DNA from: Acholoe squamosa
Taxonomy: Eukaryota > Annelida > Polychaeta > Phyllodocida > Polynoidae
Reading direction: 5' to 3'
Assembly: GCA_949317995.1 (NCBI GenBank)
Contig: OX439038.1
Coordinates: 66,799,576 to 66,863,575, forward strand
Length of the DNA stretch: 64,000 nucleotides
Of the stretch, positions 1-64,000 are shown piece by piece (the first letter of the stretch is position 1; every line of letters begins with the position of its first letter). The notes below the pieces were generated by a model. The model had not been told where the DNA came from and ran no database searches. It worked only from the letters and a program-made list of their open reading frames with translations. Position numbers and translations under genes: made by a program.

Positions 1-1051
1 TCCTACTTTGGCACCAAAAAGAGAAAAGTTTAATCCTGATAGCGTAGTTATCTATCTGACCATGTACCTTTATTTGGGTATAGATTTGTTATAAAATGTG
101 CTGTGTCACTAACTGACTAAGCAGCAAAGAAACCTTTATTCATTCAGCTAGTATTATAAAAAGATCCAAATACAGTCATATTTTTCATTTAGCATCTAAG
201 AGATAATAGGGCCGATAACCGTTATCAGTCATCAGTCGCGGTATCATGTGGTTTGGGTACCTGTATAGATTAGAAGTCATCACATGGTATATCTAACATT
301 ACAGATATAATACAGGACTAGATAACACGTGTGATAAATTATGTAAAACTTCTTATACTCCTATCCATTCTCTCAAATTCATGTGGATGTATCCCTACTG
401 GTGTAACAAAATTGGTGAATACAGTATATAACGATCAAACACAATGAATTCAGATTTTCAAGAAAAAAGGTAAAAGTAAGAAGAGGAAACTTAGCCCTCA
501 ACCACCGCGCTTGAGGGATCTAGGGTGTCCACCTGGCTAGATCAATGCCCAGCATCTAGCTAATGATCCTTGGGCTATAAATGGCACGCATTACACTAAA
601 ATTGGGGAAGAGATGGCAAATCAGAAGAAATAAGAGTGCAGACAATTTTCCTCTCCCATATCTGCATGAGGTGGGGATCTTTGATGGGATCAAATCCCAA
701 TCTACGATAGACGTTATCTTTAAAAGATCAACAACCACATCTGATACTTTGTATCGAGTCCTTTGGCAGTATGCGCTGCTACAGCTACCACCAAGTAAAT
801 TCATGATATTACCGTAAAATTTCACATAAAAGCCGTCTCGCAAATATAATCCGCTCCCCCACCCCGATTTAGGGCATGATCAGATTTTGCTGGCGTTGGC
901 CATCTACCATGTCCATGAACAGCAAAAAACTTTACAAGTGGGATTTTACACAATACATATTGGTTCATAAATATAATGGTATGCGTGCCATCAAAGTGAT
1001 GACTAATTTACAAAAAAAAAAGTCAATTCTTTTATGCTTCTCTATTTGTAG
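1..1051. other. No recognised gene; possible OSGIN 5' intron
   Basis: AT-rich sequence with only short open frames of no family resemblance. I looked for the missing first OSGIN exon (a donor after VVI.G) and found none. Probably intron. Confidence 0.4.
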
Positions 1052-1185
1052 GAAATGGCCCCTCAGGAATTTGTCTGTCTTTTCTGTTGTCGGGTAATAC
1101 CCCATACTACACCGGTACAGGACATCCTAATGAATACCTCCACTACCGACTGCAGAATGACCCTGACAAGTCGCTACTCGAGCAG
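1052..1185 (+). CDS. OSGIN: OSGIN exon with FAD/NAD-binding loop
   Basis: The acceptor is a pyrimidine-rich tract ending TTTGTAG and the donor is CAG|GTAATT. Two bases complete a Gly codon, then 44 codons begin NGPSGICLSFLLSG, the GxGxxG dinucleotide-binding loop of the OSGIN N-terminus, and end LLEQ in phase 0. Confidence 0.9.
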
Positions 1186-4100
1186 GTAATTCTTTTTCTC
1201 ATGTTAATTCTCTAAAAGTATCAAATTTTGGAAAAAATCGATAGGACTAATTAACAGGGTTCCACTGGTCAGTTAAAAGTCAGTTAAACCCATTTTTCTT
1301 TAAAGATAAGTTAAAAGTCAGTTAAGAAGATATTTTTGGGAAAAGTCAGTTAAAAATGGTATTTTGACTATTTTAAGGGGGTGGTTGTCAAGATTTCAAG
1401 CGAATTTGCAAAATTTCTTTAGCATCCTCGCTTCGGAGCCGGTGAATTTTTTCGTGAACCCCCGTGAATTATCCAAAGTTTGGTCAGGTAAAAGCTGATA
1501 AATGTCAGGTAAAAGTCAGTTTTAACCATGACCCGTAAATGGTGGGAACCCTGATTAAGTAACTATGATTCGCAAATAATATAATTATTTGTGTTCCATA
1601 AAAATGTTGATTACCGTAAATTTGGTTTGCGATTGCAAGATGATGACCAGCTTCTAATTTAAGGAAGTGATCAAATCCTATAAATAAAAGAGAAAGATTA
1701 AGTCCTTTAATACAAAATCATTTCTTATATGCTGATATTATCAAATATGAACTCGAACTGGAGAACAACTTGACCTCTAAAAGTGATAAATAATCGTCAA
1801 GAAAGAAAGAACAGAGGGGGAAGGGGCGAAAAAGAAGTCGATTGCTGTGCTCGTAGAGTTGAGGGCATTGATGAGGATGAATCATTTAAGTACTACCCAG
1901 TACTTAGTCTTCTATGTTTGGTGAATCTGGTTCAATGCTCAAGGCGTAACTTATTGATTCACTTCCTTTTGGATTGGTTCCAACTTGAGTACATGTACAT
2001 TAACAGCCTAGGTCATTGAGGGTTTTATTGAAACCTATGGATTGGCATATGTAATAGGGATTAACATCTATACATGTTAACTAGCCTCACTACATGTAGG
2101 AATAATAATCATAGTAATGCTTGTGAAGGGGAATATAAGCTTTTAGGCTGCCTTTGCCAACTCTAGAACTTGCCCTATTTCTGCAGTATTGCGATCTTCA
2201 GAATAAACTTAAGGACGAGAGCGGCAGGCGCCTAGCGGCCATCTTGGGAACTAGTGCATTCATCTCATTGAGAGGGATCTGGCAGTTTTTGAAGCAAGTT
2301 TCTATCATTATTAGTTAAAAAGTTATGTCTAGTGATATAAATGTGCATTTATATCAAGTTTGAAGAAGTTTTGCCAAAAGACTACAAACCCCTCTCTACC
2401 CCCACCCCTCTGGCTGTGGTCCATAGGCTTGTGCAAAAAGTAGCGTTAGATTTGATTTTACATGTATATTTTACAAGTCAATAAACATATTTGCAGTTTT
2501 TGAGAAAAATTGTTTGTCCAGTTTGGGAATTATTCCTATTGAATAGTTTAAAATTCTTGAATGTCTGAGTTCCTCGATGGCCCCCGGACGTAAAACTAAA
2601 CAAACCAATATTCCTCCAAAATCCAAAATGTCTAGGTATCAGCCCATTGGAATCAATGCTAAAGCATCCTACAGAAAATGGCTGCCACTGAAGAAAGTAG
2701 CCTTGCTACCCCAACTTTTTATTCCACATTTCAATTACACATCATGTAAGGAACAAATATTTCAAGTTAGAAGGAAATCCTTTGTCAATTAATTTCTGGG
2801 TCACCTGGAGCCCTTGTCCTTAAAGGGATCTGTATTCAACTTGTTTGCTTACAGGAGGTTTGAATTTAGGAGCAAAGAGAATATTTCAGATAGCCCGGTC
2901 TATGAGTTTGTAGCAAATTAATGACACTAGACATCTTAAGGCAATTTTGTGGAGGTAAGCATCATTTGAGTAAATTATAGCGTTATCAATTTTATCCAAA
3001 CCTTAATCACCAAGTGTGATATGCTAGTGCTGCCAACTTTACACTGATTCCGTGCGCTGTTCAACTGCCTATTTTTCTGTCAGATGATATTTTTAGAGAA
3101 TACTGGTAGATTCCTTTTCAGTGTACTTTAATCCGAAGTTCAATGTTTCAGCATTCTATCATTTCTATCAGTGTACACGCCTACTCATTGTAATAAATAA
3201 ATAAAAATAACATAGATGACTTGATATCCCCAGGATCTTGAGTTCCTTGCATCAGGGCTGGAGGGGCGGTCGTCCAACCCGCTTGCGTTGCTCTTCGATG
3301 CACTCACCCACCCGAACGCAGACATTGGCATGGACACAGCGTCCCTGTTGTCATGGAAACACCAGAAGGAGCGTCATATCCCTCACGTGGTGTTGGGGAA
3401 GGGCAATGCTGGGGGAACATGGCAGGTATGTGAGGAGTAAGGCTGTCACGTGACAAAGAATCCTACTCATCTTCTCTTACCTCATTTATTTTTCCATGAT
3501 CGACACAGTTCTTTTTCATTTAACTTTATTTGTATTACCCAAAGGTGATGTGTAGGCTTGCGAGAAGTAAAGTCGAGAGATATTCTGAAATGAAAATGAA
3601 TATAGAGGTTTAAAAGAATTTATTTGGAAATACAAGTACATGTTAAGTGTGTACAATTAGAAAGATAAACATCCCCCACCAGAAAATTATTTTAATTTTG
3701 AACGATTGGCATGCCCTCAGTCTTACTGAAATTAGCAACATGTATCTTAATTATAAGGCCACACCAAAAAAATAAGTTGGTCTACGGATTTCCCTCCAAA
3801 ATTTTTGGAAATACAAATATATTTTTTTCTTTGAAAAAAATCTCGTCTACGGATTTCGCTCGCTTCACTTTCTACAAGTTTTCTCTTTGTGATGTTTGGC
3901 ATGCCTCACTTTTCCAGCAAGGAATCCATTAGACATAAAAAAATTCTTTAAAAAAAAAAAAAGAAAATTTTTTTTTCTCACTCGCACCATTTTTTCAAAA
4001 CCAAAATCCGTAGACCAACTTATTTTTTTGGTGTGGCCTAATGGTTTAAAAGTTGATTACAATGATTTATGCAAAGCCTTGAAGACTGTTCTTGTGATAC

Positions 4101-7100
4101 TGACTGTTCATTATTGCAGCACCACAACTGACACTCTAATTCTTTTGCTTTGTTTTTTAAAGTTTATCTGATATTGGAGTTGACAGCCTGATATAGAGAA
4201 GAAATTCATAGAATTGTCATGTTCATAGTGTGTTAATTCACTATTTCACAGTTTGCACAAACCACAAAAAAGGAACCAGTCATAATTTTGATTTCTTTTA
4301 GGTTGTCTCCTTGACGATCTCTCCAATGATTCAGTAACCTTTGCATTGTAATAACTTTTACTTTGTTATAGCATTCAATATGGCTTTTTAATGTTGAGAT
4401 GCCTATTACTCAATGACCAGCAAACAGAGGGCCAGTATGCATTTAAATGTACACTATTATTTCAGCTTAATTGCGGAAGCACATTCAATGATATATAATT
4501 ACTACCCTTTCCTTCCATTAAAATCGATTGTTTCTTCCTAGAAAGCAATTGTTAACCCGAAAGGTGTTATAAGAGCCGGGGTAAAAATGCAACTTTAAGA
4601 CACTACTAACAGTGGGAAAAACTAAGATGCTTTTAGCCCTATGTTAGGTGCGAAAAGCTCAATTTTCCCGTGCTTTTGGGCCGGAGTGGTGCAAATAATT
4701 GATGAATGTTGATGAATTTGCCATCTTTCGATCCGCGCGCGCGTCTCCTTTGTCGTAAAAATGGTGGTTATTAATTTTTTCAAAAATTATTCAGTGTTAT
4801 AATATAGAAATATGATAAAGTATGGCAAGAGGATACCATTTGAATCGATATGTATTATTAAAAAGATAAAAATTTACGTCTTCGCCCTGCCATTAATTCG
4901 CATCCCAAACCCAGGGGTGGTGCATATTGACCCAAATACCCATGGGAATTGGGTCGCGCATGCGCAAACATAACCAAAATCCAAAATGGCGGACAGCGCG
5001 ATGATCGAGTTGTGGGGCCATAACTGCTGGATTATACCAAAAAGGAGGATAATTACAATGTCTCATGCCTTTCTATGGAAAATATGGATCCTTATTCAAG
5101 ACCTGCTGGAATTGTGCAATGATTAACTCGCTAAGAGAGAAGTTATTTGCCAATGAAAAAAATGAGCGATAATGGGTGCTTTCTCCATAGGCTTAACTAT
5201 TGAAAGTGATAACGCTCAAAGAAAACATGAGGTTAGTATCAGAAGGGGCCTAAAAGAAGAGATTAAGTGCCCTTTCGGGTTACTTGCAATGCAAAATGCT
5301 ATCCTATATTTAAATTGTGGAGGCATAACTTGGGGGATGATGCAACATCAGACACCTATCTAATAAGACCATTTTTGGTATTTCTGTTTATTTCTAGGAC
5401 AAGGATCCCACCCTCCCAGGCTGACCTATCTTCTCCTACCCTGGCCATGGCAAGTGTTCTTATGGTAACTTGCTCTTTCAGATGATGGATGGTAGCATGC
5501 AGACTCTGAGCCTGGGCAACTGGATGCAGCTCCCAGATCTACCCTTCAAACAGTGGTTGAAAGCACGGCGAAGGTAACTTTACAGATATTGTCATAATTT
5601 CCTTGTGAATTTATCTGCAGCTTCTTAAATTATCTACACACATATTGGTGCTGCCTGAGCTCTTCGGTTCAGTGGCGGATCCAGGATTTTGAGAAGTGGG
5701 CACACCCTTCATTTCTACTCTCTATGTTTGGCTAAATTTGAGACTTAGAGAAGAGACAGTTAAACTCTTAGCGTGCGCTCCCAAGCCCCCCCCCCCCCCC
5801 ACCCAAGTCTAATTACCGAAATCTCCTGTGTGTAAGACGCACCTCACATATAAGGCGCACCCTGAGTTGAGAATGCCATAAGGCGCACTTTGGGCTTGAT
5901 TTTTTTAGGGTTTATGGTAGTACTGTTCTATAGTAAAATACCCCGCCTATAAGACCCATCCCCTCCTGTGAGAGGTTCTATAAGGCACAATCGACCTCTG
6001 ATTCACGTATAAGACGCGTCTTACATTCAGGAGATAATGGTACTTGACAAAATTTGATGATTTAAAATGACTTGAGTCAGATGCAAGGATATTATCAAAA
6101 AATAGTATCGGCCAAACCAATACTTTTACAAACGAGCTGCTATGATGAGGGCTAGAGTAAGATTTTTGATTACTATTGTTCTTTTTTTCCCGCTAATTTT
6201 TGGTAATTGATATAGCAGAAAAAAGCTCATTTTGTGAAAGACTTGTCTACTTTGTGCAGCAAAGAGAGGTGCTGCCACCTATGGGCTAGGAACCAAAATA
6301 CTCCCTCTGTCATATATATATCAGTGAAAAATATTGAATTAATTTTCTGAACTGTGTTAAACCGTTTAATCAGGAATATGTATGATTCATTCGCCCAGAT
6401 AAATGTAAAAGTTCACATAAGTCTATCTTACCATCACTCCATGCCCTTACCTTACTAACAGTGCACAAGAATCAGCCGAAGGTGAAGGAACGCCAAACAC
6501 CCTCCGCAACCGTGCCAGTATCCAGGATGTGCGGCTTTACTATGAAGACTATGTTAAAGTCAAGAACCTCAGTGAGAACTTCCACTCACAGACCACAGTT
6601 ACATCAGTGCTGCGAGTACTCGATGTGTGTCACTCAATAGACGAGGAGAGTGGAGAGCAGAACCCATGCACACGTGACCATTGTGGCAAGTTCAAGTGGG
6701 AAGTAACAGGGTACGAGACGGTGACACCCGCTGATGGTGATCCAGAATCTATCGAGGATGCTGCAGAACAGCAGTATTTCTGCTACAGAGCACCGAATGT
6801 TGTACTGGCCACAGGAACTTCAGACCTGCCTAATCGATTGGCTGATGTGGGTGGGACCCATCATCCCTATGTACTGCATTCTTATGCAGCACTGGAGACC
6901 CTGCTCAAAGACAGTGATGTGGGGCCTGACTCAGACCCCATCATGGTGATTGGTGCAGGACTCACTGCAGCTGACGCCATCTTGCTGGCGCAGGCTCACA
7001 AGGTGCCAGTAGCACATCTCTTCAGGCGGGATGTCGATGATCCTAACCTCATCTTCAACAAGCTGCCTAAGATGCTCTACCCTGAGTATCATGCTGTGCT

Positions 7101-7506
7101 GCAGATGATGCGCCAACCGCCTGGCACCGCAGAAGGCTACACACCATACCCATCCCACCAAGTGATAGAGTTAATGCAGGACGGTCAGGTTCTGGTTCGG
7201 GGCACTGATGCCGCTGTCGACACCATCATCAGGACATCATATGTAGCGGTGCTCATTGGGTCACGTCCTGACCTCAGTTTTCTACCACACGAGGGCAAGC
7301 ACCTGGGCTTGGTGCCTGGTATGCGTATTGACAGTAAGCACAACCCAGTGGATGTGGACCCTATCACCCACCAGAGTGTTCACGAGTGTGGACTCTATGC
7401 AATGGGACCGCTGGTCGGTGACAACTTTGTGCGCTTTCTCCGCGGTGGTGCCTTGGGCATTGCTGCCGACATCCTGCGGAAACAGGACCAATTAAAATGT
7501 AAATGA
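1052..7506 (+). CDS. OSGIN: OSGIN-family flavoprotein (oxidative-stress-induced growth inhibitor), 4 exons, 5' incomplete
   Basis: Seen: four exons with GT-AG borders and matching phases at 1052-1185, 3234-3425, 5482-5573 and 6462-7506 (TGA), giving about 486 residues. The N-terminal part has the dinucleotide-binding loop GNGPSG followed by ICLSFLLSG. The middle has HVVLGKGNAGGTWQ and TLSLGNWMQLPDLPFKQW, and the last exon has VVLATGTSD and a second Rossmann-type loop, VIGAGLTAADAI. Known: this order and these blocks are typical of animal OSGIN1/OSGIN2, FAD/NAD-dependent monooxygenase-like proteins linked to oxidative stress and growth control. Length is close to the vertebrate proteins. The visible reading starts inside a codon (second and third bases of the first Gly of GNGPSG), so an upstream exon with the start codon is missing; I searched 1-1050 without success. 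Inferred: an active gene, since all junctions keep frame and no stop interrupts it. A diverged copy of its 3' end lies at 17683. Confidence 0.93.
1255..1553. mobile_element. MITE-like element with CAGGGTTCC ends
   Basis: The left end CAGGGTTCCACTGG and right end GGTGGGAACCCTG are inverted repeats, flanked on both sides by ATTAA (5-base target duplication). Inside, AAAAGTCAGTTAA-like words recur several times. It lies in an OSGIN intron and has no coding capacity. The CAGGGTTCC end resembles hAT-type termini, but an 8-base duplication is not seen, so the superfamily is open. Confidence 0.7.
1554..3233. other. OSGIN intron, no further feature seen
   Basis: AT-rich intron sequence. Two open frames (1783-2019, 2577-2792) have no recognisable domain and no splice context. 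Confidence 0.5.
3234..3425 (+). CDS. OSGIN: OSGIN exon, 64 codons
   Basis: The acceptor is TATCCCCAG and the donor is CAG|GTATGT; both borders are phase 0. The peptide starts DLEFLASGLEGRSSNP and ends VVLGKGNAGGTWQ, matching the family blocks DLEYLSEGLEGRS and LGKGAPGGAW known from vertebrate OSGIN. Confidence 0.92.
3757..4038. mobile_element. Harbinger-like MITE, family GGCCACACC, copy 1
   Basis: Inverted ends of about 37 bases start GGCCACACCAAAAAAATAAG and carry the word GTTGGTCTACGGATTT. The 3-base TAA flanks both sides (3754-3756 and 4039-4041). TWA target duplications are characteristic of PIF/Harbinger elements. The interior is homopolymer-rich and non-coding. Two more copies are at 48106 and 54835. 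Confidence 0.8.
4042..5481. other. OSGIN intron with an NRF1/YY1-like site pair
   Basis: Mostly featureless intron. At 4955-4966 is CGCGCATGCGCA (NRF1-type palindrome) and at 4983-4993 AAAATGGCGGA (YY1-type). An ATG at 4986 opens a 47-codon frame beginning MADSAMIELWGHNCW that resembles no family I know. Confidence 0.4.
5482..5573 (+). CDS. OSGIN: OSGIN exon, 30 codons plus 2 bases
   Basis: The acceptor is CTCTTTCAG and the donor is AAG|GTAACT. The peptide begins MMDGSMQTLSLGNWMQL, the strongly conserved OSGIN block (human MEGAMLTLSLGNWMEL). The exon ends with AG, completed by T from the next exon to give Ser. Confidence 0.9.
5814..6042. mobile_element. CCGTAA-type MITE, copy 1 (in OSGIN intron)
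   Basis: Begins TACCGAAATCTCCTGTGTG and ends in its approximate complement CAGGAGATAATGGTA, TA-flanked. Inside are repeated TATAAGRCGCAC-like words in both orientations. It is non-coding and related to copies at 8800, 56575 and 40618. Confidence 0.65.
6462..7506 (+). CDS. OSGIN: OSGIN terminal exon
   Basis: The acceptor is CTTACTAACAG. One base completes Ser, then 347 codons run to TGA. It carries YYEDYVKVKNL, VVLATGTSD (typical before the second nucleotide-binding region), VIGAGLTAADAI and the C-terminal block GDNFVRFLRGGALGIAADIL. Base composition is clearly richer in G+C than the flanking introns. The last 58 or so codons exist again, diverged, at 17683. Confidence 0.93.
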
Positions 7507-8799
7507 TCATTGTTATGATGATTTCCATTTCTGTTTTCTTAAATCCCTAATGTTGATACATTGTACCTATATCATGCAGCTCATATTGAAGCAGATATGG
7601 CCAGTAATCATATACCTATGCTACATGTAGGGTGTTCAGGTTAGATGTTCATCTATACTGTAGTAGGTGATGATAGTCCCAATGTATGCATTTATACATG
7701 TATGGCAACTTGATCCATATAAGTAAAGTATGTGAGAGCAGTCCGATGAAGAGAATATATGGTTATAGAGGCTAAATTAACTCGCTTGATAGTTTCTACA
7801 TATTCTATGTTGGGCAGAATATTACTTTGTGCAAAGATCATATCTTTTGATAAAGACTTTGTGACCTTGTATAGATGATAATAATGACTGGTATTCTGTG
7901 CTTTCATGTGATAATAGAAGGCAGTGGAAGGAAGCCCATAGTATTTGAATAGCAAAATGCAGTTGCAGAGGTAGACACTAACTCTTTGACCATGTCCTGA
8001 AGCTATCTCAGTTGCAATAACTGCAGTGGGCCCAGAACATTGTAAAACCTGGGCCAATAGTGAGACAACTTCAGAGAAAAACTATAGGCTCGCACATAAA
8101 GTTTAGGCTGATAGGTTTCCAGGCTCTTCCCCTCCAGCCTCACATACTTCAGGCAACGAAATAACACTCCAGCCAGAGGCAGCACTATTGATAGGACTCA
8201 AAAAGACTCGGCCTACAGAGTCAATATAAACCTTCAGTCATATCAAAGGGTGTAAGCAAAGGGCTAACTCTAGACTATCAGGCCACTGGCTGAGGCTGGT
8301 GGCTCCCAGAATAGCGTTAGTGTCTACCCTTGTGCTGCTAAAACATTTAAAGTGAGCATTGGGTTAATGATCATTTATGTCAACATATATGAAAAAGTCT
8401 TTCATTGTCTAGTGTCTGCATTTCTGGTTCGACACATTCTGGAGACCTTCAGAGCAGGATTATTCTATCAAATTTATATTAGGATTTTCAGCGACAACTT
8501 GAATTTGTAATTGTGAAGGGTTGAATGTCAAAATCTGTGATAATTGAAACATTGGTTTGTTGATTAAAGACACCAAACAAGGCATTGTGTAAGCCTAAGG
8601 TTGCAGAATTTACAAAATATGGGTGATACTGTGTAAAAGAAATACAAAGACAAACATAGTAAATTTTGAACACCTCACCTTTCTGCTTACCGCTTCCTCT
8701 TTGTTGAAGTGTATCTAATATGAAAGGCTAAACGGTACAAATTAAGAAATGCATTATAATGGCATTTCTTAAAGCCTATGAAAAGATTTATATGATATG

Positions 8800-9045
8800 T
8801 ACCGTAATCTCCCGCGTATAAGGCGCAGCTCGCCTATAAGGCGCACCCCCAATTCAGGGAGGTCTGTTTTACGTATAAGGCGCACCTCTGAGGGCAGATT
8901 TTTGTTAATTTAGTACTGTTCTATAGTAAAAATACCCCCCTATAAGGCGCACCCCAAATTCAAGGCAATTTACCTCCCACGTATAAGACCCAGCAGCATT
9001 TTGTTTGGCCTATAAGATGCGCCTTATACGCGGGAGATTACGGTA
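8800..9045. mobile_element. CCGTAA-type MITE, copy 2
   Basis: The ends TACCGTAATCTCCCGCGTAT and ATACGCGGGAGATTACGGTA are nearly perfect inverted repeats with TA at both outer edges. Internal TATAAGGCGCACC words repeat. The corresponding place in the second segmental-duplication copy (near 19293) lacks the element, so it was gained or lost after duplication. Confidence 0.8.
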
Positions 9046-10077
9046 TATAGTTTTTTGTTATCTTTCTATAAATAACATTGCTTTTACAGGGTAAGTGATG
9101 TATCATGTTAGTGATATGGAAAAGGTGTTTTGTGTATTTCATATTGTGTTTTATGAGCCTTGTGTCTAAATCGCTTTTATATTTTGGATACATCAGCATG
9201 TGAATAAAGAATCCGAATGGCGAACACAGCAGTTGCGAATGAAAACAGAAGGCATGCACATGTCATTTGTGTGCTCTTTTATTACGGGTGGAATGGTTTT
9301 GGTTGCAGTTAGCGCCACATTCTAATACAAATTGGCCATAATGGTTGAAGGTTCAAAGAGTGTTTGTATTGCATGTTATCTTGATGGAGTTGTTCACAGT
9401 TGGTCTATAGTGTTAACCATAGGGCTGGTGTGTGGCTATTAACTGCTTACTCAACTAGCAAAATAAGGGTTGAAGAAGATGCATAATATGTGTAAAATAC
9501 ACTAATACAATATATGAAGATTATGTGTTCTTACATAGTATTCCCTAACACTTAGGGCTACAGATTCCCTCCAACACACACTGTGCTTACTGTACTTTCT
9601 ATATTCCTTCTTTTCTCTGGGTCCTCTGTGCCTTGACTATCATCATACCACAATGCTTCAAAAAAGGTCCATGTGTGAATACAAGAGTCATTCCTTGACA
9701 TTGTGCCACTATGGTAGTGTCACAAGTGTTAATATGTGTGTCGCACAGTGGGTGATATCGAGAAGCACTGGCCTGTTACTTGAAACATGTTAATCTACAA
9801 ACTGAAAAACCCAATATTCTGAAACAAGTCTCTAGCTTAAGGGTGAGGCATTCAGTGCACTCAGCAGTCACATTGCTAAGATAATGTGTCTAGATGTAAG
9901 ATTGGTCACTCCAAGCATTTCTAACGTTTCACTGTGTGGTACCATACAATCACTGTGTATCGTATAGCTACAAATACCATAGTACCTCGTGTACAGACCG
10001 GGTTTGTCCTATACCCAGAGTACCAGCAGTACTATAATTTGAAACTACACTTTGTCTTTGATAGCATAATTAACCTT

Positions 10078-10495
10078 ATGTCAAGGTGAATATCGATGCT
10101 CCATTGACAATGCACTAGCCTCCCGTATTGCACCCCTGCGTTAAATAACCCGCGGGAAATCCGCACGATGACGTCATAGCTCCACCGCGCATGCGCAGCC
10201 CTTTTGAAACGTAAACATCCAATATGGCGGCACACGGCATTTCGCATTGGTGGTAGGTGAAGATTAGTTAATTTTGAATGATATTGATGAAATATCGATT
10301 GATTTCACTCTCAAACACCTTGACATAAATGTAAAGATGAACTCTGAGCAGTTTGAGCTTCCTGTTTCTTCACTCCCATGTCCGGCCCGCTCCGCACTCG
10401 GCCTACCGGCCTCGTGCGGAACGGGCCGGACACGCTCGTGAAGAAACGGTCAGCTCAAACTGCTCATCGTTCACCTTTACCATTATATGTTGAAA
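10078..10495. other. Block present only in duplication copy 1, with CRE, NRF1 and YY1 sites and a long hairpin
   Basis: Absent from the matching part of copy 2 (about 19995-20035). The word TTATGTCAAGGTG at 10078 recurs inverted at about 10318. Between them lie TGACGTCA (10169-10176), CGCGCATGCGCA (10186-10197) and AATATGGCGG (10221-10230), in the spacing seen near animal housekeeping starts. An ATG at 10224 opens nine codons before a possible donor GTAGGT at 10253. To the right is a separate hairpin (10332-10480). No downstream exon could be identified. Confidence 0.5.
10332..10480. repeat. Long near-perfect inverted repeat (hairpin)
   Basis: Arms of roughly 65-70 bases start GTAAAGATGAAC and close GTTCACCTTTAC, with CTGAGCAGTTTGAGCT, TTTCTTCAC and GTCCGGCCCG in each arm. 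The short loop is centred on GGCCTACCGGCC. The G+C-rich centre would form a very stable stem. There is no coding content. Confidence 0.8.
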
Positions 10496-11715
10496 ATGCA
10501 TGTCAGGCATACTAAGAAGAGTCTTATCATGAAACAATGGCCAGTAATGTATATTGTACACCTAAACTGACTTCTGACATGTCCAGTGGTTATCTGTAGA
10601 TGATTTTCTTACCTTTCACTGTGCCTGTTCATTATGGAGTATGAGAATCAGCTGGAATCTAGACTATTGCCACTGAAGTAATGGGTAGAAGAACATTCTT
10701 ACTGATTCAAGTATAATTTAAAAAAAATCTAACCTTATATATACCGGTAGGTATAATTATTGAGAATAATGTATTCATGTATTTCACTAAGGCAATTCAT
10801 AATCACTGTGATACTTAGTGGATATATCATGTATCCTTGTCAGTGATTCATTGGTATGAAAATTTCTAGTTGGAAAATCTGTGAGAGGTAAATCCTCACA
10901 GGTGTTCACAGGAAAATGTTAGGATCAGGTGATCATCATTAATTTTATAATAGTGACAATCCCCTAGTCTTGTATTCATCAGATTTGACATATTTCCACA
11001 TACAAAATTGTTTTACGTGTACAGGCGTTTACACATCACGAATTATATTGACTGGTTCATATATGAAATTCTGTTATGTGCCATAGTCAGTGCTGAAAGG
11101 CCTGGTAATAATGTTGATCATGCTCCGGCCCCATACCCTGTCTTTGACATTACATCAACAACCATATGTGATAAAGAACATGGTTGTGCAGCACATTAAA
11201 AAAGGAGAAAGGAATCAACTTAAGGCAGACTAAAATCCCAAAAGCTTTGTGAAGGCCTTTACCAAACACAGCTCTTCTGTTTAGTGTCTATATGTTATCA
11301 AATATTACGACATCTATTTTGGTTACTGTCTTGTTACATTATTCTACCTGTGGAGGGGATCCTTGATTTGTTAGCGACCAAATATACATACTTTTCAACC
11401 AGAGCAGATCAGGTGATATTAAAGAAATGATAGTGAATTCTTCAAAATAGAATTATAAATGGAAGCACATATATTTTCACCTATCCATTTTTAATTGATA
11501 CAGACCTGTGCTTAATTCAGTAGATCTTAGATGGTTCGTAATATAATTTCATGTGAACATACCAGATTACTCTGTAAGTGCCATTATGAGATTAACACAT
11601 TTGAGACATAACTGGCTTGGCATTAATCTAGTCAACAGTTAAGTTTCAGATAGAATATAATGGTACAACAGCCCTACTGTATGGGAACCACTTCTGAATT
11701 TCAGTGCTGCCTGTT

Positions 11716-12144
11716 GGCTTTTTTATTTTGTGCAGACATGCGTACAAAGTGTTCTCATTTCATCTCAACTGGTTTGAGTTAAGAATAATGGGTCTCAAAG
11801 CTTTCACCTCCTGTCCAGAAAGTGAATGATTCTACTTGTTCAGAAATAAACTCTGACTGATAAACAAATTTCTGACTCTTTCTCCTTCTTCAAAATGGTT
11901 AAAGTGAATGTGTTAGCATATCTAAAGGGCCTGTTACACTGGGAACGTCAAGGGCGTGATATCCGCACATGTAACAGGGCTTGACAAATCCCTGTGTCCA
12001 GTGCCTGGGACACAAAATTATTTCTCTGGACACAACTTATTTTGTCAGCTGTGTCCAGTGGACATAGCTGCAAATCTAGACTTCAATATTGAGTGTTTAG
12101 GCCAGACACACAAGATAAACTGCTGGACTTAATCTAGTATAGGT
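11716..12144. other. No recognised feature
   Basis: Non-coding by eye. A partial palindrome GGCCTGTTACACTGGG / GTAACAGGGC near 11928-11976 may be the remnant of a small element. Confidence 0.35.
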
Positions 12145-12283
12145 TAGCGGATTCCTTAGTGGGCCGACCCCTGCTGAAGCTGATACCAGCGAGCTGATGG
12201 GTACCAGGTGTTACGTAATGCACCCTGAAAAGTCTGCACTGAATGAAAGGAATATTCTCATTGGTCAATATTGTCTCCCGCTA
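12145..12283. mobile_element. Short dispersed element, TAGCGG family, copy 1
   Basis: Begins TAGCGGATTCCTTAGTGGG and ends CTCCCGCTA, so its ends are approximately inverted. Inside are ACCCCTGCT, GGGTACCAGGTGTTA and TCTCATTGGTCAAT. Closely related copies occur at 43661 and 48480. No coding capacity or Pol III box was recognised. Confidence 0.6.
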
Positions 12284-12404
12284 GGTCGGAATTGCATCTG
12301 TGTCCAGTGGACACACCGATCCCAATGTGAATTGTCGACTCCTTATGTTGATCAGATAACAGGGTCAGAAGTTGCTGCAGGTAAGTGGTGAGTTGTATAC
12401 ATAG

Positions 12405-13420
12405 GATATTACGAGTGATTTTATGTAAATAGTATACAGAAAACAGGACAGTGTGAGTTGGCCCATGTGTGAATAGTATATAGACACTGGGTATTGTGAA
12501 CAGGTCTCTTGTGTGTGAGTAGTATACAGAAGCTAGACATTGTGAGTCTGTGTGAGTAGTATACATAAACAGGACATTGTGAGCGGGTCTATGTATGAGT
12601 TGTATACAGAAACAGGACAATATATATATGTATGTGTGAGTACTATAGTACCCCGCACATAAGGCACACCTCATACACGGGGATGATCTTAGATGTGCAT
12701 ACACGATAGGCCTGAGTTTGGGGTGTGCCTTATATGCAGGGTTTTCTCATGTTTCAATGGCTATGAAAGGGGTATGGGGAGGGGTATGCTGTATACTAGG
12801 TCAGTGATTGCGGTAGGAGTATGGGAGGGAACTGGAGGGGGTGGTGGCATCCTTTGCTTGTTTCTTCGGGCAAGAGGGGGCGACACATTCACAGCTTTTA
12901 GCTCAGTTTTATTCAGTGAACAACTCTGTATTGTGGAGAGCTCCACCTTCTACTGGAGTGTGTTCTAGGTAATGTGGCGGTGTGGTTAGTGTGAACACGG
13001 GATACTACTGTAGTATACAGAAGCAAGACATTGTGAGTGGGTATGTGAGAGTAGTATACAGAAACAGGACATTGTTGGTGGGTCTGTGTGTGAGTAGTAT
13101 ACAGAAACAGGACATTGTTGGTGGGTCTGTGTGTGAGTAGTATACAGAAACAGGACATTGTGGTTTGTATGTGAATAGTAAACAGGAACAGGACATTGTG
13201 AGTAGTATACAAAAGTATACACAAGTGCACATGTGTGAGTTGTATACAGAAACAGGACACCTTGAATGAGTGTGTGTGAGTAATTTACAGAAACAGGACA
13301 GTGTGAGCGGGACTGTGTATGAGAGTAGTGCACAGAAATAGTACAATGTGAGGGAGTCTGTGTGGTATACAGAAATAGGACATTTTGAGTATGCAAGTAA
13401 TAAACAGAAATAGAATAAGG
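12405..13420. repeat. 43-base minisatellite array 1 (interrupted)
   Basis: Units read AGTATACAGAAACAGGACAT followed by TGTGAGTGGGTCTGTGTGTG. About six diverged units lie at 12405-12630 and about ten at 13008-13420. They are separated by a block that includes a degenerate CCGTAA-type palindrome (12646-12745, ACCCCGCACATAAGGCACACC) and G-rich text. The unit length is one more than a multiple of three and the - strand has no stops in any frame, so long open frames there are artefacts. Confidence 0.85.
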
Positions 13421-14065
13421 TACCTTATTTGACATAATTTGCGCACATACTCTCATAAGTGAACACCCCAATCTTCAGCATATCCCTAGAAAATTATGGG
13501 CTGAAATCCCTGTAATTTACAGTGTAAGTGTTGAGAGCAGACACATTATACCTTTCTGTGCAGGCTTCACAACTGAACTGTCTGCCAAACCTTTGTTAGA
13601 GGTGGTTACAATAGCCTGCCGTCCTCATACCATTCTGGCTCAATGACTCAGGGTGTGCGCTTACTGCCCTCAGGATAATTCCATGTATTTTTACTTGAAT
13701 TTTGAAATTAAAAAGATAAAACCTGAAGCTCACTGAGTACTAATATGTTTATGGTTCTGTGTATGCCCTCTTTTGTACACATTACTATGTAAATACCATG
13801 TACAACCTGTATTTCATACTCAGAGTGTGCTGGAAGGATATGTCCACGTCATGTCATGTTCACTTTTGATGTCACTAGTCAGATAAATGGGTGGCATGAA
13901 TGCAAAGTTACTGACCTATATTCCTTATTGGAAATAACATAGGGGCCATTTTAGTCTCTTTCTAAAGCTGAATAGACTGACCCCTTTAAGAGGATTGGGT
14001 GGGATCTGCTTTCCCACGGGAATGGAAGGAAATGTAGCAAGTAATGGTAACATTAGTAATGGTAG
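13421..14065. other. No recognised feature
   Basis: Non-coding sequence between the minisatellite and the large inverted repeat; nothing supported. Confidence 0.4.
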
Positions 14066-14518
14066 TAGGGGGGGAGGTTAAGACAAAAATTTTCTCACAA
14101 CCAACTAAAAAGATGCTATTCATCACGAGAAACAAGAATCTGGCACCCGTTTTGAAATTTGAGATCCGTAACCCCCCCCCCCCTGTACACCCCCTCTGAA
14201 GATATAAAGTTGGAAAATATTTAATTTATTCATTTTAAATTCATTTTATTCCTACAAGCTTTTTTGGACATCATTTCGCATTCAGATAATGTAGGAAAGA
14301 ATATCACACTAAACTATTCTTTAAATTATCAGAAAATCCAAGATGGCTACCATGGCAAAAAACCCTATTTTTCAGGTTTCATTAAGAAAAGAAAAATCAT
14401 AATAAATATGAAACTGTGATCTGATAAGGTTTTCCCAATGTTGTTGAGGTGAACCCAAATAGATAATAAGATGCAGCGGTTAGAACATGTATGCTCAGAT
14501 AGGCCCTTTGTAAAATAA
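14066..14518 (+). repeat. Left arm of a 3.2-kb inverted-repeat structure
   Basis: Collinear, in opposite orientation, with 16818-17295. Shared words include GAAACAAGAATCTG, TTTTGAAATTTGAGAT, AAGTTGGAAAATATT, ATCACACTAAACT and GAACCCAAATAGA. The outer edges are TAGGGGGGAGGTTA on the right and a one-G-longer version on the left. I see no clear target duplication. Confidence 0.85.
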
Positions 14519-15049
14519 TCCCAACAATCCTGACTGATGGACCCGTCGATGTAGTTCCTTACAAAAATCTCAAAATTATGCTTAGTTATAGTCTTTTGTG
14601 TGTGCCATGTACAAGTCTATGATCAGGCACTATAAATTGGACCATGTGGTAAGTATAAAAGCTTAAATATTGAAGATTATCTATGCCAATATTCCCTTCC
14701 TTTAGTCCTGTCCAATGATGATGGCATTGTTGCTGAAAGTGCAAGATAGATTGACTATGGTGAATGGTAAATGTACACCCAGCATTTGCCAAGCTTTTTC
14801 AATTTGTCTTAGTCAAATAAGCATTGTTGTGTCTGCAGGAAAAGCATCAAGGGGCTCTGAGCCTGCCAGTCAGAATTGAAGTCTGTTATATGATGAGCCC
14901 CATTAACACTCCAGTAGAAAAGAAATAATTCCTCAGATTCTGAGCTTCCTCTATTATGGTATGAAGGACAGTGGATGGATACAGTGATATCAGATATAAA
15001 TGTAGGGGGCTTGAGGACTGCTCAACATGAATTAACCTTCTATGGCTCT

Positions 15050-16260
15050 TTCAGAGGAATATGGATGGTGGACCTTAAAGCTAAGGATGAGGGTCAGGTG
15101 ACAGCTGCATGTTTTTTTCTGATATAGCCAAAGCCTTTGATTCTGTTAGTCACAGGCTTCTTATACAAGCAATGGCGGAGATAGGCCTGCCCGCTCATCT
15201 GCTGAAGTGGTTCTCATCCTATCTGCAAAGAAGGAAACAGTGTGTCTTTGATAATGGAGGCCTCTCCAGTATTCAAATATGTGTCCTATGGGGTGCCCCA
15301 GGGATCAGATTTGGGCCCAACACTGTTTATAATATTTATAAATAACATTGCTAAAAATTTACAGCATTCCAAGGTCAAGCTTTATGCAGACGACCTAGTA
15401 TTATATCACAGGTGGTAGTTCAAAATGGGTTGCAGGTTGACTCGGAGAGACTTCTGGGTAACTATAGGTAGCTAGGCTTAACGGTAAATGTAAATAAAAC
15501 TAAATGTATGTGGTTCTGTTCTAGAAAGAGGTCAAAACAATGCCCTGCACTAAACCTTGCACTTGATGACCTAAAAGTTCAGCAGGTCCATAACTACCTC
15601 TATTTGGGGACGTGTTTAGATGAATTTCTCAGTATTGAGGACCAAGCCAATACATTGTAATGTCATAAAAAAGACCAACCAACTTGCTTTCAAGTTGAGC
15701 AAGATCAGGTACTTAGTTGGTGCAGAGAGGTTGCTATCTTGATTTTTAAACAGATGATATTACCTAGGTTTGATTACTCTTCATTTCTGTTAGAGATGGC
15801 TAATAAAGAGATAAGATTCAAACAGTGCAAAATAGAACTTTACGCTGCTGCCTACATGTTCAAACCAGGGAAGAATCCACTAATGCTGTTCATCATCTCT
15901 GTAAAACGCCTAGACAGGTGGATAGAAGAAAAGAGTTGTTACTATCTCACATGTATTCTTTATCTAGGAAACTGCCTCCTTCTAACAAAATTCTCAGGAC
16001 TAGATCTGATAACAAACAAAACTTCCCTTTAAGAAAGCCGAGGCTTGAGAGCTACAAGAAATGACCACTATATAGGGGTTAACAACTTTGGAATAACCTG
16101 ACCTTCAACAGGCGCCGAACAAATTCTCATTTCAACTCAAAGTAAAGAAATTCCTGGGAACAAACCTGAAGGGTAAACGGATGCAGTTACTGAAGCTTAG
16201 GAGGACAGGGAACATTAGACATACTATCCCTGTCAACTTGTATTATAACATTTTCCCTGT
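15050..16260 (+). mobile_element. Degenerate LINE reverse transcriptase fragment
   Basis: Readable pieces of a non-LTR reverse transcriptase occur in order: DIAKAFDSVSHRLLIQAM and HLLKWFSSYLQRRKQCVF (15119-15255), YGVPQGSDLGPTLF and KLYADDLVLYH (from about 15283; ADD is the catalytic YxDD-type motif), VNVNKTKCMWF and HNYLYLGTCLDE (15480-15625). A C-terminal domain (LCKTPRQVDRRKELLLSHMY, 15895-15955) follows. Frame changes separate them, e.g. between 15255 and 15283, and a stop-rich stretch lies near 15410-15470. No endonuclease domain or 5' end is seen. Clade is uncertain (CR1/Jockey-like by feel). It sits between the inverted arms at 14066 and 17295. Confidence 0.85.
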
Positions 16261-16817
16261 TAAAAAGAAAAGAAAGATAACAAGGCTGTGAATAACTAAC
16301 TTGGTAGGTTTGCGAGATTGGTTCACTGTGGTGTGTCAAACCATCATGCATTATTCACTTAATTTCCTTTCTCCCCTTGACTTGATCTTTTAATGCCTCT
16401 TGTAACTCTGTCGGAAGTCGGAAGTACCTGATGTGTCTGTACCTTGCAATGCCTCTTAGCTCCATTTAAACTGGCACAATGATTGTATGTGTCTTGGTAA
16501 TGTTTAACTCTTCAGCTGTACCTTCATCATTCATCTGTACCTACTCACCTGTTCTTAGTATAGCTTAGATACCAGACTGCACAACTTATGCAGCGAAATT
16601 CGGTGTTACTCCATAGAGATACGTAATGATTGTTAAATAATTCTGATGAACCTTGATTATTTTGATATTTTTATGGATGTACCCCTGCAATTTATCGGGA
16701 AGACCATGTTAACATGTGTTTCATGAGCGATAATAAAAAAAGATGATGCTCTTCAATATATGTAGAAAAGTACCTTTGTTGAGTGAGCTCAGTCCCACTA
16801 CATTATTTTATTTCGTA

Positions 16818-17295
16818 TTTTACTGACGGCCAATCTGGCCATACATGTTCTAATTGCTGCATCATATTTTCTATTTGGGTTCATCCGAAAACTCGAAAAA
16901 CCTTATCAGATCACAGGAAAAAGTTTCAAATTAATTTTAAATTAAAGTTTCAAATGAATTTGTTTCTTAATAAAACCTGAAAAATAGGGTTTTTGGCTGT
17001 GGTAGCCATATTGGATTTTCCGATAATGTCAAAAATAGATCAGTTTAGTGTGATATTTTTTTCCTTCGTTATCTGAATGTGAAATTGTGTACAGAAAAGC
17101 ATTTAGGAATAAAATATGAATTTAAAATGAATAAATTTAATATTTTCCAACTTTTTATCTTTGGAGGGGGCATACGGGGGGTTATGAATCTCAAATTTCA
17201 AAACAGTGTCAGATTCTTGTTTCTCATGATGGATAGAATCTGTTTAGTTGGTTATGGGTTGTTTGTGGCCATTTTGACTAAATAACCTCCCCCCT
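16818..17295 (-). repeat. Right arm of the 3.2-kb inverted-repeat structure
   Basis: Reverse-complement partner of 14066-14518, diverged by perhaps 10-15% by eye and with small indels. The right edge ends TAACCTCCCCCCTA. The open frames inside (16783-16980, 17079-17285) have no homology. Confidence 0.85.
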
Positions 17296-17450
17296 AATGA
17301 TAGATCGACCCACGAGTCATGAGGAGGTCACTCCGTACAGTTCTGGGCATATTCCTTTTTGGATTACAGACAAATAGCTAGATATAGTTGAGCAAACGCA
17401 TCCTTGTTTAAGCACACAGTGCGCTCATTATGTGGAATACAGTATTCCTA

Positions 17451-17682
17451 TTAATCACTGAAATCATTTCAAAAGTACCAGGAGACACCAACACTACAGA
17501 AATCGCCCACCTTCAAATATTTTGCCTCCCAAAAGGCCACGGATAGTGTATGGAACGGAAACAGGATAGAACTAGGGATATATCTAGGAGTAGAGATAGA
17601 TTTTGTGACAAGATATGTGCTTGGGTATTTGGGCAATATTTCAAAAAAGATTCCAGACTCTCAGGGTCTGTTCATTTGTCAA
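17451..17682 (+). repeat. Block also found, diverged and split, at 25140-26205
   Basis: CCTATTAATCACTGAA, CATTTCAAAAGTACCAGGAG, TAGTGTATG and CTCAGGGTCTGTTCATT appear in the same order here and at 25143-25260 plus 26056-26200. In the second location the pieces are separated by the element at 25616 and other sequence. It directly precedes the OSGIN pseudogene. Confidence 0.65.
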
Positions 17683-17889
17683 AGTAAGCACAACTCGATG
17701 CATGTGGACCTTATCACCCACCACAGTGTTCAGTGTGGACTCATGTGTTTACTTTGGACTAATGCAATGGGACTACTGGTCGGTGACAACTTTGTGCGAT
17801 TCCCCAGAGGTAGTGCATTGGGCATTACTGCCGAAACGTGGAAACAGGATCTTAACATGATTTCCATTTCAATATTCTTAGATTCCTAA
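17683..17889 (+). pseudogene. OSGIN C-terminal fragment (duplicated pseudogene)
   Basis: The reading frame gives SKHNSMHVDLITHHSV and GLLVGDNFVRFPRGSALGI, clearly derived from the last 58 codons of the OSGIN terminal exon (7332-7506). Relative to the parent it has a one-codon loss, an insertion of about eight codons (MCLLWTN region), a shortened ADILRK segment and no stop at the parental place, so the frame runs on about a dozen codons. No splice acceptor or earlier OSGIN sequence precedes it. It marks the left edge of a longer duplicated block continuing through the 3' flank. Inferred to be non-functional. Confidence 0.85.
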
Positions 17890-20800
17890 TTTTGATACCT
17901 CTGTCATTCAGTTCATATAAAAGCAGATATGGCCAGTACAACATATATGGAGGATGTTTGAGTCGTAGTTCATCTGTAGTCTGATGAAGAGAATATGGCT
18001 GTAGTTATCCCATTAAGGGGGGGGGGGCTATAAGGGCATTTTGGTAGGTCAGGGGCCTGAATTTTGAGCAGTACCTTTACCAGAGGGCAAGATCTTGCAA
18101 AATGATATCTAGAGTGTCCATGACTTTGATCTCATTTCTGACATTTCTCCATTGTCTCTATCACTCTGAACTCCTGAGATACGAATTCCTCAACCATGAA
18201 ATAGGCTTACAATATCCTCAGACAAATTATAGCAGCCCAATTAAATCTATCCACAATTCTAAATATAGCAGCTATATCAATATAGTCCGGTAAATTATAC
18301 TCAACATCTGCCTCTACATTGTGTTTAGAAAACTCAACATTCGCCCCTGTATGGATGCCCTTAATGAGTTAAAAAGGCTAAATCAACTCACTTATAAGTT
18401 TCTATATTATTCTGTAGATATTGGGCAGAATATCACCTTGTGCAAGAATAATGATAATGGGAGAAGGAAGTGGAAGAAAGTCCATAGTGTTTGAATTTCA
18501 AGATGTGGTTGCAGAGGTAGACACTAACTCTTTTGACTATGTCTTGAAGCTATCTCAATGAACAGGTCTGCAATAAGTTTTAACTGCAGTGAGCTCAGAA
18601 CATAATGACAAAAATTGTATACCTGATGTCTTCATTAGGGCCTCCTAGGCCAATAGTAAGATTAATATTTCAGATAAAATCTCTAGATAGGGTTGCTTCC
18701 TTCCAGCCTGACATACTTTGGGCTGGCCACAGACCTTATTCTGGGTTGATAGAAGCTCAAGGTACAAAATTACTCTCCCAGCAAAGGCAGCACTATTGAT
18801 GGGACTTAAAGAGACTCAGTCTACTATATTGATGGCCACTGGCTGAGGCTGATGGCTTTCAGAATAGTGTTAGTGTTTATACCCCTGTGCTGCTAAATTA
18901 TTTCAAGTCGGCTGTGGGTCACATAATGATCATGAATGTCTACATCTATATGAAAAAGTCTTTCATTGTCCAGTGTCTATATTTCTGGTTCAACAATTTC
19001 TGGAGACCTTCAGGGCAGGATTATTCTATCAAATTTATATTATACTTTTCAGTGATAACTTGAATTTGCAATTATGAAGGGTTGAATGTCAAAATGTGTG
19101 ATGATTGAAACATTGGTTTGTTAATGTTTAGGGGAGAAAGACACCAATCAAGACATTGTGTAAGCCTGAGGTCACGGAATTTACAAAATATGGGTGATAC
19201 TATGTAAAAGAAATACAAAACAGTGCAGCTAGATTCCTATACATTTTCGTATTATATGGATGCAGTAAATTTTGAACACCTCACATTTCTGCATAGTTTT
19301 TGTTATGTTTCTATGAATAACAGGGTAACTGAAGCATGTTATCATCATAAAGTAATTCACTGTTGGGCTGGTGAGCTGGTGTGTTGTTGTCAACTGCTTA
19401 CTTAACTAGCAAACTAAGGGCTGAACAAGATGTGAAATATGTGTAAAATACACTGACACAAATTGTGACAATAAATGTTGACTATGACTTAACATTCTAC
19501 ATAGAAGTCCCTAACAATTAGGGAGAGATTCCCTCCAGCACACACTGTGATTATTGCTGTACTTTCTATATTCCTTCTTGTCTCTGGGTCTTCTGTGCCT
19601 TGACTATCATCATACCATAATGCTTCAAAAAAGGTCCACATGTGAATACAAGAGTCATTCCTTGACATTGGGCCACAATGGTTGTGTCACGCAGTGGGTG
19701 ATATTGAGATGCTGTGGCCTGCCACTTGAAATATGTAGTCTACAAATGGAAAATCCCAACATTCTGAAACAAAGTTCTTAGCTTAAGTAGGGGTCACTTT
19801 GCTATGAGAATATGTTTGCATATATGGAGAATGTAAGATTGGTTGCCCCAAGCATTTCTAACGTTTCACTGTGTGGTACCAAGCAAATACTGTGCTGTAT
19901 AGCTACAAATGCCCTATAGTACCTGGCATACAAAGCGGATTCACCTTATACCAGAAGTACTACCATAATTTGACCACACTTTAATAGCATAATCAAGCAT
20001 TTGCATAGGGACTTTAATGTGTAAATTAAACATGCTCTTCAGGCATATTAAGAAGAGTGTTAATGTATATTATACACCTAAACTGACTTCTGACATGTCC
20101 AGTGGTTATCTGTAAATGATTTTCTTAACTTTCACTGTGTCTATACATTATGGAGTATGTGAATCTGCTGGACGCTCTACTGTTGTTACTGAAGTAATGG
20201 GTAGGAAGAACATTTTTACTGATTCAAGTAAGATTCAAAGAAAGTCTAACCTTATATAAACCAGTAGATATAAAATTGAGAATAATGTATTTCACTGAGA
20301 CCAGGTAGATAATCACAAGATACTTAGTGCATATATTATGCATTCTCATCAAGGAATCATGGGTGTGAGACTTTCCGGTTGAAAAATCTGTAAGAGGCAA
20401 ATCTTCACAGGTGTGCACCAGGAAATATTACCATCAGGAGATTATCATTAATTGTGTAATAGTGTCAATCCCCCAGTTTTGTAAGATTCAACACATTCCT
20501 ACATATATGGTTCTGTCAAAGGTGGTAAGCAGGGCAGTTTGACCCCATAGAACTCAGTTTTAACCAAAATGTCATGTTGCTATGTCACGTTGCTAAGTAG
20601 TGTCACATCACTGGATGATGTCACATGCTGCACACCTTGACCCAACCTTACCTTCAGGTTTGGCATGATTGTGGGATAATGCCCTCCAGACCAGGCTCAA
20701 TTTCTGAGATAAAGAACACAGCAGTTTAGCACATTGAAAAAAAGAATCAACTTAAGGCAGACTAAAATCCAAAAACTTTGTGAATGCCTTTCCCAAACAC

Positions 20801-21305
20801 AGCTATCAGTGGCTATTCCATTTATTGTCTATAATTGTCTAATATTTGATCACTGTCTTGTTACTTTATTCTACCTGTGGAATAAAGTATACCTTTATCA
20901 ACCCGAGCAGATCATGTGATATCAAGGAAATAATAGTGAATAAATCAGAATAGAATTATAAATGACATGCATATATTTTCATTAAGCCAATCTTAATTGT
21001 ATTCAGATTTCATCAAGCAAACACAAGGGATGTTTTTCGTGATTCCAGGAGTCTAGATTTACAGTTAATATATCCGTTTTAATTAGTACAGACCTGTGCT
21101 TAATTCAGTAGATCTTGTAAACATGGTTCATAATGCGATTTCATGTGAAAATACCGGATTACTCTGAATGTGCTATTATGAGATTAACACATTTGAGATA
21201 TTACAGGCTTGGCATTAATTTAATCAACAGTTAAGTTTCAAATAGAAAATAAACAGCAGCCCCACTGTATGGGAACAACTTCTGAATTTCAGCGCTGCCT
21301 GCTTT
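17683..21305 (+). repeat. Segmental duplication, copy 2
   Basis: Diverged copy of 7332-11715 in the same orientation, starting in the OSGIN pseudogene and ending at GCTGCCTG just before a (GT)n run. It is shorter because two insertions seen in copy 1 are missing. Substitutions and small indels are frequent, so the duplication is not recent. No gene is evident apart from the pseudogene. Confidence 0.85.

Positions 21306-21317
<12 letters not shown>

Positions 21318-21350
<33 letters not shown>
21318..21350. repeat. (GT)n microsatellite
   Basis: About 16 GT units at the exact right edge of segmental-duplication copy 2, leading into the second minisatellite array. Confidence 0.9.
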
Positions 21351-21351
<1 letters not shown>

Positions 21352-21353
<2 letters not shown>

Positions 21354-22660
21354 AGTATACAGAAACCTGACATTTTGTGCAAGAGTAGTATACAGAATCT
21401 GGACAATGTAAGTAGGTCTCTGTGCGTGACTAGTATAAGTCCCTGTTTGACCACCAGGGGGCATTGGAGGGGCAAAATTACTCTAAAATCATCAAAAAAA
21501 TACATTAAGCTAATTTTTAATGCAGGATTCAATGGTCTCATTTAAAATGCTCCATTTTGGGTAGAAATGGCCCATATTTGGATAGTAGAATGAACGTTTT
21601 TCATGAGAAATCAACCTAAATGCCTGTGGATAATCAAAATGATGTCTCATTTTAAAGATCTTGAGATGAACTTTGATAATGAATTTCCCTGCAGAGGGGT
21701 GGTTTTGCTTGCCTGGTCACATATACCGTTAGAAGCAGGACATTGTGAGCAGGTCTTTGTGTGAGTAGTATAGCAAGGAATTGGATTATATAATGCCCGA
21801 AAGTAGGTGCTGTCCTTGGGTTGAAATGAACATGTCAATCACAGTGACCAGCCAAAGTGGTGCCAAAGTCTCGTCCCTGCTGCTTGTTCCTGAAATGTAC
21901 AGACACTTATACAATATCAAGCTGGCACCTTTCTCACGTGAAAATGCGAGATGGGTAGATCATGTCTGCCTGCATACATCCTTCCGATTTGTTGCTATAC
22001 AGAACTTGGAAATTGTGATCTGTGTGAATACAATGTAGTATACAGAAACAGGACATTGTGAGTGGGTCTGTGTGTGAGTAGTATACAGAAAAAGGACATT
22101 GTGGGTGGGCAAGGGTGTCAATTTTAAACAGAAACAGGGCATTGTGAGTGGGTCTGTGTGTGAGTAGTATACAGAAACAGGCCATTATGAGTGGGTCTGT
22201 GTGTGAGTATAGAATACAGAAACAGGACATCGTGTGTGGGTCTGTGTGTGAGAAGTATACAGAAATAGGACATTGTGGATGGGTCTGTGTGTGAGTAGTA
22301 TACAGAAACGGGACATTGTGAGGTGAGTGGGTCTGTGTGTGAGTAGTATACAGAAACAGGACATTGTGAGTGAGTCTGTGTGAGTAGTATACAGAAACAG
22401 GACATTGTGAGGTGAGTGGGTCTGTGTGTGAGTAGTATACAGAAAAAGGACATTGCAAGTGGGTCCGTGTGTGAGTAGTATACAGAAACAGGACATTGCG
22501 AGTGGGTCTGTGTGTAAGTAGTATACAGAAACAGGACATTGCGAGTGGGTCTGTGTGAGTAGTATACAGAAACAGGACATTGCGAGTGGGTCTGTGTGTG
22601 TAAGAAATTTCCAGAAATAAGACATTGTGAGCGGGTCTGTGTGTGAGAAGAACACAGATA
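21352..22660. repeat. 43-base minisatellite array 2
   Basis: Same unit as the array at 12405. A few scattered units occur at 21352-21435 and 21735-21770, then about 14 near-tandem units at 22023-22660. Some units carry a 5-base extension (GAGGT). The unique stretch 21436-22022 contains an open frame (21781-22038) of no known family. The LTR element at 22669 is inserted into this array, whose pattern resumes briefly after 25095. Confidence 0.85.
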
Positions 22661-22668
22661 TAGTATAG

Positions 22669-23091
22669 TGTAGTGATTATATCACTTGTATAATAATTGT
22701 AATGCTGAGGCGATCAGTCCGGTGGTAGCCACCGGCGCGGGAGCGCTAGGTAGGGTCCGTCCCACCTGGGGGCGACACGGTAGCGACCGGTGACGTCACG
22801 CTCGTGACGTCACATCTCGTGACGCCATAAAAAGGCAGTCCGGTGGTCGCGCGGGGGAGATGCGATGAGAGACTTGCAGGTGGCAGAAGTGTGGTCGGTG
22901 ACTCCGGGTTCGGTGGTTGCGATCGGTGGATACCTGTAAGGGCGGTGCATCTCAATACCAGCCAGGATAATTGATGTCGATACCAGAATTAATGAGAACT
23001 GTTAGCGCTAAGGCCTAAAAGAAATAAACCAAACACCTTCTACTGTTATAGAACTTTATTGGCTGCGTCTGGTCCTTTTGTGTTTACTACA
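22669..23091 (+). repeat. 5' LTR
   Basis: TG...CA ends. It has two perfect TGACGTCA sites and a third CGTGACG half-site, then CATAAAAAGG as a TATA-like box and AATAAA further down, in the order expected of U3-R-U5. Confidence 0.88.
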
Positions 23092-23146
23092 TTGGTGACA
23101 GCGGTGTTGTTGCTTATACGAACCCGCGCATTTACAAAGGAAGGAA

Positions 23147-24010
23147 ATGGCTGAAAGTGACTATAGTGGAGGGGAGGAAGGAGGTCTAGGTCAGGGAAGA
23201 AAAGGATCTCTAGTGGAAATAGTGGACGAGGAAATATTATTTCGAAGACAGATGCAAGACGGCGGTCCGGTGGCTTCCGGTGGGGAGGAATATGATCGAC
23301 GACGAGACCAAAACGAGTATGAGCAGGAAGCACGGAGAGGAAGCCGGAGCGGAGATTGGGGGGGTTCACGGCAACGTCGCGAGAGGAGGGACGAATGGGC
23401 CGATGAATGGGGGGAGTACTTCCCTGAAGGGCCCCGGGAGCCGGAGTTCCCCCGCGTGGAGGGGATGGACCCTCTTGGGGGTCGCCCTGTTTGGTATGGC
23501 GATCACCCTGAACGCATACCCTGGAAGCGGGTGGAACAACCGGATCGCCTCCAGAAGTGGGCATCAGGCCTGGCCCCATCGCCGGACTTAGGGGAGGAGT
23601 ATACGCCTGTAGGGGGAAGAGCGCACGGCTGGGTGGAATTAATTGGGCCATCGACGGTACAAACCCATTATTATGCCACGACCATCCAGAGATACGCTCC
23701 AAGGGGGAACCAGGATATGGCACCTCCACCGCCTCCTCCTCCATCAGCACGGCCAGCAGGGGGCGTGGCCGGGGCGACACCCGCAGGATATCCCACACCA
23801 GCCTTCAGCTCAACTCTCCGGGCGTCCGGAGCACCAGGGCTAGCGCACGCAGCAGCAAGACTTCCAGGCCCCGGCCCAGCTCACGCGGCAGCCAGGTTTC
23901 CAGGTCACAGTCCAGCCCACCTCGGAGGGGACCTGGAGGAGCGGATACGTCGCATGATATGTGAGGAGACGTCCCGCCCGCCCCAGTCCAAACCGCACCG
24001 GGACGGTTGA
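23147..24010 (+). CDS. Internal open frame of the LTR element, unknown protein (gag-like position)
   Basis: 287 codons starting MAESDYSGGEEGG, about 55 bases after the left LTR. The protein is rich in Arg, Gly and Pro with a PPPPPPP run and an Ala/Pro-rich C-terminal third. It shows no zinc knuckle, protease or polymerase motif. Its position suggests a gag remnant or replacement; the homology is unknown. The opposite strand is also open over much of this G+C-rich stretch. Confidence 0.5.
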   Translation: MAESDYSGGEEGGLGQGRKGSLVEIVDEEILFRRQMQDGGPVASGGEEYDRRRDQNEYEQEARRGSRSGDWGGSRQRRERRDEWADEWGEYFPEGPREPEFPRVEGMDPLGGRPVWYGDHPERIPWKRVEQPDRLQKWASGLAPSPDLGEEYTPVGGRAHGWVELIGPSTVQTHYYATTIQRYAPRGNQDMAPPPPPPPSARPAGGVAGATPAGYPTPAFSSTLRASGAPGLAHAAARLPGPGPAHAAARFPGHSPAHLGGDLEERIRRMICEETSRPPQSKPHRDG

Positions 24011-24668
24011 GAACAGGGGAGGTGGGGGCAGTTCACGGAGCAACCAGGCGACACCTTTAAGAGGCTGAGGGGGTCCAGAGTAAGAGAGGTATCGGTGGTT
24101 TGGTGTGGAAGAGCTGACGGGCCTCCACTTGTTGTCCAGCTAGGGCATGCAAGGGGGAGGAGGAGAGACCACTTGACTGGGTCATAAGCAAGGAAGGGGG
24201 AGAAGGGAGGGGTAGTCGGGGGCCTGCGGGGTGGGGGAGTACTGGTGGGGGATTGAGTACCTGCCGGGAAACCCCCCCTCGTGGGTCACTGAGACGCCTC
24301 GGTCCCGTCCCAGCCAAAGTGGAGCGGAGGCGGCATAAGCAGACACCGACCAGAGGGCCGGAACAAGGGAGGCAGTCTGGAGAGGCCGGACAGGGGACGT
24401 CCACCAGTTAGCTTCGTATAACAGCGCCCATCTAGACCGGATGTTGTATTATATGTTCTGGACTATTGATACAGACTTTACCCAAGTTCACATATAAGAG
24501 TTTATAGTAATAAGAGGGGGCCCATTGCAGGAGTCCCAAGTTAAATGAATAAATGTTAAAATGTATCAGTTATATGACCGGCGTAAATGTTGTAACACCT
24601 TTGACCACTATGGCAAAGATTCACGGATATATTTTCTACAACCTAAGTTTGAAATGATAAGGGGAGAG
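24011..24668 (+). other. Non-coding 3' interior of the LTR element
   Basis: G+C-rich then AT-rich sequence between the internal frame and the 3' LTR, ending in a purine tract. No pol domain is visible. Confidence 0.6.
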
Positions 24669-25091
24669 TGTAGTGATTATATCACTTGTATAATAATTGT
24701 AATGCTGGGGCGATCGGTCCGGTGGTAGCTACCGGCGAGGGAGCGCTAGGTAGGGTCCGTCCCACCTGGGGGCGACACGGTAGCGACCGGTGACGTCACC
24801 CTCGTGACGTCACATCTCGTGACGCCATAAAAAGGCGGTCCGGTGGTCGCGGGGGGGAGATGCGATGAGAGACTTGCAGGTGGCAGAAGTGTGGTCGGTG
24901 ACTCTGGGTTCGGTGGTTGCGATCGGTGGATACCTGTAAGGGCGGTGCATCTCAATACCAGCCAGGATAATTGATGTTGATACCAGAATTAATGAGAACT
25001 GTTAGCGCTAAGGCCTAAAAGAAATAAACCAAACACCTTCTACTGTTATAGAACTTTATTGGCTGCGTCTGGTCCTTTTGTGTTTACTACA
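24669..25091 (+). repeat. 3' LTR
   Basis: Same length as the 5' LTR, with about nine substitutions. The paired CRE-type sites, TATA-like box and AATAAA are all retained. Confidence 0.88.
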
Positions 25092-25139
25092 ATAGCGTGA
25101 GTCTGTATGTTAGTGATATGCAGAAGAAGGACACATCAA

Positions 25140-26205
25140 GTATCCCTATTAATCACTGAAGTCATTTCAAAAGTACCAGGAGAAATGCCCACACCAGAAT
25201 TCTCCCAACTCTCTTTTTCTTTTGCTCCAAAGGGCTACGTGTAGTGTATGAGATAAAAAGAGCATTGAAGTAGGGATACCCTTATTACAAGGGGGTCACA
25301 AAGAACCCTTTAAAAATAAGCTTAAAGCAAGACTTGGTACAAGTTTGAAAGGTGAAAGAACCCCTCCCACCTTCCCTTAACATCTCCTCGCTTCCTCTTT
25401 GTTTTTTTTCTAGGCTGGGCCCTTGACAAATCATTAAATTGCGACTTTTTCATCCCATTTGTATATATTACTCATATGTTTAGTGTATATATATATTTCT
25501 TGTTTCTAGTTGACAGTCTGCCCTTTTTTTGCAGCTACAGCACGCTCCCATCCTGTATGTCGTAAAACACGCTATTGTAATGATATTTTTAGAATGTTGA
25601 TTCAATCTATTATAACAGGGGCGTAGGAAAGGGGGGGGGGTCAAGGGGGCCTGGGCCCCCCAAATATAAGGGAGGTGGGGCCTGAGTATGCCTGCCCCCC
25701 CAAAAAAAATATGCCAAGAATTAATAATGAATTGAACAAGAGCTAAAACTTTGCATTTCAAATAAGACTGATATAGTATTGAGAGAGGGAAAATGGGGGC
25801 CTGGACCTCATATCAGATCTAAAATTCATCAAAAATTACTTTTCTATACAAATTTTATATAGGTATATGTAGGCGCTATAGCGCTTGAGCCTACAATTCA
25901 AGGTGGTCGAGGTGGGCCCCCCCCCCCCAAAGAAGATTCGCTTCCTACGCCTCTGTATAATTAATATACATAATGGGTGAGTCTGAAAATTTGGTCAGGC
26001 AGATCATGTTGCTTGTGAGATGATGATCAATAAAAAAATGAGTTAGGATTAAAGAGTTTGTGGCAGGGTATGTACATGGGCATTAGGGCAGTCTTTCAAA
26101 AAGAATCTTATATGGGGCCGTTATCTTTATCTGATGTGCAGCTATGCTTCTCATACAATACCAGTTGCATCAGTGTGCTAAATCTCCCAGGGTCTGTTCA
26201 TTAAT
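25140..26205 (+). repeat. Second copy of the 17451 block, interrupted
   Basis: Left piece 25140-25290 and right piece 26040-26205 match 17451-17682; the middle holds a TIR element (25616-25955) and unmatched AT-rich DNA. Confidence 0.6.
25616..25955. mobile_element. TIR element with CAGGGGCGTAGGAA ends
   Basis: The left end CAGGGGCGTAGGAA and right end TTCCTACGCCTCTG are inverted repeats, each next to a run of G or C (GGGGGGGG / CCCCCCCC). TATAA flanks both sides. This kind of end (CAGnGGCGTAG) is common among metazoan hAT-like MITEs. Non-coding. Confidence 0.7.
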
Positions 26206-29200
26206 GGGCCACCCAGTCTTCCGATTACCTCTAACCCATACTGATCCTCTCTCAAAACATCGACCATATCACTACTTTGAGTACACTCTCCTTTATGTCA
26301 TATAGAGCAAGACCAGGCATGGGCCCTTCAGAATGTGTCACCTCGTGTGTTCATATCTGTGGTTGCCATGATTCATGAATGCAAGTCCTAAATATCTGCA
26401 AGGTGTCCGATTGTTACATTAATTCGATGTACACTTGATACTCTGATAAATGCTTCCTGTAGTTTGTTCTATTCAAGGAGGCTGGTGGGTGTCGACCAAA
26501 CTTTAACATAAATACCCCATACCAAATTTTCCTAGTGATATGCAGTTATTACAGATAAAAGAAAAAATAAGTGGTTCTAAGCTTGTTTCTGAGATATTTA
26601 ACATTTGTTTTATAAGGTTTTGGATAATTAAAATAGAAAATGAAAGTATAATACCCCTGTGTAAATCATTATATTCTTGGTGTGCGACTAAAACAGCCTC
26701 TGGGAGCAGGTGTTTGATGTCTGCCTCATAATCAGAACACCCACAGTTTGAATCTCTAACATACCAACTATTTTTCATTTGCGCATTTTGTTCCCTATAA
26801 TGCCGATATGACCTATGGGACCCCTGCTGTCAGTATGTTGAACTAAAACTCACTGCCAGCCATCTTAAGATAAGCAGGTGGGAAACCTGTATATGGTTGA
26901 CAGACTCCTGTTCTCCCTGCCAGTGGTGTATCTGGCCTTGATAAAACCTTACAATAAACACAAATAAATACGATTACATCTTTAATCAATGGGGCATTGT
27001 GTAGAAAGTTCAATTTTTCATCTTCGTTGTGTAGGTACAAAGTTTTAAAATAGGTTAGGAACTACCTATTTGAGACATATAATTGCCATATATTTTATGT
27101 TTATATTCATAAACATGATAACTTAGTAGCTACTTATGGAGATTGATGCATTTTCTTACAATTTGCAAACCCAAGAAATCTTGGTTGGAGAACTTAGAAG
27201 AGAAGGAATTAGGGAAGGTCCCCACAATTATTCTGAGGACAGTGCCCACTGTTTGTTAAACTTTAATTTGCCATTAACGTTCATGGGTACATTCCCCGTA
27301 TGAATCAATCACCAGCTTCACCACATGATGATGGCAAGGGGACATCAAAATTTGAGATGTTATACTTTACTCAGAGGTTTGATTGAAATAGCCTGACAGA
27401 ATACCAGATTTGGAATTTGAGCACACTCAAAATGTACCATAAAAGCTATTATCAATTAAGAGTTCATCGACTTTAGCTGACTGCTCTGATTTTTTGTAAC
27501 ATAATAACAGAAAGTCACTCAGAGAGAAATTGTATTTTGGTACGTCTCAAAGGATTGAGTATGACTGTGACAAGTATAACACATTTCATGAACTATCCCA
27601 AATACAATAAAGATTATTGACTGGAAAACTGACATATAGGAACTGAACACATGGATTCTATAATAATGATCAAATTCATGTTATACAACACAGTGTTGCC
27701 GAAATGACGCCGGCATGCCAGCATGGAATCATGGCCGGCGTAGAGTCTTGGAACGCATGCCAGAATGCCCTGGCATGATCTCAGCTTTCTAATGGTGAAA
27801 GTATTATTTTTAAAATTCAAATAATAGCGAAGACTGTGAAGTTGTTTCATTTCTATTCAGTTATGATAAGTATATATAGGTAACTTAGAATATCAATATT
27901 CATACATAGCCAGCGTGCAGGAAATGTCCTGGGTAAGATGCCAAAATACAGGCCACTTTGGCAAACAATTAACAGATGTCTATAATCACATTCAAATATG
28001 TCACATTCACGTTACGGAATACATTCCACCATGTTTTAATTTAAATTTAACTGATGAGTCTGAAACTTTGAGGCAGAGGTTTAATATGTAAAATTGTTAT
28101 ATCTTTGTCTGCCCTACTGAGATACATATACAATTTTCATGGAAAGACATCAATGTTAGGCTTATAATTATATTTTGCCTTTAACAATGGTTCCTGTTTT
28201 GTGATTAATAATTCAATACCTGTTATATCACATGGGATTTTCTCAAGTCCATGAAACACAGGTTAACTGTTTCTGTATCCGAATCAAGAATGTTTGTGCT
28301 TAATATAATGAATGACTATTGCTGACGAGATGCACTTAGCTCAACACAGGTAAACTCTGTTTCTTTCATTCAATACAATGAATCTAGAAGTGCATGAATA
28401 GATTAATGACATTGATTCAGGAGGTCAGGGATGTAAGTCAGAGTGTATGAAAAATTCTGAAGACGTGTAGAAAGTCTGAATTCCTTATAGAATACTACAA
28501 AACTTTGACCAAAGATAGAAAATTCAGATAAAACTGTAGGTATATCAAACAAAGGAAATTCTGAAATCAGACAAAATTCAGAAAACTTACATCCTTGGGA
28601 GGTTTATTATGATGGAAATGAATCTGTTTCATAAAGCAATGTCCAAAAATATTGCGAACCCTTTACATATAGAGGGCCAGTATTCATATTGCATTATACA
28701 TTTCTTTATGGTTGTAAAACCATTTGGTCAGATTTCTCAATGCTTTTTTCCCCTTTCTACGCTGGGGTAGGATGGGACTGAAAAATCCACCAACCGGTTT
28801 TCTGCACACATTTGTTCAAGGTCAAATATTGATTCGATACGACTGCTGCATTTCATGTTCTATGGTGCCCTTATGTAGTAGGACATATAGTGATAAGATA
28901 CCAATATGTGCTCTATGTAGAGATGGGATAGAACTGATATAATGTCTGACATTTGTCATTTGAACATTAGCCAACAGATTAACTTCCTGGAAAATGTACT
29001 TGAGACATCTATACATAATTACTGATATAGGTCTACACTGAACGACTTATATTGCTGAACTAGGACATGCTCATACCTGCTAGAAATATAGCATTGGACT
29101 CTTGGAAGCCTTATTTGGTCACACTTCTTGGAAGCCTAATTTAGTCACATTCTGATATTCCAGACAGCATCAGAGAAGCCTGTTGTCTGCTCTTGTAATA

Positions 29201-29830
29201 GCAGTGGTGTTAATAACTATGACTCAATCTTTTTCTTCAATGTAAAGACTATCAAGAGGTTATGGTGAAAATAATGTGTTCTCTTTACAAATCCCTCAAC
29301 CTTAATAATGTGAGCCCAACTTTGAGTAAGAAAATAGATTAAAATGACCGACAGGCAATGTACATAATCAATGATGAAGAATAACTAGGAAATTCTGAAG
29401 CCAATTTTTTCCTTTATTTTATTGTTGCTTTTGCATGGGAGAGTTTTTTTTTATATTTAAGTTTCACAGGTTTCTGAGGGAAATGAAGGCTTTGTCTGTT
29501 TGAAAAAAAAGTAAAGTTTGACATATTTCACAATGTGAAGTAGGTCTTACAGTTTAAAGCTTTTTACTATATATACAGGTACTTGATAAATGTGAAGACA
29601 ATCACAGGCTAGCAAGAGTTATAGGTAACAGTAACATTTAACATTTAAGTGTGCTTGATTTTAATATTAAGGCTGTTCACCTGAATTCACTATTTTGATT
29701 CCAGCTTTAAGTTTAATAGATACCAGACAATTTTTACTTAGGCTATAGTTGCTTAGAGGTACTAGCCCTTTGTCATTAAAGAAAGGTTTAGATCACGGCA
29801 TGTGCGGAGCATGTAACTCTGCAGCAATGC
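26206..29830. other. AT-rich stretch with no gene recognised
   Basis: Only short frames without family resemblance. A small palindromic patch around 27695-27780 (GACGCCGGCATGCC ... GGCATG) is the only structure seen. Confidence 0.4.
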
Positions 29831-29831
29831 T

Positions 29832-30170
29832 TAAGTATTGAAGGGTCAGCATGATGTGTCAATGCTGCCCTAAGAAGTAAACACTATTGAAGGGTCAGCA
29901 TGATGTGCCAATGCCGCCCTAAGAAGTAAACACTATTGAAGGGTCAGCATGATGTGCCAATGCTGTCCTAAGAAGTAAACACTATTGAAGGGTCAGCACG
30001 ATGTGCCAATGCTGCCCTAAGAAGTAAACACTATTGAAGGGTCAGCATGATGTGCCAATGCTGTCCTAAGAAGTAAACACTATTGAAGGGTCAGCATGAT
30101 GTGCCAATGCTGCCCTAAGAAGTAAACACTATTGAAGGGTATGCATGATGTGACAATGCTGCCCTAAGAA
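29832..30170. repeat. 49-base minisatellite, left block (about 7 units)
   Basis: Units read ACTATTGAAGGGTCAGCATG, ATGTGCCAATGCTGCCCTAA, GAAGTAAAC with few changes; the period is exactly 49. The same unit resumes at 30457. Confidence 0.92.
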
Positions 30171-30456
30171 TTGGCTGGATACCGACCTGTATATTGATGA
30201 CATGTACACAGGCAAACCATGCCTAAGAATTTGCCTGTCAATCATCCCCTGTTTTCACATTTACTCACAAGGGGGCACCCTTTTACCCCAAAGGTACACA
30301 TGCCTCTCCTATACAGATATATAGCCTGTGATTGGAGATCTAAAACTGCCATCTACTGGAGTTCAAGTGAGGCTCTCCCCAGGATCTGGGAAAACGCCAT
30401 CAGGCATGGCCTGCGGGTATATGCCCACAATACCTGCAGGGCACCAGCGTACCCTA
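30171..30456. other. Unique insert splitting the 49-base minisatellite
   Basis: About 286 bases unlike the repeat, bordered on both sides by CCTAAGAA. A frame at 30219-30464 (starting MPKNLPVNHPLFSHLL) runs through it but shows no known domain. Confidence 0.5.
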
Positions 30457-30700
30457 AGAAGTAAACACTATTGAAGGGTCAGCATGATGTGCCAATGCTG
30501 CCTTAAGAAGTAAACACTATTGAAGGGTCAGCATGATGTGCCAATGCTGTCCTAAGAAGTAAACACTATTGAAGGGTCAGCATGATGTGTCAATGCTGCC
30601 CTAAGAAGTAAACACTATTGAAGGGTCAGCATGATGTGCCAATGCTGTCCTAAGAAGTAAACACTACTGAAGGGTCAGTATGATGTGCCAATGCTGCTGG
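30457..30700. repeat. 49-base minisatellite, right block (about 5 units)
   Basis: Same 49-base unit as 29832-30170, ending in a partial unit CCAATGCTGC at about 30695. Confidence 0.92.
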
Positions 30701-33700
30701 TATTACATTGGTGCATCTTGATGACAAATGGAGTGAAATTCTCGGGCCATTATGCTGCTGAAAATACAGCATGGATACAGCATATTACTGTACAAATCCA
30801 TGAATACAGATATAACACATTATGAAGGCTGACAGCTGCTTACTCTTGAGGTGTAACACCACAGCTGTTAGCTATTTCCCATAAACTACTACAATATAGA
30901 TTAACATTTTTACAACACCCAAAGGAAACACAAGATCAAAAAATAACATTATATTGTTGGTGGTACGCAAGATACCATTAAAAGACATTAGAAATTGATA
31001 GAAAATTGGACTTTGAATGTAAGCATGTCCTAAATCTTTTGTCCACCATTGGGAAATGCCGTATATCACAGCCTGGGATTGTTTTGTAATATAATTCAGT
31101 TTCTTTTTGAGAAAATACCAAGAAAGTGTACAATAAAAGCAGCTATGGTTAATTAACAATAATCAAAATTAGAGTAGTGACTCTGTTTGGTATACTTGTA
31201 ATTCTTGTTAACTGGTATGCCATGAAGATAGAAGGTGGCTGGGGAAGGGGTGCCACATCTTACCCACTTTGCCAAATACAACAAACTGATTCCCATTAAC
31301 AGCTAACACATTAGGAACTGGCCACACATATACTGTATAATAATATCTGATACAACAACTCCTACCTTGAGGCAAGCTGGCAGTATATCTTAAATTCAAC
31401 AAATTCCCATAATATTAGGTGCTGGCTTTAAGGGGTGTGTGGCCTTAAATGCTGCACACATAAGACACTAAATGCTGGCAAATAATCAACAAATATGTGT
31501 GTCATCCTGTTCAACAACTAGTCACAAAGTTATGGTTGATTTTGTGCAGACAATCTGGGCAACCAAAGCAAATGGAAATATGTACATTTATCTCAACTTT
31601 AATTAAAAACCTACTGATTGAGACCTCCATGCAGAGGTTTATAGTGATGATGGCACAATTAAGTTCTTCCTGCCTTTTGGAGACAACACTTTAGTGAGGA
31701 AAATAGCAGCAGGGGTGTATCTAATATTTCAGGATGGTCCTACTTTCAAGCTCAACACAGCATTATCTGTTTGTTAGATCACAAAGGATGGTACCAAAAG
31801 ATTTCTCTTTCCTTCTTACTTGGTATAGAGACTGAGGTCAGACACTTCTGTCTGTTCAAGCAGGTTAACATTCAGAATATTCCATCTCAAAATATCACTA
31901 GTAATATGGTCTTTGATGCATTAATATAAAGAAGTGCTAAGAAAATTCTCAGCCAATCACTGCTCAATTTTGTTTTCTATCATTCACTCAAATATGTACC
32001 AAAATCGAGACATTGTTTGAGGCAATAATGTATGAAGTAGATAATTGTCTTAGAAATAGAGTGACATGAATATTGTACAATTAGAGTATCTACACAGCAG
32101 TACACATTTCTATACAGTCGTATAGTCCAGTATAAGCATTTTCTCAGTGAGAATAGGAAGGGTAAGGGCCTCAAGCCCTTGTCTGATGGGCAGGCCACTC
32201 ACACTGGGTCAAATACTATCAGTAGTTGAATGCAGCTGCTCAATGTTCAATGGTGCCAGATGGGTCTGCTCCACGTACAAGTACAATTCAGGAGTCCCAC
32301 ACAGAGATAACAAAGTGATCTTGTAACAATGTAGACCTTGGGTATAAATGATATACTGTCTCATATTTAGTACTTATTACATAAGTAGTCTTGATTAGTC
32401 TCTTGGAAAGTGTGTCCCAAAAACATCTGTACAAAGTGACTAAGGTCCCACATACACAATCACATATATACTGTTCACTATCAATCAAAACCATATGACA
32501 TATTCATACTTGTTAGACGTGTAGCATTGGGCTGTTGGAAAAATAAATATAAGTACATATTTCTATTGTGATATACATGTTTTTTAGGGTTTCTCTTATA
32601 CAACTGTAGTACTTGGGGCAGTTTAATGGTCCCGTAAAATTAGTCATGAGTATAAGAAGAATCTTTCTACAAAAGCGAATATGAGTGGACTACCTTGAAA
32701 GAGCGATGCATACAGGAAAATAGACATACTAAGATTTGTCTCTCTAGAAATATTTACATGATTCACACTGAAAATCTTTTGTTCTTCCTCCTGATATGAA
32801 ATTATCTAAATGATACTTCCTAATTGACGTTATAGTAGTCAACTGATTCACCTTTTCTATTAATAAAGTACTTGTAATACATCATTCTACTTACATAGAT
32901 ATATCTGTACCTAAAATTAACTTAATTATATATTCCAAAGAATATACTTTAGAAATATTCCAAACAAGGGTTTGCTACGCCAATAGTCGTCTCAAAATAG
33001 ATAATATTGAGTTCTATGGACAGATTGGCTATAGCCATTAACATGGAAGATTTAAATACATGGGAACTGGCCACAATAGACACCTCATTTCTGTATAATT
33101 GCAACCTTATAGTCTGAATGTCCTTTCACAAAAGTCCCCACTCATTTCACACAATTAATCTAAAAAGTTCTGTAATTATTGTACCTGTATGTGCTGGAAT
33201 GCTTAGTCTCACATACAGATGTAGGACTTTTTCATTCCTTTTGTACTTTTCTTGTAAAGCTTTACATTCATATCCATTTGTATATGACTGGTGGAAGATA
33301 ATCAGGGGAATGTATCTTATACAGTTTTCCACTTCCCCAACGATACACTGTTTCTTATATTATAAAATCTGCAAAGACTTTGAATCCACCAGAACAGCTA
33401 CTGCAGGCACACGTTTAATCTAAAATTAACAATGCCCAAAGTCTACACATAAGTAGGGAGTTGATTAGACACCGGCTACTTTGGTTTGAATTAAATAGCA
33501 TAACCATACCACACCACACCACAAATAATAGAAAATAGATATGGCATCACATATGCAGTTGATTATAATTTTATCCTCAGTAGAACTGGGTGCTTGTGTC
33601 GGTGGGCTCAATCGTCAGCGGTGGGAGTGGCCCGGGCAGCCCTGTCGGACTAAAATGAGTTCTTCCTGGAGAAGGACTAACTTAATGAAGACTGGCTTTG

Positions 33701-33744
33701 TTAGCTGCTCATCTGAGGGGACATCAGTCAGGGAAGGTTTCAGT
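30701..33744. other. No gene recognised
   Basis: AT-rich sequence downstream of the phosphatase gene; it may include its 3' UTR on the - strand. No family resemblance in the short frames. Confidence 0.4.
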
Positions 33745-33760
33745 TTAACTGAAGTAATAC
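33745..33760 (-). CDS. PTPN1: Probable terminal mini-exon of the PTPN1-like gene
   Basis: On the - strand a pyrimidine-rich tract ending GTCTATTTCAG precedes GTATTACTTCAGTTAA. Joined in phase to the donor at 35240 it completes Arg and adds Tyr-Tyr-Phe-Ser-stop, giving a tail VFIYRYYFS. Human PTP1B also continues YRFLFNSNT after its hydrophobic segment. The intron would be 1480 bases. Sixteen coding bases are too few to be certain. Confidence 0.5.
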
Positions 33761-36700
33761 CTGAAATAGACAACAAACCTATCACCTGAAATCCTGTTCC
33801 TTCAATAGGTACAGAGACGTGGGACAGAATAAGGGGGTGGGGGGAGGGGAGAGAGGATTTCGGCCATTTTTTACATCTTTCAGCTTGACCTTCTCGTTTA
33901 ACTTTAATTGGGGTTGGTAAAGAGTGGCCGCCGCTTCCAATACCCATGAGGTATGAAAGTGTTTCCAGAAATTAGCAATTTATGTCATGGCTGATACGAA
34001 CGTCACTATAGAACAGTACTGGACATGCTGTATTCAATGGGGGGAGATGGAATACAATGTGTCCGTATTCAATGGCTGACGATCACGTTACTCATGTATG
34101 ATTACATGTAATCAAGTTGATTTGTCTATTAAAAGACAAAACAAGGTAGCGTTTGCTTTAACTTTATCTTAGTTATTTGTCTCCAATTCAAAAAGTAACG
34201 CGTCCAGTTCCATAGTCTTGACTTATTAGTTACAAATAGTACTAGCATTTAAGGACTACTGGTAATTGCAGAGAAATGGTGAGTTAGTACGGACATACAT
34301 TGCACGATTGCTGACAAATGTTAAGTAAATTACTTTCATAAATTGAGTAAATCGTCCCAACATAAGTCGCAGCCACCCACCCATCCACCCACCCACCCAC
34401 CAACCAATCTTCTTAAAGATTGGTGGGTGGGCTTCTCTATGTACTGACCTAGATTCACCTCCAATGCAAGACCAACATGGCCTCTATGTTATTCCCCATA
34501 AGGAAAAAAAACAGTACCTTTGCATGCATATCACTCATTTCACTGACTAGTGTAATAACAAATGAACATAGTATGACCTGCTACTATTCTTCTAGCACAC
34601 TCTGATCACAAAATTACCTACAGGTGACATAGTGATGTGTACAAAACACACTATGCACCAAAATAATCCCAATCACCACCCAGTACCCACTTTTTAAATC
34701 AAAATTTAAAAAAAAAAAAAAATAATAGAATCATCCTAGGAACACCAAACTGGACTATGTTATTTCAAACTTCATAGACGTCCATGGAAAGAATTAGTAA
34801 CTTTAAACTATGATAAACCACTTTTTCCTAAAATACTTAAAATTAATAACCCAACTGGTAACAACGGTCCACTTTACTGAAGCTTAGAAAAGTTAGACAT
34901 GTTTGCAAAGGAAACTGGACGCGTTAATAACCCCGTAGGCCATGACATAAATACAAATGTCCACTTCCGTGAAAAATTTTGCATCGTATTCACCTTGTTG
35001 GGGCTGCCCCCATTCAACGAAGCCGTATGCAGGCAGCCCCACTGAGGTGAATACGATGCAAAATTATTCACTGGTCATGGACATTTGCTTATGTGTCTTT
35101 TTTTAAATGACCATTCCTTTCCACTCAATTCCACTTTTGCGATTTCTCATGCTTTATTTGTTGTCCGTTTTAGTGTAATTTTAAGGTATCATCATGGTTG
35201 GCAGTCAAGCTGCCATAATTTCTGAAAGGGTTTGACTTACCTGTATATAAAAACAAGCCCCACGACACCTGTGATCCCCAAACCAATGAGGACAGGGGTA
35301 ATGGATGATTTTGTGCTGCGCCACTTCTCACTCTCGCCTTGTCTTTGCTTCATGCGCTCTATTTGTTGTTGTGTAGCCTTCCTGCGTTCTTCCCTATTAC
35401 GCCTCCTTAGTTCCACACCACTACAAGAGAGAGTGTGTTTGATTTGAAACAAGACTATAAGACAATGCAGTACGAGAAAAAACAAGGTTTTGGAGTAAGG
35501 GTCAATTTTTCTACTAACATATGTTCATGAGTAATGATGCTACCATGACATGTGAATCTGTATCCACAGGCGACTGACAAGGGAGTTTTCTTGGGTTTTC
35601 TGGACTGTAAAATTGATGAACACCAGTAATGATTTTCAAAGCTACATAAACCCTCATAACTACACTACTTACTCTTTTCTTTGATTGTCTGAAACTTCTG
35701 GACGCTCCTTCTCAGCTGACTTCTCATTTAGTCCTCTCATCCATTCCTTCATCTCCTCCAGTTCATCCATACCCGTGGGCCGCCCAACTCCATTGTCGCT
35801 ACATGGCAAAACGTCCGGCAGGTCGTCATCACCGGGTGGAGGTAAGGTAGGTGGTGGCGGTGGTTTTCTCCTGGGTGGCAGTGGGGGCGGTATGTCAGCA
35901 TCACTGTCGTCTTGGTCTATCGTCATCGGCCCTGTGTGATTCGATGACGTTAATGGCGTCACCAGAGGTTCCAAGTCATTTAGCTAGTGGTTAGGCAAAA
36001 AGACAAAACAATTATTATTACATTCAGTAAAAATTATTAAACACTGACACACATAAGGCATACACTATTAAAACACATTGTACTATTTGATATAGATCTT
36101 CATGGTTGTCTATGACCAGTCTTTCACTTATCACAGATCAATCTACTCTAAAACTGTATTAATTTTAATCTTATGGAATATGCTGACCTGCATTTTCATC
36201 AGAAGCTTTTTGTCATTTCAATGCCATTCTCAAGTCTAAATTTGCATGGTTTCCTGTATACATACATCATTGCCATCTGAGAAGCCGGAGTCTGGGGAGG
36301 CAGAAAGGATGCGCTTGCCTCCTTCGATAATGGCCTCATACGAGAACTTGAGCTGTTCTGCCGTCTGTATGAGCCCCATCCGGTAATGCCTCATCTCCGT
36401 CAGTATTTGCTGCACATTAATATTCTCCATTGTCCCTTGCTTTTCAATCTGTCAATCACAGAGTTTTGATAAATCGTCAGTTCACACATGCCTAATGTGA
36501 AGCAATATTGATTCCATTACACTTACTTATCCAGGACATATGCTATCACTCAATATTCAGCAAGGGTCTTCTGTGATATTACATTTTGTGATCGGAAGTA
36601 TTTGGTCTTAGTATAGGACTGCTCACTCATTGATGAATGCTACAATTTGCTGCTTTCTCACAAAATTACACAATGTAGTTACTTAAGGTCTTCATAAGCA

Positions 36701-39700
36701 ATATCTATACAATTTTAGAAGTCTTAGCAAAGCCTTTACTTGGCAGTAAAACAACAAGGAGGATTGAAGTTCTTACCAATACAAGACATGTGTCCACGAG
36801 ACAGAAGGTTCCGGAACGCCCGATACCAGCGCTGCAATGAATGACAGGTGGTCCGACATCTCGACTCAGCGCCCCAGACTGACGGACGGCATGGAGGTAG
36901 TTCAAAAAAGCTGATAATGTGGGTACCTTGAAGTCAGGCCAGGTTGTGTAGTGGAACTGTAGCACTTCTTTGGACTCATTTGTCTGTGTACAAGATAGAT
37001 TGACAAACTATGGGTAGATACTGTTGAAATGATAATGTGTTAGCGATCAAGATAAACTAGTTGAGGAAATTGACCTCTTCCAGTATTAACTTTGATATTA
37101 AGGGAGTTCTTTTTAGTTATTTTGAAGATCATAATTGAACGATTTTTGTGAAGGAATATAGGCATTAAATACTTGATGCTTATAAAATCACTTTTTTCTA
37201 TCGGTACTAAAGCCCTCTTCCTACCTTGAGGTCTTGTAGCCGGAATGTCCGAACAGTGAAGTATTTGTAATTTGTTTCTTCGATAAATGTAACGCTGAGA
37301 CCGACATCTTCAAACTCCATCTCTTCTACGCCATATTCATCATTTCCCATTGGGAAATATTGGTGGCATTTTGTCTGTGGCAGATAAAATAAGATGATTG
37401 TTATTGCTTTATTCTTGAATCTCTTTTTTTTTAAGATGTAAATTTGAATTTGATACCTATTCTATTTAGAGTACGGTAGATATAATGGCATTTTAGTACA
37501 ATCACTATTCAAGTGAAGGGGCTATGTTATTGCCATGAATATATAATGCACTTGAAAAACCATCATGGACTTCAGAAGGAATAATCGATGTAAATTGTGT
37601 GTAATATATCGGGTAAACTTTCTTTTCAAGTCACCAACGCAATGACTATCTCTCCTCAGAATGTGAGTGTACACTAATTTTAACTGGGGAAGTAACCTTA
37701 ATGCGAGGTACAGCAGTGTTAAAAGATGCCACACGAAATTCCTTACATTTTATGACTGGAGTCGAAAGGATTTTCGAGTACCCCCGATATATATCAATGT
37801 GAGAGTAGACAGCATTCCTTTTGTATTTTGCTACGTTTCCATTAGACTAAAATATTCTTATCACTAACATGCAAGCTAGAACTCTTCGGATGTTAAAAGG
37901 TAAACCAAGAAATATCTATTTAGTATTCTCAGGATGATACCTTTGCTAACAGAGAGACAACAGAGGATATCCACTCATTCTTGTAAGCATGCCCTCTTTT
38001 AGTTACCTATCACAGATTTCGATATGTCGTTTTTCTCATAATATGTGCCAACGGTCCATAGAGGCATGGATGTACTGCTCATTTTGGGATATTTCATTTG
38101 TATGGACGATTATTTTACTGTTTACGCATACATTCATATACAACATCTTTCATTTTTTTAACCCCATTCCAATGAGATATTTATATTCATACTGTACAAT
38201 TACATATCATTACATGTGTATTACCGTCCCTTTTGATTTCTGCGCTACGTTAGTCATCACCGTCTTGTGGGCGCTATAAGCCTTGACCTACCAATCCGTT
38301 TTCGACGAGGTCACACAACATGAGCACTGCCTTGCTACCTTGTTCCCACAGGAGGAGCCATAAATGTCCACACGTTTCCTCCAAGGGCCCCTGGGCGTAC
38401 AATTTAGTTGATATAGAAAATTAGCTACCTGGGCATTTGATTTGATTAAATTTGCCTTTACATTTCTATACCTGGACAAAGGCCAATATTGTAATACTAT
38501 GCGGAGGCCTTCAGGTTTCTCCCACTTCACTATGTCATCCCTGCTGGATTATGACTTGTCGCTTGTTTGGGGAAGCTGATTTGGTGGGGGGAGGGGGGGG
38601 GGTGCGGGGCTGCAGGATGGGAATCGCAGTATCTGGGTGGACTGATTGTCGGTGTTCTGAGTGAAACTCATTTTGCACACACATCAAACTATTGGCTCTC
38701 TGGGATGGCTCTTATTGACTGTCTTTTTGTGTGATCTTGTTTAAAGTGTCAAAGGAAAGGTTTCCTAATGATATGTTAGTGCACATATAAGCAATGTTCT
38801 TTTGGTTAACCTTTTGGTTCCAATACATTAGTGGAACATATCAATGCTCATCCATTTCGAGTATTTAGATTGACTGATGTGCGCAACTGAAAATCACTGT
38901 TTTCACTTAACGTGCTCAGAACACAAAAAGCGTAGCATTCAAGAAACTTGCTTCTTAACAAACATGCTTGTATTTTGGAAATTTATTTAAGTTAAAAAAA
39001 AAATCAGGTTTAATTGATAGAGCTTACTAAAACCACAACATGCATTATTATCATCATGCAAAACTTCTGTTTATCCAAACCAAATTGTTTGTTTATGGCA
39101 AGTGACCTGAAGATATGCTAAATTAATTCCAAAACAAAAACGGAAAGAGAAACAAATAACTGAAAACATCTGGGGGCGGGGTGACATTCAATGTTATTAT
39201 TTGTGCCATGATACAAAGAGTTACGTTCATTAATTCTACAGGGGAGAAGTATACAAACCCACAGGTATACTGGTAGTGGTTGAACCAAAATCAGTGTATT
39301 TGTTGCCTAAAGATCTAGGATAACTATGTTCGTTGGGTTTTTCACTAAAAAAAGTACCGAGGATCTGACTTGAGAAGGGTAGTTACTAACGGTTCATAGA
39401 CCACTGAAAGAGCTCAAAATTGGCCCCCCCAGGTCTAAAAATTAACCCCTTTTCCATTTTCTCCAATACTGAACAAACAGTTCTATGGTCAGACATAGTC
39501 CATCTAGATAGGGTTAGATAATCTGAAACCCACTTCCTTCTGCCTACATGGACCATGGTACAAATAAAAACGTCCTATGTCACCCCCTGTGTAACATCGA
39601 GAGAAAACCAGAAGAGTAAAGCAGAAAGCTCAACAAAACTGCAAGCAGGAGTGAAATCATCTTATGAACTCTCAAAAGACAGAACGTAGCTGAAAGACAG

Positions 39701-42700
39701 AATTAAAAAGCCAAGTGATCAAACAGTGTGACAAAATCCAACTATTTATTTTATGTGAGGTGTTATTTTCTATAACACTGGAAAAGGGGAGAGACTGGCA
39801 TGAAATTGTTTGTTGCAGTCAAGTCTTTCTTTGTCATTGCACTAGTCTTTACTACGGTATTTACAGATCTTTCATTGTAATCAGAAGTGAGAACTCTTTA
39901 AAGTTTTTTTTCTCAAAAGTGTAATTTTGGTCATGTGAGGAAAAATAAAATTTCATAGAAATTTGTTCCAGAAGTTCCTTTTCTCTATACTTGATACTGT
40001 ATGTCTCAAGGAGTGTTGTTTCTGATTATGTGGGGTTTGGGGTATATGAGTTTTCTAACATAGTTAAAATCTGTACAAAAATACAATGACACTTATGCCA
40101 TGGGTATTAAGGCCTACGCTTAACGCAGCGACGGGGTGGAGGCGGAGGGTATAAGTCCTGAGTAGGGAATGCAGGATGGTTCACACGACCCATAGGATGT
40201 AGCACTCACACGATCATGCACCAGCCTCGTTCCAACTCGCAAAAAAAAGACAACACATGCTCCACCTAGCGTGAAAAGTAGTAACCACAGCGCCCTTAGC
40301 CTCTCGCTAAGAGAGGGGTTGTCGGGTATCTGCCACCTACCCGTCCACGCTCGACAGTCCGGTTCAACATGAGCACCGCCTTGCTGTTCTGTTCCCAGAC
40401 CATCAGCCAGAAATGTCCACAAGTATTCGGCAAAGGGCCCTGGCGATATAAATAGTGTTATTTTTTAGCACAGTTTGTATTCGCTTGCTGAACTTCAGTT
40501 GTTATAGAGAGTTTTCTCGGCGATCTGCATCAAGTATCATCTTGCTGGATCAAAATACATATCTATTAGGTCAATTGCAGATGGTTAACTTACATATGCA
40601 AAGTACAATGTACTATGTACCGTAGTACCTCGCGTATAAGGCATGACTTACAGGTGAAGGTAGATCCCTTGTGTGCCTAGTGAACCTTCACAAAGTCAGG
40701 GTGTACCTGATAGGTGTAGGGGATGGCGAAAACGTTTTTAGGGAAACCGGGAGTTGAACCCGGGACCTCTCAGCCTTCAGACAATTGCTCTACCACTGAG
40801 CTACTTCCCCATACAACGTTCTCTACCTTCCACCTACACCTGGATCTGTGTGATACCGATAGGGGACATGTGACTACCCGGCCACCCGGGCACGGGGACT
40901 CACATAGTCACGTTCCCCTACACAGCCCCCAACCAGCTTCGACCACCGAATTAACCAGCACTGAGTCAAACACAGGGTGTGGTGGCCTGTGAGCACCCCA
41001 GCGCTAGCAGGTTGAAGCGCTTGCTGTATCACACCAACCCAGTAACCGCGTTCCGTAGCCCCCCCTCATGCGGGTCAGAACTACTCGGTTTCCCTACCAT
41101 TGTAGGGGACGGCGAAAACGTTTTTAGGGAAACCGGGAGTTGAACCCGGGACCTCTCAGCCTTCAGACGATTGCTCTACCACTGAGCTACTTCCCCGTAC
41201 AACATTCTCTACCTTCCACCTACACCTGGATCTGTGTGATACCCATAGGGAACATGTGACTACCTGGTGACCAGCCCCTGCGGGTCGGCCACCCGGGCAC
41301 GGGGACTCGCATAGTCACATTCCCCTACATAGGCAAGGTATATTTATATATGATTTTTATCAAACTGCTAAAAATGGTGCATCTCCTTCATTTCTGGGTC
41401 GGCCATATACGTGAAGTTTGCCTTATATGTGCGGCATTGAGCAGGGGTAGACACTAACTTTTCTGTCATGGGCCACCCAAGCCCGTAGCTAGAATCCTAC
41501 GGGCCCACACCAATAGCTGTGGGTCCAGAATGAATATCACTTTTGATTTTTTCCTATTCCTCATTGAATTATATCAAGACGTTGATAAATTGCCCTCACA
41601 ACTGTAGCCAATGCTCCTAGAGCTTTTCCTCAATAATTCCTGTGGGCCACCCGGGCACATAGGAAGGTAAAAAAAAATTTAAAAAAAAAACAAAAAAAAA
41701 ACACAACTGTGGCCCAGCACCCAAAATTACAGGCCATTGGCCCCCGGGCCAACGTTAGTGTCTACCCCTGATTAAGGTAATGTCCAATGTTTTTATCTCC
41801 ATGTACTGCTGTGATATAATTCATGGATATGAATATTCCGTTCTGGATGAAAAGAAAAGGCCAGAAAGAAAAGATACTGTTTTGAAGTATTTTGCTTATT
41901 TCTAAGCCTTCAGAAACAGCGCCTTACAATAGTCGGACCGCTCCAGAGATAGTGGCGCCTGCTATCTAAGGGGAACAGAGAGTAATCAATATCAAATGAA
42001 GTTCTTTCGGCCCCTCCATTTTTTTCTGACAACAGGTGGATGGACTTATCTGAAGACTGAATTAGGCCGTTAATCATACATTGAAAATTTTGAAAATTAA
42101 ATCATACAGTGAATGCACATAGTGTCAGGGGAAGTCACTCAAATAAAACACTTCATATAACGGTACGTTACACACTGATCTGTAGAAAACACATTAATAC
42201 TTATCATATACATTTTGTATTAAAAAGAAAATTCTGATATAGAAGTCGAAGAGGCGCCGTCGAAGAAATGTTAGGATACAAAATTACTTTTTTTCTGCTT
42301 ACAATACAATATCAATCATGATTTAAAATGACATGTATCCCAGATGATATTCAATTAATGTAAATTGAGTGTGGAATATGAGCGGGTTTATGACTGTACC
42401 TGTGTGAGGATGTATGATCGGTCTGCCTCAGGTGCCTCAACAATATTTGCGTTGATGTAGTCGATGCCTTCCCGATCCAATGGGATGCGGCTGTGGTCAT
42501 CTTGAACATCATAACGGTACAGTATTATCAATTAAGGACCTTAACCGTACAACTAAAACAATGCAGGGGTATTGAAAATCCAACCTATGGTGAGGGTATT
42601 TTACTATGAACAGAGCTGTGGAGTATGTTTTTATACACCTATGTCAAAACACTTTATGGGAATTGGTAAAGGTAGAGTAACTAAATGACGAGTGATTCAA

Positions 42701-42878
42701 CGCAAACACGCTTGGGGTGGTGCCTTCATAAAATACATCTGAAATTTATCACTTGTTACTTATATACTTCATGATACTTACATGGACTGACATCTCTGTA
42801 TCGGTTGCGGCTGCGAAATTCAGGGCGCCGGGCATCTTGTGATGTGTATTCGAACAAGGAGGACTTTGTCTTTATTGT
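33745..42878 (-). CDS. PTPN1: PTP1B/TC-PTP-like non-receptor protein tyrosine phosphatase, 5' incomplete
   Basis: Seen, on the - strand: exons 42782-42878, 42400-42500, 40341-40439 (or 38292-38390), 37225-37374, 36777-36983, 36266-36448, 35673-35983, 35241-35420 and probably 33745-33760, all with GT-AG borders and compatible phases. Motifs in order: [14 protein letters not shown] (phosphotyrosine loop), [27 protein letters not shown] (general-acid Asp), [12 protein letters not shown] (catalytic Cys and Arg), GLIQTAEQL (Q-loop). A linker with [16 protein letters not shown] and a hydrophobic tail [20 protein letters not shown] follow. Known: this layout is that of PTPN1/PTPN2, which dephosphorylate receptor and JAK-type kinases; the tail anchors PTP1B to the ER and the proline motif binds SH3 domains. 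Visible length is about 445 residues, near human PTP1B (435). The N-terminal exon (about 20 residues in human) was not found. Two alternative versions of one catalytic exon are present. Confidence 0.93.
34370..34440. repeat. (CCCA)n microsatellite with a small hairpin
   Basis: CCCACCCACCCATCCACCCA runs into ACCAATCTTCTTAAAGATTGGTGGG, an inverted repeat of the same motif. Confidence 0.7.
34946..35098. repeat. Inverted repeat in the last phosphatase intron
   Basis: The arms share CAAATGTCC and TTTTGCATCGTATTCACCT (left) with AGGTGAATACGATGCAAAA and GGACATTTG (right); the loop has GGGGCTGCC / GGCAGCCCC as a second inner stem. Arms are about 60 bases. No target duplication was confirmed; probably a MITE-like element. 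Confidence 0.75.
35153..35158 (-). promoter_or_regulatory. Candidate polyadenylation signal (AATAAA)
   Basis: AATAAA on the - strand lies about 80 bases past the in-frame TAA that follows the membrane-anchor exon if the donor at 35240 is not used. It suggests a short, unspliced 3' end as an alternative to the mini-exon at 33760. AATAAA occurs often by chance in AT-rich DNA. Confidence 0.35.
35241..35420 (-). CDS. PTPN1: PTPN1-like exon, C-terminal membrane anchor
   Basis: The acceptor is TCTCTTGTAG. It reads a basic, coiled-coil-like stretch ([20 protein letters not shown]) followed by the hydrophobic segment [20 protein letters not shown], matching the ER-anchor tail of PTP1B. After Tyr the sequence is CAG|GTAAGT, a strong donor. 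If unspliced, Arg-stop follows at 35237-35242, with AATAAA at 35153-35158 (- strand) about 80 bases on. Confidence 0.85.
35673..35983 (-). CDS. PTPN1: PTPN1-like exon, acidic and proline-rich linker
   Basis: The acceptor is CCACTAG and the donor is GA|GTAAGT. It reads [10 protein letters not shown], an acidic stretch [10 protein letters not shown], then [18 protein letters not shown], and a charged helix-like end ([14 protein letters not shown]). Human PTP1B has a comparable IPPPPRPPKR motif that binds SH3 domains. It lies outside the catalytic domain and is poorly conserved otherwise. Confidence 0.85.
36266..36448 (-). CDS. PTPN1: PTPN1-like exon with Q-loop
   Basis: The acceptor is GATTGACAG and the donor is GAT|GTATGT, phase 0, 61 codons. 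It reads [20 protein letters not shown], then [17 protein letters not shown], equal in layout to human [20 protein letters not shown]. The Gln of the Q-loop, needed for phosphocysteine hydrolysis, is present. Confidence 0.93.
36777..36983 (-). CDS. PTPN1: PTPN1-like exon with WPD loop and catalytic P-loop
   Basis: The acceptor is TTGTACACAG and the donor is TTG|GTAAGA, phase 0, 69 codons. It contains [14 protein letters not shown] (general acid Asp) and [20 protein letters not shown] (nucleophile Cys and phosphate-binding Arg). All catalytic residues are present, so the enzyme should be active. Confidence 0.96.
37225..37374 (-). CDS. PTPN1: PTPN1-like exon, 50 codons
   Basis: The acceptor is TCTGCCACAG and the donor is AAG|GTAGGA, phase 0. 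It reads [19 protein letters not shown] through [12 protein letters not shown], matching human LKCAQYWPQKEEKEM and YTVRQLELENL. The initial TK supplies the residue equivalent to Lys120 next to the active site. Confidence 0.93.
38292..38390 (-). CDS. PTPN1: PTPN1-like alternative exon B (99 bases), duplicate of exon A
   Basis: The acceptor is TGTACGCCCAG and the donor is TTG|GTAGGT; phase 0 on both sides and exactly the length of exon A. The 33 codons read [17 protein letters not shown], then [16 protein letters not shown]; 22 of 33 residues equal exon A. It has no stop, both splice sites are intact, and the conserved Glu of the E-loop is kept while the residues around it change (NRTVERGR to CDLVENGL). 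Inferred: a mutually exclusive or cassette exon. It could also be a recently disabled duplicate, but nothing in the sequence shows that. Confidence 0.85.
40341..40439 (-). CDS. PTPN1: PTPN1-like alternative exon A (99 bases)
   Basis: The acceptor is TATATCGCCAG and the donor is CGG|GTAGGT; phase 0 on both sides. The 33 codons read [17 protein letters not shown], then [16 protein letters not shown], aligning without gaps to human PTP1B residues 86-118. It is nearer to the human sequence than exon B, notably keeping Asn-Arg before the conserved Glu115. Followed by TKC of the next exon, it restores Lys120-Cys121. Confidence 0.93.
40741..40811 (-). ncRNA. tRNA-like segment (SINE head), module 1
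   Basis: On the - strand GGGGAAGTAGCTCAGTGG opens an acceptor stem and A box, and GGTTCAACTCC is a good B box; acceptor, D and T stems pair. The anticodon stem is poor, with two mismatches around a loop CTGAAGG (GAA would read Phe). It is therefore a tRNA-derived Pol III promoter rather than a working tRNA. Confidence 0.7.
41128..41197 (-). ncRNA. tRNA-like segment (SINE head), module 2
   Basis: Nearly identical to the segment at 40741, with the same A and B boxes. One change (AATCGTCTG against AATTGTCTG) improves the anticodon stem slightly, but mismatches remain. Confidence 0.7.
42400..42500 (-). CDS. PTPN1: PTPN1-like exon, DYINAN motif
   Basis: The acceptor is ATGTTCAAG and the donor is CAG|GTACAG. 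It reads (Y)[19 protein letters not shown] and ends SYILTQ in phase 0, corresponding to human DHSRIKLHQEDNDYINAS and SYILTQ. Confidence 0.92.
42782..42878 (-). CDS. PTPN1: PTPN1-like exon, phosphotyrosine-recognition loop
   Basis: The acceptor is TTTTTCTACAG and the donor is GTAAGT. It reads [15 protein letters not shown] followed by [11 protein letters not shown], matching human [13 protein letters not shown] with the substrate-binding Tyr. It ends one base into a Tyr codon. The first visible codon is Thr and no start Met is in frame, so an upstream exon is expected. Confidence 0.9.
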
Positions 42879-43660
42879 CTGTAGAAAAAAAAAGATAAAT
42901 CAAAGTTAGATTTATGTCTATCTGTATCACTGTTTAACATATGGCCACAAACATACAAAACGGTTATGTATTGCAAGAGCTATACCGCAGAATAACGTGA
43001 GAACAAAAGCTCATTCTATAATACAGCTGCTTGGAACTGTTCAAGGAACAAAGCACACTCTTCCCCTTGTAGGACTATAGTGACAGGAGATGGATATGGA
43101 GAGTAAAAGACTAATTTTCTGTGCATTTTTGTGTCATTGGTGAGTGCCAATCCAATACCTACACAACGTTCCCTAATGGAAGGATCACTAATTCTACCAC
43201 AGAACACGGCCTATTTCCAATACACTACTGTCTGTACCTGTAATTGCTTTCTTCGGCTACTTATTGCCGGGAAAACAATGATAAGTATAAATCTCTGGCC
43301 TCACTCGGGGCTGGCCTATGTATATGGTTACCAATAAGTCCTAGCCTTTATGCACTACCACGTGGTTTCATTAGGAAGCTGCCAGTTGATCTATCTGGTA
43401 TCATAGCAATAGAAAATTACTTTGCAAGTAAACCTTTGTATCTATTCAATGTTATTTTAATCCGAGGTTTTCGAAATTCCATTTGTTGGCATGAAAAGAG
43501 ATGATCATATTACAGCTATTTCATCAAGGAGGATGCTGAAAAAGCCAGTGAGGTTTGGATATCCGACCTAGCTTGTTGTAGGTGGTGCCGGCCTGTCTAG
43601 CTGTAGCTGGTTATCAGCATGTACTTTACACTGGTTGTGGGGTACAGTTATATTCCCGGT
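42879..43660. other. No feature recognised; expected location of a phosphatase 5' intron
   Basis: Intron or upstream sequence for the - strand phosphatase. I looked for a short exon encoding the N-terminal helix and found none I could support. Confidence 0.35.
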
Positions 43661-43822
43661 TAGCGGATTCCTTAGTGGGCTGACCCCTGCTTGAGCTGGG
43701 ACCTTGCGAGATAAGGACTGATAACTGCCAGCATGTTGGGTACCAGGTGTTATGTAATGCACCCTAAAAAATCAGCACTGACTGAAAGGAATATTCTCAT
43801 TGGTCAATAATGTATCCCGCTA
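43661..43822. mobile_element. Short dispersed element, TAGCGG family, copy 2
   Basis: TAGCGGATTCCTTAGTGGGC through ATGTATCCCGCTA. The fullest copy: it has the ACCTTGCGAGATAAGGACTG segment missing from the copy at 12145. Confidence 0.65.
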
Positions 43823-46800
43823 GGTCGGAATAATACCTGGTGAGAATCCACTCTGTCCCACCCTACACACAAAACTATTGTTATGACTCATTAAGTAGCA
43901 CAGAGTGGCTTAAGTTAAGAGTATAATTATGACTTAATATAAGTTCAAAGGTATTGTAAATGTAGACTATCAGTCATCACACCTCCAGGTGAGGTTTCAC
44001 ACCTACAGGTGTGGGGAGTAACCCATGTATAGAGTGTCTTCTGACCCCTGTAGCTGCAAGTCTCACGAGAATGCATCTTAAGTAGGCCTGAGCTGGTAGC
44101 TGCAGTGCAGCACACCTGTATGGGCTGCCTGTACAGTACTAGCGACCACGGGAAGACTTGCAACATCGGTATAGGGTTATCATCCCGGGGTTATCACACA
44201 GGGATGTGTAATATGGCACTGTCTGGTTTAACCTACCGGGGTAGGAGACTTTCTGATCAACATGAAATAATATCTAGGTTATACCCATATTTTCAGACCA
44301 TGTCATTTTAAGGTTTTAGCACTTAATACATTAAAGGAGAGGGGGTAGATAGGGATTGATGCCTTCAAGTGTTGCAATGTTTAGAGTCGCCGCCTTTAAG
44401 TATGATACCCCCATGCAGTTATGTTGACTCGCCAGTACTCAATTTGCATCATTGTGACAAAAGGATTCTCACTATCAATATATTGTGCTACCTTTTAATG
44501 GCTGCAGACAACCTGTAGTTTTTTTTTTAGCTGACAGGAGAGTGCCATGTTCTCACGTCAGGTGTTCACCGCCACCAATAACATGTGATTCCATGAAGGC
44601 CGTCGTCATGGAGACAGCCTTAGATTTGTTTATTTTTATTTTTATTTCCTTGGAATACATTCCTTAAAATAGGCAGGCACTGGCCTCGGTTTTCTGAAGA
44701 CAAAGATAAAGATGGCGCCAAAACCACTTCTCCGGTTTCCTGATGAACTACTGTATGGGATGGGGACCCTTTGAGCGTTTAGGAGCACCCCACCCCTCCC
44801 TCCACCTCTTCAATAATAAATAACGGTATCTGTGGAAATCATGACCCTGACGGTGACCCATTTCGCCTTCAAAGATAATATTACTCTCCCTACATCCTAT
44901 CCACTGACCTTGTTTTTGGTAATAAAGACCCTTCCCATAATCTAGGGATCATATTTTATTGACGTTGATTTCTCTCTTTCCTTTCTTTTTTTCCTACCAG
45001 TTTTGTCACACTACTACACTAGCACATCATTTAGAAAAAAAGTGTTTTGGGTGGCTTAAGTAGATTCCTCTTCTGGGTCCTAGGGGTCACGATCCCCGTA
45101 GAAGAGAGAAGTGCAATATAAACTCTCTCTGATTGAATGTCGTATAGTTCTGTTGTGACCCTGTGAGCTGATCGTATTGATCATCTGGCTTCGTCCACCA
45201 AAGGTCCAATCTTCTGAATATATCCTGAAACATCCCAGTGCCTGTCACAAACATGACATGGCCATGTTCAAATGCATATACCCAGCTTTGCTGCGTGGGC
45301 CTACTCTGCCTAGTCACAGATCTGAGACCCTAATGACACTACGTTTTAGGGTCTCAGTGACCCCTGTACAAGTAGATGAGACTGACAGTGGTAGAACCGG
45401 AAGTGGCACATACTTTGTTTACATGTGCTTGGTTTGTACATTTACAAAGAGAATTGAACAAAATCATGAAAGTCGATTAATATTTTGGCATATTTCTAAA
45501 AGTTTTCAAAGAATTAAACCATAACTCCAGGTATTTTGTATGCTACATGAGATGGAAGTTTGCCGATTGAATTTCTGAAAATCCAACATGGCCGCTATGT
45601 TATTTCTAAAGAAAATAATGCCAGGATTTTTAAAATCTCATTTTCGGCAGGTAAAACATATCTCATCATAATGAAATTGATTGTGGTGCAACTTAAGGGT
45701 TCAAATTATCCAGAAATGCAAGATATGTTTAATTTAAACCAGAAATAAATGCAGGAGATTGCGCCGAATCTCAAGGCGCACCCAATCTCAAAAACTGAGG
45801 CCCCAGTACGCCCAACTCACAACAAGTATGTGAGTTGGGCGCCGATCCAACTAACTCTGCCTTGCTCTTCTCCGTTATTATGGAACATGTATATAAACTA
45901 ACATCTCACCAAGCATTTGGACTAGGGTTGGATTAACTGATCTAATTGTGGAAACCCAATTTAGGTACATTCTAACCCCCCCCCCCCAACCATTAACGTT
46001 GATCCATTTTCTCAGGCCACAAGAATCGCCATGAACCCATTTATACTGAATGATTACATTTCCTTTGTGGATGATAATAGATCTAAGGAAACTAACCCCA
46101 CGACCTCGCCCATCCCACACAGAGACTAGGAGTCCTGCTTGTAGGCCGTGGGTTATACCAGTAGGCCATTTCACAGGTTTACTGTGATGTATAGGGAATC
46201 CAGGATTTGGTTTGGTTTGGTTTAATTTTACCTCTACTTATTGTAATTGAGAGACTGGTTTATGGACACCGCCCTTTTTTTACTCAGTTTGGAAAGGTAT
46301 TTAAAAGCTGCTTGCCCGACACAGCAATGTCCCCATCCATGGATGACCGAATCTATGAGAGGAATGATTGAATCTATGAGGAGGGGTGAGGGAGAAAACC
46401 ACTCTACCAAGGATAGCAAGTGTTCTTTTATTTACCTGGTCCCATAGACAGGGCCAGACAAACCACAGCCTTTGATCACTCAGACGTGGTACACTGAGGG
46501 GCAATCCCATGACAAATGACAAGGTGTAGGCAAGGGCCCGCACATATGTACATCTGCTGCCCACACGCCCACTCCAAGCCACAAGAAATCCTGAGTTTGT
46601 TGCCTTTTACGAATCTGGTATGTACACTGGTAGAATAGAATGAGATTTTCTCCCGTGGACTCCCAATATAGATATTCTACTTGCCCTCGTCATGAAGGCC
46701 ACTCCACACAGGAGGCCTCATGGAACTGAGGGTGCTGTTCATACGCTGGTATTTTACACATACATGAATGGACTGTACTAAGAAATGGCTACAGGTGCGA

Positions 46801-48105
46801 CTTATAGGCTGTAATTTAAGCTGTGTTTTACGGTTGGTCTCAAAAGGGACATCTCCAATTCTGTGAATCTCCCATTGAAAGTGATTTCATTCGTGGCTAA
46901 TATTCACACCAGCCAAGTCTTGCATGGCAAGCCAGTGGCACCCTGGAGCATTGACCCCCCCCCCCACCCAACACACACACACCCAGGCAGGATGTGCAGG
47001 TAAGTGTAACAGGTGAGCTGTGTGGTGGTGTGTAGTCAGCATGTTAGTGTGCCTCCTCTGTGTGTCTGACACATGGTGTACAGGTGACTCACTTATAGTG
47101 GGGTTTATGATGATAACTCTACCCACATCAGGTATACATATCAAATCATGACATCTTTTATACTGGTAAACTTAACATGTCATACTACCATAATACTCTG
47201 TGTACTAGGGGAAGCAGGTAATGTGTTCTACATCAGGATTTTCTAATATTTAGGATTTTAATTTCTGATTCATGATTCCTAAAAGTCGATTATATTCTGT
47301 TGAGGTACAGAAAAGCTGTGTTGACGGGTTATATTTCAGAAAAAGATATCATGATCTCTAAATGTTGATGACTTTTTCTGATGAAGTATGACAGGATTTA
47401 TTTCAGAAATACATCTCATGATATCTAAGTGTAGATGAGATGGTTAAGGGAGCAGCAGACCGGAACTAATTGTGAAGGGCAGTTGGGGATTCTGGGTAAT
47501 AGACTTGCTAAGTACATTGTTTACTGGTGAATAACTTAATGACTATAATTGGACTTTGATTTTTTTATGACCATTATGAGCCCTATGCACATTGACAATA
47601 AAAGAGCAGGGCATTAGCAAGTCTAGGCCATTAAGACCGAGCCAAGTCCTATGAGGTTATGCTGAAACTCATAGAAGGTCCAGCAACGACCCATTCAATA
47701 GCTATGTTAATTCTGTACTGTCTAGGCTTTAAGAACAGTATCATGATTTTAGTGTTGCACTTGACTGGGTGTGGAAAAACTGATCTAGGTTCAATGGGTC
47801 TCTAAGGTTGAGGGTACCTAGAGCATATCGCTGGGTTACCTGAAGGTGCAATCTGATCATGAAAAAGGGGCTCAACACAGGGCCCTAACTGATGTATAGA
47901 GACGGCTTATCATATAATGATAATCCGTCAATAAGGCACGGCTTATATGCGAGGATTGACCCAGACTGAGCCTTTATGATATAGGGTCAGCGAAAGTCGG
48001 GGGTGCGCCCTATACCGACTTAGCGGGATTTATAGCATCCAATGAAATAGTCCCAACTATTCACTGTGGGCCTCTTATCGACAGGTAGTACCCATCTGAT
48101 AATTA
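43823..48105. other. No gene recognised
   Basis: Mixed sequence with short frames lacking family resemblance, a C-run with (AC)n near 46955-46983 and a degenerate CCGTAA-type piece at about 47935-48030 (AATAAGGCACGGCTTATATG). Confidence 0.35.
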
Positions 48106-48377
48106 GGCCACACCAAAAAAATAAGTTGGTCTATGGATTTTGGTTTGTTTTTTTTTTACGATTTTTTTTTTTACGTCCAATGTATTCCTTGCTGTAAAAG
48201 TGAGGCGAGCGAAAAATTTTTATTTAAAAAAAAAAAATTTGCCAAACATCACAAAGAAAACTTGTAGAAAGTGAAGTGAGCGGAATCCGTAGACAAGATT
48301 TCAAAGAAAAAAAAAGTTGTATTTCCGAAAATATGGAGAGGGAAATCCGTAGACCAACTTATTTTTTTGGTGTGGCC
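48106..48377. mobile_element. Harbinger-like MITE, family GGCCACACC, copy 2
   Basis: Same ends as the copy at 3757 (GGCCACACCAAAAAAATAAG and its complement), flanked by TTA on both sides. The interior resembles copy 1 in reverse order, as expected for a palindromic element. Confidence 0.8.
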
Positions 48378-48479
48378 TTATAGTGATAACCGCTGATAAG
48401 TAGCTTACACCCAATACCCAAGGATTGCTAACTGTAGAATGGGCCTGATTTTGGGGTGTGCCATACTAGTATTCCGGGG

Positions 48480-48636
48480 TAGCAGGATCCTTAGTGGGCG
48501 ACCCCTGCTTAATCTCGTACTTTGCAAGATAAGGACTGATAACAGCCAGTTGGATGGGTACCCGGAGTTGATGCACCCTTAAAAGTCTGCATTGAATAAA
48601 ACAAACTGCGTGATTGGTGAATAATGTATCCCGCTA
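48480..48636. mobile_element. Short dispersed element, TAGCGG family, copy 3
   Basis: TAGCAGGATCCTTAGTGGGC through ATGTATCCCGCTA, diverged from the other two but collinear (GCAAGATAAGGACTGATAAC shared with copy 2). Confidence 0.6.
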
Positions 48637-50418
48637 GGTCAGATTATGCAAGATGTACATGTATATGGTATTACGGTATGTGTCTGCAGGGATCCATATG
48701 GCATTATGATGTTTGATACTGTTTTCCTTTCCAGATTTCAGCGTCCTTGCAGCATCTAACTAACTGACAGAAACACCAGAATCCCACTTCCACTTTACCT
48801 CGGGTGGCGGCCAGGGTTGGTAACAACAAGATTGGAGGCGATCAGATGTCTATTGTACCTAAAAACCTTGATACTAGACTAGCAGCCTAAGTATGTGAAT
48901 GTACCCTAGGTGACCTCTGGTCTCACTTCCTGCTCTGGGTCACACTCACATACATGTACTTCACCACTGGATCACGTTGCACCGGCCATGTCCTCACTGA
49001 CCTTAACCCTTGGAAGGATGCATGATAGGCCTGACTATAGACTGGATGTGGTCCCCACTATTTTATTTTTTTTTATCAAATTCTTATTTATTTATATATA
49101 TATTTTTTTTTATTTATTTTATTTAAGTATCGCTATTCACTCGACATGATGCCTCAACAATGCATTGCTGGCGTGTAACTCACCAGTGCATCATGCTGGC
49201 CCTTTATGAATGTCTCAAGCCCCTACAGGTCGGTATGATGCATAAGTGTTGCCCTGGTGAGCAACTCCTCAGGGCTGCATTCATAGGCATCGTGCATTCG
49301 AGCATCATGTAACCCCTGAGTGTGGCCACCTCCAGCACCTACATAATGTTAACCCTATAATATATTCTGGCACAAGAAAACTGCCCTGCTCTCAAAAGGT
49401 AGAATTAGGACCATCTAGATCAATTTTATACCAGGACCGTCAGGATTTATGGAGGCTGACAAAGGGGAAACCACTAGTACATCATCGGGAGTCCGTTAAT
49501 GAATGCAGCAGCTTAGCCTTTAGAGGGCGGCATGATGGCTTCAGTTTCATGGTCATTTGTCTTTATGATGCACCAAGAACACACCGGCAATATACTAGTA
49601 CCCCCGCTGAATACCCTGGATATCCCCAACAGTGCCATATATACTCTTAAGCTCCTTTAAATATATGCTGAGATTTTACTGAACTTAGGTAGGTGTGCCA
49701 TAAAACCCTGAAATCAGGGTGCGCATTATATATATGAGGTGTGTCTTATATGTGAGGGATTGCGGTAGATCATACTGAAACTAAAGGAACCTGCCAATCA
49801 CACAGAGTCAACATGATGCATGAAGGCAGCAGCCGCGAGTTAATCACAAGCTGCTCTGAAGGACGGCATCATGACATTGAATGCACTGAGTAGCTCATAA
49901 AGGGTTCACACTAGTCAGGGGAGCTCCACAAAGGTATTGCTATCAACTCCAAGGTTATATGCCTCATAAATCAGGCCACAACAAGAGAAATGTGGCAAAG
50001 GCCACGGATAGGAGTTGCCACTCTGCGGCTGACGTATGACATCACAAATTGCGTCACAAGGTGACCGTGACGTCACTGACAAACCGAAAACATAATGGAG
50101 TTACTACGGTCACTGCGCTCCCGGCCGCTACGCGGCAAGCAACTCCAAAAAAATCACTCAAAGGTTTTGGTTCTTCCCTGGTGAGACTATGAATGAATTA
50201 TTTAAAACGACTGATCGTAATGAGGTACTGGTGGTAGCAGAACACATTCTACAAGCACCGGGAGGGGGTGGTAATAATAATTTTCAAATGGAGGCCCTTA
50301 AAAAGAGGATGTTCTATTTTTTAATTAAAATAAAAACAAACATTGGAAGTTGGAAGGGTGCTTCATTTTTAGTGTAACAAACTCCAGGGAAACTTATATG
50401 GGGGGTGGTGCCCTGAAC
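48637..50418. other. No gene recognised; AT-rich patch and CRE-like cluster
   Basis: It contains a T/A-only patch (49055-49130), several GTATGATGCAT / ATGATGCATG words resembling the 49-base minisatellite (49231, 49810), and a cluster of CRE/AP-1-like sites at 50029-50080 with a perfect TGACGTCA at 50068-50075. A 62-codon frame follows at 50189-50377 (MNELFKTTDRNEVLVVAEHI), with no known relative. Confidence 0.35.
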
Positions 50419-50620
50419 TTGTGTTATAAGTGAGGTGAGTGAGTGAGTAACAGATGTTTAACGCCATTTCGACAGCTAAGGTCATATTCATGGCGAGAAC
50501 TACATTACACAATTTCACAGAGGAATGTGTCAGTGCCCACGCATATGTGCACCACACACATCCTGAGGGGATAGGAAAGAGGAGAAATAGACCCTTTTAA
50601 GTGGGCTAGGGAGGCCCGTG
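50419..50620 (-). mobile_element. SINE-like element, copy 1
   Basis: On the - strand it ends AATGGCGTTAAACATCTGTT followed by ACTCACTCACTCAC. It is the inverted partner of 53928-54108 with shared GGATGTGTGTGGTGCACATA. The GGCGTTAAAC tail followed by short repeats is typical of metazoan SINEs that borrow a LINE 3' end. No clear Pol III boxes were seen. Confidence 0.6.
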
Positions 50621-53153
50621 TATAAGTGAGGTATTTGTTACATAGGACATTATGGAAATCAAAAAAAAAAATAGCTTTTTGTGTGGGCTTTAAAGCATAT
50701 GCGCATGTGGTGCATCATATTTTATGTAAATACTCGATGTTGTGTTAAACGTGCAGTTTTGCGGTGGTTTGGAAAACCTTGAAGTGTTTTGCAGCTTGAG
50801 TTGGAGGGCCATCTGTTTACATCGGTGTTTATTTGGGACATTTTACTTAAATGAAATATATATGTTCAAGGACCGGGGATGTATAGATTTATACATAACC
50901 CTAAAACGACTGGCTTACTGACAGTTGATACGAAGAAGTAAGCATACGTTTGTGGTCTGATTCTCTTCTTCTTGGAATACAGCCCCTTCGACTGATATAT
51001 AGGTTCTCTGAACATCACCTCCCTCCCTCTTGTGTAATGGTTAGACTGTTCTCACGAATTTGACCAAAGTTGACAGGAAACAGATATACAATGTAGCAGT
51101 ACCTATTGCTATGAGCGGTGCTAAGTGTATATTAAAATCAGCCTCACTACTTAAAATTGAATACCACCTCCCATTAGAGTCGTACAGTAGAATGATGAAA
51201 CATGCAAATTTTGGCCAAACTCGTGACATTCTACCAAAAACCTATATAGTATAAACGCCATTACTGGTAGTGGCTGAAATATGATAACAAGACCTTAAAG
51301 GAAAATCAAGAGTTAATAGGACATCTTTTGCTACACTTGTGTGGAAAGACAATGGAAAAGCACAGCTAATATTAGGCCTGTTTGGCCTACGAGTACAGAT
51401 ACAAGTCACAATGCCTATGTTTTTAGCTTCACACTCTCCAAACTCAGGGATGGTAAAACCAATTCCTGTAATGATTACTCACATGTACATCCTGAAACAA
51501 TCCTCTAAATCCCTCCATTGTTCTGCAATACATATTTACCATGAATAATGCAATTTCAGGTTAGTTCCTTGAGCAAATGTTCAGAAATGTTTTCAAAGTT
51601 CCCACCACCATGAACTGGAAGTAGAAATCATATCACAACAAACCTCCTTTAACCTAGGTACTCAGCCTGTAAGCAATAGGCATTGACAGTAACCAGCTTA
51701 GGCACATGCTCCCTGAGGCACTTCCAGTCAAAACAAAATGGTGGTGGATTTAAAAGTCAGGAAAGTGATACATTCAACTTGGATTCTGACCAGCCAGTAA
51801 TTCAAGGTAGTACCAGGCATTTATTTGATAATACCAAGACCTAGATTTATGTGTGGGGATGCCAACAGTATAAAGAGGGAAACTAAAAAGGGGACCAGCC
51901 ACACTTTACAGGCTCCTCAATTGTCAGCCCATTACCCAAACCAGAACCCAGAAAAGCTATTGTCTGGGTTCATAACAGAACTAGGCTAATATATCACATG
52001 TAGCTGTTGTAAGTCGATACGGTCCAGTGGGCACATACACCCTCCCCCATTCCCCAGGTTGTGAATGGTTTGAGTGGGTGTCAAGTGTGGCATAAGTGAG
52101 ATACACACCATGTTGGGCAGTGAAGCCAGTATGTTTACAAAAGGCTCTATGGCAGCCTGTTGTGAACATATTGAATACAGTGACCGACTCAGTGTATATC
52201 TACTACTATTATCGGCTCTCCACACTCATCTAGAAGTAGCAAAGCCAAATTGGGACTTTAATTGGGGAATCATTAGTTACAGTTCCAAGAACATGGAAAC
52301 CATCGGCTTCTGTGAAGTACATAATGATAATTCAGGTAACGATGTAATTCGTAGAAAGCAGCAGTAATAACATGATTACAGTTTAGCCATTTGCATTCAC
52401 GGAATGACTGAGAGAAGTGTGGTTTATGGCTTCTGCGATATCAAAAATCATTAGCCTATGACATATGCTGATGATGAGATAGCTGGACACAATTTATGTG
52501 AGCATACATGCGTGTCTGGTCCAAGAGCTACTGATGATTCGCTCTCTCCTACTCAATTGATCACATCCGTGTTGAAACACGCAATTTTGAATAAAAAACT
52601 TCCTGAGTACAAATATAAAATAAAAAAAACCCACAAAAACAAACAAAAAACACAAACAAGCATGACATTTACCGGCTATATTTTTCTTTATCAACCTGAC
52701 AATCACTGTGCTGTATGCCTATTACTAAATCAGAAAGCTGACCCTGACAGACACATTTTAGTGTCTTTTGTTACATTCATGAGCTGACACAATATAGTGG
52801 TTCTCCTGTTACCACAGACTTGACCCTGACAGAGACATTCAATGTAGTGTACCTCTTGTTGGTCCTATGAGCTGACCCTTACATCATTCCTGCAAACTCC
52901 AAATGAGAAAAAAAAAACCAGACTTCTGTGTTTTTTAAAGGAGGTAGGAGAATGTCAGTATAAGGGGCCATATATAGGCCAAATGAATGCATTCTGGTGG
53001 TGGTTGAGGATGTCTGATAACCTCTGTTTAGAATTTTACTTAGACCTCCCCCCCAACACACACACACATAATTGTTAAAATGAGATCTCATTGGAACTGA
53101 ATGAATCACAATATTCTCATAGGTGGATGTTTATAAAAAAAAAACCAAAAAAA

Positions 53154-53184
<31 letters not shown>

Positions 53185-53224
53185 AAAACAAAACCTGAGG
53201 AGTTTGCAGGTATGTTACAGACAC
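50621..53224. other. No gene recognised
   Basis: AT-rich; the short frames are without resemblance. An (ACA)n run occurs at about 53155-53190, and two outlying units of the next minisatellite at about 52735 and 52812. Confidence 0.35.
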
Positions 53225-53510
53225 AATGCAGAGTGTGTCTTTTGTTGGTCCCATGAGCTAGCCCTGACAGACACATTGTAGTGTGTCTCCTGCTACAAAC
53301 AGGATTTGACCCTTATCCATTGTACTGTGTCATCTATTACTACTGAGCTGACCCTGACGGACCCATTGTAGTGTGTTACCTATTACTGCAGAGCTGACCC
53401 TGACAGACACATTGTGGTGTGTCACCTATTACTGCAGAGCTGAGCCTGACAGACACATTGTGGTGTGTCACCTAATACTGCTGAGCTGAGCTGACCCTGA
53501 CAGAGAGGGA
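53225..53510. repeat. 46-base minisatellite (GAGCTGACCCTGACAGACAC)
   Basis: About six units of GAGCTGACCCTGACAGACAC, ATTGTGGTGTGTCACCTATT, ACTGCA, diverging leftwards. The cleanest period is 46 (53345, 53391, 53437). Confidence 0.8.
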
Positions 53511-53927
53511 GAGCAGCTCCTAAAGAAATGGTGTCATGAGCTCTAATAATAAACCTAATCATCACACTACCTTTCCAAGAGGTCTCTGGCGTTTGTTGAA
53601 GTCTATGTTTCTCTCATTTTATGATGTTTCTGCACCACTTTCATTTTGGCTCTCTTTTTCCACACAGCCATCAGAGCCGGAGATAACCACTAATGAGTGA
53701 ACGAGCACCAATTCACTAAGAGAGCCGGACATGCAGTTAAAGGTCTTGGTTGGGGAAGTGAGGCAGAGTGGCTAAGCAATACTACTGAAGTGTCAGCATG
53801 TTTAGTAGCACTGGTTATACAGCTGGGGGTTTATGAAAGGATATCAATCAAAAACCAGTCTAGTGTTTTATTTTAAATTAAAAAATGGATTTTAAACACC
53901 TATATTGGTATTAATGATTCTGGGCTT

Positions 53928-54108
53928 CCCTAGCCCACTTTAAAGGGTCTATTTGTCTCCTCTTTCCTATCCCCTCAGGATGTGTGTGGTGCACATATGC
54001 GGGGGCACCGGCACATTCCCCTGTGAAATTGTATATTGTATTCTCGCCATGAATATGACCTTAGCTGTTGAAATGGCGTTAAACATCTATTACTCACTCA
54101 CTATTAAT
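53928..54108 (+). mobile_element. SINE-like element, copy 2
   Basis: CCCTAGCCCACTTTAAAGGG through AATGGCGTTAAACATCTATT and ACTCACTCACT. Same family as the inverted copy at 50419. Confidence 0.6.
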
Positions 54109-54834
54109 GATTCTAGAAAAAAGAAAAGAAAAAAACATGTGCAAGACAACTGATATCTATCTATCTTAGTATGAAGCCATCCTTGTAAACCAAACATGAA
54201 ATTCAGATCAACATTAAAAGTGTCTAGTACTATTTGGAATGGTTTCTATCACTATAAGTATTTAAGAGCCCCAGTGCAGGTCACATTCATGTAATAAAGC
54301 TATTTACTGGTAATTCTTTCCTCTTGAGCATCAACAGGAATTTAATGGGTCTGGCAGGGAGGTCACTTTCCCCCATTACATTTGCTTTATGTAGGATTGT
54401 GGAATAGGATCAATATATCTCCATCTCTGGGAGCGTTAGTATAGGTACAGACACCCAGTGGCAGTCCCAATGCAAAGGTATATCCAATTTGTTGCTAATG
54501 CCCTTGCTATATTCCACTGACCAAGGTACATCTCGCTGCTGGCCGCAGAGCTCAGTGTTGCTGAAAACGTTTTATGAGCACAAACCAATCAATGTCAAGG
54601 GATCTTGCAGTGGTCATTCCCTTTAACACAGGTCATATTTACAAAAGAAAATCGACTTCATACCTTTAATATATCGTAAATCCTCACATTTATGTGGAGA
54701 TTGTTCTAGCTGTGCCTTATAGGACACTCCTGAATTCTGGATGCGCCTTATGGGCGAGTTTCTTAAGATTATAGATCAGTGTTAAACTTCCAAAACTATG
54801 AATCCAGGTGTGCCTCATAGTTTTTCCACGTTTA
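54109..54834. other. No gene recognised
   Basis: A weak CCGTAA-type palindrome may lie at about 54670-54830 (AAATCCTCACATTTATGTGG and TGCGCCTTATGG); otherwise nothing seen. Confidence 0.35.
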
Positions 54835-55275
54835 GGCCACACCAAATTAAAACATTGGTCTATGGATTTCCCGCTCCTGTTTTCTTAAATGAAAAATATT
54901 TTGTTAATGGATTCCGCCTGCATCATTTCCTGGAAATTTGATTTATTTTATTTTTTTTTTTTTTTGCAAAGTCCTTACAATATCAACCAATAAAGGTACA
55001 GCAACAGCAGACCACTCATTGGATAGGGAAAGGTCTCCAGAATTGCACATTCCAGTGTCTATGCTGCATTTAGAAGGCAAAATACATAAATTTGAGAAAA
55101 GGAGCCAAAAAAAAAAAAAAATCAAAAAAAAAAAAAATCGCCCTCTTCACATCTTTGATATTGAAAATCCATAGACAAATACATTTTTTTAGAAAAATAT
55201 AATAAAAATTTCGCCCTCCCGCTCCAGTTTTCAAAAATGAAAATCCATAGACCAATTATTTTATTTGGTGTGGCC
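54835..55275. mobile_element. Harbinger-like MITE, family GGCCACACC, copy 3
   Basis: The ends GGCCACACCAAATTAAAACA and TTTTATTTGGTGTGGCC carry GGTCTATGGATTT just inside, and TTA flanks both sides. It is longer than the other two copies and more diverged, with a block around 54965-55090 not seen in them. Confidence 0.75.
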
Positions 55276-55979
55276 TTAGATAGCTGAGATCACGCACTAT
55301 GGGACAAAGCCAAATCAGTAAGACCAGCCATTTAGATTTTACATAATTTTTTCACCAGTGTTCCATTGACATTTAGGTATAACTGCAGAATGACATATCA
55401 AGATGTATTGTTCTTTAATTAGGTGCCAAATCAGTCCAAAGCTCAGCCAAATTGGGTGCCAAACTTGTCTAAAGCTCGGCCCCCAACAAGCTCTGATGAC
55501 TAGCATATGGCCCAAAGATTGTTCAGAAATCTATCAATGTCAATCCTTTTTTTGCTAGGAAAGCCCAGCTGTCCTGAAACACACCTTTTATTAGGCTTCA
55601 TCAAAATCTTGTTCTAGTAAATCATTTTCCTGATATCTCACAAAGTACTTATACCACAAAAAGGCAATACTAGGAACAGTGGTTCCCAAGAACACTCATT
55701 TCAGACAGCGTATCAGGCCCTTGTGCCAACAAATAATTCTAGGAAGCGTACTGTCGCCTGCAGTCGCGCTGAACTCTATCGCTATATACTGAGTTCATAT
55801 GTAAGGTTTATTCTCTTTTAAACCATGGTCACACCTTTGAACAAAAGAATCACACTCTGAATATATCACATAACCTGGTGTATACAAATGTCTCCCATAT
55901 AAACTAGGTGTGACAAACCTGGACCATGGTTTAAAGCAGATAAACTATGGGTTTACCAGGTTAACCCATAGTTTATCTA

Positions 55980-56194
55980 ATACTTATAAGCTACACCCCC
56001 GTATAAGCCACACTCTGACTTAGAGAAGAAGCTATGGGCCGCACCTAAGAGCTGAAAATTGATGCTTTAGTACTATATGGTCAAATACCCTCCTATAAGC
56101 CACACCCTGACTTTGGTTTGGAGTGATCCTATAAGCCAAATTTTGATTTAGGATCTGGTATATGCCGCGGCTTATAAGAGAGAATTTACGGTAC
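55980..56194. mobile_element. Degenerate CCGTAA-type MITE
   Basis: TACTTATAAGCTACACCCCC to GGCTTATAAGAGAGAATTTACGGTA, with TATAAGCCACACCC words inside in both orientations. Confidence 0.5.
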
Positions 56195-56574
56195 CCTACT
56201 AGGGTACTGCCATAGATTTTGATCGGTGCAGAAAAATATAATCAAACATTGATAAACAGCCATCAGTCTAGGCATCTCCTATGAATTATGAAGTTAGTGC
56301 TGGGGGATTATTCCATTGGTTTAAAGCATATCCTGCTACTGGCCTTTTTAAACTTTTTGTGTCAGATCAGTAGTAATGCTGAAAGGGTGTCAGCACGCTT
56401 TAGCCTACGTTGAAAAGAAAGTTTTTTGCCAATCTGTATAACTATCTATGGCAGTATGGTTGAAATACGATAGTGTAATCTAAATGATAAGATACTTGTG
56501 ATATCCTTCAATCTCAACCGTCTCTTTATATTTCGTAGAAAATATACACACATGTAAATGAAACTACCGTAATC

Positions 56575-56782
56575 TCCCACGTAAAAGACGTGTTGCGCGT
56601 ATAGGACGCACCCCCTTCTTTCGCGTATAAGACGCACCTCTTAGGGTTCAATTTTGTAAATTTAGTACATTTCTATAGTAAAATTACCCCTCGTATAAGA
56701 CGCACCCCCAACTTGAGAGAAAGCTATAAGACTCCCCAGCATTTTGTTTGGCGTAGAGGAGTTTACGCGGGAGTTTACGGTA
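56575..56782. mobile_element. CCGTAA-type MITE, copy 3
   Basis: TACCGTAATCTCCCACGTAA to CGCGGGAGTTTACGGTA with TA at both edges; internal CGTATAAGACGCACC words. Closest to the copy at 8800. Confidence 0.75.
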
Positions 56783-56987
56783 TATCATGTTATGGGGGGG
56801 TGGGGGGGGTCAGGAATAAGGAGAGATAACTTTTGGTTTGTTTAGATATACAAGTGCTAATCTGTTGTAATCTGTTACAACCTGATATACCAGTAGATTA
56901 TCTCAGTATACAAATACACTGATATGGAGAATTGTTGAGCTAGCATTGCTGACTGCAAAGTTTTAGTGGCCCACGGCCAAAGTGGCC

Positions 56988-57204
56988 TACCGTAATTGCT
57001 TGTTTAAGCGCACCTGCGCTCATAAATTTCAGCTCTCTGTTACCCCCTGCGGTAATACAGGACCTGCGCTCATTTGAGTTCCATTTAAAGAGGAATTTTT
57101 AGATTTCAGAGGGGGTCTTACCCCTGCACTCATACAGGACCTGCGCTCATTTGAGAGCCCTGCGCTCATTTGAGAGCCCTGCGCTTAAACAAGGAATTAC
57201 GGTA
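56988..57204. mobile_element. CCGTAA-type MITE, variant with TTTAAGCGCA ends
   Basis: The ends CCGTAATTGCTTGTTTAAGC and its near-perfect complement GCTTAAACAAGGAATTACGG are flanked by TA. The inside has repeated CTGCGCTCATTTGAG words. A similar left end (CTTGTTTAAGCACA) is seen alone near 17403. Confidence 0.75.
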
Positions 57205-57271
57205 TGTAATAGGATCTTGCATAGGTCTCTTTGCCTGACAGACAGGACGTTATATTATACCAGTCAGGGTT

Positions 57272-57500
57272 ATCCCGACTGTAATGACACCGGTGGGCAG
57301 CCGGCGTAGTTTTTCCTGCCACTGGTGTCGGATTCTGCCAAAATTGCCCATCGGTGTGCTTTGAGCTACCCATGGGATTTTTAATTTAGATAATCTACCA
57401 CATAGTACAGAAGTTATCTATATTTTAGCACTTTTTCTTAGATGAAACGTATAATTTTCTAGCCAAAAACAAATCATAAGGGTAAAAAAAGAATAGTGTT
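57272..57500 (+). repeat. Dispersed repeat (GTAATGACACCGGTGGGC), copy 1
   Basis: Collinear with 57878-58060: ACTGTAATGACACCGGTGGG, GCCGGCG, CTGCCACTGGTGT, CAGAAGTTATCTATATTT. Unclassified. Confidence 0.55.
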
Positions 57501-57877
57501 TAGACCAATAAGCTCATTCCTTGGTTTTCACTTTGTAAGCTTAAGCGACATCCATTGTGATCATTTGTCCAACAGAGCTTATCTTACAGCCCTTCATGGA
57601 AGCATACACAATGAGGACTGCAACCACTATTATATGTTAGTTTTCAATAATGGAGGGCCAGGTGTCTGGAGCACCTGTTCTTCTTAGTAGAGGTAATAGT
57701 TAGGGCGGTAGTTAACTCTTTGCTGGCAGCATAGTCAGTGCTTTAGTTCTTTATGGGGCACATAATGTATCCATGCATCATGACAATCATAGTTTGATAC
57801 ATCCCTAAGGCTCGGTATGATACATTAATGCAGTACCGCTGAGCTGCTCACTAGTGTTGCATTCACGGTTCTCCTCA

Positions 57878-58060
57878 CACTGTAATGACGCCGGTGGGCC
57901 GCCGGCATGATTTTTACTGCCGCCGGTGTGATTTCATCTCAGAATCACCGCCAGTGTCATTTTAGCTTCCCATAGGTTTTTGAATTTTGCAAATTGGCCA
58001 ATTAGAACAGAAGTTATGGCTATATTTATGAAAATACTTTCAATTCCTTTGCTAAATTCC
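57878..58060 (+). repeat. Dispersed repeat (GTAATGACGCCGGTGGGC), copy 2
   Basis: Direct-orientation partner of 57272-57500, with ACTGTAATGACGCCGGTGGG and CTGCCGCCGGTGTG. The phrase GACGCCGGCATGCC near 27702 may be a distant relative. Confidence 0.55.
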
Positions 58061-58663
58061 CATATGTAATCCCAACACTGTATGAATGAGACTACACAAC
58101 CAAATTTAGCCTACCATAAGGCTTAGGACGTTACCAAATTTTACACCAGCTCGCTGCAGGATTTTTACAGTGTGATTTTACACTCTGTGGAGAACCCTGG
58201 CATTGGTGCATGATTATGACAAAAGAATATGAACTTCACGACATTATGTGGCCCTTAAAAAGTCAATATATGATGTCTATTTGACGATGATTTGTCGCTA
58301 TCTATGCATTGATGAAGTCCCAAAAATTCAAAAATAGTATTTGTGAGGAATGCATTAATAAAGCACCAGTTAGTCCTTGGGTCGACCCTCTAGCCTAGGG
58401 TTGACATGATGTGTGAGCGCAGCACTGGTGTGCAAATTGTTAAGGGCTTGACGGTGGGAGAGGTGTTCTTGGAGCTGGCCTGGAGGTGTAGGAGTCTCCC
58501 AACACGCCGCCAGCTTCCATGAACCCATGTACAGTCGTGTCGGGTATAATACAGGGAAAGGGTTCTTCAAGTATCACTTTCTGTCTCTGCCTCTCTTTTT
58601 CTGCTAAACTCTCTGTGCTGTCGAATGTTGACCTGGTTTGATATAGGAAGTTCACCAGTCAAT

Positions 58664-58933
58664 GCCTGAAAGAAAATTGTTGTGTTCAGGTAAGGGGGAC
58701 AAAAAAATTAGGGTAGGTAGATAGGGAAATTATTTTTTTTTTTAGGCCGGTTGTAAATTTTTGTGCCTATGGGACTCATATTTGACACGTGAAATCGTAA
58801 AAAAAAAAACTTCCATGTCTTGATAACTGCCAAAATATCAGATTTTCCTCCAAAATACCCATAAAATAGTTAGGGTAGGGCAAAAAGATTAGGGTAGGTA
58901 GTGTTACCTGAACACAACAATTTTTTTAAGGCC
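58664..58933. mobile_element. GGCCTAAA-type MITE, copy 1
   Basis: The left end AAAATTGTTGTGTTCAGGTAA mirrors TTACCTGAACACAACAATTT at the right end. The inside has TTAGGGTAGGTAG twice and ATCAGATTTTCC. The left tip is degraded. First of five copies in 58.7-62.1 kb. Confidence 0.7.
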
Positions 58934-58957
58934 CAATGGTTCATCTAATACATAGAC

Positions 58958-59042
58958 AAAGGTTCATGAGTAGGGGGTGTGAGTGAGGTCGCCTCATGAG
59001 ATAACCCTAAGGCAGACCCCCTATGAGTGAACCTTTGTTTTT
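58958..59042. repeat. Short hairpin between MITE copies
   Basis: CAAAGGTTCATGAGTAGGGG and CCCCTATGAGTGAACCTTTG form an 81-base inverted repeat with a loop containing CCTCATGAGATAACC. Confidence 0.65.
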
Positions 59043-59081
59043 ATAATAAGAAATGTTCAAAACTCATTTGAACGGAAATAA

Positions 59082-59375
59082 GGCAAAAAAAAAAAAAAAA
59101 TTGTTTCAGGTAACATGTTGAAAAAAATTAGGCAGGGGTAGGTCAGATTTTTTTTTTTTTTAATTTTTAAATTTTTTTTTAAAGTACTTCATAGATTTGC
59201 GACTCACCATGGTGACTTGCGTCTCACCGGTGACTCACCGATTACAGGATTTACTTAAAAAAACACCCAGAAATAAATATCTCTTTGAAAATTGGAGAAA
59301 AAAAAAGCTAGGGTCGGCCCTGTTTTGCTAGGTAGGGTCGGGTTACCTGAAACATACAACTTGTTTTTTTTGGCC
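59082..59375. mobile_element. GGCCTAAA-type MITE, copy 2
   Basis: Left AAATTGTTTCAGGTAACATG and right TTACCTGAAACATACAACTT are inverted; TAA on the left and TTA on the right abut the GGC(C) tips. More diverged than the other copies, with CTCACCATGGTGACTTGCG inside. Confidence 0.6.
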
Positions 59376-59935
59376 TTAATGATACAGAGCTCCTATGTTG
59401 AGTCTATGAGGTGTCCGTACTCCTTCCAACATGAAATAAATGGTCATGTAATAAATGGTCATGTACCCGGTAGTACTACCCTGACTTCAGATTATGCCGA
59501 TCTAAATCATATTCCCTTCTCTCAGTACACAGACATCCCTCAGTCTCTACACATGTAATATCCATGTGACTAGAAACTTACTTGTTCGCAAGAGAAGGGT
59601 TCAAAGATCTGAGGTGATCTTCAAAAACATGATACGTAGCATAACTTATACACTGTACTTGGGGTTTAATTCGAGTATCACACTTGCTACGGTATGGCTC
59701 ATATTGATTTGACACACTTCCATATTTTTTCTTATTCTGACATTTACTGTAAAAAGTACAATATCGATTATCAGTGATTCATAATTTACATCTCAAGGTC
59801 GAGGTTTTGTTCCTATCTGAAATAAAGAGGTCGACTGAATTTAGAACATTGATTTTGTTTTTAATGTCGATTTTACCCAGATTAAACCAATACATTAAAA
59901 CTAAGTACCACATCTATATCATCTACAGGTACTTA

Positions 59936-60332
59936 GGCCTAAAAAAAAAAGAGTTGTGTTCAGGTATCCCGACCTAACTACCCTAATTATTTGGCCCAAC
60001 CCTAATCTTTTTTAGATTTTTTTTTTTTTTTTGTAAAAATGACCCAAAAATCAAGAAAAATGTAAAAAAAATCTCAATATATAGGCATGTTTGGTATCAA
60101 ATTAAAGCCCACAGTCTCATGTATGCTACTAGCTGAAATTAACCAACATTTTTATATATTTTTTATTTGTTTGATATGTTGAGCCATGTTTTATATCATT
60201 TTTGGCAGTTTTTGGTATCTAGGAACTTAAAAAATAAAATCTAAAAAAAAAAAAAAAAAGAATACGACCTACCCGGTACCTACCCTAATTTTTTCAGCTA
60301 TGTTACCTGAACACAAGAATTTTTTTTAGGCC
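59936..60332. mobile_element. GGCCTAAA-type MITE, copy 3
   Basis: The ends GGCCTAAAAAAAAAAGAGTT and TTACCTGAACACAAGAATTT-TTTTAGGCC are flanked by TTA on both sides, a TWA duplication as in PIF/Harbinger elements. Confidence 0.75.
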
Positions 60333-60598
60333 TTATATATTAAAAATGTGACCACCTCTTTCTAATGCTAATGCGATTATCAACCCCTCCCCAAAGGCCT
60401 AAATATCCACCAGGTGAGCCTACCCCGAATATTCCCTAACCCCCAGCTGGCAATAAAATCATTTCAAAGATTTTTTTGAAAGGGGTGGTACCCCGGTACC
60501 AGGTACTTGGTAATTTTTTTTTAAAATGGAGTCGGAGGTGGGGGTTGGGTGATGGGGTGGCACTCCGAAAAGAAATTTCCGCGCCCCCCCTCGGAGTT

Positions 60599-61352
60599 CT
60601 AGGCTAGCGCTAGTAAATATTTTCAGGTAGCCAGTCTGGTGAATTTGTATCAATTCTGATTAGCCAGATACAAAATCAATTAGCCAAAAGAACCAATGGA
60701 CAATGCAATAAAAGACACTTAATTTCCATGTGATCAAAGGACATGTACACTTTCATCTTCTAGCTAAGATTTGAGGTGGAGTAGGAGTTGGCTTTAAATA
60801 TAAAAGGACAGTTTTAATTCCCCTTCTTATATCTGTTGAAAATAAGGTGTTAATCAGTGGACTATAGACCTATGCAGTAGTTTGGTTAAAGGGGTTGACA
60901 ATGGTGTTGGCATTCCCCCCCACTATTCCAATTCTTTTCCATGTTTCTGAGAAGTGACAGGACCAGCTACTCATAGGAACATATAAAGGAGAAGCTCAAT
61001 TTCCAGAGGCAGAGAGTAATTGTAATATGCTAGATTTGTAAAGTTGAATGCCTAAAACGATATAACAAACAATATGGAAGATGTTGGGGTTTCATAATTT
61101 CTTCTATTTTTTTTTTTTTTTTTTTTAACGTCTGAAAATCTCAGATTCATTGCATATGAATAGAGACAGTGTGCTTATTTTTTGTCATGTTATGAGCTCT
61201 CCAACGGTATGCTACACTCCATATATCATATTCCCAGTTGGGACTTCTGGAAGGAGGATTAGCCAGTCTGGCTAATCAAATGAGAAAAGTGTTAGCCAGA
61301 TTGTGATTAGATTCGCCACTGGCGATCTGGCGAATGGCTAGCGCTAGCCTAG
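60599..61352. mobile_element. 754-base TIR element with CTAGGCTAGCGCTAG ends
   Basis: The left end CTAGGCTAGCGCTAG and right end CTAGCGCTAGCCTAG are perfect inverted repeats of 15 bases, with related subterminal words (TAGCCAGTCTGG / AGCCAGTCTGGCTAATC). GAGTT flanks both sides (60594-60598 and 61353-61357). The interior is non-coding by eye. Superfamily unknown. Confidence 0.75.
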
Positions 61353-61399
61353 GAGTTGTCTGAAATGTTCCTCCCCCCTTTCATTCTATGCTAAAATAG

Positions 61400-61663
61400 G
61401 GCCTAAAAAAATGGGTGTTTAGGTAGTACAGGAGTTGAAAAAAATTAGGGATTTTTATTTTTTTGAATTTTTTTTTTGCCGGCTGTAAATTTTCGCACCT
61501 TCACGACATTAATTTGATGCACAAGATCGTGAAAAAAACCATTAATGTCTCGATAAGTGCCAAATTATGAGATTTTCCCCCGAATTGCCCCAAAAAAGTT
61601 AGGGTAGGGCCAAAAAATTAGGGTAGGTGGCGTTACCTGAACACATCATATTTTTTTTAGGCC
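61400..61663. mobile_element. GGCCTAAA-type MITE, copy 4
   Basis: GGCCTAAAAAAATGGGTGTT to TTACCTGAACACATCATATT-TTTTTTAGGCC, flanked by TAG on both sides. Internal TTAGGGTAGG words as in copy 1. Confidence 0.72.
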
Positions 61664-61872
61664 TAGTCTTGTTTTGCTAAAACGGGCGACTTTTTGTCAC
61701 TCCCACACCAAGTCCAATTCTCAAGAGGGGTCTTATTTTTTTTCTTATGCCTAGGTTAGGAGTAGGACCAGGATAGGCCCTGCAATCACAAGATAGACTA
61801 CCTGTAGTAAGGCCTACGTCATTAATTATCAAGGGGTGCAAAAACTTTTGACCCCTCCTTGGGGGGGCGTAA

Positions 61873-62106
61873 GGCCTAAAAAAAAACTGTTGTTTTCAGT
61901 TAACACTACCTACCCTAATTTTTTGGTCCTACCCTCACTTTTTTTTGGGCATTTTGGGAGAAAATCTGATATTTTGGCACTTATCGAGACATGGAAGTTT
62001 TTTTTCCACAATCTCGCGCATCAAATTCACGTCGCGTAGGTGTGAAAATTTACAGCAGCATAAAAAAAAAATATCCCTACCTACCTACCCTAATTTTTTT
62101 CAACCC
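61873..62106. mobile_element. GGCCTAAA-type MITE, copy 5 (right end missing)
   Basis: Starts GGCCTAAAAAAAAACTGTTG after TAA and runs through ACTACCTACCCTAATTTTTT and TTTTGGGAGAAAATCTGA. The expected right end is absent; the gypsy-type fragment begins where it should be. Confidence 0.65.
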
Positions 62107-63985
62107 CTAATTAACCATTCTTGTGGTTATTTATTCGTCATAAGCAAGCAACCCTGACCTGAGCAGCTGCGGTGACCTGATCCACAATAGTCAAGATGCC
62201 ACGATTACAGTGCCCGGTTGATGGATGCCCCTGGGAGTCACAGGATATGGATGCCCCCTTTGCAGCTGCCCTAACAGTTGCGCTCCAGATCCATGACCGG
62301 TCAGCACATCCAGTGGCTCAAGTCCAACCTCCTGCAGGACCTGCAGCCACACCCAAGCTCAAACTGGACCCTCCCAGTATGTCTGCTGGGTGTGACCCTG
62401 ACCAGTGGTCTGCATTCAAACGACAGTGGGACATGTATAAAGTGGGTATGACCATCAATGACATTATAATCACAGAGATGAAAGAGGGTGTTCGCCTCTT
62501 TGACCCCTCCTGCAGCACATGCCTGGCCACAGACTGATCGGTTGATGGCATTGGATTTTTTTTTGATGCAGAAGTACTGCCAATGCCTCACCCGCACCCC
62601 TGCATGCTGCCATGATTGCTGGAAGTTGTGTCTTGTCGGCAGTCGGTTCACGCACCCTGCCGAGAGCAGGTATGCCCCTATTGAGGGGGAGGCTTTGGCA
62701 GTAGCATATGCACTCCATCAGACACGCTATTATGTCCTGGGCTGCGAGGATCTAATTGGTGACACACACCACAAGCCACTACTACAAATACTCAATGACA
62801 GATCCCTCACATACATCAGTAATCAGCGGCTTCTGAACCTAAAGGAGAAAACCTTGTGGTTATTTATTCGTCATAAGCAAGCAACCCTGACCTGAGCAGC
62901 TGCGGTGACCTGATCCGCAATAGTCAAGATGCCACGATTACAGTGCCCGGTTGATAGATGCCCCTGGGAGTCACAGGATATGGATGCCCCCTTTGCAGCT
63001 GCCCTAACAGTTGCGCTCCAGATCCATGACCGGTCAGCACATCCAGTGGCTCAAGTCCAACCTCCTGCAGGACCTGCAGCCACACCCAAGCTCAAACTGG
63101 ACCCTCCCAGTATGTCTGCTGGGTGTGACCCTGACCAGTGGTCTGCATTCAAACGACAGTGGGACATGTATAAAGTGGGTATGACCATCAATGACATTAT
63201 AATCACAGAGATGAAAGAGGGTGTTCGCCTCTTTGACCCCTCCTGCAGCACATGCCTGGCCACAGACTGATCGGTTGATGGCATTGGATTTTTTTTTGAT
63301 GCAGAAGTACTGCCAATGCCTCACCCGCACCCCTGCATGCTGCCATGATTGCTGGAAGTTGTGTCTTGTCGGCAGTCGGTTCACGCACCCTGCCGAGAGC
63401 AGGTATGCCCCTATTGAGGGGGAGGCTTTGGCAGTAGCATATGCACTCCATCAGACACGCTATTATGTTCTGGGCTGCGAGGATCTAATTAGTGACACAC
63501 ACCACAAGCCACTACTACAAATACTCAATGACAGATCCCTCACATACATCAGTAATCAGCGGCTTCTGAACCTAAAGGAGAAAACCCTGGCCTACAGGTT
63601 TACGGTAGTTCATGTGCCTGGCAAAAAGAATCGAGGGCCCGATGCTGCCTCCAGACATCCCGTCAGCCAGCCTGATCGCCTCTACCTGCAGATAAGCCAC
63701 ACGAATCTGATGTCATTGTCCACATCTCCCGCCATGAGACTACTCAGCCTGTGCTCTGAGGGCACATACACATTGCCCACTGATGCCACATATGCCCTAA
63801 AGGCCGTCCACCCTTTGGTCACATGGGACATGGTATGTCAGGCCACAGCATCTGACCCAACTTTTGTGGAACTTATCAGCCGACTAGAAAACAGGTTTTC
63901 CTCAGACTCACGTGACCTTCCATATAACTTATGCCCATTCCACCGCTATGTTGACCACATGTGTGTGGTAGATAGTGTTTGGTTT
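62107..63985 (+). mobile_element. Ty3/gypsy-type retroelement fragment with internal tandem duplication
   Basis: It holds a gag N-terminal segment (MPRLQCPVDGCPWESQDMD, with DQWSAFKRQWDMYKVG further on) and an RNase H-region segment (RYAPIEGEALAVAYALHQTR, then HKPLLQILNDR). In the second copy FTVVHVPGKKNRGPDAASRH and further pol-like sequence follow. Known: these blocks are typical of marine-animal Ty3/gypsy polyproteins. Most of pol is absent and no LTRs are seen in the window, so the element is broken, with several breaks. A 733-base unit (62121-62853) is repeated at 62854-63586 with only about four differences. Confidence 0.85.
62121..63586 (+). repeat. 733-base tandem duplication inside the gypsy-type fragment
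   Basis: TTGTGGTTATTTATTCGTCA begins at 62121 and again at 62854, and the sequence between repeats almost exactly to about 63586. At about 99.5% identity it is either very recent or an assembly duplication. Confidence 0.9.
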
Positions 63986-64000
63986 GGTTGATTTTACGTC

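Follow-up and report, generated by a model that had tools for sequence, protein, structure and literature searches.

Can one tyrosine phosphatase gene build two enzymes by choosing between alternative copies of a catalytic exon? This question is raised by a locus in the annelid Acholoe squamosa, where the minus strand of a 64-kb window (the whole stretch of contig OX439038.1 analysed here; 40.4% G+C) carries the gene of a tyrosine phosphatase of the PTP1B type, with two versions, A and B, of one exon. Based on the evidence below, we consider it likely that A and B stem from an old tandem exon duplication in a PTPN1/PTPN2-type gene and are used as mutually exclusive exons. Splicing could thus probably build two enzyme forms with different versions of a loop next to the active site.

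Ten coding exons of the gene were placed (Table 1). Joined with exon A, they yield 447 residues, stop-free to the terminal TAA, in a model that starts after the missing first exon; this exon, which should carry the initiator Met, was not found (three pattern matches in one search, none of nine passing the donor filter in another). The P-loop signature HCxxGxxR, the WPD loop and the Q-loop (QTAEQ) are all present. Among the best 60 of 252 matches to solved structures, 58 are named PTPN1/PTP1B and two only protein-tyrosine-phosphatase, for each isoform alike. In the A form, 148 of the 255 aligned catalytic-domain positions are identical to human PTP1B; within the exon pair, A matches it at 24 and B at 17 of 33 residues. 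Human PTP1B has a proline-rich tail and a C-terminal hydrophobic membrane anchor, and the Acholoe gene, going by sequence and hydropathy, likewise encodes a proline-rich tail and a C-terminal hydrophobic segment, a candidate membrane anchor. Judged by these features, it is an animal PTPN1/PTPN2-type phosphatase, the two being taken jointly. It has the catalytic-domain identity, the proline-rich tail and the hydrophobic C-terminal segment in common with vertebrate PTPN1 (PTP1B) and PTPN2 (TCPTP), whereas exon B is an extra of the Acholoe gene. The WPD loop reads WPDFKVP, compared to WPDFGVP in PTP1B, Lys replacing Gly183.

Table 1. Coding exons of the phosphatase gene and the intron between exons A and B, in window positions.
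Feature	Positions	Strand	Remarks
Upstream coding exon (...RNRYRDVSP, pTyr-loop region)	42782..42878	-	window search, alignment to PTP1B
Coding exon (YDHSRI...RSYILTQ)	42400..42500	-	predicted phase-0 splice to A or B; aligned to PTP1B
Exon A	40341..40439	-	99 nt, phase 0-0; PTP1B residues 86-118; conservative version
A-B intron	38391..40340	-	1950 nt; three TGCATG motifs
Exon B	38292..38390	-	99 nt, phase 0-0; PTP1B residues 86-118; derived version
Coding exon after A/B (TKCHQYFP...)	37225..37374	-	carries E-loop Lys120; aligned to PTP1B
Coding exon for the WPD loop (TTWPDFKVP) and the P-loop	36777..36983	-	aligned to PTP1B
Coding exon with Q-loop (LIQTAEQL)	36266..36448	-	aligned to PTP1B
Tail exon, acidic and proline-rich	35673..35983	-	no Pfam match at E 0.001
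Tail exon with C-terminal hydrophobic segment	35241..35420	-	19 residues with a mean hydropathy of 2.34; no Pfam match
Last coding exon	33745..33760	-	acceptor TGTCTATTTCAG; in-frame stop TAA

A and B lie in tandem and in the same orientation within one gene, and are homologous and of the same phase. The first-pass annotation had described them as two interchangeable exons of equal length and phase with the same donor, GTAGGT, and good acceptors, and its coordinates and all of these features were borne out on the minus strand, the acceptors reading ATCGCCAG at A and TACGCCCAG at B. Its count of 22 equal residues out of 33 also holds; at the nucleotide level, 66 of 99 bases are identical (23, 26 and 17 of 33 at codon positions 1, 2 and 3, respectively). 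Likewise, Glu115 is kept in both exons, while Asn111-Arg112 become Cys-Asp in B, as had been reported. That the differences cluster at the end agrees with the bare counts, five of the last eight residues differing as against six of the first 25. Searched against the 2925 stop-to-stop segments of at least 15 residues that the window contains, the two exons match each other at E ~1e-13, and nothing else falls below E 0.2. Of the six catalytic-domain exons searched in this way (the tail exons and the first exon were outside the search), only the A/B exon has a second copy, no duplicate of the other five being found in the window.

From their sequence alone, both exons have an open frame and plausible splice sites. 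By an approximate donor matrix, not trained on this species, the donor of exon B outscores 96.7% of the 3651 GT sites on the minus strand; it scores 2.6, compared to 4.0 for that of A, and two further donors of this gene rank lower. The acceptors are modest, with 11 pyrimidines in 20 positions at both A and B, the other five acceptors of the gene having between 10 and 16.

The two exons seem to have been apart for long, and under constraint. Pairwise comparison (NG86) gave a dN of 0.31 and a dS of 1.36, the latter imprecise because it rests on 33 codons. A codon bootstrap placed dN/dS between 0.09 and 0.54 and dS between 0.58 and 3.06; 318 of 2000 replicates failed or were saturated, and dN/dS was at least 1 in a single one of the 1682 usable replicates. 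The dN/dS of exon B had been suggested as a check, and in its pairwise form, A against B, it is well below 1; this value is a mean across the two copies and across time and is not that of B's own branch, along which the timing of constraint cannot be told from it. The flanking introns, compared in register and without gaps over 100 nt, are only 28% (upstream) and 21% (downstream) identical, and a repeat finder extends the A/B match by only four bases beyond the exon start. The case for an interchangeable coding exon pair in a PTP1B-like gene, as first proposed, is thus well supported by anatomy and constraint; its alternative use we infer.

In the comparison with human PTP1B, all three sequences agree at 17 of the 33 sites; A alone agrees with human at seven, B alone at none, A and B agree against human at five, and four sites differ throughout. 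Since the human residue is retained seven times in A only and never in B only, A is the more conservative of the two copies and B is derived. The five sites at which A and B agree against human PTP1B would be compatible with a duplication inside this lineage; with 33 sites and one outgroup they fit this origin but cannot prove it. G86, P87, L88, T91, W96, W100, E101, M109, E115 and G117 are common to A, B and human PTP1B. Searches of viral and prokaryotic collections, in a mode suited to close relatives, returned one and six pattern matches, respectively, and no confirmed relative of the locus.

The greater divergence of B and its lower-scoring donor would also be expected if B were unused or decaying, a formerly functional duplicate that is now passed over in splicing and has stayed open by chance. 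We regard this as unlikely, since B keeps an open frame, both splice sites and ten residues in common with A and human PTP1B at a dS above 1. In simulations of neutral drift starting from exon A, in which an exon counted as kept if it retained an open frame, both splice dinucleotides and 22 of 33 identical residues, 0.99% survived at 0.3 changes per site, 0.025% at 0.45 and none of 20000 at 0.6. The branch leading to B measures about 0.6-0.7 if dS is halved evenly, and about 0.3 at the lower bootstrap bound. An unused B is thereby made very unlikely, unless its loss is recent or the branch lies near the low bound of dS; as a test against chance preservation, the simulation is strong but not absolute. 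Because the introns lack an in-register match, the exons still match, and neutral drift to a comparable divergence hardly ever preserves such an exon, B appears to be an old, coding copy.

How the two copies are used is best approached through the domain that they complete. With A alone, the joined exons match Pfam Y_phosphatase (PF00102) in one stretch at 253.8 bits, and with B alone, again in one stretch, at 239.9 bits. With neither exon, the match drops to 178.5 bits in two stretches; with both, it also breaks into two stretches, whose summed 274.1 bits are the highest value because the segment is counted twice. As both exons are multiples of three, the frame would allow double inclusion or double skipping, and mRNAs with both or neither are possible. 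It could be argued that B serves as a regulatory insert, both exons being in or neither, which would yield a misfolded, non-catalytic phosphatase and lower activity, and the split domain match with both exons would fit such a role. Amino-acid constraint on A and B is unexpected for a merely disruptive insert, however, and this alternative appears somewhat less probable still than that of a decaying copy. Mutually exclusive use is the best explanation, because the domain match is whole with a single copy, whichever it is, splits when the two are combined, and loses 75 bits when neither is included. Each mature mRNA would then carry either A or B, one only, and two phosphatases would result that have the catalytic Cys, the WPD loop, the Q-loop and the tail with its hydrophobic end in common; within residues 86-118 they would be told apart by 11 exchanges, of which five fall in the E-loop.

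That two alleles of one exon were placed in tandem by an assembly or haplotype artefact is already contradicted and highly improbable, even though 99% identical 300-base copies occur elsewhere in the window (62120-63152), since A and B are unlike at 33 of 99 bases and the introns beside them lack an in-register match, far beyond allelic difference, and the search found no second copy of the other five catalytic-domain exons.

For mutually exclusive splicing of A and B, the question arises how the choice might be made. An intron of 1950 nt is too long for simple steric exclusion of neighbouring exons. RNA pairing between the three introns, as a possible splicing switch, did not exceed that of shuffled sequences, the best ungapped pair being reached in 15% of 60 shuffles. 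Near exon A, there is a 30-nt inverted repeat (40448-40477 with 39720-39749), which is outside the top four intron pairings. The motif TGCATG, presumably of the RBFOX type, occurs three times in the A-B intron, compared to 0.52 expected (Poisson P ~0.016, uncorrected, for one of ten motifs counted), a weak hint at RBFOX-type control of the A/B choice.

What the choice might mean for the enzyme depends on the E-loop. How the motions of this loop and of the WPD loop set the rates of tyrosine phosphatases is an active question, pursued through mutants and simulation in PMC8031367 and PMC8297725. As described in the former, Glu115 of the PTP1B E-loop pairs with the P-loop Arg (printed there as R211), and the E-loop residues R112, E115, K116 and K120 are among those that stabilise or destabilise the transition state. 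According to PMC8297725, whose text alternates between R112 and R122 and has E112 in one place, the open WPD loop is bonded at the backbone amide of T177 by the side chain of R112, which rotates away as the loop closes; PMC11275736 lists R112 as one of the flexible residues near the active site. Exon B keeps Glu115 but carries Asp in position 112 and Asn in position 116, and is followed by the shared exon that supplies Lys120. The proposal that B alters the E-loop is reasonable in the light of this literature. Replacement of Arg112 by Asp and loss of the basic residue 116 to Asn would shift the open/closed balance of the WPD loop, and this in turn would retune rate or substrate preference, with Glu115 and activity retained. 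Isoform B would be expected to remain active, its WPD-loop balance being shifted.

The cysteine at 111, which the first-pass annotation took to be new and to offer redox tuning, is a different matter. Matching columns by eye, without gaps and with VM and KC as anchors, we find Cys at the PTP1B Asn111 column in PTPN12 and PTPN22 as well, which rules out the exchange as a novelty of B. Cys111 is thus compatible with a natural phosphatase and not new to the family, and the redox idea is weakened. The likeness ends at the next residue, which is Arg in PTPN12, Met in PTPN22 and Asp in exon B. PTPN12 and PTPN22 are PEST-type phosphatases, and we know of no splicing choice at this segment in either. 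A receptor-like E-loop was considered and rejected: the B stretch ranks LAR and PTPRS above PTP1B, but so does that of A, used as a control, and B is therefore not specially receptor-like. Tentatively, it is quite conceivable that splicing switches the E-loop, A keeping the Arg112 latch on the open WPD loop and B presenting Asp112, Cys111 and Asn116. One gene would in that case provide two enzymes of equal chemistry whose loop dynamics, rates or redox response differ, under the control of tissue or stage.

Exchanges of this kind are well known in other genes. PMC9741552 gives 236 annotated tandem duplicated exon substitutions, or mutually exclusive exons, in human, most of them ancient and three quarters tissue-specific. 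With these the A/B pair has in common adjoining homologous exons, equal phase and a kept key functional residue; the swapped regions described there, however, mostly avoid ligand sites, whereas the A/B swap lies beside the active site and the use of B is predicted. Another parallel, described in PMC8659336, is offered by exons 6a and 6e of C. elegans coq-2, a mutually exclusive pair that changes substrate use via two residues and constitutes a proven swap at an active site. Both pairs swap part of an enzyme core, but coq-2 encodes a polyprenyltransferase and its case is proven by genetics, while A/B concerns a phosphatase known from sequence. The words phosphatase and PTPN are absent from the main text of PMC9741552, and PTPN from the text extracts of PMC5703972. 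Among the titles and abstract openings listed from open-access PMC text, none reports a mutually exclusive or duplicated exon pair in tyrosine phosphatases. The earlier statement that vertebrate PTPN1/PTPN2 have no such pair is to this extent not contradicted; as open-access PMC text only was covered, this absence is weak evidence. A/B is real and probably functional as an alternative exon pair, the type of event being well known already and the case itself probably new. If it is functional, a member of a drug-target phosphatase family has been diversified by splicing instead of gene duplication, and its natural isoform pair, with 11 differences that include residue 112 and of which five lie in the E-loop, would amount to an experiment that evolution has already set up.

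The window holds several further features. In the intron before exon A there are two tRNA-like units on the minus strand (41196-41125 and 40810-40739), one scored as tRNA-Phe (GAA) and the other with an unclear anticodon; both sit in a 172-base repeat, the two repeats being 95% alike and 386 bases apart, and look like tRNA-derived SINEs. On the 3' side of the last coding exon of the phosphatase, a 49-base tandem repeat forms two arrays (29836-30170 and 30452-30697), and a minisatellite of about 37-43 bases (GTAGTATACAGAAACAGGACATTG...) forms arrays at 12430-13318 and 22035-22658, some 9 kb apart. The two 300-base copies within 62120-63152 are 733 bases apart and adjoin a retroelement RNase H-like frame (63215-63988, PF17917). 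On the plus strand, an open frame of 361 residues (6421-7503) has weak pyridine-nucleotide oxidoreductase matches below the Pfam cut-offs and presumably resembles OSGIN.
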